Of a stretch of DNA of 49,009 bases, positions 1 to 49,009 are shown one piece after another. Source of the stretch: Deltaproteobacteria bacterium (GTDB taxonomy: Bacteria > Desulfobacterota > Syntrophia > Syntrophales > JACQWR01); the NCBI GenBank assembly GCA_026388415.1, contig JAPLJV010000039.1, positions 1 to 49,009 of the forward strand. Reading direction: 5' to 3'. Each line of letters starts with the position of its first letter. Position 1 is the stretch's first letter. Below the pieces are notes generated by a model. The model saw only the letters and a program-made list of their open reading frames with translations, did no database searches and was not told the origin of the DNA. The translations under genes were made by a program, and so were the position numbers.

Positions 1-296
1 GCGAACACCACGTCAAAGACAACGGCCGCAGCGTCCATATTAGTGAGCCGCGTCACCAGGTCAGCAACCAAAATACGGGGCCAGGGCCATTGACCGTGCC
101 TCCTCAGGCTTTCTTCGTCAATATCCACAATGGCGACCGGGGCGTCTTCGTAGGCGCGCGGATGCAGGCGCTGGAAGGTGTCGTACGATATGTTCTGCAA
201 AATGGATTTCAAGGGCGCATTCAGTACGATAACGACGATGGCCATAAGCAGGATCGCCAAGGAAAACAGGAGCGGTAGTTTCTTTATGGTTCGCAT
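1..296 (-). CDS. CHASE2-domain sensor protein, N-terminal part (cut by window edge)
   Basis: The minus strand reads from an ATG at 296 to the window edge without a stop (98 codons). Residues about 7-26 form one hydrophobic membrane segment. After it comes sequence typical of an extracytoplasmic CHASE2 sensor domain, including VAIVDIDEESL, an RxHGQWPWPR stretch and DAAAVVFDVVF. CHASE2 domains are usually followed by more membrane segments and then an adenylate/guanylate cyclase, histidine kinase or similar output, which here would lie outside the window, so the output cannot be named. No strong ribosome site is seen directly before this ATG; a GAGG lies more than 20 bases upstream, and an in-frame TGA at the same place rules out a much longer N-terminus. 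The family call is from motif recognition. Confidence 0.7.
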   Translation of the reverse strand, partial: MRTIKKLPLLFSLAILLMAIVVIVLNAPLKSILQNISYDTFQRLHPRAYEDAPVAIVDIDEESLRRHGQWPWPRILVADLVTRLTNMDAAAVVFDVVF

Positions 297-541
297 AGTA
301 CCAACTTTACAGTGAATTTTCCCTCAAAACATCCCCTTTGAACAACACGGTCAAGCGAGTCTCTGAACAACATCGGCCGGCCCTCCTCCCACGACTGCTA
401 CGCGGGATCCATTTTCTAAAGACAGGCCGGAATTATCGTCCGTGTGGAACTGAAATTTTTTTGACTGATTTTTCTCTAGCATTTCCCTTCCCAGAGGCTG
501 TTCATCCTTTGATTTGGCATGCCAATATTCTCAGCATGCAT

Positions 542-1849
542 TCAGATCAGCAGATAGTATAAGCCGGACAGGATCACTGACGTCATCAGGATAAACAGAC
601 AGGGGCCGGCGATATAACGGTATGTGCCCAGAACGGGCGTCTCAAAATATTCACAGGTAACAACAAAGCAAACATGGATGGGTGAAACCATCATGCCCAT
701 ATAACCGAAGCCGTAGGCGCAAGCCGTGGTCGCCGCTGAGATTCCCAGGGTTGGATTTTGCCCGACAAGGGCAAACACAATGGGAAAACTTGCTCCGACA
801 AAACCAAAGGCGGTCCCTGTAACCATGCCGGAGATGAAAGGAAGCAGCACGATGACGGCCAAAATGGGAATGCCGGCACTGATAAACTCGTCGCGCATGA
901 GCGTTACCAGGGTTATTCCCGAGGCGTTAAGCGGGCTTTTCAATACGGCGGAAAATATCTGAATGCCAATGACCAGGATAAGCATCACCCAGGTATTTCT
1001 TCTTCTGAAAAAACCCAACGAGGTTATCCATGACGAGCCGTTTCCCAAAAAGGCGGCCACAATTGCGAGAATCAGGCCGATAAGCATGGCAATCAGGCTC
1101 GACAGTGAACCGGATACTCCCTTAGATATCAGCACGATAGATCCGATAACCGACAGGATTACCAGAAGCCCGATAGGACCGAGGGCAGAAAAAACAGCGC
1201 CATAATCCAGGATGCCGCCCGGGGAATGACCCGCGTTATTTGTTTTAATCTTTCTGAGAATAAAAAAATATCCCGCGGCAGCCGCGACAAGGGTGAAGGG
1301 GATCTGAATGAGATAGAAAAGGGCCGCCGGCAGCCCGGAATACGTTATGGCGAGGAGCACACCGGGATACAGAGGCCACCAGTATTCCCATATGTGCCGA
1401 AACCAGTAGTTGATGGCCGCCTTCTGCGCGGCACCCAGTTCGTTTTCTGTATCCACCGAGGCAACCAGAGGCGCTGAAAAGAGGGCGCCGCCAGGCATGG
1501 GAAGCAGCCCGACGAGAACCGGCAATCCCGCCAGCAGCATCTTTTTATTTTGCAGCCAGGTCTTCAGGGCCGCCACGGTCCGTTCCATCCGACCGGTGCA
1601 ATCAAGTGCTTCAGTAAAAAATAAGAGTAATAGAACAACAACGGGCAGCAGGTAGTTATCCGGATTATCAAAACTGGTGACCTGGCGCCAAAGGCCCTGG
1701 ATTCCTGTGCCTGACCAGAGGGAAAGGATGACGGAAAATAGCAAAATGGCCACCCCCAGCGCAAAGCCGAACCGGTTGGCCAGAAGAATTCCCGCCAGTG
1801 AGCCGCCAACCTTTACATACGCGGGGAGATTTAATAAAGATTCCATCAT
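542..1849 (-). CDS. DUF401-family multi-span membrane protein
   Basis: About 435 residues with ten or more hydrophobic segments and short loops, so an inner-membrane protein. The stretches GLLPMPGGALFSAPLV and NYWFRHIWEYWWPLYPG are what I associate with DUF401 permease-like proteins, whose substrate is unknown. The PMPGG and related half-loop motifs resemble ion-coupled transporters of the GntP/DcuC kind. It is the last gene of the liv/CoA-ligase operon, directly after the PaaK-like gene, and could carry a related organic acid; that is inference. I place the start at the ATG at 1849 (or 1846), which has an AGGCGG upstream. A longer reading from a TTG at 1876 would overlap the upstream gene by 10 bases and is possible. 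Confidence 0.7.
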   Translation of the reverse strand: MMESLLNLPAYVKVGGSLAGILLANRFGFALGVAILLFSVILSLWSGTGIQGLWRQVTSFDNPDNYLLPVVVLLLLFFTEALDCTGRMERTVAALKTWLQNKKMLLAGLPVLVGLLPMPGGALFSAPLVASVDTENELGAAQKAAINYWFRHIWEYWWPLYPGVLLAITYSGLPAALFYLIQIPFTLVAAAAGYFFILRKIKTNNAGHSPGGILDYGAVFSALGPIGLLVILSVIGSIVLISKGVSGSLSSLIAMLIGLILAIVAAFLGNGSSWITSLGFFRRRNTWVMLILVIGIQIFSAVLKSPLNASGITLVTLMRDEFISAGIPILAVIVLLPFISGMVTGTAFGFVGASFPIVFALVGQNPTLGISAATTACAYGFGYMGMMVSPIHVCFVVTCEYFETPVLGTYRYIAGPCLFILMTSVILSGLYYLLI

Positions 1850-1866
1850 GATGGAGTTGTTACCGC

Positions 1867-3168
1867 CTATTGCCAATTTCTTTTGTCTTCAATTTTTTTG
1901 CCGCCTGCCGGGATTGCGGGGACAATAACGGCGCTGCCCCGTAGCTTGGTTGATTCCCGGATCTTCTCCTCAATGGCCGCCTTGAGGATTTCTGTTCCCG
2001 AAACTCCCGCTTTGAGCTGGACTTCCACGGTCATCATGTCGGTCACCCCTTCCCGTGTGACCACAACCCTGATCTTTTCGACCTCGTTGGGGAACCTGGC
2101 CGCAGCCTCATCAATCTGGCGCGGATGGACAAACATGCCTTTAATCTTCGTCACCTCATCCGCCCGGCCCAGGATACCCTTCAGCCGGCAAGAGGTTCGG
2201 CCGCAGGGACATTCGTCTGTAACCACTACGGAAAGGTCTCCCGTACCATATCGGACCAGCGGATAGCATTCCTTGCCGAGGTCGGTCACCACCACTTCGC
2301 CGATACTGCCGGCCGGTAGCGGTTCCCCCGTCAGGGGATCGCAAATCTCGATGTAAAGGTCATCGGAAATATGCATGCCATCTTCCTGCGGGCATTCATA
2401 GGCCACGCCGCCGAGATCGGCAGTTATTAACGCCTGCCGGACGATGATGCCGTAGTCGTTCAGCCCCTGACGGAGCGATGGCGACAGAATCTCGCCCGCC
2501 ACCAAGGCAATCTCCATAGCAAGGTCCCGGGCGGTGTCATACCCGAGTTCTTCCATTTTCTTGATCAGCGCCATGAGAAAGGACGGAACGCCGATGTAAC
2601 CCGTTATTTTCAGTCCCGCGATGGTCTTCACCTGGATCTCCGTATTGCCGACCCCTGTGGGCACTGTGACGCAGCCGATGCCGTTGCAGGCCTCATCAAG
2701 GAAAATGCCCGCCGGTGTCAGGTGGTAGGAAAAGGTGTTCATGACGATGTCGCCCGGCCGGAAACCAACGTTGTACAGACATTTCCGCAGTCCCCAGTAA
2801 TCCTCTTGCCTGCCTTCAGGATCATAGATGGGACCAGGAGACACATATATTCTCTTCAATGTTTCCACCGGCACGGCGAGAAATCCCCCGAACGGCGGGT
2901 TATTCTGGTGAAATTCCGGCATTCTGTTTTTTTTCAGAACGGGAATTTTGGAAAAATCGTTTATATTTTTAATATCTTGCGGATTGATGCCTCTTTCATC
3001 GAGGAAACTTTTATATCCGGGCGCATTTTGATATGCGTATTTGAGAATCCGGATCGCCTCTTTCTCTTTGCCGACGGTGCGTTCGGAGATGGCCATACAT
3101 TCGGCCTTTTCGTTATAATAACCTTTATTTCTCTCTTCTTTTGTTTTCTTAGGCGCCCTAGTAGGCAT
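1867..3168 (-). CDS. PaaK-like adenylate-forming protein with degenerate active-site motifs
   Basis: A 433-residue protein with the overall layout of phenylacetate-CoA ligase (PaaK) family enzymes. An ATG at 3168 follows AAGGAGCGG with good spacing. The C-terminal half is well preserved: RYGTGD at 306-311, the CPCGRTSCRLKGILGRADE region at 320-338, KIKG at 341-344 and MFVHP after it. The usual Ser/Thr/Gly-rich ATP loop (TSGTTG) is missing: at residues 109-119 the sequence is VSPGPIYDPEG. The usual YGxTE motif is also altered, to ITADLG at 248-253. PaaK enzymes make acyl-AMP and then acyl-CoA in the cytoplasm. Whether this member still adenylates is uncertain; it may use a variant loop or have another job. 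It lies 23 bases after livF in the liv operon, so it probably acts on the imported acid. Confidence 0.75.
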   Translation of the reverse strand: MPTRAPKKTKEERNKGYYNEKAECMAISERTVGKEKEAIRILKYAYQNAPGYKSFLDERGINPQDIKNINDFSKIPVLKKNRMPEFHQNNPPFGGFLAVPVETLKRIYVSPGPIYDPEGRQEDYWGLRKCLYNVGFRPGDIVMNTFSYHLTPAGIFLDEACNGIGCVTVPTGVGNTEIQVKTIAGLKITGYIGVPSFLMALIKKMEELGYDTARDLAMEIALVAGEILSPSLRQGLNDYGIIVRQALITADLGGVAYECPQEDGMHISDDLYIEICDPLTGEPLPAGSIGEVVVTDLGKECYPLVRYGTGDLSVVVTDECPCGRTSCRLKGILGRADEVTKIKGMFVHPRQIDEAAARFPNEVEKIRVVVTREGVTDMMTVEVQLKAGVSGTEILKAAIEEKIRESTKLRGSAVIVPAIPAGGKKIEDKRNWQ

Positions 3169-3191
3169 GCTGCCGCTCCTTGCTGTTTAGA

Positions 3192-3986
3192 CTATGAAAG
3201 CCATCTCTTTCTGCGCTTGTAATGCTTCGCGTCTTTGAAGCTCTTCTTCTTGCCCACGTCGGAAAGTCCGAGGTAGAACTCCTTGACATCCTCGTTTTCC
3301 CGTAATTTGGAACACTCGCCGTCCAGCACCACCTTACCCATCTCCATAACATATCCGTAATGGCCGATGGAAAGAGCCAGATTGGCGTTCTGTTCCACGA
3401 GCAGGATTGTGGTTTTCTCTTCGCTGCATATCTTTCTGATTATTTCAAAAATTTCCTTCACCAAAAGCGGGGCCAGGCCCAGGGATGGTTCATCGAGCAG
3501 CATCAGCCGCGGGCGCGCCATCAGGGCCCTGCCGATTGCGAGCATCTGCTGCTCACCGCCGCTCATGTACCCGGCCACCTGAGTGCGCCGGCTCTGCAGC
3601 TTCGGGAAATAATCAAAAACGGTTTCTATGTCTCGCTTGATATTCTGTTTGTCCTTGCGGGTATAGGCGCCGGCTATCAGATTTTCCGTCACCGTCAAGT
3701 CTTTAAATATCCGGCGTCCTTCCATGACCTGGAAAATGCCCATTCTGACAATATCTTCGGCATCCTTATTGTTGATCTTTTCTCCCATGAATTCTATTGA
3801 GCCGTCTGTCACCTCACCCTCTTCAGACTTCAATAATCCCGAAATCGCCTTTAGGGTCGTGGTCTTGCCGGCGCCGTTAGCGCCCAGAAGAACTGTGATT
3901 TCGCCTTCCTTAGCTTCCATGGACATCCCCTTGAGTACCAGGATCACGTCATCGTAAATCACTTCCACGTTGTTGATCTTTAACAT
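3192..3986 (-). CDS. livF: Branched-chain/organic-acid ABC transporter ATPase LivF
   Basis: A 264-residue cytoplasmic ABC ATPase. From the chosen start, Walker A is GANGAGKTT near residue 35, the ABC signature is MSGGEQQMLAIGRAL and Walker B is LMLLDEPSLGLAP. It ends with a basic tail (KHYKRRKRW) longer than in E. coli LivF. I chose the ATG at 3986, preceded by GGTGAGAG seven bases upstream, instead of a TTG further out. With LivG, LivH, LivM and the binding protein it would form a complete HAAT-type importer. It is separated from the binding-protein gene by a perfect inverted repeat. The general function is secure; the substrate (branched-chain amino acid or, given the CoA ligases, an aromatic or fatty acid) is inference. 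Confidence 0.92.
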   Translation of the reverse strand: MLKINNVEVIYDDVILVLKGMSMEAKEGEITVLLGANGAGKTTTLKAISGLLKSEEGEVTDGSIEFMGEKINNKDAEDIVRMGIFQVMEGRRIFKDLTVTENLIAGAYTRKDKQNIKRDIETVFDYFPKLQSRRTQVAGYMSGGEQQMLAIGRALMARPRLMLLDEPSLGLAPLLVKEIFEIIRKICSEEKTTILLVEQNANLALSIGHYGYVMEMGKVVLDGECSKLRENEDVKEFYLGLSDVGKKKSFKDAKHYKRRKRWLS

Positions 3987-4020
3987 TAGAACTCTCACCA
4001 ATATAGCCAAATAAGGACTG

Positions 4021-4061
4021 AGTGCTGAGTGCTGAGTGCTCAGTCCTCAGCACTCAGCACT
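4021..4061. repeat. 16-bp perfect inverted repeat made of 7-bp units between livK and livF
   Basis: The arms 4021-4036 and 4046-4061 are exact reverse complements and are themselves built from tandem AGTGCTG/GAGTGCT units; the loop is nine bases. On the minus strand, the direction of the operon, the hairpin would sit in the mRNA just after the binding-protein stop codon with no U-run after it. On the plus strand it is followed by GTTTTTTCT. Intergenic hairpins after binding-protein genes are known in other ABC operons to protect the upstream message, so a similar role is possible. Confidence 0.75.
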
Positions 4062-4068
4062 GTTTTTT

Positions 4069-5214
4069 CTAATACTTCAAGAAAGCCGTCAGAGGTTCGA
4101 TCTTGCCCTTCTTTATTACATACATCTTTGCCGATAGATTCGGCTTTCTGAGTTCCGGTTTGTAGGCGATGTCCGCGCACAATCCCATCATGACGAATTT
4201 ATTTGATTCCAGCACCTTCTTGATGTTTTCGCCGGTCAGGTTGTTGCCTGCTTTCTTGAGCGCTTCCACGAGCAGATAGGCGCCGATGAAACCCTGGGTG
4301 TAATTGACGGGTTGCACGTCTAACTTACCGTTCATCTCTTTGCGCACCTTATGCATTAAGGCTACGCCTGGAATCTTGGCCTCCGTCCAGAAAGCAAAGG
4401 GCATGGGCGCCATGAAACCTTCCGACGCATCACCGGCCATCTGGATCAGCTTCTCGGAGAATGTCCAGTTGAGGCCGATAAACTTGTTCTTCAGGCCGAG
4501 TTTTTTGGCATCCTTCAGGATCGTACTCGTCGCCATGAGGGTATGCTGATTGATCGCAAAGTCGGGTTTCGTCTTCTGCATGTTGAGCAGTTGCGTCGTC
4601 GCGTCAAGGGCTTGCAGCGGCACGATTTCTTTATCCACGATCTCTACGCCGATTTTCTTGGCAAAATCCTCGGCATCCTGGATGGGCGACAGGCCGAATC
4701 CCGAGTCATTATAAATCAAGGCCACGCGCGGCGCTCGACTCTTGTCTTTCCAATTGTCCTTGATCCACTTCAAGGCCAGTCGGGCCTGATCGGAATAGGT
4801 GGTGGCACCGATGAAGTTATAGGGCGTCTTGTCGAAGACGAGGTGTTCGGAATAGGAGGCGGATATATAGGGTATCTTATCGTTGGTGATCATGGTCGCC
4901 ATGGCCTCTGTATCGCCCGTTCCCCAGCCCAGAATGGCAATAACGCCTTTGGACTGCATTTCTTTGTAAGCAGCAACTGCCTGGGGAATTTTATAGGCAT
5001 AGTCCGTATCAATCAGTTCTATCTTCCTGCCGTTAACCCCGCCTTGTTTGTTGACATAGTTGATGTAGTCCTTCGCAGCCACCGCATAGGGTGATCCCAC
5101 ATCACCAGTGGCGCCCGTAAGGTCAAAGATACCACCGATCTTGATGGTTGGCTCCGCAAAACCGACACCGCTTAGTAAAAACACTGCTAAAACAGCCAAC
5201 AAAAATCTTTTCAT
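4069..5214 (-). CDS. livK: ABC transporter periplasmic substrate-binding protein (LivJ/LivK type)
   Basis: A 381-residue protein with a Sec signal peptide (MKRFLLAVLAVFLLSGVGFA, cleavage likely after AEP or FA) followed by IKIGGIFDLTGATGDVG, the typical start of type-I periplasmic binding proteins of the HAAT family. The GVNGRKIELIDTDYAYK and YSDQARLALKWI stretches fit the same family. It captures the substrate in the periplasm and delivers it to LivH/LivM. It lies 27 bases downstream of livM in the same operon. Aromatic-acid, branched-chain amino acid and fatty-acid systems all use such proteins, so the ligand is not decided by sequence; the neighbouring CoA ligases make an organic acid plausible. 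Confidence 0.92.
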   Translation of the reverse strand: MKRFLLAVLAVFLLSGVGFAEPTIKIGGIFDLTGATGDVGSPYAVAAKDYINYVNKQGGVNGRKIELIDTDYAYKIPQAVAAYKEMQSKGVIAILGWGTGDTEAMATMITNDKIPYISASYSEHLVFDKTPYNFIGATTYSDQARLALKWIKDNWKDKSRAPRVALIYNDSGFGLSPIQDAEDFAKKIGVEIVDKEIVPLQALDATTQLLNMQKTKPDFAINQHTLMATSTILKDAKKLGLKNKFIGLNWTFSEKLIQMAGDASEGFMAPMPFAFWTEAKIPGVALMHKVRKEMNGKLDVQPVNYTQGFIGAYLLVEALKKAGNNLTGENIKKVLESNKFVMMGLCADIAYKPELRKPNLSAKMYVIKKGKIEPLTAFLKY

Positions 5215-5241
5215 GATCCCTCCTTAATTTTGTTCATCTTA

Positions 5242-6297
5242 CTAATATGAAAATGGCCACAGTTTCCAGTAGTTCTGGATGGTTTTCCATCTGGCAGCCA
5301 GACCGTCCGGCTCAAAGATCAGGAAGAGAATGATGACGAGCCCGAAAATGCCCTCCCTGATCGCGCCGAAAATATTGACTAAAACGGGATATTGGTTGGA
5401 AAAAAGACCGCTGATCAGCCTTAGCACCTCGGGTAAGAGTGTCATGAAGATCGCACCCAGGATGCTGCCATAAATGCTGCCGAGACCGCCGATAATGATC
5501 ATCGAAAGATACTGAATGGAAATCACGACATTAAAGTGTTCCGGCGTTATGATGCCTAAGTAATGCGCCCACAAGCTTCCCGCCACGCCCGCGTAAAAAG
5601 AACTGATGCCGAACGATATAAGTTTGTACTGGAAAAGGGGGACACCGATAATCTCCGCCGAGATATATCTGTCCCGGATCGCCATGAAAGCCCGGCCGGG
5701 TTTCGTGCGGACAATGTTTTTGGCAATCATGATGGCGATGATGGTAAAACCCAGGGCCAGGAAATAAAATTTGAAATCACTGTTGAAGACAATGCCGCCG
5801 ATTTTGGCAGGCGGTACCATCATGCCCTGACTGCCGCCCGTGACAGCCCGCCAGCGCACAAAGACAAACTCCAGGATCACCTGTGCCGCCAGGGTGGCGA
5901 TGGCCAGATATAATCCTTTCAGCCGCAAGGACGGGATGCCGAAGATCATGCCGACGATGGCCGTTACACACCCCGCGGCCAGAACACATACCCAAAACGG
6001 CATCCCCAGAATTGTCATGAAATATCCCGAGGCATACGCCCCGACGCCCATGAAGGCGCCGTGCCCCAGAGAGATCTGACCCGTAAAGCCAGTCAGGATG
6101 TTTAGCCCGATGGCGGCGATGACGGCAATGAGGACGCTGTTCACGACGTATAGCAAATATCGGGATCCCTGAAATATAAACGGGAACGCGATCAAAACAA
6201 TCAGCAGCAAGGCTATCCAGAACTTGGACACTTTGGTCTGCCAGATGGCCTCGTCGTCCTCGTAGGTTGTCTTGAATACGCCGCACTTGATTGCCAT
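5242..6297 (-). CDS. livM: ABC transporter inner-membrane permease LivM
   Basis: A 351-residue membrane protein with about nine to ten hydrophobic segments. LNILTGFTGQISLGHGAFMGVGAYASG near residue 65 is the hallmark LivM stretch, and the EAA-like coupling region follows GRAFMAIRDRYISAEIIGV. The ATG at 6297 is preceded by CGGAGAAATTCA, a good ribosome site. It lies 12 bases after livH and pairs with LivH to form the translocation channel. The first 35 residues form a hydrophilic cytoplasmic extension (MAIKCGVFKTTYEDDEAIW), longer than in many LivM proteins. Confidence 0.93.
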   Translation of the reverse strand: MAIKCGVFKTTYEDDEAIWQTKVSKFWIALLLIVLIAFPFIFQGSRYLLYVVNSVLIAVIAAIGLNILTGFTGQISLGHGAFMGVGAYASGYFMTILGMPFWVCVLAAGCVTAIVGMIFGIPSLRLKGLYLAIATLAAQVILEFVFVRWRAVTGGSQGMMVPPAKIGGIVFNSDFKFYFLALGFTIIAIMIAKNIVRTKPGRAFMAIRDRYISAEIIGVPLFQYKLISFGISSFYAGVAGSLWAHYLGIITPEHFNVVISIQYLSMIIIGGLGSIYGSILGAIFMTLLPEVLRLISGLFSNQYPVLVNIFGAIREGIFGLVIILFLIFEPDGLAARWKTIQNYWKLWPFSY

Positions 6298-6309
6298 TGA
6301 ATTTCTCCG

Positions 6310-7194
6310 TTAAATCTTTTCTATCTCTTCGGTGCCGAACAGCCCATAAGGCTTGATCATTAAAACAACGACGAGTACTATGAAAGGCACGACTTCCTTG
6401 GAGCCCCCTTCGAAAATGGGGTCCAGATACATGCCGCTGAGCGCTTCGAGCAGCCCGATGATGAAGCCGCCCAGGATGGCGCCGGGGATGCTGTCCAGAC
6501 CGCCCAGGATGACCGCGGGAAAAACCTTGAGTCCAAACGAGCTGAGGCTCGAGTTGACGCCGTTGATATTGCCGATCAGAATGCCTCCGACGCTGGCTAC
6601 CACGGCGGCAATCGCCCAGGCGATGGCAAAGATCTTCTTGATGCTGATGCCCATGGACTGCGCGGCCTGCTGATCATTGGCCACCGCTCGCATCGCGATG
6701 CCGGAACTGGAATAGCGGAAAAAAAGGTTGAATAAAACAAGGCAAAGCACGGCAAAGAAGACACTGTACAGATAGACCTGGGAGACGACAATGGCGCCGA
6801 AGTGCAAAGGTTCCGCAGGAAAAATGGCGGGATAGACCAGGGTTTCCGAACCCCAGATGACATGGATGATGCCTTTGAGCAGGCTTGCCAGCCCGATCGT
6901 GAGCATGATGATGGAAATGGCCGGTTCGCCGATCATCGGTCGCAAAAAAAGCCTTTCCAGGAGAAATCCAAAGAGCGCCGCGGCAATGAGGGTCGCCACA
7001 AAAGCCAGCCAAAAGGGAATCTTCAATACCACAACCAAGGCCAGGCACAGATAAGCCCCGAACATCAGCAGCTCTCCCTGGGCAAAATTGATCACGGCCG
7101 TTGATTTATAGATCAGCACAAATCCCAGGGCGATCAGGGCATAAATGCTGCCCACCACAATGCCGCTGATCAACGACTGTAAAACTGATTCCAT
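6310..7194 (-). CDS. livH: ABC transporter inner-membrane permease LivH
   Basis: A 294-residue membrane protein with eight or so hydrophobic segments. IVVGSIYALIALGFVLIYKSTAVINFAQGELLMFGAY at the N-terminus is typical of LivH, as are the coupling loop around AMRAVANDQQAAQSMGI and GGLDSIPGAILGGFIIGLLE. The ATG at 7194 is preceded by GGAGAACAGGCG. It is separated from the upstream acyl-CoA synthetase by 12 bases and from livM by 12 bases, which supports one transcript. It forms the permease heterodimer with LivM in the inner membrane. Confidence 0.93.
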   Translation of the reverse strand: MESVLQSLISGIVVGSIYALIALGFVLIYKSTAVINFAQGELLMFGAYLCLALVVVLKIPFWLAFVATLIAAALFGFLLERLFLRPMIGEPAISIIMLTIGLASLLKGIIHVIWGSETLVYPAIFPAEPLHFGAIVVSQVYLYSVFFAVLCLVLFNLFFRYSSSGIAMRAVANDQQAAQSMGISIKKIFAIAWAIAAVVASVGGILIGNINGVNSSLSSFGLKVFPAVILGGLDSIPGAILGGFIIGLLEALSGMYLDPIFEGGSKEVVPFIVLVVVLMIKPYGLFGTEEIEKI

Positions 7195-7206
7195 CGCCTG
7201 TTCTCC

Positions 7207-9099
7207 TTAGACGTTTCTCACTGCCATGACGGTTCTGATCGTGGCGGTCTTCCCATCCTGAAATTTAATGATCGCTTCTATTTTTATCGAATCCTGGCCG
7301 GCGTACATGCCGGCGATGATTTCCTGATACTTTTCCTCTACAAAATGCCGGCGGACCTTTCTGGTGCGCGTCAATTCATCGTCATCGGGATCAAGTTCCT
7401 TATACAAAAGGACAAAACGTTTCACCTTGGCGTTCTCGGGCAGCCCCTTATTCACCTTCTCGACATCTTTCTGAATGAAATCCACAATCTCCTGCTTGGA
7501 AGAAAGGTCCGTGTAGGTGGTGTAATTGATCCTGTTTCTTTCCGCCCAGTTGCCCACCGAGGCGAAATCAATGCAGATCATCGCGACGATGAAATCCCTG
7601 TCATGCCCTACGGTGACCGCTTCTTTAATATAGGGGCTGAATTTCAGATTGTTCTCGATGAACTGGGGCGAAAACTTTACCCCGTCAATCAAACTCATGA
7701 CATCCTTGATCCGGTCAATTACCACAATATGCCCATCGGGAGTGAGGTAGCCCGCATCGCCGGAGTGCAGCCAGCCGTCAATCAACGTTTGGGCCGTCTC
7801 CTCGGGTTGCTTATAGTACCCCAGAAACACAGCGGGGCTTTTAGAAAGGATCTCGCCCGTGGCGGATATCTTCACTTCGGTCTCCGGAATGGGTTCCCCC
7901 ATGGTGTCCGGATTAATGTCATTGTCTCTGTGGATGCAGGAAATACCGCATATTTCGGTCTGTCCGTAAATCTGTTTCAGCGATATGCCGAGGGCGTGGA
8001 AAAACTTGAACGTGTCCGGACCCAGGGCCGCTCCTCCCGTGGTGGCGGAACGTATATTGCTGAATCCGAGCCGGTCTTTCAAGGCCTTGAATACCGCCAG
8101 ATAGGCCAGGTGGTACAGAATTTTGAAGTAGAAGGGCGGGGCCTTCTTTTCAAACTTGTATTCCGACCATTTCCGGCCGATGGGAACACAGGTGTTAAAC
8201 ACCAGTCGTTTGAGAAACGAGGCATCCAGCACCTTAACCTGCACGGTGGAACACAAATTCTCCCAGACCCGGGGCGGAGAAAACATGATGTGCGGCCCGA
8301 TCTCCCGCAAATCCGCCTGGGCCGACTCAACACTCTCGGGAAAGTTGATGGTCAATCCGTTCAACAGCCCGCAGGCCAGGGCCATCATCTGCTCGCCAAC
8401 CCAGGGCAGGGGCAGGAAAGAAACGAATTCATCAGTATCGTACTTGGGATCAAATTTGTCCAGGTTATTGGCCATGGCAATGAGGTTTCTGTGGGTCAGC
8501 ATCACGAGCTTCGGGAACCCCGTGGTTCCTGAAGTAGGGCATATCCACGCTACGTCATCGGGGCTGGTGTTTTCCACGTTCTTTTCAAACAGCCCGGGAT
8601 GGGATTTTTCGTATTCCCTGCCCAGCGCGATGACATCGGGGAAATAGGCCAGCAAGTCGGAATCATATTTGCTCATCCCCTTCGGATCGTAGTAGATAAT
8701 CTTCTTGACGCCCGGCAGCTCCTCCTGCATATCAAGAATTTTGTCAACCTGTTCCTGGTCTTCGGCGATAACAAATTTGGTCTCGGAATGGTTGATGATG
8801 TAGGCAACTTCTTTCAGAATCGAATCCTGATATATGCCGCTGCCAAATCCGCCGGCCGACTGGGCGGCGAGTTCGGCAATAATCCATTCGGGTTTGTTGT
8901 CGCCGATGACGGCAATCTTGTCCCCCCGTTCAAAACCGAGGCTGATCATGCCGAGGGAAAAATACTTTACTTTTTCCAGGTAATCCTGCCAAGTGAACGA
9001 CTGCCAGATGCCGAGATCTTTTTCCCGGAGCGCAATCTTCTTTGATCCGTATTGGTTCGCCTTGGCAACCAACAGTTTGGGAAATGTATCTGACGACAT
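7207..9099 (-). CDS. AMP-dependent long-chain acyl-CoA synthetase (FadD15/ACSL type)
   Basis: From the ATG at 9099 the protein has about 630 residues, the size of the long FadD15-like ligases. All active motifs are present: the ATP loop PTSGTTGFPKLVMLTHRNL, IYGQTEICG, and GWLHSGDAGYLTPDGHIVVIDRIKD. It would activate a carboxylic acid with ATP and CoA to an acyl-CoA in the cytoplasm or at the membrane. It lies between livG and livH, ten bases after livG and twelve before livH, so it is inside the transporter operon and should be made with it. That suggests the imported compound is activated on entry. Reading further upstream than 9099 would run into livG and gives no family-like sequence. Substrate chain type cannot be told. 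Confidence 0.9.
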   Translation of the reverse strand: MSSDTFPKLLVAKANQYGSKKIALREKDLGIWQSFTWQDYLEKVKYFSLGMISLGFERGDKIAVIGDNKPEWIIAELAAQSAGGFGSGIYQDSILKEVAYIINHSETKFVIAEDQEQVDKILDMQEELPGVKKIIYYDPKGMSKYDSDLLAYFPDVIALGREYEKSHPGLFEKNVENTSPDDVAWICPTSGTTGFPKLVMLTHRNLIAMANNLDKFDPKYDTDEFVSFLPLPWVGEQMMALACGLLNGLTINFPESVESAQADLREIGPHIMFSPPRVWENLCSTVQVKVLDASFLKRLVFNTCVPIGRKWSEYKFEKKAPPFYFKILYHLAYLAVFKALKDRLGFSNIRSATTGGAALGPDTFKFFHALGISLKQIYGQTEICGISCIHRDNDINPDTMGEPIPETEVKISATGEILSKSPAVFLGYYKQPEETAQTLIDGWLHSGDAGYLTPDGHIVVIDRIKDVMSLIDGVKFSPQFIENNLKFSPYIKEAVTVGHDRDFIVAMICIDFASVGNWAERNRINYTTYTDLSSKQEIVDFIQKDVEKVNKGLPENAKVKRFVLLYKELDPDDDELTRTRKVRRHFVEEKYQEIIAGMYAGQDSIKIEAIIKFQDGKTATIRTVMAVRNV

Positions 9100-9109
9100 G
9101 CTTACACCG

Positions 9110-9916
9110 TTATCTTCCCATAAATGCGCCATCCGCCTCGCCCAGATAGGCCTTGGCGACAATAGCATTTTGCTGAACCTCAGCAGGCGTGCCTTCGGCG
9201 ATCTTCTCGCCGAAATCCAGGACCATGATTCTGTCGGAGAGATCCATGACGACGCCCATGTCATGTTCGATGAGCAGGACGGTCACGCCCCGCTCAATAT
9301 TGACATCAATGATAAACCGGGCCATATCCTCGGTTTCTTCGAGGTTCATGCCCGCCATGGGTTCATCCAGCAGCAGCACCTCCGGTTCGAGGCACAGCGC
9401 CCGCGCCATTTCGACCCGTTTCTGGAGTCCGTAGGGCAACGTTCCGACATGCTTTTTCCGGATATGCTCAATCTCGAGGAAATCAATGATATCCTCCACC
9501 CGCTTCCGATGCTGCACCTCTTCCCGCACACAGGGGCCGAAATAAAACATTGATTTTAAAAGACCGTATTTAATATGGATATGGCGTCCCAACATTAGAT
9601 TTTCCAGGACGGTCATGTGTTTGAAAAGTTCAATATTCTGAAAACTGCGGGCGATGCCCAGGCGGGCGATCTGATAAGGCCGGAGGTGTGTTATTTCCTT
9701 GTCCTTAAGAATCACTTTCCCCTTTTGGGGGCGGTAAAAACCGTTGATGACGTTGTACAGGCTGCTTTTACCCGCGCCGTTGGGGCCGATAATGGAAAAA
9801 ATTTCGCCCCTTTTTACCTCGAAACTCACATACAAAAGGGCCGTTATCCCACCAAAGCTCAAGGTGATCTCATCGCCCTTCAGGACAATTTCCTCCGTAA
9901 TGCGACCTGCTCCCAC
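9110..9916 (-). CDS. livG: Branched-chain/organic-acid ABC transporter ATPase LivG
   Basis: An ABC ATPase with Walker A GPNGAGKSS, the SFQNIELFKHMTVLENLMLG Q-loop region characteristic of LivG, the family-typical LPYGLQKRVEMARAL signature, Walker B VLLLDEPMAGMN and the switch His in LLIEHDMGVVM. No ATG is available near the conserved start. I chose the GTG at 9916, preceded by GGGAGG five bases upstream, which gives about 268 residues, the usual LivG size. A CTG or ATT further in, after a second GGAGG, is a weaker alternative. It is the first gene of the operon, with a leader of about 125 bases. Confidence 0.9.
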   Translation of the reverse strand: MGAGRITEEIVLKGDEITLSFGGITALLYVSFEVKRGEIFSIIGPNGAGKSSLYNVINGFYRPQKGKVILKDKEITHLRPYQIARLGIARSFQNIELFKHMTVLENLMLGRHIHIKYGLLKSMFYFGPCVREEVQHRKRVEDIIDFLEIEHIRKKHVGTLPYGLQKRVEMARALCLEPEVLLLDEPMAGMNLEETEDMARFIIDVNIERGVTVLLIEHDMGVVMDLSDRIMVLDFGEKIAEGTPAEVQQNAIVAKAYLGEADGAFMGR

Positions 9917-9955
9917 CCCTGCCTCCCGAATCACACGTAAGAAATAGATAAAGAA

Positions 9956-9998
9956 AAAACCGGTAAACCGATAATCATCCGGTTTTACATCGGTTTTC
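9956..9998 (-). terminator. Leader hairpin with U-run ahead of livG (attenuator candidate)
   Basis: On the minus strand an imperfect hairpin pairs AAACCG..GTAAA..CCG with CGG..TTTAC..CGGTTT around a short loop and is followed at once by TTTTTTC. It lies between the operon promoter and the livG start, so it has the form of an intrinsic terminator inside a leader. A smaller GCCT/AGGC hairpin lies just upstream of it and could take part in switching. Confidence 0.45.
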
Positions 9999-10048
9999 CC
10001 TACTCTGCCTGAAAAGGCACGCGAAGAGACAGTTTTTTCTTTGGCGCG

Positions 10049-10077
10049 ACTATATTCAGAAGGCGCCTGTCTGTCAA
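10049..10077 (-). promoter_or_regulatory. Sigma-70-like promoter for the liv operon
   Basis: The minus strand shows TTGACA (10072-10077), a 17-base spacer and TATAGT (10049-10054), matching the consensus at 11 of 12 positions. Transcription would start near 10042 and give a leader of about 125 bases before livG. It lies back to back with a weaker plus-strand promoter for the CBS-ACT gene. Confidence 0.65.
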
Positions 10078-10090
10078 GATTTTTATGAGG

Positions 10091-10119
10091 TTGACAAGCA
10101 GGGACGTTAATGTTATGCG
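10091..10119 (+). promoter_or_regulatory. Possible promoter for the CBS-ACT gene
   Basis: TTGACA (10091-10096) is followed after 17 bases by TATGCG (10114-10119), a poor -10 box. It points toward the CBS-ACT gene that starts at 10219. The perfect -35 and spacing support it; the -10 does not. Confidence 0.35.
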
Positions 10120-10218
10120 GACGCAGGTATTTGAAATTGTTCCCCTTGAGATACCAGGTATGTGTCGGCTGCTTCATTTAACACTAACACCTTACTTTCT
10201 TGTCAGGAGGGAAGCCCC

Positions 10219-11046
10219 ATGCAAGTCAAAGATCGTATGACCCCCAACCCCGTTACTGCTACCGAGGATTCCTCTTTCCAGGACGCATTGCACATGATGA
10301 AGGAGAAGAAAATCTGCCGTTTGCCTGTTGTTGACAAGCATGGACGCCTGGTCGGCCTTATTACCAATAAGGATTTGTTCGCCGCCTCGCCTTCGTCGGC
10401 CACGAGCCTCAGCGTCTTTGAAGTGCATTATCTGCTCTCCAAGATGCAAATAAAGAGCCTGATGAAGAAGCGGCTGATTACCGTCGGTGACGACTGTCCC
10501 TTGGAAGAGGCGGCCCGCATCATGATTGATAACGATATCGGCAGTTTGCCTGTCCTGAAAGATAACCGGATGGTCGGCATCATCACCGATGCGGATATCT
10601 TCAAAAGCTTCGTGGAGATTTTGGGAGGGCGTGAGCCGGGTCTCCGCCTGACCTTGGATGTGACAGAGGGTAAGGGGGCTCTGGCTGCCATCGCCAACGA
10701 GATCGCCCGGGAAGACGGCTTTATTATCAGCCTGGCCACCTTCAGCGGCAAGGATGCCAGCGATCGCATCATCACGGTAAAGGTAAGCGGCGCCCCGAAA
10801 GAGGGTTTGCTCAAAGGCCTGGAGTCTAACAGCGTCAAGGTGTTGAACGCCATAGAATTCACTTCAAGAATCAGACCAGTCATCAGAACGAACGGTAGCT
10901 GCAGGCTAATCCGATACCGACACCCCGGCGAAGGCCGGAGAACAGACATCGTCCCGGCGAAGGCCGATATCCATAACAACAAAATGGCTTCCGCAATCGG
11001 TTTTCACCGGGGTGACGCACCGAGTGAAAATAACTATAGAACCTGA
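10219..11046 (+). CDS. AcuB-like protein: two CBS domains plus ACT domain, with a repeat-derived tail
   Basis: The ATG at 10219 follows AGGAGGG with seven bases between, giving 275 residues. Two CBS domains lie at about 7-60 (MTPNPVTATEDSS...LVGLITNKD) and 78-138 (MKKRLITVGDDCPLEEAARIM...VGIITDADI). An ACT-like domain follows at about 145-210 (LTLDVTEGKGALAAIANEIA). CBS pairs normally bind adenine nucleotides and ACT domains bind small metabolites, so this is probably a regulatory ligand-sensing protein of the AcuB kind. The last 55 or so residues (from RLIRYRHPGEG on) are translated from a degenerate copy of a dispersed palindromic repeat and have no family resemblance, so the native stop appears lost. 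It diverges from the liv operon and may respond to energy state; that is inference. Confidence 0.8.
   Translation: MQVKDRMTPNPVTATEDSSFQDALHMMKEKKICRLPVVDKHGRLVGLITNKDLFAASPSSATSLSVFEVHYLLSKMQIKSLMKKRLITVGDDCPLEEAARIMIDNDIGSLPVLKDNRMVGIITDADIFKSFVEILGGREPGLRLTLDVTEGKGALAAIANEIAREDGFIISLATFSGKDASDRIITVKVSGAPKEGLLKGLESNSVKVLNAIEFTSRIRPVIRTNGSCRLIRYRHPGEGRRTDIVPAKADIHNNKMASAIGFHRGDAPSENNYRT
10915..11020. repeat. Degenerate copy of the two-hairpin dispersed repeat inside the 3' end of the CBS-ACT gene
   Basis: CCCCGGCGAAGGCCGG, then a second CCCGGCGAAGGCCG followed by ATATCCA, and GGTTTTCACCGGGGTGACG are recognisable parts of the repeat seen at 29189-29260 and elsewhere. The first arm appears duplicated. 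The copy lies in frame and extends the CBS-ACT reading frame. Confidence 0.6.
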
Positions 11047-11434
11047 GTAGGCAAAATTGATAATTCCTTCCTGTTATCCACGAAATGCCAACCCCATTGA
11101 AGGTGCAGGATTCAAATCGTAATCATTGCCCGGAGACATTATTTGACAAGCGAGCGAATAGGTTCTATTGCGGCCGCGAATCCAAATCATCCTGCACGTT
11201 AATTCCCCCATGGTCTTATATCTGTCAACACACCATCACCCCGAAAAGGTGGTATATGGTTAAAATGCCGTGGCACTACCGTGATACCAGGCGGCAAAAA
11301 AAGAAAACAAACCTAACCTGGCAAGCTGAAATTTTACATTTGTGAAATAATGTAATGTTCATAAATGCCTAACTCAACACTTCATGGGATAGCGGCTTAC
11401 CAGCTGCCTCCCCATAGGTCCGGAGAGGTGCACC
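11047..11434. other. Gene-free interval before the RlpA-like gene
   Basis: No convincing gene. It holds a TTGACA at 11143-11148 with a weak TATTGC 17 bases on, and a distant 9-bp inverted pair GTGCAGGAT (11103-11111) / ATCCTGCAC (11189-11197). An 86-codon open frame here has no family resemblance and no ribosome site. Confidence 0.4.
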
Positions 11435-11854
11435 ATGGCAGCAAGGATTTTTCTGAGAAAAGCAATGTGTTGGCTGGTAGTTTTTCTGTGTATCATCTCC
11501 ATATCCCGGCCAGAAAAAGGCGGATGTCTAACACCCGCCCAGGTCCCCCAACATACCCCTCCAAACGTGAGCGGGGAAGTGATCGCCGGCTGGTATGGAC
11601 GGGAACATCATAATAAGTTGACAGCCAGCGGGCAGAGGTTCGACATGCACAAAAACACCCCTGCACACAGGACATTGCCCCTAGGGACCAAGGTCCGGCT
11701 TGTCAACCCCGATAACGGCAAGTCCGCCGAAGGGATTGTCAATGACCGAGGACCCTATATCAAAGGCCGGGATGTGGATGTCTCCTATGCGATGGCCAGG
11801 CAACTCGGCTTCGTCAAAATGGGGGTCATGAAGCTCTACATAGAAAAAATATAG
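11435..11854 (+). CDS. RlpA-like double-psi beta-barrel protein
   Basis: A 139-residue protein whose ATG follows GGAGAGGTGCACC. An N-terminal hydrophobic stretch (about residues 10-25) acts as signal peptide or anchor. Residues about 48-137 match the RlpA double-psi barrel: GWYGREHHNKLTASGQRFDM, AHRTLPLGTKVRLVNPDNGKS, NDRGPYIKGRDVDVS. In P. aeruginosa RlpA is a lytic transglycosylase acting on denuded peptidoglycan at the septum, with the conserved barrel carrying the catalytic Asp; the matching Asp here is within FDM or NDRGP. No SPOR domain is present, so septal targeting by glycan binding is not evident. No lipobox Cys is in a standard position, although CL occurs near residue 31. It stands alone between two long gaps. 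Confidence 0.85.
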   Translation: MAARIFLRKAMCWLVVFLCIISISRPEKGGCLTPAQVPQHTPPNVSGEVIAGWYGREHHNKLTASGQRFDMHKNTPAHRTLPLGTKVRLVNPDNGKSAEGIVNDRGPYIKGRDVDVSYAMARQLGFVKMGVMKLYIEKI

Positions 11855-12268
11855 TTGGTTGGGCCTTGGGTGCTACTTACGGGATGAAATGCGGAAATAC
11901 TGGTCGGTCTTTTTACATGCGTGTATGATGCACCTGTACTTCCTTGTTTATGAATTTCCCAAAGCATACTTTATTTCAATCAGTATTCAATAAGCTCTGA
12001 ATAGTCCAGCCGGAGACGAAAGAACCGGATTAGACTATCACACCTCCTTCAACGTATCCCTCAACATGCTGAGGTTCCACCAAATGCTGAGGCAAAACGT
12101 GTTATTTTATGCTTCTCCACCATTTGTTCCTATTACTCTAACTACATGTTGTTATATAGTTAATTAAAAATTCTGATGCTCATTCAGTTATTGGCGGACT
12201 ATTTGCTATTATTATGATCATGTAACAACACAATGTTATTTTTCAGACAATAAATTGAGGGCATAAAA
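11855..12268. other. AT-rich gene-free interval
   Basis: No gene, tRNA or clear promoter seen. The base composition changes from GC-rich to AT-rich around 11.9 kb, with stretches such as TTATATAGTTAATTAAAAATT. It begins an AT-rich segment that extends to about 14.2 kb. Confidence 0.4.
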
Positions 12269-12469
12269 ATGAACAGGCAAGAGATTCTAAAGGAAAAGGA
12301 AATTATATCATACATGATATTGGGAAACATTCAAAAAAAGCATAAACCTAACCAACTTTATGACTTATTGGTACGACAAGCATGGTTAAGTTCAGGAATC
12401 AAAGAAGAAAGTGATAACATAAAATGGCAAGAATTAAAGTCGGAGAGACATTTGGAAATTTTTCATTAA
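12269..12469 (+). CDS. Small hypothetical protein, 66 residues
   Basis: The ATG is preceded by GAGGGCATAAAA, a good ribosome site. The product is hydrophilic, Lys- and Glu-rich, and predicted helical, with no signal peptide or membrane segment (begins MNRQEILKEKEIISYMILG). I do not recognise a family. Its A+T-rich codon use differs strongly from the flanking genes. Its last 46 bases overlap, in another frame, the peroxiredoxin-like fragment that begins at 12424. It may be a real accessory gene or a chance frame. Confidence 0.4.
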   Translation: MNRQEILKEKEIISYMILGNIQKKHKPNQLYDLLVRQAWLSSGIKEESDNIKWQELKSERHLEIFH

Positions 12470-12567
12470 AAAGCCACACGGAAGCATTGATTGATACAGC
12501 TGCACTTGCGGGCAAGAAATTGCAGTTGTCTTACAGCATATCTAATTTGGATGAAGGAAGCTTATGA
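12424..12567 (+). pseudogene. Peroxiredoxin (AhpC/TSA) N-terminal remnant, 47 codons
   Basis: The frame reads MARIKVGETFGNFSLKSH..., then DTAALAGKKLQLSYS. This is the usual opening of redoxin/peroxiredoxin proteins (K-V-G-x-x-F-x-x-F-x-L-K-S...L-x-G-K-K-L). It matches the layout of the complete peroxiredoxin at 30950, but ends right where the conserved FHPLAWT..C active-site segment should start. The catalytic Cys and the rest of the fold are absent. It stops with TGA overlapping the ATG of the next small gene. A decayed or rearranged gene is the best reading; a short functional peptide cannot be excluded. Confidence 0.5.
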
Positions 12568-12716
12568 GGGTATATAAACTGATAGGTGTCATATGTGTAG
12601 CCATGGTCATGTGGATCTTTACGCTGACTTTAACTAAAATTATAGAAAATTCATCTAAAACTGATTCTTATAGCCTCGTTGATGCGAAACAATCTTTTCT
12701 CTTTCGCAACCGCTGA
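12564..12716 (+). CDS. Small single-span membrane peptide, 50 residues
   Basis: The ATG at 12564 follows AAGGAAGCTT and overlaps the TGA of the peroxiredoxin remnant (ATGA). The product starts MRVYKLIGVICVAMVMWIF, one hydrophobic segment at about residues 5-24, followed by a polar tail ending in FLFRNR. No family is recognised. The ribosome site and overlap argue for translation, but in a region with a broken gene this could be a by-product of a rearrangement. Confidence 0.4.
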   Translation: MRVYKLIGVICVAMVMWIFTLTLTKIIENSSKTDSYSLVDAKQSFLFRNR

Positions 12717-12737
12717 TTTTTTATGAAATAAGCTTCT

Positions 12738-12766
12738 TTGTATCACTGTAAAAGAAGCGTTATAAT
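12738..12766 (+). promoter_or_regulatory. Strong sigma-70-like promoter for the secreted protein gene
   Basis: TTGTAT (12738-12743), a 17-base spacer, and a perfect TATAAT (12761-12766) lie 56 bases ahead of the gene that starts at 12822. The start of transcription would be near 12773. Confidence 0.65.
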
Positions 12767-12821
12767 AGATGTAAAGGCATATTGAGAAAGGATTGTTAAC
12801 AAAAAAGAGAGGAGTACGAAC

Positions 12822-13271
12822 ATGAAAAGATTTCTATTAGCAGTAGCACTAATGATGACAATAGGCAACATCCCAGCATTTGCAGCCGATGTTGGCGTAT
12901 CCGTTAGCATAGGGCAACCGGGCTTCTATGGTCGCATTGACATAGGGAACGCACCACACCCGGAATATGTTAACCCACAACCGATAATCGTACAGCCTGT
13001 GCCGAGAGGTAGGACTGTCGAGCCAATATATTTGCGGGTACCTCCCGGTCATCAGAAGAATTGGAAGAAATACTGCGGCAAATATAATGCCTGTGGTCAG
13101 CCGGTATATTTTGTTAAAGACAACTGGTACAATGAGGTCTATACTCCCCATTACAAGAAACAACATGGCGACAGTCGTGACGATAACCGCGGCAGAAGAG
13201 ACGATAACCGTGGAAAAGGCCAAGATAGAGGAAACGACAGAGGCCATAACAAGGGGCGCGATAGGAACTGA
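12822..13271 (+). CDS. Secreted protein with Asp/Arg/Asn/Gly-rich tail
   Basis: A 149-residue product starting from an ATG preceded by AGAGGAGTACGAAC. Residues 1-21 are a clear Sec signal peptide ending AFAAD. The middle includes DVGVSVSIGQPGFYGRIDIG and PPGHQKNWKKYCGKYNACGQPVYFVKDNWY, with two cysteines that could form a disulfide. From about residue 113 the tail is a low-complexity run of D-D-N-R-G-R/K and R-G-N-D-R-G units, strongly charged and likely disordered. I have seen similar small periplasmic hypothetical proteins in proteobacteria, but their role is unknown to me. Its own promoter suggests a single-gene unit. Confidence 0.75.
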   Translation: MKRFLLAVALMMTIGNIPAFAADVGVSVSIGQPGFYGRIDIGNAPHPEYVNPQPIIVQPVPRGRTVEPIYLRVPPGHQKNWKKYCGKYNACGQPVYFVKDNWYNEVYTPHYKKQHGDSRDDNRGRRDDNRGKGQDRGNDRGHNKGRDRN

Positions 13272-13472
13272 TTTGTTTATCCATCGAAAGTTTCCCAAAA
13301 GCAATAATTGCCATGATTATATTTGGTATTGTTGATAATGATTTTATTGGCACAAAATATCGTTCTTCATATACTCCGACCGTAACGAAGTAATGCCCTG
13401 TCAACCAATATTTTTACTCGTTATTGTTTGCCAGTTTATTTGACATCGCCATATCTGAAAGGAGGTCAAGAG

Positions 13473-13721
13473 ATGAATTTTAAGATTATCCTGATAGTAA
13501 TTGTTGCCTGCCTTGCCCTCGTTTTCACTACTCAAAATATGGCCGCCGTTACGGTAAGTATTTTCTTCTGGGAAATTTCATTATCACTTGCACTCTTGAT
13601 TTTCTTTACTCTGGCTGTTGGTTTTATCGTCGGATGGTTTCTGCACAGCTTTCTGGCGTATCGTAAAGACAAGAAGGAAATGGCCGAGATTCAAGCCGAT
13701 TTGCGAACCAGCAAGCAATAG
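13473..13721 (+). CDS. LapA-domain (DUF1049) small membrane protein
   Basis: The ATG at 13473 follows a near-perfect AAGGAGGT with seven bases between, giving 82 residues. Two membrane segments lie at about 4-22 and 35-58, split by the short motif TTQNMAAVTVSIFFWEISLSLALL, which is the LapA/YciS family signature (N-x-x-x-V-x-V...W). A short basic cytoplasmic tail with coiled-coil character follows. In E. coli LapA/LapB take part in controlling lipopolysaccharide synthesis through LpxC turnover; homologues without LapB nearby, as here, are of unsure role. Confidence 0.8.
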   Translation: MNFKIILIVIVACLALVFTTQNMAAVTVSIFFWEISLSLALLIFFTLAVGFIVGWFLHSFLAYRKDKKEMAEIQADLRTSKQ

Positions 13722-14217
13722 CCTCTGCGGCCTCTCGGTTTGAGCCATGTTACTTTTTTCCCTTATTAATCATGAATTATTACAACTAACAACCACTTAG
13801 CAGGGTATGCCGTGTAAAACGTATGACTTGTCGGTTAAATTCTGACCGAGGGAGATCGGTAGTCTCGCCTACGTAGCTTGAGGAGGGTTCAAAGGGTAAC
13901 CTGCAGCATTAAACTTCCTGACAACGACTCTTTAGGGAGTCGGCAAGGCTGCGGGTTGTAGCGTGAGCGAATCCAGTGTATTGGTTGGCAAGAAAATAGA
14001 TGACGGCATATTCCACAGTACAAACGGGATTCATTAGTTATCAATAATATTCCACGGTGTGACTTTGTGTTATACGTACCAGACACATTTCATTATTTAC
14101 TCGATCACCCCTGTGCAGTACGGGTTTCTGAACTACACAAACACTTTCCCCAAAAAACACGGCTTCGGTAAAATAATCAATAACCTATCAACAATGATAC
14201 CGCCCATGACGGAACGG
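13722..14217. ncRNA. Gene-free interval with a hairpin-rich segment, possible structured RNA or intron remnant
   Basis: Between about 13800 and 14010 the base composition becomes balanced and several hairpins crowd together: CCGA-loop-TCGG near 13845-13860, GACTC-TTTAGG-GAGTC near 13926-13941, and a CGGT/ACCG pair just before them. The segment opens with GTGTAAAACG and ends in GGTTGGCAAG. It contains no long frame. It could be the remnant of a group II intron 5' part or another structured RNA; I cannot identify a family. The strand is not determined. The rest of the interval is AT-rich and empty. Confidence 0.3.
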
Positions 14218-15009
14218 TTAGAAGTTCTGAATATAAGATCGCGCGCCCGCAAAACGTTCCCGATAATACCGCCCGGACAGGGAATCCTGGCGGATTTTTT
14301 TACCCCTTCCGGGGGCATGGATGAATAGGTCATCGCCGGCGTAGATGCCCACGTGCGAGACCTTTTCGCCATCTCGGGTGTGGAAAAATACCAGATCGCC
14401 CTTCGCTAAATGGTCCCGTGTCACGGGGCGGCCCATCTCGATTTGCGAAAGCGAGGTACGGGGCAGATCGAGACCATTCAACTGATATACGGTCATCGTT
14501 AAACCGCTGCAATCAAAACCTTCCTCAGCGCTTGTTCCACCCCAGAGGTACGGCACATCAATAAAGTTCCGCGCCGTTTTGACGAGTTCTTCCCCGAGCT
14601 CAGCGCGGCTGGAACCTTTTCTGGACACCGCATATTCGCCGGGGCTGACGATATAATATTCCTGGATTATACCCGCTTGCTTGAGTGATTCGGCCTTGTT
14701 TTGGGCTACGGTGCGGGTGGGAAAATTGCCGATACGCACCTTATAGAGGCCCTTCTCGGCGGCAAAATAGGTGGCGTCCACACCCTGACCACGCAGGACT
14801 TCCGTCAGGCGGGCGGCATTTTCCACCTTCGCAAAGGCGCCGGCCTGAATGGTATAGGCCATCCGGGCCAGTTCCTTACCCTTGACTTCGGAGGGCTGAC
14901 TGTAGGAGGTACTCCTTGTGGCGCATCCGGCCATCAGCAAAAGCAGGCACACCGGCAAAACACTGTAAATAATTGAGGACTTACCGGGCCAGGACCGCCA
15001 TAGAATCAT
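14218..15009 (-). CDS. Lipoprotein with SPOR domain and NlpC/P60 peptidase domain
   Basis: A 263-residue protein. The lipobox LMAG-C29 marks it as a lipoprotein. Residues about 50-122 (MAYTIQAGAFAKVENAARLTEVLR...YKVRIGNF) form a SPOR-like peptidoglycan-binding domain. Residues about 138-263 are an NlpC/P60 domain with the catalytic Cys167 in GFDCSGL, His219 in VSHVGIY and His231 in FIHAP. It would cut peptide stems of peptidoglycan, probably gamma-D-Glu-diamino acid bonds, at sites of denuded glycan, in the periplasm. It starts 25 bases after the CCA-enzyme gene and is the last gene of the thiamine-cca run. The ATG is preceded by AAGGGGACGGAA. Confidence 0.9.
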   Translation of the reverse strand: MILWRSWPGKSSIIYSVLPVCLLLLMAGCATRSTSYSQPSEVKGKELARMAYTIQAGAFAKVENAARLTEVLRGQGVDATYFAAEKGLYKVRIGNFPTRTVAQNKAESLKQAGIIQEYYIVSPGEYAVSRKGSSRAELGEELVKTARNFIDVPYLWGGTSAEEGFDCSGLTMTVYQLNGLDLPRTSLSQIEMGRPVTRDHLAKGDLVFFHTRDGEKVSHVGIYAGDDLFIHAPGRGKKIRQDSLSGRYYRERFAGARSYIQNF

Positions 15010-15033
15010 TTCCGTCCCCTTCAGATTATTCGT

Positions 15034-16389
15034 TTACCCCTTTGCCAGCTCTGCCCCAAAGCGCTCCTGAACCAGCCGACGGGCATCGTCTGCGGAAAAA
15101 ATCAGGCCGTTTAACTGGGCATCCTCCACGTCCTGCAGGATACCGGCAAAGAGCGGACCCGGCTTATAGCCCATGTCAATCAGGTCATGGCCCGTGATGA
15201 GGCGCGGCGGGCGCAGTTCCCCTGCAGGTATTTCTATCAGTTTTGTCCGGCAAAACTCATAGTTGTCGAGCAGGCCGTGGCTGCCAAGGCAATCGAGGCG
15301 GTGCAGTTCCAGGTGGAGCGGGAAATCTGGCAGACGGAGAAACCGTTTCAACCGGCTGGGACGCATCTCCCGGACATTCATGAACAACATGTGGCAGTGG
15401 ATCAGTGCCAGCACCGTTTCCAGATCCTCATTGGAAAACCGGAGGCGCTCCATGACCTGCCGGGCGATCTCTTCGCCGCGCTGGACATGGCCGTAAAAAT
15501 GCACTCCTTTGTCGTCAACGGTACGGGTAACGGCCTTCCCCAAATCATGCAGGATGACTCCCCAGGCCAGACACGGATCAGCCGCTGCTTCCGTCGGCAG
15601 CAAGGAAAGCATAAGCAGCGCGTGCTCCCATACATCGCCTTCGGGGTGAAACTGTGGCGGCTGCTCCACTCCGACGAGCGCCTCGACTTCGGGCAGGATT
15701 TCCCTCAAAAGGCCCGTCTCGGCCAAAAGCTCCATGCCGCGTCGCGCCCCGGGGCGCGTGATTATTTTAGTCAGTTCCTCCCGGATGCGCTCGGCGCTGA
15801 TCCGGCGGATCGTACCGGCCTGGACCTTGATGGCCGTAAGCGTTTCGGGCTCGATTTGATAGCCGAGAGAAGCGGCAAAACGCACCGCCCGGAGCAACCG
15901 CAGATGATCCTCGGCAAAACGCTGCCGGGGACCGCCGATCGTACGCACGAGGCGTCGCTCAATATCCGCCATGCCGCCCACATAATCAAGCAGACGTCCT
16001 GTCTCATGGTCTAGTAAAAGTCCGTTGATCGTAAAATCACGTCGCCGGACGTCTTCCTCGGCGCTGGCCGGGCTTACGCTGGTAGGTCGGCGGCCATCCA
16101 CGTAGCCGTCTTCCCTGCGGAAGGCGGCCACTTCATATTTCTTCCCTTGCTCGATGACCAGCACGACGCCGAAACTCATCCCCACGGGAATAGTGTGGGG
16201 AAAAATCGCCATTACGGCATCTGGTACAGCGGAGGTAACGATATCATAATCCCCGGGCGGAACACCGCGAATCAGGTCGCGGACACAGCCGCCCACGAGG
16301 TAGGCCTCATGACCGGCCGACTTCAATCTGTCCAGAACAAGACGGGCGGATTCGGGCAGGGAAGACACATCCACCGACAGATCTCCCAT
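15034..16389 (-). CDS. cca: CCA tRNA nucleotidyltransferase / poly(A) polymerase-family enzyme with HD domain
   Basis: About 451 residues from the ATG at 16389. The class II nucleotidyltransferase head has LVGGCVRDLIRG and the metal motif GDYDIVTSA, then RRRDFTINGLLLD and DPRxR-like GPRQRFAEDHLRLLRAVRFAA. The C-terminal half has an HD phosphohydrolase motif, ILHDLGKAVT, as in bacterial CCA enzymes with an HD domain. It adds or repairs the CCA end of tRNAs in the cytoplasm. The start sits 13 bases after thiC; a longer reading would overlap thiC and adds no conserved sequence. A pure poly(A) polymerase or A-adding enzyme is a less likely alternative that motif reading cannot exclude. Confidence 0.88.
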   Translation of the reverse strand: MGDLSVDVSSLPESARLVLDRLKSAGHEAYLVGGCVRDLIRGVPPGDYDIVTSAVPDAVMAIFPHTIPVGMSFGVVLVIEQGKKYEVAAFRREDGYVDGRRPTSVSPASAEEDVRRRDFTINGLLLDHETGRLLDYVGGMADIERRLVRTIGGPRQRFAEDHLRLLRAVRFAASLGYQIEPETLTAIKVQAGTIRRISAERIREELTKIITRPGARRGMELLAETGLLREILPEVEALVGVEQPPQFHPEGDVWEHALLMLSLLPTEAAADPCLAWGVILHDLGKAVTRTVDDKGVHFYGHVQRGEEIARQVMERLRFSNEDLETVLALIHCHMLFMNVREMRPSRLKRFLRLPDFPLHLELHRLDCLGSHGLLDNYEFCRTKLIEIPAGELRPPRLITGHDLIDMGYKPGPLFAGILQDVEDAQLNGLIFSADDARRLVQERFGAELAKG

Positions 16390-16402
16390 AACATTACCTG
16401 GC

Positions 16403-17674
16403 TCAATCTTTCCCCAGCCTGATGGCGCACAATTCGCCGCACATCGTACAGCCCTCTTCCCCGGCCTTGGCGCTGACCTGGAGCAACCTCTCCGCTTTTT
16501 CCGGATCAATAGCGCTTTTTATCTGCCCCTGCCAATTGAGTTCTTTTCTGCACCTGGCCATCGCCAGATCTTTTGCCCTGGCCTCCGGCAGCCCTTTGGC
16601 AATGTCGGCGATATGGGCGGCAATGCGCGACGCCATGATTCCCTCCCGCACGTCCTCCAGGGTGGGCAACCGCAGGTGCTCGGAAGGCGTGACATAACAT
16701 AGGAAATCTGCCCCGGCAGCGCCGGCAATGGCCCCGCCGATGGCTGCAGTAATATGGTCGTAGCCTGGGGCAATGTCGGTGGGCAGCGGCCCCAGGACAT
16801 AAAAAGGCGCTCCCTCGCACAGGCTCTTTTCCAACTGGATATTTGCCTGAATATCGGCAATCGGCACATGACCGGGTCCCTCGATCATCACCTGCACCCC
16901 TTTTTTCCTGGCCCGCTTGGCCAATTCGCCCAGCAGGATAAGTTCCTGCACCTGCCCCCGGTCGGTGGCATCGGCTATGCACCCCGGCCGCAGGCCATCG
17001 CCCAGGCTCAAGACCATGTCGTAACGGCGGGCTATTTCCACCAGGCGATCATATTGCTCGTAGAGCGGATTTTCCTTCTCATTGCACTTCATCCAGTTGG
17101 CCGTGATGGAACCGCCCCGGCTGACTATGCCGAGCAGCCTTCCCTGGGCGGCGATACAGGCCACGCTTCTTTGCGTCACGCCGCAGTGAACGGTAATGAA
17201 ATCAACACCATCCTCACCATTCTCCTCGATAACGGCAAAGATGTCGTCGGCCGTCATGGCCACAATGGCTTTCCCCCGGGCAATCGTGGCGGCGGCCGCC
17301 TGATAGATCGGAACTGTGCCGACCGCCAGAGGCGAAGCCTGCATGATCGCCTTCCGGATGGCGGAAAGATCGCCGCCCGTGGATAGATCCATCAGCGTAT
17401 CGGCGCCCGCGGCTGCGGAAATCTTCACCTTTTCCAGCTCCAGCTCCAGGTCGGCGCAATCACCTGAAGTCCCAATATTGGCATTGACCTTGGTCCGCAA
17501 TCCCTTGCCCACGGCCAGCGGCTTAATGGCCAGGTGCTTGTTGTTGCGGACCACTACGATATTGCCGGTGGCTACACCCGCCCTGATGAATTCCGGGGAT
17601 ACCCCTTCCTGGGCGGCGCATATTGCCATTTCTTCCGAGATGCGTCCGTTGATAGCTGTTTCCAATTGTGTCAT
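16403..17674 (-). CDS. thiC: Phosphomethylpyrimidine synthase ThiC (short form)
   Basis: A 423-residue protein starting at an ATG after GGGAGGGTAAA. It lacks the long N-terminal region of E. coli ThiC, like other short bacterial and archaeal forms. Conserved stretches include AIKPLAVGKGLRTKVNANIGTSGDC, the MDLSTGGDL motif, DFITVHCGVT, and LGDGLRPGCIADATDRGQ. ThiC is a radical-SAM enzyme that turns AIR into HMP-P for the thiamine pyrimidine. The C-terminal cluster motif reads C-T-M-C-G-E-L-C, i.e. CX2CX3C, one residue shorter than the textbook CX2CX4C. It follows thiD by 49 bases and precedes the CCA enzyme by 13. Confidence 0.95.
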   Translation of the reverse strand: MTQLETAINGRISEEMAICAAQEGVSPEFIRAGVATGNIVVVRNNKHLAIKPLAVGKGLRTKVNANIGTSGDCADLELELEKVKISAAAGADTLMDLSTGGDLSAIRKAIMQASPLAVGTVPIYQAAAATIARGKAIVAMTADDIFAVIEENGEDGVDFITVHCGVTQRSVACIAAQGRLLGIVSRGGSITANWMKCNEKENPLYEQYDRLVEIARRYDMVLSLGDGLRPGCIADATDRGQVQELILLGELAKRARKKGVQVMIEGPGHVPIADIQANIQLEKSLCEGAPFYVLGPLPTDIAPGYDHITAAIGGAIAGAAGADFLCYVTPSEHLRLPTLEDVREGIMASRIAAHIADIAKGLPEARAKDLAMARCRKELNWQGQIKSAIDPEKAERLLQVSAKAGEEGCTMCGELCAIRLGKD

Positions 17675-17723
17675 TTTACCCTCCCGACAGGTCTGTGCCT
17701 GCGATTATTATTATTTTATTAAT

Positions 17724-18575
17724 TTAGCAAATCTCCCTCAATCCCCCTTTCCCACAGGGGGAGGACATTAAGAGAGGAGCCAGATGATTGACCGGCCCCT
17801 GCCCTCCCCCCAGACGCCAGGCATAACGGATGGCCGCCGTAACGTAGTCCTTGGCGCCCGTTACCGCCTCCCGGATGTTGCTGCCGCCGGCCAGCAGGGT
17901 GGCCATAGCGGAGGCAAAGGTGCAGCCTGTGCCGTGGGTGTCTTTAGTGTCAATCCGGGGCGACGAGAACTCATGAAAACTATCTCCGTCATAGAGGATA
18001 TCCAGGGAATCATCCTTCATGCCCGGCAGGTGCCCTCCCTTGATAACAACATTGCCCACGCCGGTCCGGTAAATGATCAGGGCCGCCTTCCGCACGTCTT
18101 CCCGGCTGGTAATGATCAACCCGGACAAGACCTCCGCTTCGGGGATGTTCGGTGTCACGACCAGGGCCTGCGGCAGCAATTCCTCCCTCAGCATGGTGAT
18201 CGTATCGCTGCTCATAAGGATCTCCCCGCGCTTGGCAGCCAAAACGGGATCAACCACGACCTTGGTCAGACCATATTCCCTGATTTTGCGGACTATCACC
18301 GCCATAATCTCACGGTTCGGCAGCATCCCCGTTTTTACCGCATCAATGCCGATATCCGTGGCCAAGGCGTCAAACTGGCGGGCGACCAGATCGGGCGGCA
18401 GGGGATAAATATCCTGCACGCCCAGCGTATTCTGCACGGTAATCGCGGTGACGACAGACATCCCGAAGCCGCCGAGAACGGTCACGGTCTTCAAATCGGC
18501 CTGTATCCCCGCCCCGCCGCCGGGGTCGGAACCGGCCACGGACAATACCCGCGCCGGCGTCATGTTAATCTCCAT
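17724..18575 (-). CDS. thiD: Hydroxymethylpyrimidine/phosphomethylpyrimidine kinase ThiD
   Basis: A 283-residue ribokinase-fold kinase. It has SVAGSDPGGGAGIQADLKT at the N-terminus, VVVDPVLAAKRG and DTHGTGCTFASAMA with the catalytic Asp/anion-hole motif near residue 210. It phosphorylates HMP and HMP-P to HMP-PP, the step after ThiC. Its ATG immediately follows the TAG of the thiamine pyrophosphokinase gene; a second ATG four codons in also has a GGAG upstream. The last 13 or so residues (SSPCGKGGLREIC) are encoded by a copy of a C-rich palindromic repeat and are not a family feature. With ThiC it covers the pyrimidine branch; no thiazole genes are in the window. Confidence 0.94.
   Translation of the reverse strand: MEINMTPARVLSVAGSDPGGGAGIQADLKTVTVLGGFGMSVVTAITVQNTLGVQDIYPLPPDLVARQFDALATDIGIDAVKTGMLPNREIMAVIVRKIREYGLTKVVVDPVLAAKRGEILMSSDTITMLREELLPQALVVTPNIPEAEVLSGLIITSREDVRKAALIIYRTGVGNVVIKGGHLPGMKDDSLDILYDGDSFHEFSSPRIDTKDTHGTGCTFASAMATLLAGGSNIREAVTGAKDYVTAAIRYAWRLGGGQGPVNHLAPLLMSSPCGKGGLREIC
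17743..17761. repeat. CCCCC...GGGGG hairpin repeat at the 3' end of thiD
   Basis: Five C and five G arms enclose nine bases (17743-17761). It resembles the intergenic CCCCCTTT/AAAGGGGG repeats at 32.3-40.2 kb, but here it lies inside the coding frame of thiD. Confidence 0.55.
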
Positions 18576-19244
18576 CTAATCTCCAGGAGGAAAAATTCCG
18601 GGCTGAGTATACTTGACGACGAGCAAGCAGCCTGACCCGATCGCAATGACGCCCCGGTCCGCCTGCAAACGATTGCTGATCCCGTAAGGGGCGCCGATTT
18701 CCATCGTCCCTCCGGAGAGCGGATATTCAAAACCCGTCAGTTCAATCCCTTGAACCTGATCAGAAAGAGGAAACAGGGAGACGGTCTGGCCGGCAATTCC
18801 CTCCATGGTCGTCGTCTGCGTAATTGCAAAAAACTCGCACCACTCGTCCACCAGTTTTGCGGTCAAGCCCCTCCGGGCAGCCGGCAGTAGCAGGGAGATA
18901 TTGGCCAGGGCATGATCAATCCGTCCTCCCAGTCCGCCATAAATTCTGATCTCGTCGGGGTGAAACCGGCACGCGTATTCTAAAGCCAACTGGGTGTCCG
19001 TTTCCTTCTTCTCCCGCGGGTGGCGGATGATCTGGCTGCCCATTCCCTTACAGCGCTGCAGGATTTCCGGCGGCAGGGAATCCATATCGCCGATGATCAC
19101 CTGCGGCGTCAGATCCAGGGCCACAACATGGCGGGCGCCGCCATCGGCGCAGACCAGTTCGTCAGGACCAAATTTGACGATCTGCGACCGTAGAAAATCC
19201 TTATTCCCTATAGAGCCGCCGGCAATAACGAAAATACAACCCAT
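18576..19244 (-). CDS. Thiamine pyrophosphokinase (Thi80/ThiN type)
   Basis: A 222-residue protein with the family motifs VCADGGARHVV near residue 32, VIIGDMDSLPPE near 50, KKETDTQLALEYA near 79 and GGLGGRIDHALANI near 104. It moves pyrophosphate from ATP to thiamine to make the cofactor TPP directly. This implies thiamine salvage alongside de novo synthesis by ThiC/ThiD. It lies 12 bases after tatD and abuts thiD (TAG then ATG), so they are surely co-transcribed. The C-terminal beta-rich domain (MEIGAPYGISNRL...VIAIGSGCLLVVKY) is of normal length. Confidence 0.93.
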   Translation of the reverse strand: MGCIFVIAGGSIGNKDFLRSQIVKFGPDELVCADGGARHVVALDLTPQVIIGDMDSLPPEILQRCKGMGSQIIRHPREKKETDTQLALEYACRFHPDEIRIYGGLGGRIDHALANISLLLPAARRGLTAKLVDEWCEFFAITQTTTMEGIAGQTVSLFPLSDQVQGIELTGFEYPLSGGTMEIGAPYGISNRLQADRGVIAIGSGCLLVVKYTQPGIFPPGD

Positions 19245-19256
19245 CTTCCCATTTCC

Positions 19257-20027
19257 CTAAATCATGTTCAAACCGAACAATTTCCTGGCATTTGCTGTCG
19301 TGCGACTGGCAACTTCCTCGTAAGAGAGACCTTTCAACTCCGCTATTCTGGCTGCCGTTTCAGCCACATAGGCCGGTTCGTTACGTTTCCCCCGGTGGGG
19401 CTGCGGCGCCAGGTAGGGGGCATCCGTTTCTACGAGCAAACATCCCAGAGGAACATACTGCACCACTTGCCGCAGTTCTTCGGCCTTCTCAAAAGTGACC
19501 GTCCCCGGTATGGAGATGGCAAAACCCATATCCAGGCATTTCCCGGCCATGGTGCGGTCACCCGAAAAACAGTGGATGACCCCGCTCAGTTTTCCTTGCC
19601 GGGCGCCAAGCATGGCCAGGGTTTCTTTATGGGCATCGCGATCGTGGATAATCACGGGCAAGCCGATCTCCACCGCCAGCTCCAACTGCTCGCCAAACCG
19701 TTCGATCTGCACCTGTCGGGGCGACAAGTTACGGAAAAAATCCAGCCCTATCTCGCCATAGGCCACCACCTTTTCCCGTGCGGCCAGTTCCCGGAGCTCG
19801 TCATAAGTCCCGGCATCAATGTCCTTCGCGTCATGGGGATGGATACCCACCGCCACATAGACCTCCTGGTAGCGACCGGCCAGATCCAGCGCCTTTTTAC
19901 AATAAGTGATAGATGTGCCAACGGTGATCATGAACCCGACCCCGGCCTGCCTGGCCCGCTCGATAACGGCATCCCGGTCCACGTCAAAATCCTCCATCTC
20001 CAGATGGGTGTGCGAATCAATCAGCAT
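19257..20027 (-). CDS. tatD: TatD-family metal-dependent DNase
   Basis: From the ATG at 20027, 256 residues, the normal size. Metal-ligand motifs of the amidohydrolase fold are present in order: DSHTHLE at 4-10, GEIGLDFFRNLSPRQVQIERF, PVIIHDRDA, IHCFSGD and VETDAPYLAP. TatD enzymes are 3'-5' exonucleases/deoxyribonucleases linked to DNA repair or degradation. It is the first gene of the tatD-TPK-thiD-thiC-cca-nlpC run. A longer reading upstream to 20177 covers the divergent usp gene's leader and is not family-like, so I reject it. The pairing of tatD with thiamine genes is probably only positional. Confidence 0.92.
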   Translation of the reverse strand: MLIDSHTHLEMEDFDVDRDAVIERARQAGVGFMITVGTSITYCKKALDLAGRYQEVYVAVGIHPHDAKDIDAGTYDELRELAAREKVVAYGEIGLDFFRNLSPRQVQIERFGEQLELAVEIGLPVIIHDRDAHKETLAMLGARQGKLSGVIHCFSGDRTMAGKCLDMGFAISIPGTVTFEKAEELRQVVQYVPLGCLLVETDAPYLAPQPHRGKRNEPAYVAETAARIAELKGLSYEEVASRTTANARKLFGLNMI

Positions 20028-20114
20028 GGCCGAACCTAATTCATTATTATTGCATATGTCAATCCCTTTATGATAATTACATGGCCGTATCTTGGTTGGG
20101 GAAAGGAGGAGGAC

Positions 20115-20624
20115 ATGTATCAGAAAATCATGATCCCGTTGGACGGTTCGGAATTGGCGGAGTGTGTGCTCCCGCACGCGGAGGCCTTTATTAGGGGAGG
20201 CATGGCGAAAACAGCGGTATTTTTATGGGTCTTGGAGCCGCTGCCGACGGCCATGTACGGTGCTTCTGTGGAAACTTTTGCGTCTTCCGCGCAGGAGGAC
20301 ATCTTTGCGTCCAATGCCGAATACTGGGAAAAAATGGGGACAGAAAGAAAATCTACCGCAGAAGAGTACTTGAACCGGATCGCCGGACCATTCAAGCAGT
20401 ATGGGACTGAGATAAAATGTGAAATCCTGGAAGGACGGATTGCGGAAACCCTGGCCAACTATGCTGAAAAAAATAATGTTGATCTGCTCCTCATTGCCAC
20501 GCATGGACGCTCCGGGGTAAGCCGTTGGCTGATAGGCAGCGTGGCCGATCGGGTACTCCATTATTCCCATGTGCCGGTCTTGATGATCAGGGCGCCCGGC
20601 AGCAAGCCCACCAGCAACGATTGA
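20115..20624 (+). CDS. Universal stress protein (UspA family)
   Basis: The ATG at 20115 follows AAAGGAGGAGGAC, giving 169 residues. The N-terminus MYQKIMIPLDGSELAECVLPHA and the C-terminal ATP-binding motif G-x2-G-x9-G-S (GRSGVSRWLIGSVADRVL) are typical. An insertion of about 20 residues rich in Ala/Ser/Glu (residues 50-75) is common in this branch. UspA-type proteins bind ATP and act in general stress survival. It stands alone, divergent from tatD with 87 bases between and convergent with the methylmalonyl-CoA epimerase gene (12 bases). Confidence 0.92.
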   Translation: MYQKIMIPLDGSELAECVLPHAEAFIRGGMAKTAVFLWVLEPLPTAMYGASVETFASSAQEDIFASNAEYWEKMGTERKSTAEEYLNRIAGPFKQYGTEIKCEILEGRIAETLANYAEKNNVDLLLIATHGRSGVSRWLIGSVADRVLHYSHVPVLMIRAPGSKPTSND

Positions 20625-20636
20625 AGTGATGATTGA

Positions 20637-21044
20637 TTACCCCTGGGCAAGTTCGACAAGCTCGATAAGAACTCCGGCGGCGGATTTGGGATGGATGAAA
20701 GCGACTCGGGCATTATGAGCGCCCGGCCTGGGTTCACGATCTATCATGGTGGCTCCTCTTTCTAGGAGGTTCTTGATCTCGGCCTCAATATCATCCACTT
20801 CGAAACAGATATGGTGAATCCCCTGCCCTTTCGCTGCCAGGAACTTCTGGAGGGGGGAATCTGGTTCCGCCGGTTGGACGAGTTCGATACTTGACGCCCC
20901 GATCCGGAAAAATCCCACTTTTGTCTTCTGGGCGCTGATGGTCTCGATGCCGGAAAGTTCCAGACCTAAGCAATTTTGATAAAATTTCGCCGCTTCATCA
21001 ATGTTCTCCACCGCCAGGGCGATATGGTTAATCTTCTTGAGCAT
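20637..21044 (-). CDS. mce: Methylmalonyl-CoA epimerase
   Basis: A 135-residue vicinal-oxygen-chelate protein, the exact family size. Motifs: INHIALAVENIDEAAKFYQNCLGLE, with a metal His, then IELVQPAEPDSPLQKFL, GIHHICFEVDDIEA with further metal His, and HPKSAAGVLIELVE with the catalytic Glu at the end. It interconverts (S)- and (R)-methylmalonyl-CoA. The ATG follows GGGAGGAAGCT. It is the last gene of the five-gene methylmalonyl-CoA cluster, 33 bases after the B12-binding subunit gene. Confidence 0.95.
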   Translation of the reverse strand: MLKKINHIALAVENIDEAAKFYQNCLGLELSGIETISAQKTKVGFFRIGASSIELVQPAEPDSPLQKFLAAKGQGIHHICFEVDDIEAEIKNLLERGATMIDREPRPGAHNARVAFIHPKSAAGVLIELVELAQG

Positions 21045-21077
21045 AGCTTCCTCCCTATTTCCATGATGATTCTTGGG

Positions 21078-21470
21078 TCACTTGGCGTTAGCCTCTATAT
21101 ACCTGATAATCTCCTGCGTGGAGGTGCCGGGTGGAAATATCTCGTGAACGCCAGCCTCTTTTAAGGCAGGGATGTCAGCAACAGGAATGATGCCGCCACC
21201 GAAAATATGGATGTCGCCGGCGCCTTTCTGTTTTAAAATCTCGACTACTTTGGGAAAGAGGGTGCTGTGCGCTCCCGAAAGGCAGGAAAGACCGACCATA
21301 TCCACTCCCTCTTGAATCGCCGTATTGGCTATTTGTTCCGGGGTCTGTCTTATTCCCGTATAAATCACTTCCATCCCGGCATCCCGCAGGGCCCGCGCAA
21401 TGATTTTAGCGCCCCGGTCATGGCCATCCAATCCCGGTTTGGCGATCAATATCCTTATCTTTTTTGCCAT
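21078..21470 (-). CDS. Methylmalonyl-CoA mutase, separate B12-binding small subunit
   Basis: A 130-residue stand-alone cobalamin-binding domain. The lower-ligand motif DxHxxG is in [29 protein letters not shown], followed by [20 protein letters not shown] and IFGGGIIP. In the split type of mutase this subunit carries adenosylcobalamin and the large subunit carries the substrate barrel. The ATG follows GAGGTGGATT and the gene begins nine bases after the large-subunit gene, fitting a matched complex. Confidence 0.95.
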
Positions 21471-21479
21471 AATCCACCT

Positions 21480-23135
21480 CTACAGTTCTCGATATTCTCC
21501 AAATACTGCTCTCAATGTATCCGATATTTCACCGACCGTCGCGTAAAGCCTCACTGCGGCAAGGATAGGCGGCACCAGATTGCCAGTTCCCTCCGCCGTC
21601 TTCCGGAGAACAGTCAAGGCCTGCTGCACTTGGCGATCATCCCTTTCCTGCTTGACGCGGGATAGTTGTTCTTTCTGGTTGGCCTCCGACCCGGCCTGGA
21701 TGCGGAAGATATCCTGGAGCGGCGCCTCTTCTACCTGAAATTGATTGACGCCGACAATAATCCTCTCCTTCGCTTCTATATCCTTCTGGTATTGATACGC
21801 GCTCTCGGCAATCTCCCGTTGCATGAAACCGGCTCCGATGGCCTTGACCGCGCCTCCCATCTCATCAATTTTGGCGATATACTCGCTGGCCCTATTCTCA
21901 ATGTCATTCGTCATGGCTTCAATGGCATACGATCCAGCCAGCGGATCAATGGTATCGGCCACGCCGCTTTCATAAGCAATGACCTGCTGGGTTCTCAGCG
22001 CGATGCGCACGGAATCCTCGGAAGGCAGGGAGAACGCCTCATCTCGGGAATTGGTGTGCAGCGATTGCGTTCCGCCCAGAACCGCTGCCAGCGCCTGAAA
22101 GGCCACCCGGATGACATTGTTGTCCGGTTGCTGATAGGTCAGGGTGCAGCCCGCCGTCTGGGTATGGAAGCGCAGGATGCATGATTCATCCTTTTTGGCG
22201 TGAAAGCGTTCCCGCATGATCTTGGCCCAGAGTCTCCGCGCGGCCCGGAATTTGGCAATCTCCTCGAGGAAGTCGTTGTGGGCATTGAAAAAAAAGGACA
22301 GCCGGGACGCGAAGGAATCAATATTCAGACCCGCACGAATGGCTGCTTCCACGTAGGCAATACCGTTGGCCAATGTAAAAGCGACTTCCTGCACGGCGGA
22401 GCAGCCGGCTTCCCGCATGTGATAGCCACTGATGCTGATGCTGTTCCAGCGGGGCAGATGCTCATTACAGAAGGCGAAGATGTCCGTGGTAATCCGCATG
22501 GACGGCAGCGGTGGGAAAATATATGTCCCGCGCGCCGCATATTCCTTCAAGATATCATTTTGGATGGTCCCCTGCAGGACTGCTGACTTGACCCCCTGCT
22601 TTTCCGCCACGACTACATACATGGCCAGCAGGATGGCGGCCGGGGAGGTGATGGTCATGGAGGTCGAAACCTTATCGAGCGGGATGCCGTCAAAAAGAAT
22701 CTCCATATCCCGCAGAGAGTCAATGGCAACGCCTGCCTTGCCTACCTCGCCCTCGGCCAGGGGATGATCGGAATCGTAGCCGACCTGGGTAGGAAGGTCA
22801 AAAGCAACGCTTAACCCCGTCTGTCCGTGGTCAAGAAGATACCGGTAGCGTTGGTTGGTCTCTTGAGCCGTGCCAAATCCCGCGTACTGGCGCATGGTCC
22901 AGAATCGCCCCCGGTACATGGTCGGCTGGACACCGCGTGTGAAAGGATAATCGCCCGGGAATCCCAAATCCCGGCCATAGTCCATACCCTCCGTATCGGC
23001 AGGAGTATAAAGGCGTTTTGTTTCGGTCTGAGAGGTGGTTTTAAAGACCGGCTTACGCTCCCGTCCTTTGGCCAGAGATTTATTCAGGGTGGTTTCTTCC
23101 CAATATTCCTGTGTTTCGCGAATGCTTCCTGTCAT
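21480..23135 (-). CDS. Methylmalonyl-CoA mutase, large (substrate-binding) subunit
   Basis: From the ATG at 23135 (GGGAG eight bases upstream) the protein has 551 residues, the normal size of the archaeal/bacterial split large subunit. Landmarks are [34 protein letters not shown], the [19 protein letters not shown] loop and [14 protein letters not shown] near residue 350. It runs the reversible rearrangement of (R)-methylmalonyl-CoA and succinyl-CoA with the B12 subunit. In a syntroph this can serve propionate oxidation or formation. No C-terminal B12 domain is fused; it is the next gene. Confidence 0.95.
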
Positions 23136-23160
23136 TGTGCGCTCCCTTGTTATAACCAAT

Positions 23161-24735
23161 CTATAGCGGTATATTGCCGTGTTTGCGCCAGGGGTTGGTG
23201 TCAATTTTGTTCCGCAAGGACTCCAGGGCCTGGATTATCCTGGGCCGTGTCTCTTCCGGAAAAATGATTTCATCAACATATCCCAGGGCGGCCGCCTTAT
23301 AGGGGCTGGCAAATTTTTCCTCATATTCGGCAACCAACTGCCGGTGGGTCTCCTTGTTGTCCGTGGCGTTCTTGATCTCGTTTCTGAAGACGATATTCAC
23401 GGCGCCTTGAGCCCCCATCACGGCAATTTCGGCGGTAGGGTAACAGTAGTTGATGTCGCCGCGGATGTGCTTGCTCGACATGACATCATAAGCGCCGCCA
23501 TACCCCTTGCGCGTGATGATCGTTATCTTGGGGACGGTGGCTTCACAGAAGGCATAGAGGAGCTTCGCCCCATGGCGGATAATGCCTCTTGTTTCCATGT
23601 CAATGCCGGGCAGAAAGCCGGGGACGTCAACAAAGGTGACGAGCGGGATATTGAAGGAGTCGCAGAAACGGACGAAGCGGGCCGCCTTCACCGAGGAATC
23701 AGAGTCTAAAGAGCCGGCCAGCCGGTTAGGCTGGTTCGCGACTATTCCCACCGGCATCCCGCCAAAGCGGGCAAACCCGACGACGATGTTTTTTGCGTAT
23801 TCCTTCTGCACTTCGAGGAAGTAACCATGGTCAACGACCGCCAGAATGACCTTCTTCATGTCGTAGATCTTCTTGGCGCTGGCCGGGATGATAGTTTTCA
23901 ACGAATCTTCGCGGCGGTTGGGATCATCGGTACACGCAATGACCGGAGGTTTTTCACGATTATTTTGCGGGAAAAACGTAAGCAATTCCCTGATCTGCTG
24001 AAGCGTTGCGGCATCATTCTCACCGGCGAAATGGGCCACCCCGCTCTTCGTCATGTGCACCTCCGATCCCCCCAGCACTTCGGAGGTGATGGGCTGGCCG
24101 TCGGGGGTTACTGTGTTGTTCAGGGCCGCTTTGATTACATCGGGGCCCGTGATGTGCAAGTAGCTGGTCTTCTTCGTCATCATGATGAAGTCGGTCAAGG
24201 CGGGGGAGTAAACGGCGCCTCCGGCGCAGGGGCCCATGATGGCCGAGATTTGCGGAATCACGCCCGAGGCAAGGGCATTTTTAAGAAAGATGTAGGCATA
24301 GCCGGCCAGGCTTTCGACGCCTTCCTGGATTCGCGCGCCGCCGGAATCATTCAGGCCGATTATTGGGGCGCCGACTTTCATCGCTAAATCCATAACTTTG
24401 CATATCTTTTGCGCAAAGGCCATGCCGAGGGCGCCGCCAAAAATGGTGAAGTCCTGAGAAAAAACATAGACCAGACGACCGTAGATTTTACCGTATCCCG
24501 TGATGACGCCATCGCCGTAAAATTTCTTCGCCGCCATCCCGAAATCGGTGCAATTGTGAGTGACAAAGCGGTCCACTTCCACAAATGAACCCTCGTCGAG
24601 GAGAAGATTAATTCTTTCGCGCGCCGTCAGTTTCCCGTCTTTATGCTGTTTCTCGACCCTGGCCTTTTCGCCCCCCCGCAGGGCTTCTTCATTCCTCTTT
24701 TGCAACTCGTTTCTGAGCTCTTCTACTGATTTCAC
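23161..24735 (-). CDS. Acyl-CoA carboxyltransferase subunit (PccB / methylmalonyl-CoA decarboxylase alpha / 12S type)
   Basis: About 524 residues from the GTG at 24735, whose bases overlap the meaB stop (GTGA) and which follows GGAAGGA. It has the two-domain crotonase-like carboxyltransferase fold: [49 protein letters not shown] in the N-half, and [20 protein letters not shown] and [15 protein letters not shown] in the C-half. It moves CO2 between methylmalonyl-CoA/propionyl-CoA and biotin (or another keto acid). No biotin carboxylase or biotin-carrier gene lies nearby, so it cannot be said if it works as propionyl-CoA carboxylase, transcarboxylase or the sodium-pumping decarboxylase subunit. 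It follows meaB and precedes the mutase by 25 bases. Confidence 0.9.
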
Positions 24736-25703
24736 AAGATATCCTTCCACCTTTCTTTATTATCAAACTCTTCCATCATCAGGCGCTTGACTAAAGAGTA
24801 GGGATCTATCCGCTTCTCGATCAGATCGTCAATGATCTGATCCCACCTACCCTTTTCCTCTATGGCGGCCACGAAATGGTTCATGAGCTCGTTTTGCAGA
24901 ATCTCCAAAAAGATTGCCTTCTTTCTCGCTCTGAGTTTTCTGTCTAATCCCCCGCTTTGCTCCAGGGCCTGCTTATGCCGGGAAATTCCCGCCAGGAGCT
25001 CCACAATTCCCTTGCCCAGAATGGCCTCTGTCTGGAAAATGTCCGGCTCCCATTCCTTGTCTCTCCTACTGCTCATTGACAGAACCATGCGGAGTTCTCG
25101 TTCTGTTTTATCAGCCCCCTCTCTTTCACACTTATTGATGACGAAAATATCAGCGATTTCAATAATCCCGGCCTTCATGGCCTGAATATCATCGCCCATC
25201 CCGGGCGCCAGGACGACAATCGCCGTATGGGCCAGGTTGGCAATCTCGACTTCATCCTGCCCGACCCCTACTGTCTCGACGAGGATGATGTCCTTGCCCA
25301 TGGCGTCCATCACATTGACAATATCATGGGTGGAACGGGTCAATCCGCCCAGGCAGCCCCGCGTCGCCAGCGAACGGATGAAGACCCCGGCGTCGTTGGT
25401 GTGGCGCTGCATGCGAAAGCGGTCCCCCAGGAGCGCACCGCCGCTGAAGGGACTGCTGGGGTCAATGGCTACCACCCCGACGCTTTTGCCGTCTTTACGA
25501 AAAACCTCCACCATCCGGTCCACCAGCGTGGATTTACCCGAACCGGGAGCGCCCGTTATCCCGATAATGTCGGCTCTGCCCGTATAGGGAAACAGTTCCT
25601 TCAGTATTTTGATGGCTTCCGGCAGGCGATCATCTACGTCCCGCATCAGTCTGGAGGCGGCCAGCACATCTCCCGCCAATATCTGGGTGGCCAAGCTTGT
25701 CAT
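24732..25703 (-). CDS. meaB: MeaB/ArgK-type GTPase, methylmalonyl-CoA mutase chaperone
   Basis: A 323-residue SIMIBI-class GTPase with Walker [10 protein letters not shown] near residue 52, the [23 protein letters not shown] switch region typical of Mea[18 protein letters not shown] and the G4 motif NKCE. MeaB guards mutase against inactivation and gates loading of adenosylcobalamin. It is the first gene of the cluster, overlapping the carboxyltransferase gene by four bases, so it should be made along with the mutase it serves. Despite the name ArgK in older annotations it is not an arginine transporter kinase. Confidence 0.95.
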
Positions 25704-25834
25704 GTACCTGCTATATCCCGTTTATGTGAAAATTGATCGTCTGAATTCACTCCTGCAAATTCGCCAGAACGTTTGTCATTTAACCGAAAAAAAACGCTGA
25801 AGCAAGGAGTAATATTTCTTGCCCTTATGTAACT

Positions 25835-25852
25835 GGCGACGCATGCGTCGCC
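25835..25852. repeat. 18-bp perfect palindrome (GGCGACGCATGCGTCGCC)
   Basis: A perfect self-complementary sequence in the gap between meaB and the NTPase-kinase gene, followed by CCTACCCTA. I recognise closely similar sites as frequent intergenic elements in other deltaproteobacterial and clostridial genomes. Between two divergent genes it is unlikely to be a terminator. Confidence 0.7.
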
Positions 25853-25879
25853 CCTACCCTAATTCTTCTCTAATTCTTC

Positions 25880-25908
25880 TTGACTCATAACACCCTTTCC
25901 ATTAAAGT
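25880..25908 (+). promoter_or_regulatory. Possible sigma-70-like promoter for the NTPase-STAS-HD-GYP operon
   Basis: TTGACT (25880-25885), 17 bases, TAAAGT (25903-25908). The -35 box and spacing are good, the -10 box is moderate. A TAATTCTTCT direct repeat lies just before it (25859-25880). Confidence 0.4.
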
Positions 25909-25958
25909 CCGGGGCCAAGAGGCGTCAACATTTTTTTAATTAGGAGTGTGAGCTACCG

Positions 25959-27608
25959 GTGCCGTTTAACGCCATTCCCGCAGCAGACTTTCTGAACAGG
26001 GAAAATGAGCTTGATTATCTGCAAGGCCTGTCCGCATTAAAGGAAAAAGCCCTGGGCGGCGACGTGTTCCTGTCAGGCGCCAGGGGGATGGGGAAGACTG
26101 AGCTTCTAAAACAGCTTTACCGCCCGCTCTTTTGGGAAGACCAGGTGACGCCATTTTACTATTCCTTCAAGACAGCGAACCTGAAGGGTACCTATTTTGC
26201 CAGGGACTATTTCACCAGATTTGTCAGACAATACATCTCCTGTGTAAAAAAGGACCCTTCCCTCGCCGACAATGCGGCTGAGCCGCTTGAGCGCCTTATG
26301 CCGGCGATATCTTCGCTCGGCTTATACTGGCTGAGCGATTGCATCGAAGATTTTCAGAAATATGTTCACAATAATGATTTTTACTGGCAGATGGTCGCTG
26401 CCATATCAGCCCCGGTTGTCGCCGCTCAAAAAAGCGGCAAGCCGGTTATCGTGATGCTGGACGACTTTGACGCGGCTTTACACCTCTATGAAACCAGCCT
26501 CGACGATGCGCACAATCTGATCAGCCTCTTCGCGGAATCAATGCGCAACAACCGCTGCCCGCACGTTATCACCGGCTCGGCGGAAGCGCTGGAGACTATT
26601 TTCAGCGACCATTCCCTCCTCGGGAAGACGGAAAAAATGCGCCTCGGTCCGCTTCCGGAAGACCTGGCCAAAAGGCTTTTCAGATCTCATCTTGCCAACC
26701 TGAAGATAACCTGCGCGCCGGGCGTGCAACTCCAGTTTTTGGATATATTGAAGGGAAACCCGCTTTATATCAGGAATATCGCCAAAGCTGCCGCAAAAAT
26801 GCAGAAACAGGAGCTAACTGAAAAGGACCTGATCGAGTGTTACAGTTTTGAAGTTTCCGCCGGTGAAACCGCATTTTACTGGTCTTCCGTATTCAGCCGT
26901 TATGTCGGGAATGCGGCCGGAAGAAAGGCGATGCTTAAACTCCTCATGCACGCTGTTGAAAACGGGGGTATCGCCGACGGTGAAAGGCTCGCGATCGTAT
27001 CCGGATTGGGCCGGACCGAAGCGGAAGCGATTATCGCCGTAATGGAGGCGGCAGGTATCATCCATAATCAGGAGGCGGTGCTCCAGGATCTCATCCGCTG
27101 TCTTTACGGGCAGGAAATAGAGGGCAGAGATGCCAACTATACCCGGGAAAAGATAGCAGAGAAATACATTGCGGCCCGGGAAGAATCATGCTTTGAGCTG
27201 GTGATTCCGATGAGTTCGAACGCAGAGCTCGTGGTTGCCAAGGCGGTGGAACAGATCGGCGTCAACATTAATCTCGATTCCGAGTTCCTGAATTATTTAC
27301 AACTGGCGCTGATTGAGGTCTGCATCAATGCCATGGAACACAGCGGGAGTTACGAAAAAAAGGTCTTTCTTAAATTCATCACGAGATCAGACAAACTTGA
27401 GATAATAATAGAGAGCTCCGGCAGGCAGTTCTCTGCCGATTCGCTCCCGGAAGTTCCCGTGGCAGAGAAGCTGCGGCTGGGCGTGAAGAGGGGCTGGGGA
27501 TTAAAACTTGTTTACTCGATTATGGACAGCGTAAAGATCGAGAGGGTAAACGATAGGACCAGAGTGATACTGACCAAAGAAATTAAAGACAAAGAGGTGC
27601 TTAAATGA
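25959..27608 (+). CDS. P-loop NTPase fused to an RsbW-like HATPase (anti-sigma/serine kinase) domain
   Basis: A 549-residue protein starting with GTG; AGGAG lies 12-13 bases upstream, so the exact start is uncertain. The N-terminal half is an AAA/STAND-like NTPase: Walker A GARGMGKT (40-47), Walker B VIVMLDDFD (163-171), a sensor-like ITGS (204-207), then a helical and winged-helix-like part (about 235-385). The C-terminal 135 residues are a GHKL ATPase of the RsbW/SpoIIAB kind: N-box EVCINAMEHSG (453-463) with the metal Asn, and glycine box GVKRGWGLKLV (508-518). The usual DxGxG box is changed to ESSGR near 485-489. RsbW-like kinases phosphorylate a STAS partner; one is encoded next, with a four-base overlap. 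I know of no named system with this fusion, and the role is inferred. Confidence 0.8.
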   Translation: MPFNAIPAADFLNRENELDYLQGLSALKEKALGGDVFLSGARGMGKTELLKQLYRPLFWEDQVTPFYYSFKTANLKGTYFARDYFTRFVRQYISCVKKDPSLADNAAEPLERLMPAISSLGLYWLSDCIEDFQKYVHNNDFYWQMVAAISAPVVAAQKSGKPVIVMLDDFDAALHLYETSLDDAHNLISLFAESMRNNRCPHVITGSAEALETIFSDHSLLGKTEKMRLGPLPEDLAKRLFRSHLANLKITCAPGVQLQFLDILKGNPLYIRNIAKAAAKMQKQELTEKDLIECYSFEVSAGETAFYWSSVFSRYVGNAAGRKAMLKLLMHAVENGGIADGERLAIVSGLGRTEAEAIIAVMEAAGIIHNQEAVLQDLIRCLYGQEIEGRDANYTREKIAEKYIAAREESCFELVIPMSSNAELVVAKAVEQIGVNINLDSEFLNYLQLALIEVCINAMEHSGSYEKKVFLKFITRSDKLEIIIESSGRQFSADSLPEVPVAEKLRLGVKRGWGLKLVYSIMDSVKIERVNDRTRVILTKEIKDKEVLK

Positions 27609-27967
27609 AAACGATGCAGTTCAGCGTTACGTCGAGACTCGAAGGAGACACTGCGGTCATTTACCCCAAGGGATACTTAAACAATCTCTCGGGCGAAAGT
27701 ATGGTCATCGAATGCGGCGCTTACATTGACAAGGGAATAACGAAGATCGTGGTTAATTTCAGCGAAACAGATCTGATCAATTCCATCGGCATATCGCTCC
27801 TGCTGCAGATCATTGAAGATCTAAGGAATATCAAAGGCACGATTTGCTGTACGAACATGTCCAAGTTCCTCCAGGACACCTTCGAGATGCTCGGTCTTAT
27901 CCAATATATGCGGGTTTTCCCGGTCGAGAGCGATGCCTTAAAATACCTGAACACTGGAAAAGTATGA
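27605..27967 (+). CDS. STAS-domain protein (anti-sigma-factor-antagonist type)
   Basis: A 120-residue single-domain protein. The fold is clear from DTAVIYPKGYLNNLSG, TKIVVNFSETDLINSIGISLLLQI and FLQDTFEMLGLIQYMRVFPVESDALKYL. In RsbV/SpoIIAA the loop reads DSSG or DSTG and its serine is phosphorylated by the cognate kinase. Here the loop is N-S-I-G, so one serine is kept but its neighbours differ. The start ATG overlaps the stop of the NTPase-kinase gene (ATGA) and its own stop overlaps the next ATG, so the three proteins are likely made in fixed ratio. It is the natural substrate of the upstream HATPase domain and a possible switch for the HD-GYP protein. Confidence 0.88.
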   Translation: MKTMQFSVTSRLEGDTAVIYPKGYLNNLSGESMVIECGAYIDKGITKIVVNFSETDLINSIGISLLLQIIEDLRNIKGTICCTNMSKFLQDTFEMLGLIQYMRVFPVESDALKYLNTGKV

Positions 27968-29175
27968 GCACAGAACTAAAAAAAGCGCTGTATAACATAT
28001 CCGCCCTGGTAGATCTTGGGGAGGCCATAACGTCTGTAAATGATTTTCAGGAAAAGATACAGTCAACGCTTTATGTAATAACCGGCACATTTCTGGCGAA
28101 CAAGGGCGCGATACTTTCTTATGACAAAGCGACAAACAGGCTAACTACTTTGATACAAAAGGGTTTCGCGCCGGCTGACCTGGCCCGCGTCAATCCCGAA
28201 GAGCTGATATCGCTCGGTAAAAACGAACCCTGCGTCATCGGCTATGACCCCGTCCCCACCGTTGCCGGGGCAGAGATACTGACTCCCCTTTGGGTAAGAG
28301 ATGACTTTATCGGCGTTCTGCTGCTTTCGGGCAAGTTAACAGCCGGCCCTTATACCCTGGAAGAACTGGAACTGATCAATGTTATCGCCAACCAGATCGC
28401 GATCGTTATCAACAACCACGCCCTTTTCATGGATCTTTCGGACAAACTCGCTGAAAATCGCCGCCTCTACGAAGAGATGCGGCACATCTACCACGGCACG
28501 CTCCAGGCCTTTGCCGCAGCGATTGACGCCAAAGACGTTTATACGCAAAACCACTCCCACCGGGTCGCGAAATATTCAGCCGCCATTGCGCGGGAACTCG
28601 GCTGGAACGAGCACGATATAGAAGGCATCTACGTTGCCGGGTATCTCCACGACGTCGGCAAGTTGGCTATCAGTAACGAACTGTTGAACAAGGTAACACC
28701 CTTTACGCCGGAGGAATTTGCAGAAATAAGAAAACACTCAACCCTGTCCCACAACATCACGTCAAAGATAAAATTCCCCTGGAAGAACGTCCAGGATATA
28801 GTCTGGCACCACCACGAACGTCTCGACGGACACGGCTATCCAGAGGAGCTGGCGGAGGGTTCCCTGAGCGACGGAGTCAGAATTCTCACGCTTGCCGATT
28901 CGTTCGACGCGATGACTTCCCAGCGCCCCTACCGGAAAAGGATGTCTGTACAATCTGCCCTTGGTGAATTAAAAAGATGTCTGTTAAGTCAGTTTGACAA
29001 CAAAATCATGCTCGTATTCTGCAAAGTTCTGGAGAAGGAAATAAAGGGCGAGCAGCCGGAGCCGGATATTCTGCCCCACCTTGACAGTGACTCGGACCTC
29101 TCGGTCATTTCCTCCATGCTGGAAGCGATCATACAGGAACTCTCGACGCAGCGAGACCTTTGCACAACCACATAA
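27964..29175 (+). CDS. GAF-HD-GYP protein, probable cyclic-di-GMP phosphodiesterase
   Basis: A 403-residue cytoplasmic protein beginning at the ATG that overlaps the STAS stop. Residues about 15-152 form a GAF domain (QSTLYVITGTFLANKGAILSYD...IGVLLLSGK...INVIANQIAIVINN). A short coiled coil (152-175) leads to an HD-GYP domain (about 176-360) with HSHR at 197-200, the HD pair at 229-230 in YLHDVGK, HHHERLDGHGYP at 282-293 and the DSFDAMTSQRPYR stretch. All metal-binding residues typical of active HD-GYP enzymes seem to be there. Such enzymes hydrolyse cyclic-di-GMP (or cGAMP) to linear products or GMP. A 40-residue C-terminal tail of no known domain follows. The gene context suggests control by the STAS/kinase pair. 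Confidence 0.9.
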   Translation: MSTELKKALYNISALVDLGEAITSVNDFQEKIQSTLYVITGTFLANKGAILSYDKATNRLTTLIQKGFAPADLARVNPEELISLGKNEPCVIGYDPVPTVAGAEILTPLWVRDDFIGVLLLSGKLTAGPYTLEELELINVIANQIAIVINNHALFMDLSDKLAENRRLYEEMRHIYHGTLQAFAAAIDAKDVYTQNHSHRVAKYSAAIARELGWNEHDIEGIYVAGYLHDVGKLAISNELLNKVTPFTPEEFAEIRKHSTLSHNITSKIKFPWKNVQDIVWHHHERLDGHGYPEELAEGSLSDGVRILTLADSFDAMTSQRPYRKRMSVQSALGELKRCLLSQFDNKIMLVFCKVLEKEIKGEQPEPDILPHLDSDSDLSVISSMLEAIIQELSTQRDLCTTT

Positions 29176-29188
29176 AACCAGCAATTAT

Positions 29189-29260
29189 GTCATACCGGCG
29201 CAGGCCGGTATCCAGTATTATCAACCACTTTCTGGATTCCGGTTTTCACCGGAATGACGA
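29189..29260. repeat. Two-hairpin dispersed repeat, copy 1
   Basis: Two palindromes in tandem: ATACCGGC...GCCGGTAT, then ATTCCGG-TTTTCA-CCGGAAT, ending in GACGA. It lies right after the HD-GYP gene and may act as a bidirectional terminator between it and the convergent small gene. Other copies: 34075-34181, 36565-36631 (inverted), 37338-37417, 38195-38261 and the degenerate one at 10915-11020. Confidence 0.85.
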
Positions 29261-29298
29261 ACAAGGGAGTTACGCAAAGGTCTCGCAGCAACAAAGCA

Positions 29299-29451
29299 CT
29301 AAACCCGGGGCGTGATGAATTTCAGCAGGTACAGTTGGGTCAGGATGATTTCGGCATTCTTCCTGATGGCGTTATTGTCCTTGCCGAGCGCCTTCAGTCG
29401 CTCGGCGCCCTCTTCCAGGCTCTTTATCTCCTTCCTGATTTCATCCATCAT
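29299..29451 (-). CDS. Small protein, 50 residues, coupled to the PaaK-type ligase
   Basis: The frame begins MMDEIRKEIKSLEEGAERLK and ends LKFITPRV. Its ATG overlaps the TGA of the upstream ligase gene (ATGA) and is preceded by AGAGAGG seven bases away, which strongly favours real translation. The product is charged and predicted to form one long helix or coiled coil followed by a hydrophobic ITLTQLYLLKF-like end; it has no signal peptide. I do not recognise a family. It may be a small partner of the ligase. It is shorter than most gene callers accept. Confidence 0.6.
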   Translation of the reverse strand: MMDEIRKEIKSLEEGAERLKALGKDNNAIRKNAEIILTQLYLLKFITPRV

Positions 29452-30758
29452 TTTATAACCTCTCTCTTATCATGGAAGCGTTTGGCCTTCAGGGCAAAAC
29501 GCGGCAGGATCCCCGGAGCTTCGATCTTTACTTTACAGGTAAGATTCGTCTTGATTTTGTGTCTTTCCGTCAGACGCCGGGCCGACTCTTCGGCCGCCGC
29601 CGCACTCAGTTCCGGAGTAAATTCGATTCTCAAGGCAATCTCATCCATGATGTCTTCCCGCGTAACCACAATCTCATATTCGACAATTTCCGGGAATTCC
29701 GCCCGCACTAATTGCTCCACGGTCTTCGGAGAGAACAGCACGCCGCGGATCTTCCGGATATCATCCACCCGGCCGACAATCTCCATGAGCTTTCGCGACG
29801 TCCGGCCGCAACTGCAACTGTCCGGTCCCTTGATCGCCACATCCATGGTGTTGAAGCGCAGGACGGGGAAAGATCTCCGGCCGAGAGGCGTGATCACGAT
29901 TACGCCCTGCTCACCCTCCGCCACCTCTTTGGAGAGTGTCTCGCGGTCGAGCAGCTCCACGAGGAAAAAGGGCTCGATAATATGCAGGCCGTCCTTGGCC
30001 TCGCACATGCCCGCAAAGCCGCAGGTCTCCGTGCTGCCGATATGATCAAAACAATGGCAGCCGTAGGTTTCCTCTATCCGCCGCCGCGTCGCCTCGGGCA
30101 GCGGTTCGCCGGCGCCCAGGATCCGTTCGATCCCCAGGGATTTCGGGTCAATGCCCATCTCCTTGGCTTCCTGGGCAATGTTGAGACAGTAGGTAGGCGT
30201 ACCGGCCATGGCATTGGCCTTCAGTTCAATGATCTTGTTGATCCGGCCTTTGGTATCGAGGGCGCCGCCCGGGATTACTTCGCACCCCAATTTTTCGGCG
30301 GCATAGTGGGCCTCCCAGAAGGCGACGTAAATGTTATAGCCAAAGGGCAGGAAAAGCCTGTGCCGGGGCCGGAAACCGGCCATATAGAGGATATGACACC
30401 AGGATTCAACTCGCCACTGCCAGCTTTCATACGTTTCCGGGACATAAACGGGTTTCCCCGTGGTGCCGCTGGTCTGCCGGAAGGTGCAGACCTCCTCAAT
30501 CGGCACGCCGAGGAGGCCGCCGTAGGGGAAGGGCTCGACGTTCTCCTGCCACTTCCTCAGCTCTTCCTTGTAGGTGAAGGGAACCTTCTTGATATCCTCC
30601 CTTGTTTTCAGATCGCCAACGTCAATCCCCTGCAATTTGTCCCGGTAGAGATTGGAATTGTTCTTGGCATAGGAGAAAATATTCTGGAAATAGGAAAACT
30701 CGATTTCATCCAGTTTTTCTCTCGGTAATGTTTCCGTGTAAGGATTCCAGTAGTTCAT
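29448..30758 (-). CDS. Phenylacetate-CoA ligase family enzyme (PaaK type), intact motifs
   Basis: A 436-residue enzyme with canonical PaaK motifs: ATP loop RQTSGTTGKPVYVP near residue 93, the second motif FDHIGSTETCG near 236, LRFNTMDVA, the SCSCGRTSRKLMEIVGRVDDIRKIRG region near 310 and the C-terminal lysine domain. It would activate an aromatic or related carboxylate to its CoA thioester with ATP. Unlike the PaaK-like protein at 1867-3168 its nucleotide-binding residues are all kept. It overlaps a 50-residue gene at its end and is divergent from the peroxiredoxin gene. The substrate is not decided; several such ligases in anaerobes act on benzoate- or phenylacetate-like acids. Confidence 0.9.
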   Translation of the reverse strand: MNYWNPYTETLPREKLDEIEFSYFQNIFSYAKNNSNLYRDKLQGIDVGDLKTREDIKKVPFTYKEELRKWQENVEPFPYGGLLGVPIEEVCTFRQTSGTTGKPVYVPETYESWQWRVESWCHILYMAGFRPRHRLFLPFGYNIYVAFWEAHYAAEKLGCEVIPGGALDTKGRINKIIELKANAMAGTPTYCLNIAQEAKEMGIDPKSLGIERILGAGEPLPEATRRRIEETYGCHCFDHIGSTETCGFAGMCEAKDGLHIIEPFFLVELLDRETLSKEVAEGEQGVIVITPLGRRSFPVLRFNTMDVAIKGPDSCSCGRTSRKLMEIVGRVDDIRKIRGVLFSPKTVEQLVRAEFPEIVEYEIVVTREDIMDEIALRIEFTPELSAAAAEESARRLTERHKIKTNLTCKVKIEAPGILPRFALKAKRFHDKREVIK

Positions 30759-30853
30759 TGCTCATCACCTCCCTGGGGTTACAATAATACAATTCAGCAA
30801 AAAATAACACATTTTTTTTGACATTATCCGCCCTATTCTACCGTCAAATTATC

Positions 30854-30883
30854 TTGACATACCGGAATGCCGTCACCTATACT
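30854..30883 (+). promoter_or_regulatory. Sigma-70-like promoter for the peroxiredoxin gene
   Basis: TTGACA (30854-30859), 18-base spacer, TATACT (30878-30883), 66 bases ahead of the ATG at 30950. A second TTGACA at about 30818 may serve as an alternative. Confidence 0.55.
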
Positions 30884-30949
30884 CCGCACAGTCGGCAGCA
30901 GGTTATCAAAGAAAGGGGCACATCCTACACAAAATTGAGGAGGTTAGTC

Positions 30950-31408
30950 ATGGCTGAAACGGTGAAAAAAGGCAGGAAGGTGAAGGATTTCAATCTTAAG
31001 GACCAGAACGGGGCGGATTTTAATCTGGCCGGTTGCCAGGGGAAACGGGTGCTGCTCTCCTTTCATCCGCTGGCCTGGACGCCCATCTGCGCACAGCAGA
31101 TGCAGTCCCTGGAGAAAAGCAAAAAGGCCCTGGACAAGCTCAACACCGTGGCCGTAGGCATCAGCATTGACAGCATTCCCTGCAAGGCAGCCTGGGCCAA
31201 AAGCCTGAAAATCAAAAGCACACGGCTCCTCGCCGATTTCTGGCCCCACGGGGCGCTGGCCAAATCCCTCGGAATTCTGCGGGTCGAAGGGTTTTCGGAA
31301 AGGGCCAACATCATCCTTGATGAAACGGGCAAGGTCAAGTTTGTTAAAGTATATCCGATCCGCGAGCTTCCCGATATGGAAGAAATCCTGACGGCCCTGA
31401 AGGGCTGA
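30950..31408 (+). CDS. Peroxiredoxin (AhpC/TSA, redoxin family)
   Basis: The ATG at 30950 follows TTGAGGAGGTTAGTC, giving 152 residues. The peroxidatic motif P-x3-T-x2-C is seen as PLAWTPIC with Cys47; a possible resolving Cys78 lies in SIDSIPCKA, and an Arg in SERANIIL matches the catalytic arginine. It would reduce peroxides with a thioredoxin-like donor in the cytoplasm, fitting oxygen protection of an anaerobe. It is a single gene with its own promoter, 41 bases before murI. A truncated relative is present at 12424. Confidence 0.9.
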   Translation: MAETVKKGRKVKDFNLKDQNGADFNLAGCQGKRVLLSFHPLAWTPICAQQMQSLEKSKKALDKLNTVAVGISIDSIPCKAAWAKSLKIKSTRLLADFWPHGALAKSLGILRVEGFSERANIILDETGKVKFVKVYPIRELPDMEEILTALKG

Positions 31409-31449
31409 CAAGATTTATTGACAAAGAACGTCCATATATTATAAACGCC

Positions 31450-32256
31450 ATGGCCATGATCAATCATCGTCCTATTGGCGTATTCGATTCCGGCATCGGC
31501 GGTCTCACGGTCGTCCGGGCCCTGATGGAACGGGCGCCTTTTGAAAATATCGTTTATTTCGGCGATACTGCCCGCGTTCCCTACGGGATAAAGTCGGTGT
31601 CAACAATTACCAGTTACGCCCTGCAGATCACCGAGTTCCTGCTGCGGCAGGAGGTGAAACTGCTGGTTATTGCGTGCAATACGATGGCCGCCGTTGCCCG
31701 CGAGGCCGTGGCTGCCCTGTCGCCGGTGCCCGTGCTCGATGTGATTGATGCCGGCGCCCGGAGCGCCGTGGCAGATCCCAGCGCCCGGTCCCTGGGTGTC
31801 ATCGGCACGCCGGCTACCATCAACAGCAACGCCTACGCCCGGGCCATTTACCGTTACGCGCCGGATGTCAGGATTTTTTCCCAGGCCTGCCCCCTGTTCG
31901 TGCCGCTGGTCGAAGAAGGCTGGCTGGATCATCCCGTGACGAGGCTGACGGCCCAGGAATACCTCGCCCCGGTGCTGGCGGAGCATATTGACACCCTGGT
32001 GCTGGGGTGCACGCATTATCCCCTGCTGAAGGCCACGCTCCGGGATGTTGTCGGACCGGATATCCGGCTCGTGGATTCCGCCGAGGCGATGGCCGCTGCC
32101 ACCGCTTCCCTGCTCCTGGAAACAGGCCTGAGCAACCCTGACATCTTGCCGCCCGACTATCGGTTTTACGTGACCGATGTCCCGCTGCGCTTTCAGGCTA
32201 TCGGGGAACGCTTCCTCGGGCGCGCCCTGCCGAACGTGGAACTGATCAAGTGGTGA
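31450..32256 (+). CDS. murI: Glutamate racemase
   Basis: A 268-residue enzyme (or 266 from the second ATG at 31456, just before NHRPIGVFDSGIGGLTV). The two catalytic cysteines are in IACNTMAAVA near residue 75 and LGCTHYPLL near 185. The DTARVPYG substrate loop is also present. It makes D-glutamate for peptidoglycan in the cytoplasm. No good ribosome site is directly visible before the first ATG; both starts are possible. It is followed by a 480-base repeat-rich gap before purD. Confidence 0.94.
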   Translation: MAMINHRPIGVFDSGIGGLTVVRALMERAPFENIVYFGDTARVPYGIKSVSTITSYALQITEFLLRQEVKLLVIACNTMAAVAREAVAALSPVPVLDVIDAGARSAVADPSARSLGVIGTPATINSNAYARAIYRYAPDVRIFSQACPLFVPLVEEGWLDHPVTRLTAQEYLAPVLAEHIDTLVLGCTHYPLLKATLRDVVGPDIRLVDSAEAMAAATASLLLETGLSNPDILPPDYRFYVTDVPLRFQAIGERFLGRALPNVELIKW

Positions 32257-32297
32257 AACCCTCGTGATGGAGCGCCATCACAAAGGACAACAGAAAA

Positions 32298-32411
32298 TCT
32301 CCCCTGACCCCTCTTTGCCAAAGAGGGGGAATGGTAAGATCCCCCTTTCGTAAAGGGGGAAAAATAGTAAAGTCCCCCTTTAGCAAAGGGGGATTGAGGG
32401 GGATTTGAGGT
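32298..32411. repeat. Cluster of C-rich hairpin repeats between murI and purD
   Basis: Three hairpins follow one another: CCCCTCTTTG-CC-AAAGAGGGG, CCCCCTTT-CGT-AAAGGGGG and CCCCCTTT-AGC-AAAGGGGG, then ATTGAGGGGGATTT. Copies of the same family lie at 34203-34282, 35888-35906, 40133-40217, 17743-17761 and, cut off, at the right window end. Any copy can form a strong hairpin on either strand and may end transcription. Confidence 0.8.
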
Positions 32412-32437
32412 TAATTTTCAGGTAAAGGGAGGAATTT

Positions 32438-32711
32438 ATGAAGCAGTTTTTACGGCAGTTATGTTTATGCAGAAGAAGATAAGGAAGTTACGGAATTTAA
32501 AGCAGTTAAAGAAGTTAAGGATATCGGCGATCTATCCCGTGAAAAGAAGGCGTTCCGCAATTATTCCGGCCCAGCTTCGACTTCCGTAAGCTCTTTCTGC
32601 ATGGAAGGGCAGGTATTTGTGATGGTGTCCGGGGATATTTCCAACTCCCAATCTATCATCCAGGTTCTCGAAGAGAAGAATGGTAAAGTGGCGCCCAAGA
32701 GATGCAAGTAA
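32438..32711 (+). pseudogene. Possible small gene with a frameshift
   Basis: AAAGGGAGGAATTT is a good ribosome site before an ATG at 32438, but that frame stops after 14 codons. The +1 frame is open from 32442 to the TAA at 32709-32711 and reads like a protein: YAEEDKEVTEFKAVKEV..., then SFCMEGQVFVMVSGDISNSQ and KNGKVAPKRCK. It has no start codon before the ATG at 32601. One inserted or deleted base near 32442-32480 would join the two. No family is recognised. A chance frame is possible. Confidence 0.3.
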
Positions 32712-32737
32712 ATTAAACTTACTAAGGAATTTCGCCT

Positions 32738-34060
32738 ATGAAGGTACTCTTGATCGGAAACGGCGCGCGGGAGCATGCCATCGCTGAGGCAATCCTGCGT
32801 TCCTCTCATTCTCCCGCACTTTTCGCCTACATGAAGAGCAATAACCCCGGCATTGCCGCCCTGGCGGAAAGGGTAAAGATCGGCAGCTACAGTGACCTTC
32901 AGGCCATCCGGGACTGGGCAAAGGCCAGCGGCGCGGCTTTCGCGGTCATCGGCCCCGAAGATCCGCTGCAAAACGGCGTGGTTGACGTCCTTGCGGAAGT
33001 CGGCATCCCCTCCGTCGGTCCCACGAAAGACCTGGCGCGCCTCGAGACCTCCAAATCCTTCACGAGAAATCTGCTGGCCAAATATGGCATCCCGGGCAAT
33101 CCCCGCTTCGGCAATTTTTCTTCCGCAGCCGGCATCGAGGCCTTTCTCGATCAAATGGAAGACGTCGTCATCAAGCCGGACGGCCTGACGGGCGGCAAGG
33201 GCGTGATGGTCCAGGGCGATCATTTCTCGTCCCGTCAGGAAGCCTTGGCCATCTGCCGCGCCATCCTGACCGAACACCCCTGGGTCACCATTGAAGAAAA
33301 AATGGAGGGCGAGGAATACTCCCTGCAATGTCTGACGGACGGAAAAACCGTAGTTGCCACGCCCCCGGTCCAGGATCACAAGCGGCGCTTCAACGACGAC
33401 AAAGGCCCCAATACGGGCGGCATGGGCTCCTACTCCTGCGCCGATCACAGCCTGCCGTTTCTGAAATCGAAGGACATCGCGGCCGGGCTTGCCATCACGC
33501 AGCAGGTGGCAGACGCCGTTTACCGGGAAACCGGCCAGCGCTACCGGGGGGTTATGTACGGCGGCTTCATGATCACGAAGCAGGGCGTCCAACTCCTGGA
33601 ATACAACGCCCGCTTCGGCGATCCCGAGGCCATGAATATCCTGCCGCTGTTGAAAACGGATTTTGGCGATGTTTGCCAAGCCATCATTGAGGGAACGCTG
33701 GACAAGATCAAAATTGAATTCGCCGCCCAGGCCACGGTCTGCAAATACATAGTTCCGCAAGAATACGGCCTGCCGCAGGGTGAGCAAGGCATCCCGGCGC
33801 GGGAGGAAAAAATTGAGATCGGCCCCCTGTCCGGCGCCCGACTGTATTATTCCTCCGTGGACAGCAGGGCCGATGGTTTGTATATGACCGCGTCGCGGGC
33901 CATCGGCGTCGTCGGCATCGCCAATGAACTTGCAGAAGCAGAAAAAATCGCAGAAACAGCAGCCAACGCTATCAAAGGGGCCGTCAGTCACCGTTCCGAC
34001 ATCGGCACCGAGGCGCTGATCGAAAAAAGGGTGAGGCATATCAAGGAAATACGGGGATGA
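32738..34060 (+). CDS. purD: Phosphoribosylamine-glycine ligase (GARS)
   Basis: A 440-residue ATP-grasp enzyme. Motifs: MKVLLIGNGAREHAIAEAI at the N-terminus, PTKDLARLETSKSFTRNLLAKYGIPGNP, IKPDGLTGGKGVMV near residue 145, EEKMEGEEYSLQCLTDG, DHKRRFNDDKGPNTGGMGSYSCAD and the catalytic EYNARFGDPEAM. It adds glycine to phosphoribosylamine, step two of purine synthesis. The ATG has AAGGAATTTCGCCT before it. It is followed by purH and purE on the same strand, but each gap contains repeats, so one transcript is uncertain. Confidence 0.96.
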   Translation: MKVLLIGNGAREHAIAEAILRSSHSPALFAYMKSNNPGIAALAERVKIGSYSDLQAIRDWAKASGAAFAVIGPEDPLQNGVVDVLAEVGIPSVGPTKDLARLETSKSFTRNLLAKYGIPGNPRFGNFSSAAGIEAFLDQMEDVVIKPDGLTGGKGVMVQGDHFSSRQEALAICRAILTEHPWVTIEEKMEGEEYSLQCLTDGKTVVATPPVQDHKRRFNDDKGPNTGGMGSYSCADHSLPFLKSKDIAAGLAITQQVADAVYRETGQRYRGVMYGGFMITKQGVQLLEYNARFGDPEAMNILPLLKTDFGDVCQAIIEGTLDKIKIEFAAQATVCKYIVPQEYGLPQGEQGIPAREEKIEIGPLSGARLYYSSVDSRADGLYMTASRAIGVVGIANELAEAEKIAETAANAIKGAVSHRSDIGTEALIEKRVRHIKEIRG

Positions 34061-34074
34061 ACTCGTAAAAGATC

Positions 34075-34181
34075 GTCATACCGGCGGAGGCCGGTATCCA
34101 GTATTTTCGTAACGCATTGAAATTTCTGGATTCCGGTGTTTCCCCGTCAAGCAAGGACCAAACAGAGCACCGGAATGACGA
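34075..34181. repeat. Two-hairpin dispersed repeat, copy 2 (long second loop)
   Basis: ATACCGGC...GCCGGTAT is followed by ATTCCGGTG and CACCGGAAT separated by a loop of about 30 bases instead of six, then GACGA. It lies between purD and purH. Confidence 0.8.
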
Positions 34182-34202
34182 TTTTTGGGGCTCGTTTTTA
34201 GT

Positions 34203-34282
34203 CCCCCTTTGTAAAAGGGGGATTTAGGGGGATTTCCAATATTCGGTAAAATCTCCCCCGCCCCCTCTTTGATAAAGAGGGG
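34203..34282. repeat. C-rich hairpin repeats upstream of purH
   Basis: CCCCCTTT-GTA-AAAGGGGG at 34203-34221 and CCCCTCTTT-GAT-AAAGAGGGG at 34262-34282, the latter ending only 25 bases before the purH start. A hairpin this close to the start could affect translation or mark an upstream transcript end. Confidence 0.8.
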
Positions 34283-34307
34283 AGAATTTTCCGAAGAAAG
34301 GCTGAGT

Positions 34308-35873
34308 ATGAAACTAAATGAGATCAAAAGGGCGCTCGTCAGCGTCACCGACAAAACAGGCCTCCTGGAATTTGCCCGGGGATTGAGCGGATTCGGGGTG
34401 GAAATCCTGTCCACGGGAGGGACGGCGGCCCTGCTCCGAAAAAACGGCGTGTCCGTGACGGAGGTATCCGACTATACGGGATTTCCGGAGATGATGGACG
34501 GCCGCCTGAAGACGCTGCACCCGAAGATTCACGGCGGACTGCTGGCGATCCGGACCCAGGAAGCTCACATGGCGTCCGCTGAAAAAGAGCAGATCAAGAT
34601 GATAGACATGGTGGTCGTCAACCTCTACCGCTTCGAGGACACGGTGGCGCGGGAAAACTGTTCCCTGGAGGAGGCCGTGGAGAATATTGATATCGGCGGC
34701 CCGACGATGCTGCGGGCAGGGGCCAAAAATCATCACTTCGTCACCGTCGTCACCGATCCCGCCGACTATCCGCGCATCCTGGCGGAGATGCAGGAGCGGG
34801 GCGGCAAAGTATCGGCCGCGACCAACTTCGCGCTCGCCGTCAAGACCTTCCAGCTCACGGCCAGGTATGACGGCGCCATCTCCAATTATCTGGGCACGAT
34901 CAGCCCCGACGCCCCTGCCAGGACTTTTCCGGACACCTTCACCGTGCAGTTCGCCAAGGCCCAGGACCTGCGCTATGGCGAAAATCCGCACCAGCGGGCC
35001 GCCTTCTACAAAGAGACCGACCCTGACCTCTCCTCCCTGGCGAACGCCCGGCAGCTCCAGGGGAAGGAACTTTCCTACAACAATATCATGGACGGCGATG
35101 CGGCCTGGCAGATGGTTCTGGATTTCACGCTGCCCACCGCCGTGATCATCAAACATGCCAACCCCTGCGGCGCCGCGACGGCCGACGATATTACCGCCGC
35201 CTACCTCAAGGCGCTGCAAACCGACCCGGTCTCGGCCTTTGGCGGCATTGTGGCCCTGAATCGGACGGTGGATGGAAAGACGGCGGCCGAAGTCAGCAAA
35301 CTCTTCCTGGAAATCCTCATCGCCCCGGCCTTCGACGCCGAGGCTATCAAAATACTGAGCGAGAAGAAGAACCTGCGCGTCCTTTCGATTCCTTCCACAT
35401 GCACCAAAAGGGCAGCCGGGTTCGACTTCCGGCGCGTCGCGGGCGGGCTACTCATTCAGGATTGGAACCGGGAGGATTTTTTGATTACTCAGACGCATGT
35501 GGTCACCAAAAGGACTCCCACCGAAGCCGAATATCAGGGGCTGGATTTTGCCTGGCGCCTGGTGAAACACGTAAAGTCCAATGCCATCATCTATACGACG
35601 AAAGACCAGTTAGTGGGCGTCGGCGCCGGCCAGATGAGCCGCGTGGATTCGGTAAAGATCGCCCGCATGAAGGCGAACCTGCCTACGCAGGGATGCGTGC
35701 TGGCCTCCGACGCCTTTTTCCCGTTTCGCGACGGTCTGGACATGGCCGCCGAGGCCGGCATCACGGCCGTAGTCCAGCCCGGTGAATCGCTCCGGGACGC
35801 CGAAGTAATCAAGGCGGCCGACGAACACGGCATGGCCATGATCTTTACGGGAAAGCGACATTTTAAACATTAA
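34308..35873 (+). CDS. purH: Bifunctional AICAR transformylase / IMP cyclohydrolase
   Basis: From the ATG at 34308 (AAAGG upstream) the protein has 521 residues, the usual PurH length. The N-terminal IMP cyclohydrolase domain has [49 protein letters not shown] and [17 protein letters not shown]. The C-terminal transformylase has [26 protein letters not shown] with the catalytic Lys-His, and [12 protein letters not shown]. It carries out the last two steps to IMP. A start at 34269 would lie inside a repeat hairpin and lacks family support. Confidence 0.96.
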
Positions 35874-35887
35874 GAACGCTTTTTAGT

Positions 35888-35906
35888 CCCCCTTTAGAAA
35901 AGGGGG
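35888..35906. repeat. C-rich hairpin repeat after purH
   Basis: CCCCCTTT-AGA-AAAGGGGG, 14 bases after the purH stop. It could act as a transcription terminator, although the T-run after it is absent. Confidence 0.75.
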
Positions 35907-35972
35907 ACTTGCTGAAGAGGGGAGAAGTTGTGCTTAAGGCAATGACAAAGCAGGATGAGCGGAATTATAGAT

Positions 35973-36002
35973 ACCGCTCACGGTGAGCTTGTCGAACCAT
36001 GA
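35973..36002. repeat. Short dispersed repeat (ACCGCTCACGGTGAGC...)
   Basis: A 30-base sequence including GCTCACGGTGAGC, an internal palindrome, followed by TTGTCGAACCATGA. I recognise it as a widespread intergenic repeat core in several proteobacterial genomes. It ends 20 bases before purE. Confidence 0.55.
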
Positions 36003-36022
36003 TGAAATAACCGGAGAGGAAT

Positions 36023-36553
36023 ATGAAACCAAAAGTTACACCCGTAGTCAGCGTCGTTATGGGCAGTGATTCCGACCTGCACATCATGCAGGAAGCCATT
36101 AATATCCTTGACGCTTTCGGCATACCCAACGAATTATACCTTACCTCCGCCCACCGGGCGCCAGAGCGGACTACGGCCTATGCGGGCGGCGCGGCGGCAC
36201 GGGGCGTCAGGATCATCATTGCCGGGGCCGGGGCGGCTGCTCACCTGGCCGGCGTTATCGCCTCGCAGACCACCCTGCCCGTGATCGGCGTGCCCATTGA
36301 CGCAACCTCTCTCCGAGGCCTCGACGCCCTGCTTTCCACCCTGCAGATGCCGGGCGGGATACCGGTCGCGACCATGGCCATCGGCAAGCCGGGAGCAATG
36401 AATGCCGCCCTGATGGCGGTGCGCATCCTGGCGCTGACGGACAAAACCTTGGGCAAAAAACTGGACGCCTACGTGGAAAACATGGCTGGCGAGGTCGAAA
36501 AAAAGGGGAAAGCGATTAGCCCCCATGCCCGAGGCGGGCACGACGAAGGGTGA
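36023..36553 (+). CDS. purE: N5-carboxyaminoimidazole ribonucleotide mutase (class I PurE)
   Basis: A 176-residue PurE with [14 protein letters not shown] near residue 12, [11 protein letters not shown] with the catalytic His near 49, [18 protein letters not shown], and [20 protein letters not shown]. The SAHRAPERT and LPVIGVPI stretches fit class I, which takes N5-CAIR from PurK. No purK gene is in the window. The ATG is preceded by CGGAGAGGAAT. The last dozen residues come from a small GCCCG/CGGGC palindrome and are probably not conserved. Confidence 0.95.
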
Positions 36554-36564
36554 AAATACCATCT

Positions 36565-36631
36565 GTCATTCCGGACCAGATCCGGAATCCAGGTGTAAAG
36601 GACTGGATACCGGCCTACGCCGGTATGACGA
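36565..36631. repeat. Two-hairpin dispersed repeat, copy 3 (inverted)
   Basis: The same element in reverse orientation: ATTCCGG..CCGGAAT comes first, then ATACCGGC..GCCGGTAT. It lies between purE and the Sua5/YrdC gene, 25 bases before the latter. Confidence 0.8.
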
Positions 36632-36656
36632 TCTATTTTCGTATAAACGGGAGGCC

Positions 36657-37304
36657 ATGAAGCCGGAAATTTTCAAAATAGACGCCGATAATCCTGATCC
36701 GGCGCTCATCGCCAAGGCGGTAACCATCCTGAAAAATGGCGGAGTCATCGCCTTTCCCACGGAGACGTTCTACGGGTTGGGGGCGCACGCCGGCAATGCC
36801 GCGGCAGTGGAAAGGATATTCGCCATCAAGGGCAGGTCTTTCAGCAATCCCGTCTCTCTCATTATCGGTAATGACGAAAACCTGGCGGAACTCGTCCAGG
36901 AGGTGCCCCCGACAGCGAAAATATTAATGCAAGCCTTCTGGCCCGGCGCGCTAACCTTGGTCTTTCACGCCTCTGCCCGCATCAACCCCCGTCTTACGGC
37001 GGGTACGGGCAAGATCGGCATCCGTGTTTCCAGCCACCCGATAGCCGCCGCCCTCGCCAAAACCCTGGTATTTCCGATTACGGCAACGAGCGCCAACCTG
37101 TCCGGCGCCGCGGAATGTTCCACCGCCGCAGAAGTGATGGATCGCCTCGGAGAAAAAATCGCCGCCCTGATTGACGGAGGTCGCAACCAGGGAGGCGCCG
37201 GTTCCACGGTCCTGGATATGACCACGGACCCACCGGCGATACTACGGGAAGGCATCATTCCGGCCTCTATGATCTATGCCGTGATCGGAAAACAGAGTTA
37301 TTGA
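36657..37304 (+). CDS. L-threonylcarbamoyladenylate synthase (Sua5/YciO/YrdC family)
   Basis: A 215-residue protein with KNGGVIAFPTETFYGLGAHA near residue 24, the KGRSFSNPVSLIIG substrate motif near 55, FWPGALTLVFHA and PITATSANLSGA. The family makes threonylcarbamoyl-AMP from Thr, bicarbonate and ATP for the tRNA t6A modification. The length is that of a TsaC/YrdC domain with a short extension, without the Sua5 C-terminal domain. I chose the ATG at 36657; the GGGAGG before it is only two bases away, an unusually short spacing, but sequence further upstream is repeat-derived and not family-like. YciO paralogues of unknown role remain an alternative. Confidence 0.88.
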   Translation: MKPEIFKIDADNPDPALIAKAVTILKNGGVIAFPTETFYGLGAHAGNAAAVERIFAIKGRSFSNPVSLIIGNDENLAELVQEVPPTAKILMQAFWPGALTLVFHASARINPRLTAGTGKIGIRVSSHPIAAALAKTLVFPITATSANLSGAAECSTAAEVMDRLGEKIAALIDGGRNQGGAGSTVLDMTTDPPAILREGIIPASMIYAVIGKQSY

Positions 37305-37337
37305 ATACTTCGCACTTTGGCGACCTCTTCAAAAGTC

Positions 37338-37417
37338 GTCATACCGGAGAAAGCCGGTATCCAGTTCTTTTGTAACGTGTTGAAATTTCTGGATTCCGAT
37401 TTTCATCGGAATGACGA
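37338..37417. repeat. Two-hairpin dispersed repeat, copy 4
   Basis: ATACCGG-AGAAAG-CCGGTAT followed by ATTCCGAT-TTTC-ATCGGAAT and GACGA. Compensating base changes (CCGAT/ATCGG in place of CCGGT/ACCGG) keep the second stem paired, which points to selection on the hairpin or to turnover as a folded unit. Confidence 0.85.
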
Positions 37418-37428
37418 TTCTCTTTGCC

Positions 37429-37489
37429 GGTTCAGGCTTGCAGCCTGAACCTTTTGTTAATGTTTTGGTTCAATCTGCAAGATTGAACC
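37429..37489. repeat. Two tandem GGTTCA...TGAACC palindromes
   Basis: GGTTCAGGCT-TGC-AGCCTGAACC (37429-37451) and GGTTCAATCT-GCA-AGATTGAACC (37467-37489) share the outer six base pairs but differ in the inner four. The second is repeated exactly at 48962-48984, again after TTAATGTT. Confidence 0.85.
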
Positions 37490-37523
37490 AGCCCAGGTGC
37501 CAAAAAATCCCCTCCCCCCCGGC

Positions 37524-37592
37524 GGGGGAGGGTTAGGGGGGGGGAGGTTATCATGAAATCAGCACATTGCAGCTTCACCCGCCCCCTAACCC
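37524..37592. repeat. G-run tract and 11-bp inverted repeat upstream of ompH
   Basis: 37524-37547 contains G runs of 5, 3 and 9 bases separated by A and TTA, enough for a G-quadruplex on the plus strand. Part of it (37530-37540, GGGTTAGGGGG) is an exact reverse complement of 37582-37592, so a hairpin is an alternative. It lies 52-120 bases before the chaperone gene. Confidence 0.6.
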
Positions 37593-37643
37593 CCGCCCGT
37601 CAAGGGTGGGGAAAATGATTTTTCATATTAAACAGGAGGTTAC

Positions 37644-38186
37644 ATGAAAAAAATATCAGTATGGACAATCGCACTAATGGGGTTCGTCATCGCTTTGCCT
37701 GCTTTGGCAGCGCCCAAGGAGACAGCGACCAAAAAAGACATGACCATCAAGCTGGGTATCATTGATACGGCGAGGATCATGAGGGAATCGAAAGCCGCGA
37801 AGAACGCGCAGGCAATTTTTCTTAAAGACCTGGAGGCCAAGCGCGGCACACTCGCGGCCAAGGATAAAGAAGTCCGGCTGCTGGAAGAGGAGTTGAAAAA
37901 CCCGGACACGAAACTGTCGGCCGAAGAAAGAAACAGCAAAAACGATCAACTGGTGAAAGAAGCTCGCGAATTAAGCCGGTTGAAAAGCGATCTGGAAGAG
38001 GAATTAAAGAAAAAGGACGTGGCGCTGACGCAAAAACTGATTGGAGAACTCCGCGGGATAGTGAACGCCTTTTCCAGGAATGAAAACTATACCCTGATCC
38101 TGGAGAAGAGCGGTGTCGTAGCGTCCGATAATGCCATAGATATAACGGACAAAATCATTCAACTCTATGACGGACAGAAAAGATAA
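37644..38186 (+). CDS. OmpH/Skp-family periplasmic chaperone
   Basis: The ATG follows AACAGGAGGTTAC, giving 180 residues. Residues 1-22 are a signal peptide ending ALA-A. IKLGIIDTARIMRESKAAKNAQ is the typical Skp start after export, then residues about 60-135 form the long charged coiled-coil arms (KDLEAKRGTLAAKDKEVRLLEEELK...), and NYTLILEKSGVVASDNAIDITDKII is the C-terminal beta/helix part. Skp holds unfolded outer-membrane proteins in the periplasm. Its place right before the TpsB transporter and giant TpsA suggests it helps insertion of that barrel, or more general outer-membrane assembly. Confidence 0.9.
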   Translation: MKKISVWTIALMGFVIALPALAAPKETATKKDMTIKLGIIDTARIMRESKAAKNAQAIFLKDLEAKRGTLAAKDKEVRLLEEELKNPDTKLSAEERNSKNDQLVKEARELSRLKSDLEEELKKKDVALTQKLIGELRGIVNAFSRNENYTLILEKSGVVASDNAIDITDKIIQLYDGQKR

Positions 38187-38194
38187 AGTTGATC

Positions 38195-38261
38195 GTCATA
38201 CCGGCGTAGGCCGGTATCCAGTACCTTACTGCCTGGATTCCGGATCGGGTCCGGAATGACA
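38195..38261. repeat. Two-hairpin dispersed repeat, copy 5
   Basis: ATACCGGC-GTAG-GCCGGTAT, then ATTCCGGA-TCGGG-TCCGGAAT and GACAGA, nine bases after the ompH stop. The second stem again differs in sequence from the other copies but stays paired. Confidence 0.8.
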
Positions 38262-38370
38262 GATGGGATTTTTATGTTTCGTTATTCGGAAAATTTCCGC
38301 TTGACTTGCAGGGGGGACTTTAGATAGGATGCAACCCTGCTGAACAATATCGGCAGTCTGTAGTCTGTAG

Positions 38371-38396
38371 GGTGCGTTAGCAAAGCGTAACGCACC
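38371..38396. repeat. Inverted repeat GGTGCGTTA...TAACGCACC upstream of tpsB
   Basis: Nine-base arms 38371-38379 and 38388-38396 around an eight-base loop, preceded by a tandem AGTCTGT. Such GCGTTA/TAACGC elements are common intergenic repeats in other proteobacteria. It lies 85 bases before tpsB. Confidence 0.7.
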
Positions 38397-38480
38397 GAAA
38401 ATGCGGTTATCAAGGCGGGTTACGCTGCACTGATCTGCCCCACATTATTGAACCAGAGCCTCTTACTAAAGTGAGCCCCT

Positions 38481-40109
38481 ATGAGAAAACGATCCCTGCC
38501 ATCAATTTTATGTTTATGCGCTTTGTTAATATTTACAGCTTTCACCGCTTTTGCCGCCCCGGAGACGCCGCCCGGAGAGAAGCCCGACGGCATCCCCCGT
38601 TTTGATATCAAGAGTTACCAGGTGGATGGCAATACGCTTCTGGCCGCTGAAAACCTTGATTTGATCCTGGCGCCCTTTACCGGAACGGGCAGAGATTTCG
38701 GCACTGTGCAGGAAGCCTTGGATGCGCTGGAAAAGGCCTACCGCGACGAAGGCTTTTCCATGGTCTCGGTGGCGCTGCCGGAACAGGGATTAGCCGGCGG
38801 TGTCGTGCGACTGAAGGTCAACGAAAACCGCCTGGGGAAAATCGCCATAGAGGGAAACCGCTATTTTGATCAGGTCAACATTCGCCGGAGCCTGCCGGGG
38901 CTGAACCAGGGGCAGACCCCCAATCTCGATGCCGTCTCCCGCAGTCTCAGGATTGCCAATGAAAACCCTGCCAAAAAGGTCAATCTGCAATTACAAAACA
39001 GCGACAAGGCAAATGAAATTGACGCCAATATCGCCGTTAAAGACGATTCACCCTGGAAAATAGGCTTCACGGCCGATAACACAGGCGACAGGCAGACAGG
39101 CAATTCCCGCCTGGGTGTCCTCCTGCAGCACGCCAACCTATTCAACCGGGATCATCTCCTGACGTTACAAAATATCTGGTCTCCCGAGAAGGCGGACCAG
39201 GTCAGCATTTTCAGCCTTGGCTATCGGATCCCTTTATATTCGCCGGGGGCATCCATAGACGTGATCGGCGCTTATTCCAATGTGAATTCCGGCGCCATCA
39301 CCGCCGCCACCTCGACCATGAACGTCAGCGGTAAAGGTACAATCCTGGGGCTACGTTACAACCAGAATCTCACGCGGATCGGAAGCTACGAGCATAAGCT
39401 GACTCTGGCCCTGGATTATCGCGCTTATGAAAACAATGTGGATTTATCGGGGATACCGTGGGGCTATAATGTCACGGTCCATCCCGTCAGCCTGACCTAC
39501 GCCGGGACGTTTACTACGGATAAAATCAATGCCGGCTTTTATCTGACGGATTCGCAGAATCTGCAGGGCAATTGGGATAACCGGGACACCAACGCGGATA
39601 TTGAAAATGCTCGTAAAAGCGTCGGCGCTCCGCGGGCTTATAATATTTTCCGTTACGGGGCGAATCTGTCCTTAGCCTTGGGTGCGGACTGGCAGGCGCG
39701 GGCGCTCGTTAACGGGCAATATACCGAAGACCCACTGGTGCCGGGTGAATGGTATGGGATCGGCGGCGCCAACACTGTCCGGGGTTTTTCGGAGCGGGCG
39801 TTTTCCAAAGATCGGGGATATTCAGGGAGTTTTGAGATATATACCCCCGACCTTAGCAAACCGTTGGGCGTGAAGGCCTTTCAATCCCGTTTACTGATGT
39901 TTTACGACCGGGGTTATGTTTCCCAAATAGACCCTTTGCCTGGCGATATTGTCAGTTATGAAATTGCCAGCTTTGGTCCCGGCCTGCGCATCACCGATGG
40001 CAAAAACTTATCCATCTCGGCCGATTGCGGCTTCGTGCTCGATCCGCCGGATGAAAGCACCACCCGCTGGAGCAGTGCCTGGCATTTGACGGCCAGTGTA
40101 ATGTTTTAA
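38481..40109 (+). CDS. Two-partner secretion outer-membrane transporter (TpsB, ShlB/FhaC/HecB family)
   Basis: A 542-residue protein with a signal peptide (residues 1-25, ending AFAAP). POTRA 1 lies at about 40-115 (FDIKSYQVDGNTLL...LPEQGLAGGVVRLKVNE) and POTRA 2 at about 117-185 (LGKIAIEGNRYFDQVNIRRSLPGL). The rest is a 16-strand beta barrel ending in the C-terminal aromatic signature HLTASVMF. The Omp85-superfamily motif VRGF is at TVRGFSERAFSKDRGY. It recognises the TPS domain of the TpsA exoprotein and carries it through the outer membrane. The tpsA gene follows after 222 bases of hairpin repeats. No N-terminal plug helix is evident between the signal peptide and POTRA 1. Confidence 0.94.
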   Translation: MRKRSLPSILCLCALLIFTAFTAFAAPETPPGEKPDGIPRFDIKSYQVDGNTLLAAENLDLILAPFTGTGRDFGTVQEALDALEKAYRDEGFSMVSVALPEQGLAGGVVRLKVNENRLGKIAIEGNRYFDQVNIRRSLPGLNQGQTPNLDAVSRSLRIANENPAKKVNLQLQNSDKANEIDANIAVKDDSPWKIGFTADNTGDRQTGNSRLGVLLQHANLFNRDHLLTLQNIWSPEKADQVSIFSLGYRIPLYSPGASIDVIGAYSNVNSGAITAATSTMNVSGKGTILGLRYNQNLTRIGSYEHKLTLALDYRAYENNVDLSGIPWGYNVTVHPVSLTYAGTFTTDKINAGFYLTDSQNLQGNWDNRDTNADIENARKSVGAPRAYNIFRYGANLSLALGADWQARALVNGQYTEDPLVPGEWYGIGGANTVRGFSERAFSKDRGYSGSFEIYTPDLSKPLGVKAFQSRLLMFYDRGYVSQIDPLPGDIVSYEIASFGPGLRITDGKNLSISADCGFVLDPPDESTTRWSSAWHLTASVMF

Positions 40110-40132
40110 GGATTAATGAAAATCTCCCCTAA

Positions 40133-40217
40133 CCCCTCTTTGCCAAAGAGGGGAATAATATAGTCCCCCTTCAGAAAAGGGGAGAGGCTACATAATTTCC
40201 CCCTTTAGAAAAGGGGG
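40133..40217. repeat. C-rich hairpin repeats between tpsB and tpsA
   Basis: CCCCTCTTTG-CC-AAAGAGGGG (40133-40153), CCCCCTT-CAGA-AAAGGGG (40164-40182) and CCCCCTTT-AGA-AAAGGGGG (40199-40217). They may reduce read-through from tpsB into tpsA or be neutral insertions. Confidence 0.8.
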
Positions 40218-40331
40218 AGTAAGGGGGATTTGATGCATTTTCAAGTGCAACCATGGATGCCCGACTTAAGCATCCGGGCATGACAAAGGTTTTGCAATGA
40301 GCATAATTGAGTAATACCGAAGGAGCTGGAT

Positions 40332-43300
40332 ATGAACACAAATCCGTGCAGAAAAAAGAGGCTTTTCATGATCGCCCACAAAATCGTTTCTATCATCACC
40401 CTGATTTTCTTCAGCGCGGGCACTGTCTTCGCCTTACCGACCGGGCAGCAGGTGGTAAACGGCCAGGCCAGCTTCATCACCCAGAGCAACAACCTCACGG
40501 TCACCAACAGCCCCAATGCAATCATCAACTGGCAGGGCTTTTCGATCAATAACAATGAAGCCGTCCGCTTTATGCAACAATCCAGCGCCAGCTCCGTCCT
40601 GAATCGCGTCACCGGCCAGGACCCCTCCCGGATTCTCGGCCTGCTGCAATCCAACGGCAAGGTTTTTCTCATCAACCCCAACGGCATCCTCTTCGGTCAA
40701 GGCGCCCGGATTGACGTAAACGGCCTCTTCGCCTCAACGCTTGCCATCAGCAATCAGGATTTCTTAGCGGGTAAGTTCAACTTTTCCGCTGGAGCTATCG
40801 CCGGATCAATCCAGAACCAGGGTACCATCACGACACCCGCAGGCGGCAAGGTGTACCTGATCGCCCCGGATATCGAAAACAGCGGGATTATCAATACCCC
40901 GCAGGGCGAAGTGCTCCTCGCAGCAGGCCATAGCGTCCAGTTGATAGATTCCCTCAACCCCGACATCGCAGTCGTCGTGAGCGCGCCTACGAACAAGGCA
41001 GTAAACCTCGGCCAGATCGTCGCCCAAAGCGGCAAGGTGGGGATTTACGGTGGGCTCATATTGCAGAAGGGTATTGTCAATGCCGACAGCGCGGTAGTCG
41101 GAGAGGACGGAAAGATATTCTTAAAGGCGACGAAAGACGTAACACTTGATGCCGGCGGCACAACCAGCGCCAACGGCCCTCAGGGCGGGCAGATAAAAAT
41201 TCAGAGCCAATCGGGAACGACGCTGGTATCCGGCACAGTCACCGCCACCGCCAATGACGGCAAAGGCGGGAATATCCAGATCCTCGGCTACCATGTCGGA
41301 TTGATTGATAGCGCCCGGGTAGATTCCTCCGGCAGAACCGGCGGTGGAACCGTGCTCATCGGCGGCGATTATCAGGGTAAAAACCCTGCCGTCCAGAACG
41401 CCGCGGCGACCTATCTCGGCATGGATGCCGTAATCAAGGCCGATGCGACGGAGACCGGCGACGGCGGCAAGGTCATCGTCTGGGCAGATAATACCGCCCG
41501 GGCCTATGGAAACATCAGTGCCAGGGGAGGTTTGCTGTCAGGGGACGGCGGTTTTATCGAGGTATCGGGGAAGCAATACCTTGATTATCAGGGGGTGGCC
41601 GATCTTCGGGCGCCAAGGGGGAAAGCAGGCACGCTGCTGCTTGACCCGACGGACATCTATATTGACGAAACACAGCCGGAAAGCGGCCTATCTCATAACG
41701 GCGCTACCCCTCCTCCATATTTTTATGACTCTACCGTTAGCGGGGCCAGTACCTCGTATATTAAACCCTCCACGATCGTTGGCAACTTGGGCATCGGCAA
41801 TGTAACGATTACGACGGCAGGTGGAACAGTGACGCCGCCAAATGGTGGTGACATTACCGTATCAAGTCCGATAACTTGGAACGCCAACAAGCTGACCCTC
41901 ACCGCGGTCAATGACATCAATATCAACGCTGTGATGACCGCCAAAGACACGGCCAGCCTCGATCTTCAACCAGGCAGCAGCAAGGTCAATATCGGCTTCA
42001 ACCCTGACGGCTCTTTCAAGGGACGGGTTGATTTCTTCCAAGCTGATGGCATTACGCCACATTCTGGCATCGGTTTTCTCACCATCAACGGTACTGGCTA
42101 CACCGTCATCAACAGCTTGGGCGCGGCGGCGGATGCGACGACAGCACCGGGCACGGCCACTTTGCAAGGTATGGCGGCGGCGGCTAATCCATCCGGCCAC
42201 TATGCCCTCGGCAGCAACATTGACGCCATAGCGACATCAACCTGGAATTCCAACGGCAGCGGATATTACGGCTTCATGCCTGTCGGCGACAGTGGTTATC
42301 CCTTCGACGGCACTTTTGACGGGCTTGGCCACACGATCACCGGCCTCTATATCAATCGCCCCTTAACTGACAATGTGGGTCTTTTCGGATACCACAGAGC
42401 TGCCGTGACTATTCGGAATGTCGGGCTGGTAAACGTGAATATTACCGGCCAAGACAACATCGGCGGCTTGGTGGGTTATAATGATAATGGAAGCATCGCC
42501 AATTCCTACAGCACGGGTACGGTGAGCGGCGCCTACTATGTCGGCGGCTTGGTGGGTTATAATGATAATGGAAGCATCAATAATTCCTACAGCACTGGCA
42601 ATATAACCGGCAGCTTTGCCGTTGCCGGCGGGTTGGTAGGCTACAATGACTATGGCACCATTACCAATTCCCACAGTGCTGGTGAAGTAACTGGCAGTTA
42701 TGATGTCGGTGGACTGGTGGGGTACAACGCTGGTTCCATTAGCAATTCTTACAGCACTGTGAATGTAAGTGGTATGGGTACAGGCGAAGATTATGTCGGC
42801 GGCCTCGCAGGCGCAAGCGAGGGCAGTATCAGTAATTCCAACAGCGGCGGCAACGTAAGCAGCACGGGTTATTATGTCGGCGGCCTTGTGGGAAAGATTT
42901 ATTCAGGAAGCAGCATCAGCAATTCTTACAGCACGGGGGCGGTAACAAGCACCGGCAGTTCCTACACCTACAGCACGGAAGGGGGGGGGCTGGTTACCGT
43001 AATCGGCAGTTATGGCGGTGGCCTAGTGGGATCTAATGATTATGGCACCATCAGCAATTCTTACAGCACAGGTGCGGTAACCGGGGTCTCCTATGTCGGC
43101 GGTCTGGTAGGGTATAATGCTTCCGGCTCCTCCATCAGCGATTCTTACAACGAGGGGACAGTAACGGGAACCGGCGATTATGCCGGCGGCCTAGTGGGGT
43201 ATAGTTATGGCAACATCAGCAATTCCTATAACACGGGAGCGGTAAATGGCAGCACTAATGTCGGCGGCCTGGTGGGGTATAATGATGGCACCATCAGCAA

Positions 43301-46300
43301 TTCTCATTACGACATCGACAACGTCTTGATCAACGATGGCCATTATGTAACTGAAGGCGGACTCTATGCGTCGCAATACCTGAACTGGAAAAACAGCACC
43401 TACGCAACGCTTGAAATCACCAGCTACAGCGCCAGCCTTCCATTGGTCAGCGGCTACTACACCATCTCCGGCACCCCGGGACTGCAAGACATGCTGGGTT
43501 TCGTGGACAACCCGAGCTACAAGTTCCGACTGACGACCAGCATTGATCTGGCCACCTTGCCCGGCTGGTACATTCCGGTTTTTGCGGCCGGAGCGGAGTT
43601 TGACGGCGCCGGGTCCACCTTGTACAATCTGTCGGTAAACCAGCCTTTCAATGACAACATCGGATTCATCGGGAGGTCGCAATTTGGCAGCTTATTGACC
43701 GGCGTGGAGCTGACCAACGTCAGCGTGACGGGACGGAACAACGTCGGCGGCTTGGTGGGGAAAAATTTGAGCATCATCACCAGTTCCTATAGCACAGGCA
43801 CGGTAAGCGGCACCAACTACGTGGGCGGGCTGGCGGGGTATAATAGCGTTTATGGCAGCATCAGCACTTCCTACAGTGAGGGTGCGGTAAGCGGCAGTAC
43901 TAATGTTGGCGGGCTGGTGGGGTATAATGCTTCCGGCGGCGAAATCAGCTATTCTTACAACGGGGGAGCAGTAACGGGAACGGGCGGTTATGTCGGCGGC
44001 CTGGTGGGGTATAGTTATGGCAACATCAGCAATTCCCACAACACGGGTGCGGTAAGCGGCAGTACTAATGTTGGCGGGCTGGTGGGGTATAATTATGGTG
44101 GTTATGGTGGTTATGGTGGTTATGGCGGCATCAGCAATTCCTACAGCACGGGGGCGGTGATCGGCAGTACTAATGTCGGCGGCCTAGTGGGGTGGAATGA
44201 TGGCAGAATCAGCAACTCTCACTACGACATCGACAACGTCTCTATCAACGATGGCCATTATGTAACCGAAGGCGGGCTCTATGCGTCGCAATACCAGAAA
44301 TGGGTTGACAGCAGCTACGCATCACTGGACATCAACAACTACCCTTCACTGTCTGCCGCTGGTTATGGCGGCTACACCATCAGCGGCACCGATGGACTCA
44401 AGGACATGCTGGGTTTCTTGGACAACCCGAGCTACACGTTCCAACTGACGGATAACATTGATCTGACCGGCTTGCCAGACTGGCACCTACCGGTTTTTAA
44501 CGGCGCCTTTGTCGGCACCGGGGTCACCTTGTCCAATCTGTCGGTGAACCAGCCTTTCAATGACAACATCGGATTCATCGGGCGGTTGAATTCCGGCAGC
44601 ACCTTGACCGGCGTGGGACTGACCAATGTCAGCGTGACGGGACGAAACAACGTCGGCGGTCTGGTGGGGTATAATTATGGCAACATCAGCAATTCCCACA
44701 ACACGGGTGCGGTAAGCGGCAGTTCTAATGTTGGCGGGCTGGTGGGGTATAATTATGGCAGCATCAGCGATTCTTACAACACAGGGGCAGTAACGGGAAC
44801 CGGCGATTATGCCGGCGGCCTGGTGGGTAATAATTTCGGCACCATCGGCAATTCCTACAACACTGGGGCGGTAAGCGGCAGTACTAATGTCGGCGGCCTG
44901 GCGGGATGGAATAATGGCACCATTATCAACTCTCACTACGACATCGACAACGTCACTATCAACGATGGCCATCATGTAACCGAAGGCGGGCTCTATAGTT
45001 CGCAATACGCGGCCTGGTTCCCATCAAAGACGCTGCCCTCCATCGACTACTACTTCGCGCTAGACGCGCTAGCCGGTGATGGCTACTACACCATCGTCAA
45101 CCCCCAGGGACTCAAGGACATGCTGGGTTTCGTGGACGCTGGCTACAGCTTCCGACTGACGGGAAACGTTGATCTGACCAGCTTGCCCGGCTGGCACCTA
45201 CCGGTTTTTAACGGCGCCTTTGACGGCTCCGGGTTCACCTTGGCTAATCTGTCGGTAAACCAGCCTTTCAATAACAACATCGGATTCGTCGGGCGGTTGG
45301 ATTCCGGCAGCACCTTAACCGGCGTAGGGCTGACCAATGTCAGCGTGACGGGACTTAACAACGTCGGCGGTCTGGTAGGGTATAATGCAGGCGCCATCAC
45401 CAGTTCCTACAGCATGGGTGCAGTAACCGGGATATCCTCTGTCGGCGGTCTGGCAGGGTCTAATGACGGCACTATAAGTAACTCCTACAGCGCAGTCACG
45501 GTTACCGGAGACTACTCCGTCGGCGGTTTGGTGGGGGTTAATGATGGCAGCATCAGCGGCAATTCCTACAGCACGGGCACGGTAAGCGGCATCGAATACG
45601 TGGGTGGGTTGGTGGGGGAGAATTATAGCAACATCGCCAATTCCTACAGCACCGGGGCGGTAACCGTAGCCGGCAGTTATGGCGGCGGCCTGGTGGGATC
45701 TAATGATTATGGCACCATCAGCAATTCTTACAGCACCGGGGCGGTAACCGTGGCCGGCAGTTATGGCGGCGGTCTGGTGGGGTATAATTATGGTTATGGT
45801 GAATATTACAGCATAGAAAATTCCTACAGCACGGGGGCGGTAACCGTAACCGGCAGTTATGGCGGCGGACTGGTGGGGTGGAATGAGAGCTATGGCATCA
45901 GCAACTCCTTCTGGGATAAGACAACAGCAGTTGATGTGGTGAATGGCATCGGATATGATGCTGATGTTTCAGGGCCCAGCAACTCCAACGCCACAGGTCT
46001 GACGACCGCCCAAATGATGCAACCGTCAAACTTCGAGGGGTTTGACTTCACCCCCAGTACAGGTGTCTGGTGGATGTCCAGCGGTAACACGCGCCCCTTC
46101 CTGCGCTCGGAGTGGAGCGCGAATATTACCAATGCGCACCAGTTGCAGTTGATGGCGATGGACCTCAGCGCGAGCTACACCCTGGCTGGCAACATTGATA
46201 TGAGTGAACTTAAGAAGGCGCCCGGAATGTGGAATACCTCAACCGGCTTCGTGCCTGTCGGGAACAACGTTGACCCCTTTACCGGCACCTTCGACGGCCT

Positions 46301-48935
46301 TGGCCACACCATCACCGGCTTGTACATCAACCGCCCGGCTGAGTACTATGTCGGACTATTCGGATACCACGCCCCTATTCTTACTACCATTAAGAATGTT
46401 GGGTTGGTCGATGTAGATATCACAGGCGACACCAATGTCGGCGGACTAGTCGGTTATAATTATGGTTATTATGGTTCTGCTAACGTCAGCAATTCTTACA
46501 GCACGGGGGCCGTTATCGGCAAAACGAACGTCGGCGGGCTGGTCGGATATAATTATGGTTACGCTGATATGTATGATGGTTCTGCTAACATCAGCAATTC
46601 TTACAGTACGGGGGCCGTTACCGGCATCACGAACGTCGGCGGGTTGGTCGGATATAATTATGGTTATGGTTATGGTGGTTACGGTGGTTACGGAATTGCT
46701 GACATCAGCAATTCCTACAGCACGGGTGCGGTAACCTTAACCGGCAGTTATGGCGGCGGCCTGGTGGGGTCTAACAATGGCGGCGCCATCACCAGCAGCT
46801 ATTGGGACACAGAAACCTCCGGATGGTCAACCAGCGCAGGCGGTACAGGCCTGACGACGGCCCAGATGATGCAGCCTTCAAATCTCGGCGGTTCGAATCC
46901 CGAGTCTCCCTGGGGTATCGTGGAGGGCATATCCTATCCCTACCTCACATGGCAGTTCAGCGGCACGCCACAGATTATCTCCGGCAAGGTTGATGTGACC
47001 ACCGGAGCGGGAAAGACAATTCAGACAGCGGTCAATGGGTCGCCTTTTGCGGCGGTTTCAACAGGAGCGAACGGCTTTTATTACTTTGCCCTTCCCGGCA
47101 ATTCTGTTGCCAGCGGTAGCGCGCTTCTGGCATATATTTCCGGAGATACCGTGAAGAGCGCTTCAGTCTATCTCTCCAGCGGGACACATATCACCGATCT
47201 CTCCCTTGCCTCCAACACCGTAACCGCCAGCGGCGGGGCAATCTCCAACACCACGTTCGGGACCGCCAAGGGAGCTCTTGATTCCACCGATATCCCTTAC
47301 ACTTTTTCCGGCAGCAACCTGACGCTGAATAGCGGCTTTAGTTTCCTGACTCCGGCGGGGTTGAGCTATTCCCTTGACGGCAATATAACAACGACGAATG
47401 GATCGCAGACTTACAACGGCCCGGTAACGCTTGCGTCGAACGCGGTGCTGACAAACGCCGGCACAGGCGGCAATATCAGCTTCGGCGGTGCAGTGACGGG
47501 AACAGGCAGCAACCTTACCCTGAACACCACCGGCACGGTCAGCCAGACGGCGCCGATTACGGTGGCAGGGCTGGAACTGCTGGGAGCAGGCGGGACATAC
47601 AATCTGACTAATGCGGGTAACGCCGTAACGACGTTGGCAGGAAATACGGGCACGGTTGATTTCACAAACAGCGCCGGAATTGATATTGGAACGGTAAATA
47701 CAGCCGGCCTTGCGACCAGTGGAGATCTTACGCTGAACAGCGGCGGGGCGATCACTCAATCTGCGCTTCTTCAGGTATCAGGCGCCGCGACGTTTAATGC
47801 CGGTTCAGGAAATGACATCACATTAACGAATGCAGCCAACAACTTCAGCAGCGTCGGGATTACGAGCGGAAATAACGTCTCCCTGACAGACACCGACGCC
47901 CTTGCCCTGAACACCTCCAACGTGAGCGGGGCGCTGGGCGTGACTACAGGCGGCAATATCACCCAGAACGGCGCCCTTGCAGTTACCGGCGCAGCCACCT
48001 TTGACGCCGGTTCAGGCAATGACATCACCCTGACGAATGCCGGCAACAACTTCACCAGCGTTGGAATCACGAGCGGAAGGAACGTATCCCTGACAGACAC
48101 GGGCGCCCTTGCCCTGAACACCTCGACCGTGAGCAACAGCCTGAGCGCGACGGCGGAAGGCGATATAACGTTGAACGGGCTTGTCACTGCCGGTACGGGC
48201 GAAGGTACGGGGGATGTAACCCTAAACTCCTCCGGCGGCGCGATTATCAACGGCAGGGGCAGTTTGACAAGTATCTCTGCAGAATCTCTCTTCGCCTATG
48301 CAGCCAACGGCATCGGCAGCAGCGATCCGCGTGATCCTCTCATGACCGAAGTGCACAATATCACTGCCGTTAATACCACCTCCAACAACATCGACATTGA
48401 TAACACCGGCGTCCTCAACGTAAGCGTTCTCAGCAACGTCGGAACAGGAAACGTCCTTCTCCAAAATATCGGTGGCATCACCACCTATACAGACACCATT
48501 ACCTCATCATGGGGCACTGTTTCCATGACCGCTCACAGCCCCCTTACGATCGGCTCCGGCGGCGTTTCAGCTTACGGCAGCATATCATTGGCGGCCTCAG
48601 GTTCTAGTAACCTTACAATCGCTGGAAACATAGCGTCATCAAATGGGAATATCAGCCTGATGGCGCCCGGTGGCAGTATTGCCGTCAGCCCCGGTATCAG
48701 CTTGAGTGCCCCGAATGGCACGGTTACGCTGAATACCAGTACCAACGATTTGTCGGTTGTCGGCAATAACACGGCTACCGACAATACGGTATCTTCACTG
48801 ATAACGGCGATGGGAACCATAAAGTCGGATGAAAGTGGCGATGATGAAGATGCACGCAAGAAGAAAAATAAGGAAGGCGGAGAGCAAAAGACCGATGAAA
48901 AGAAAATGGACGACGACAAGAAGTATTGTAATTAG
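40332..48935 (+). CDS. Giant two-partner secretion exoprotein (TpsA, filamentous-haemagglutinin type) with 31 GLUG repeats
   Basis: A 2867-residue secreted protein; the ATG follows AAGGAGCTGGAT. An extended signal peptide (residues about 1-35, ending TVFA-LP) leads to the TPS domain (about 36-300) with ITQSNNLTVTNSPNAIINWQGFSI, NRVTGQDPSRILG and the NPNGILFG signature near residue 116. Residues about 700-2170 carry GLUG repeats (VGGLVGYN...GxISNSYSTGxVxG); I count 31 by eye. They are interrupted by three long near-identical modules (HYDIDNV...NLSVNQPF...LTNVSVTG). From about 2220 on, adhesin-type beta repeats follow, two of them a near-exact 208-base tandem pair. The tail is highly charged and ends KKYCN. 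It is probably a long surface beta helix used for adhesion or aggregation; the partner is unknown. Confidence 0.93.
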   Translation: MNTNPCRKKRLFMIAHKIVSIITLIFFSAGTVFALPTGQQVVNGQASFITQSNNLTVTNSPNAIINWQGFSINNNEAVRFMQQSSASSVLNRVTGQDPSRILGLLQSNGKVFLINPNGILFGQGARIDVNGLFASTLAISNQDFLAGKFNFSAGAIAGSIQNQGTITTPAGGKVYLIAPDIENSGIINTPQGEVLLAAGHSVQLIDSLNPDIAVVVSAPTNKAVNLGQIVAQSGKVGIYGGLILQKGIVNADSAVVGEDGKIFLKATKDVTLDAGGTTSANGPQGGQIKIQSQSGTTLVSGTVTATANDGKGGNIQILGYHVGLIDSARVDSSGRTGGGTVLIGGDYQGKNPAVQNAAATYLGMDAVIKADATETGDGGKVIVWADNTARAYGNISARGGLLSGDGGFIEVSGKQYLDYQGVADLRAPRGKAGTLLLDPTDIYIDETQPESGLSHNGATPPPYFYDSTVSGASTSYIKPSTIVGNLGIGNVTITTAGGTVTPPNGGDITVSSPITWNANKLTLTAVNDININAVMTAKDTASLDLQPGSSKVNIGFNPDGSFKGRVDFFQADGITPHSGIGFLTINGTGYTVINSLGAAADATTAPGTATLQGMAAAANPSGHYALGSNIDAIATSTWNSNGSGYYGFMPVGDSGYPFDGTFDGLGHTITGLYINRPLTDNVGLFGYHRAAVTIRNVGLVNVNITGQDNIGGLVGYNDNGSIANSYSTGTVSGAYYVGGLVGYNDNGSINNSYSTGNITGSFAVAGGLVGYNDYGTITNSHSAGEVTGSYDVGGLVGYNAGSISNSYSTVNVSGMGTGEDYVGGLAGASEGSISNSNSGGNVSSTGYYVGGLVGKIYSGSSISNSYSTGAVTSTGSSYTYSTEGGGLVTVIGSYGGGLVGSNDYGTISNSYSTGAVTGVSYVGGLVGYNASGSSISDSYNEGTVTGTGDYAGGLVGYSYGNISNSYNTGAVNGSTNVGGLVGYNDGTISNSHYDIDNVLINDGHYVTEGGLYASQYLNWKNSTYATLEITSYSASLPLVSGYYTISGTPGLQDMLGFVDNPSYKFRLTTSIDLATLPGWYIPVFAAGAEFDGAGSTLYNLSVNQPFNDNIGFIGRSQFGSLLTGVELTNVSVTGRNNVGGLVGKNLSIITSSYSTGTVSGTNYVGGLAGYNSVYGSISTSYSEGAVSGSTNVGGLVGYNASGGEISYSYNGGAVTGTGGYVGGLVGYSYGNISNSHNTGAVSGSTNVGGLVGYNYGGYGGYGGYGGISNSYSTGAVIGSTNVGGLVGWNDGRISNSHYDIDNVSINDGHYVTEGGLYASQYQKWVDSSYASLDINNYPSLSAAGYGGYTISGTDGLKDMLGFLDNPSYTFQLTDNIDLTGLPDWHLPVFNGAFVGTGVTLSNLSVNQPFNDNIGFIGRLNSGSTLTGVGLTNVSVTGRNNVGGLVGYNYGNISNSHNTGAVSGSSNVGGLVGYNYGSISDSYNTGAVTGTGDYAGGLVGNNFGTIGNSYNTGAVSGSTNVGGLAGWNNGTIINSHYDIDNVTINDGHHVTEGGLYSSQYAAWFPSKTLPSIDYYFALDALAGDGYYTIVNPQGLKDMLGFVDAGYSFRLTGNVDLTSLPGWHLPVFNGAFDGSGFTLANLSVNQPFNNNIGFVGRLDSGSTLTGVGLTNVSVTGLNNVGGLVGYNAGAITSSYSMGAVTGISSVGGLAGSNDGTISNSYSAVTVTGDYSVGGLVGVNDGSISGNSYSTGTVSGIEYVGGLVGENYSNIANSYSTGAVTVAGSYGGGLVGSNDYGTISNSYSTGAVTVAGSYGGGLVGYNYGYGEYYSIENSYSTGAVTVTGSYGGGLVGWNESYGISNSFWDKTTAVDVVNGIGYDADVSGPSNSNATGLTTAQMMQPSNFEGFDFTPSTGVWWMSSGNTRPFLRSEWSANITNAHQLQLMAMDLSASYTLAGNIDMSELKKAPGMWNTSTGFVPVGNNVDPFTGTFDGLGHTITGLYINRPAEYYVGLFGYHAPILTTIKNVGLVDVDITGDTNVGGLVGYNYGYYGSANVSNSYSTGAVIGKTNVGGLVGYNYGYADMYDGSANISNSYSTGAVTGITNVGGLVGYNYGYGYGGYGGYGIADISNSYSTGAVTLTGSYGGGLVGSNNGGAITSSYWDTETSGWSTSAGGTGLTTAQMMQPSNLGGSNPESPWGIVEGISYPYLTWQFSGTPQIISGKVDVTTGAGKTIQTAVNGSPFAAVSTGANGFYYFALPGNSVASGSALLAYISGDTVKSASVYLSSGTHITDLSLASNTVTASGGAISNTTFGTAKGALDSTDIPYTFSGSNLTLNSGFSFLTPAGLSYSLDGNITTTNGSQTYNGPVTLASNAVLTNAGTGGNISFGGAVTGTGSNLTLNTTGTVSQTAPITVAGLELLGAGGTYNLTNAGNAVTTLAGNTGTVDFTNSAGIDIGTVNTAGLATSGDLTLNSGGAITQSALLQVSGAATFNAGSGNDITLTNAANNFSSVGITSGNNVSLTDTDALALNTSNVSGALGVTTGGNITQNGALAVTGAATFDAGSGNDITLTNAGNNFTSVGITSGRNVSLTDTGALALNTSTVSNSLSATAEGDITLNGLVTAGTGEGTGDVTLNSSGGAIINGRGSLTSISAESLFAYAANGIGSSDPRDPLMTEVHNITAVNTTSNNIDIDNTGVLNVSVLSNVGTGNVLLQNIGGITTYTDTITSSWGTVSMTAHSPLTIGSGGVSAYGSISLAASGSSNLTIAGNIASSNGNISLMAPGGSIAVSPGISLSAPNGTVTLNTSTNDLSVVGNNTATDNTVSSLITAMGTIKSDESGDDEDARKKKNKEGGEQKTDEKKMDDDKKYCN
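43301..45375 (+). repeat. Three long near-identical modules within tpsA
   Basis: Modules starting at about 43301, 44215 and 44929 each run for some 450 bases. Each opens with the same CTCAYTACGACATCGACAAC block, passes through an LKDMLGF..NPSY-type segment and closes with NLSVNQPFN-NIGF and LTGV-LTNVSVTG. They point to recent internal duplication. Confidence 0.85.
44099..44130 (+). repeat. Short tandem repeat GGTTATGGT in tpsA
   Basis: Three to four copies of GGTTATGGT coding for Gly-Tyr-Gly. A similar tract lies at about 46662-46691. Both are in frame multiples, so length change would keep the reading frame. Confidence 0.75.
47780..48140 (+). repeat. 208-base tandem repeat in the 3' part of tpsA
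   Basis: The unit starting GGCGCCGCGACG at 47780 recurs at 47988 as GGCGCAGCCACC; both encode GAATF-AGSGNDITLTNA-NNF-SVGITSG. The two copies are about 90 percent alike over the first 145 bases by eye. Confidence 0.8.
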
Positions 48936-48961
48936 AGGCAACTGCTCTTCTTTAATGTTAG

Positions 48962-49009
48962 GGTTCAATCTGCAAGATTGAACCAGCGACAAATCTCCCC
49001 TAGCCCCTC
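48962..49009. repeat. Palindrome and start of a C-rich repeat after tpsA
   Basis: GGTTCAATCT-GCA-AGATTGAACC at 48962-48984 is an exact copy of 37467-37489. AATCTCCCCTAGCCCCTC at the very end is the left part of the C-rich hairpin family. The palindrome lies 26 bases after the tpsA stop and may serve as its terminator, although no T-run follows. Confidence 0.75.

Follow-up and report, generated by a model that had tools for sequence, protein, structure and literature searches.

A conserved three-gene module of a STAND-like NTPase-HATPase fusion, a STAS protein and a GAF-HD-GYP protein: a candidate sigma-factor-free partner switch for cyclic-dinucleotide turnover

The window analyzed here is a 49,009-nucleotide stretch of contig JAPLJV010000039.1 (GenBank assembly GCA_026388415.1) from a member of the Syntrophales. 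Between positions 25959 and 29175 it carries three open reading frames which, like all features located below, lie on the plus strand. The frames are chained by two ATGA overlaps that are read directly in the sequence, and their order is conserved in relatives, in agreement with a preliminary description of this DNA as a translationally coupled unit. The first gene (25959..27608) has a GTG start roughly 10 nt downstream of a Shine-Dalgarno-like AGGAG (25944..25948) and encodes a 549-aa fusion of a STAND-like NTPase (residues ~1-390) to an RsbW-like HATPase domain (~410-543), as delimited by Pfam, an AlphaFold2 model (mean pLDDT 83.5) and a fold search. The second (27605..27967), overlapping the fusion gene, encodes a 120-aa STAS protein of the SpoIIAA/RsbV type based on Pfam and a family profile. 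The third (27964..29175), overlapping the STAS gene, encodes a 403-aa GAF-HD-GYP protein based on Pfam and its kin in the PDB. An automatic list of open reading frames began this last gene at an in-frame TTG at 27844; the ATG of the ATGA overlap matches the start in relatives. The module is flanked by housekeeping genes, and a promoter and terminator scan of the region returned nothing informative.

The same gene order was sought in other genomes and found. Within the order to which the window belongs, the fusion has a patchy distribution (8 of 155 genomes); in the seven carriers other than the window genome it is 70-79% identical and all three genes are in the same order. Phylum-wide, 29 of 395 genomes match the fusion, many of them with a longer version. 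A contig collection was then scanned by alignment, with two conserved motifs of the HATPase region as the sole query, which yielded 80 named loci; a single-sequence scan of that collection and a plasmid search each gave no match. Among the 44 full-length fused loci that have 2.5 kb or more of downstream sequence, profiles built for this work identified STAS as the next gene in every case and GAF-HD-GYP as the third gene in 42. Since neither STAS nor HD-GYP served to find these loci, the linkage is real, and the order is conserved far beyond chance. Record titles assign the 44 loci to Syntrophia, Nitrospirota, Nitrospinota, 'Deltaproteobacteria' and Rokubacteria; the fusion is thus not unique but common to several phyla. 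Nearly all carriers found are metagenome-assembled genomes. In a tree of the HATPase and STAS sequences, the compact Syntrophia fusions nest within a Nitrospirota clade, which suggests that they were acquired by transfer from a Thermodesulfovibrio-like donor.

The N-terminal part of the fusion scores above cut-off against Pfam ATPase_2 (5.9e-09) and AAA_16 (2.1e-08). Its Walker A motif GARGMGKT (residues 40-47; 26076..26099) and Walker B motif MLDDFD (residues 166-171; 26454..26471) hold G40, G45, K46, T47 and D168 invariant across 44 aligned proteins. When the predicted model was used in a fold search, residues 4-380 matched the archaeal ATPase_2 structures 2fna (Z 24.2) and 2qen (Z 23.8), followed by NLR and CED-4 cores (Z 17-19). 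Based on these matches, the comparison with STAND proteins made in the preliminary description is sound for the P-loop core, and Pfam and the fold search agree that a P-loop NTPase has been joined to an RsbW-like HATPase. The archaeal proteins, CED-4 and plant NLRs share with the fusion an NTPase core and a helical/winged-helix part, whereas the fusion has an RsbW-like C-terminal partner and no repeat superstructure. A C-terminal repeat superstructure is the typical, though not universal, sensor of STAND proteins. Pfam, the model and the fold search placed no repeat sensor region in the window protein, in which only ~20 residues separate the NTPase core from the HATPase domain. We therefore refer to the fusion as STAND-like and not as a full STAND receptor, and the earlier suggestion that the NTPase senses a threat or a nutrient is without evidence. 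Longer fusions from 'Deltaproteobacteria' carry an extra ~190 residues between the NTPase and HATPase domains. By eye only, this insert looks like a remnant of a PD-(D/E)xK nuclease; neither Pfam, nor a profile search of the PDB, nor the top matches of a whole-protein fold search speak for or against that assignment. Matches of the insert to de novo TIM barrel profiles were short and were rejected as chance.

The resemblance of the core to NLR, CED-4 and Avs folds, together with the patchy presence in 8 of 155 order genomes, could be read as anti-phage or abortive defence, in which the STAND-like NTPase would sense invasion and the HD-GYP protein would act as effector. We consider this very improbable: PADLOC returned no meaningful match for the fusion or the STAS protein and its HD matches were Cas3 HD domains, while the flanks are housekeeping genes, a repeat sensor region is lacking and the companions of the module are signalling enzymes (GGDEF, PP2C).

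The third protein matches Pfam HD_5 (1.2e-35) and GAF_3 (4.8e-06). As first described, its metal motifs are intact: HDVGK (28648..28662) and HHERLDGHGYP (HH...GYP motif HHHERLDGHGYP, 28807..28842), with RPYR likewise kept. Among solved structures, the closest to the HD-GYP domain is V-cGAP3 (5z7c), a 3'3'-cGAMP phosphodiesterase, and 4mcw is also kin; the substrate is predicted to be a cyclic dinucleotide, most likely c-di-GMP, although the best solved relative cleaves 3'3'-cGAMP. The GAF part recurs beyond this protein. In other phyla, stand-alone HATPase-STAS pairs are followed by a GAF-SpoIIE or a GAF-GGDEF protein, and at one locus a GAF-histidine kinase sits between the STAS and HATPase genes. 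A profile of the third-gene GAF scores 107-249 bits in the HD-GYP proteins, 64-116 bits in the SpoIIE and GGDEF third genes beside stand-alone pairs, and 28-44 bits in the GAFs of PocR-GAF-GGDEF proteins from the same set of loci. Because the GAF is constant while the output domain varies, the GAF part is probably what the STAS protein addresses.

The STAS protein matches Pfam STAS (PF01740; 9.5e-10), and its family profile, which itself contained one SpoIIAA sequence, matches SpoIIAA (1auz) with an E value of 3e-35. Ser60, in the motif NSIG (27782..27784), aligns with the phosphoserine position of SpoIIAA, and this residue is serine throughout the relatives except for two threonines. The HATPase domain of the fusion is of the RsbW/SpoIIAB type by both profile and fold. 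It matches Pfam HATPase_c_2 (1.2e-13), and in the predicted model residues 410-543 superimpose on RsbW of the RsbV/RsbW complex (6m37) with Z 17.4 and an rmsd of 1.8 Å; the SpoIIAB fold is also matched. The module thus shares with SpoIIAB/SpoIIAA and RsbW/RsbV the HATPase and STAS folds, the N and G2 boxes and the phosphoserine position, but differs in having an N-terminal NTPase fusion and a phosphodiesterase neighbour, and in lacking a linked sigma factor and the G1 Asp.

This fold and family raise an alternative in which an ordinary partner switch acts on an unlinked sigma factor, with the HD-GYP protein either providing sensor input or being carried along independently. The fusion does match NCBIfam RsbW models, though under cut-off, and it misses the curated RsbW/SpoIIAB cut-offs. 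No sigma factor gene was noticed on reading the module and its neighbourhoods, and the HD-GYP partner has been retained in 42 of 44 loci across several phyla, which makes control of a distant sigma factor unlikely. Within the window genome, no HATPase_c_2 protein other than the fusion scores over threshold, and the module holds the sole stand-alone STAS protein, the other STAS match lying inside a 749-aa frame; on this basis no second partner switch is seen in the genome.

Among the seven carriers of the order other than the window genome, five have a PP2C phosphatase gene adjoining the module, four beyond the HD-GYP gene and one before the fusion. This specific PP2C (E <= 1e-45) occurs in 5 of the 155 order genomes, all five of which carry the module, and is always adjacent to it; its motifs are intact. 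The association has a hypergeometric probability of 8e-8, a value inflated by three genomes of the same genus. The five genomes, from three families, should therefore be read as three lineages. A PocR-GAF-GGDEF gene with an intact GGDEF/GGEEF motif lies directly upstream of the module in ~30 loci, placing a cyclase and a phosphodiesterase side by side, an arrangement that would couple making and breakdown of the same messenger. Neither companion is visible in the window: no PP2C adjoins the module there and the genome lacks this specific PP2C, its nearest one (35% identical) being on another contig, and several other GGDEF proteins are encoded elsewhere in the genome.

The HATPase domain has an unusual combination of kept and altered nucleotide-binding motifs. 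In the N box IEVCINAMEHS (27312..27344), Glu453, the presumed general base, and Asn457, the presumed Mg ligand, are invariant, and the G2 box KRGWGL (27486..27503) is kept. The G1 box is degenerate (IESSGRQF; 27408..27431): alignment with SpoIIAB and relatives places Ser486 at the usual adenine-contact Asp site. The Asp is gone in 50 of 54 fused HATPases (Asn in 32, Ser in 16, Thr in 1 and Cys in 1), and the second Gly of the box is likewise missing. It is retained in SpoIIAB, in all 22 complete stand-alone relatives and in four fused proteins that belong to a distinct type of 772-822 aa. On the HATPase and STAS tree, built with the G1 columns removed, loss of the Asp needs a single change and was never regained. 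The idea that fused proteins without Asp and stand-alone proteins with Asp represent many independent cases was rejected on this basis, and the split is not counted as a repeated correlation.

The G1 Asp contacts adenine, and VanS kinases with Asn in its place bind ATP weakly (PMC10017428). In the stand-alone HATPase SspH, a D to A change at this site is inactivating (PMC9137472), whereas in ThkA an Asp to Asn change can still hydrogen-bond adenine (cited in PMC10017428). VanS is also a case in which a GHKL domain remains functional after natural loss of both the G1 Asp and the second Gly, although it is a histidine kinase with Asn at G1 and the window protein has Ser. ATP binding by the window HATPase may accordingly be weak or absent, and its kinase activity is doubtful, given the replacement of the G1 Asp. 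The preliminary description had called the STAS protein the partner that such a kinase would need; the SpoIIAA-type STAS protein bears out the partner, and Ser486 puts the kinase in question.

A pseudokinase switch is a less likely alternative to the reading preferred below. The HATPase domain would only bind STAS, the NTPase cycle would decide capture and release, and the serine would have been kept for structure or binding. The near-complete replacement of the Asp in fused proteins by a single unreversed loss, with the second Gly gone, the retention of the Asp in all 22 complete stand-alone relatives, the invariant Walker A and B motifs and the SspH result (PMC9137472) are all in keeping with this. 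Against it stand the invariant N-box Glu and Asn, the intact G2 box and the conserved STAS serine, which would be unexpected if the kinase were dead; the tie between PP2C and the module in Syntrophia that lack the Asp; and the ability of Asn at this site to bond adenine, as in ThkA. We stop short of calling the kinase dead, since the N box and the serine of STAS are both invariant and other kinases tolerate Asn at G1 (PMC10017428). The fused HATPase may phosphorylate STAS, use another nucleotide or only clamp STAS.

Our preferred reading, to which we give a probability of roughly 55%, is a sigma-factor-free partner switch that sets turnover of a cyclic dinucleotide, most likely c-di-GMP, with the HD-GYP protein as presumed target. 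We infer its binding and phosphorylation steps, direction of control, substrate and signal as follows. The STAND-like NTPase would adopt a signal-dependent nucleotide state that gates the RsbW-like C-terminal domain. In one state the HATPase domain would hold STAS and probably phosphorylate Ser60; in the other, STAS would be let go. A PP2C, adjoining in most Syntrophia relatives and encoded elsewhere in the window genome, would remove the phosphate again. Once free and unphosphorylated, STAS would bind the N-terminal GAF of the HD-GYP protein, and the bound phosphodiesterase would be switched, most likely on, as SiaC acts on SiaD. A bolder version of this switch, which we hold only tentatively, is that another mechanism has taken the place of ATP-driven phosphorylation: the NTPase would supply the nucleotide-driven on/off state, and the HATPase, with altered nucleotide use or no longer phosphorylating, would clamp STAS and so gate the phosphodiesterase and, in relatives, perhaps the operon cyclase too.

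A close precedent for the proposed partner switch is SiaABCD of Pseudomonas aeruginosa, in which an unphosphorylated STAS-like protein binds and activates a cyclase and a kinase prevents this (PMC8457831, PMC7647112). SiaABCD comprises a kinase, a STAS-like substrate, a PP2C and a cyclic-di-GMP enzyme without a sigma factor; the module would correspond with its putative kinase, its STAS protein, the PP2C that adjoins it in relatives and its predicted cyclic-dinucleotide enzyme, and in SiaABCD, as proposed here, the STAS-like protein controls by direct binding. SiaB, however, lacks a fused NTPase; SiaC belongs to the DUF1987 family and has a Thr and not a Ser phosphosite; and SiaD, the target, is a GGDEF cyclase contacted at its stalk, where the module has a GAF-HD-GYP phosphodiesterase. 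The module matches STAS (PF01740) and HD-GYP in place of DUF1987 with a GGDEF target; it would work in a similar way but is not a SiaABCD member. STAS proteins also control cyclic-di-GMP enzymes in HsbA/HsbD of P. aeruginosa and BgrV/BgrR of Sinorhizobium (cited in PMC8457831); there the target is a cyclase and no NTPase-HATPase fusion has been described. The sigma-free output proposed in the preliminary description is not new in itself: sigma-free partner switches acting on c-di-GMP enzymes are already known (PMC8457831), and the module is therefore a variant of them. The statement that no system with this exact architecture has been described was echoed by a literature search, which is weak evidence as most subscription papers lay outside its coverage. 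As far as the literature searched shows, the combination of a STAND-like fusion, an HD-GYP partner and an altered G1 box is new.

If the proposed partner switch is correct, it would link STAND-type NTPase switches, RsbW/STAS partner switching and cyclic-dinucleotide turnover, which are usually studied apart. The module also offers a small natural system for asking whether an RsbW-like domain still works once its adenine-reading residue is gone, with the Asp-bearing stand-alone relatives as controls. Next to HATPase-STAS pairs, the same GAF is joined to HD-GYP, GGDEF or SpoIIE outputs, which suggests that STAS proteins address GAF-bearing enzymes as a general rule that has mostly gone unrecognised. 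Nearly all carriers of the module found here belong to metagenome-assembled lineages in which signalling has been little studied.

The window module, in which a gene for a fusion of a STAND-like NTPase to an RsbW-like HATPase is followed by STAS and GAF-HD-GYP genes, is flanked by repeats. The perfect palindrome GGCGACGCATGCGTCGCC lies in the gap 5' of the fusion gene (25835-25852) and was counted in eight genome copies at ≤1 mismatch, versus none for a control sequence; it is a REP-like repeat. Directly 3' of the HD-GYP gene is an imperfect 27-nt inverted repeat (29189-29258) with a small CCGG hairpin within each arm, possibly a second dispersed repeat. The window also carries a two-partner secretion pair (38481-48935), in which a 542-aa transporter of the ShlB/FhaC type precedes a TPS protein of 2867 aa with GLUG and DUF5649 repeats.

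In several Syntrophia relatives, a divergent gene upstream of the fusion encodes a protein of ~193-222 aa with CxxC pairs at its C-terminal end (L009 10166-10747; L010 11009-11590; L013 11016-11684); the L009 copy had no Pfam matches. In one genus, the PP2C phosphatase gene adjoining the module is itself adjoined by a second HD-GYP protein, of response-regulator type (L009 4455-5552; L010 5384-6481; L011 3615-4712).

Long fusions (L049 6189-8390; L095 5983-8184; and kin) have an additional conserved region of ~190 residues separating the NTPase from the HATPase. This region contains the motif GFQNGRYDxGNEVVW, returned no Pfam or PDB matches, and is predicted to adopt a mixed alpha/beta fold.

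Stand-alone HATPase-STAS pairs, which lack the fused NTPase, occur in Sericytochromatia, Poribacteria and Marinimicrobia (L113, L123, L126, L133, L136, L139, L143 and L144). The gene after each pair encodes a GAF protein, whose output, where checked, is GGDEF or SpoIIE. These pairs and their GAF proteins represent a wider putative family of STAS-to-GAF modules.
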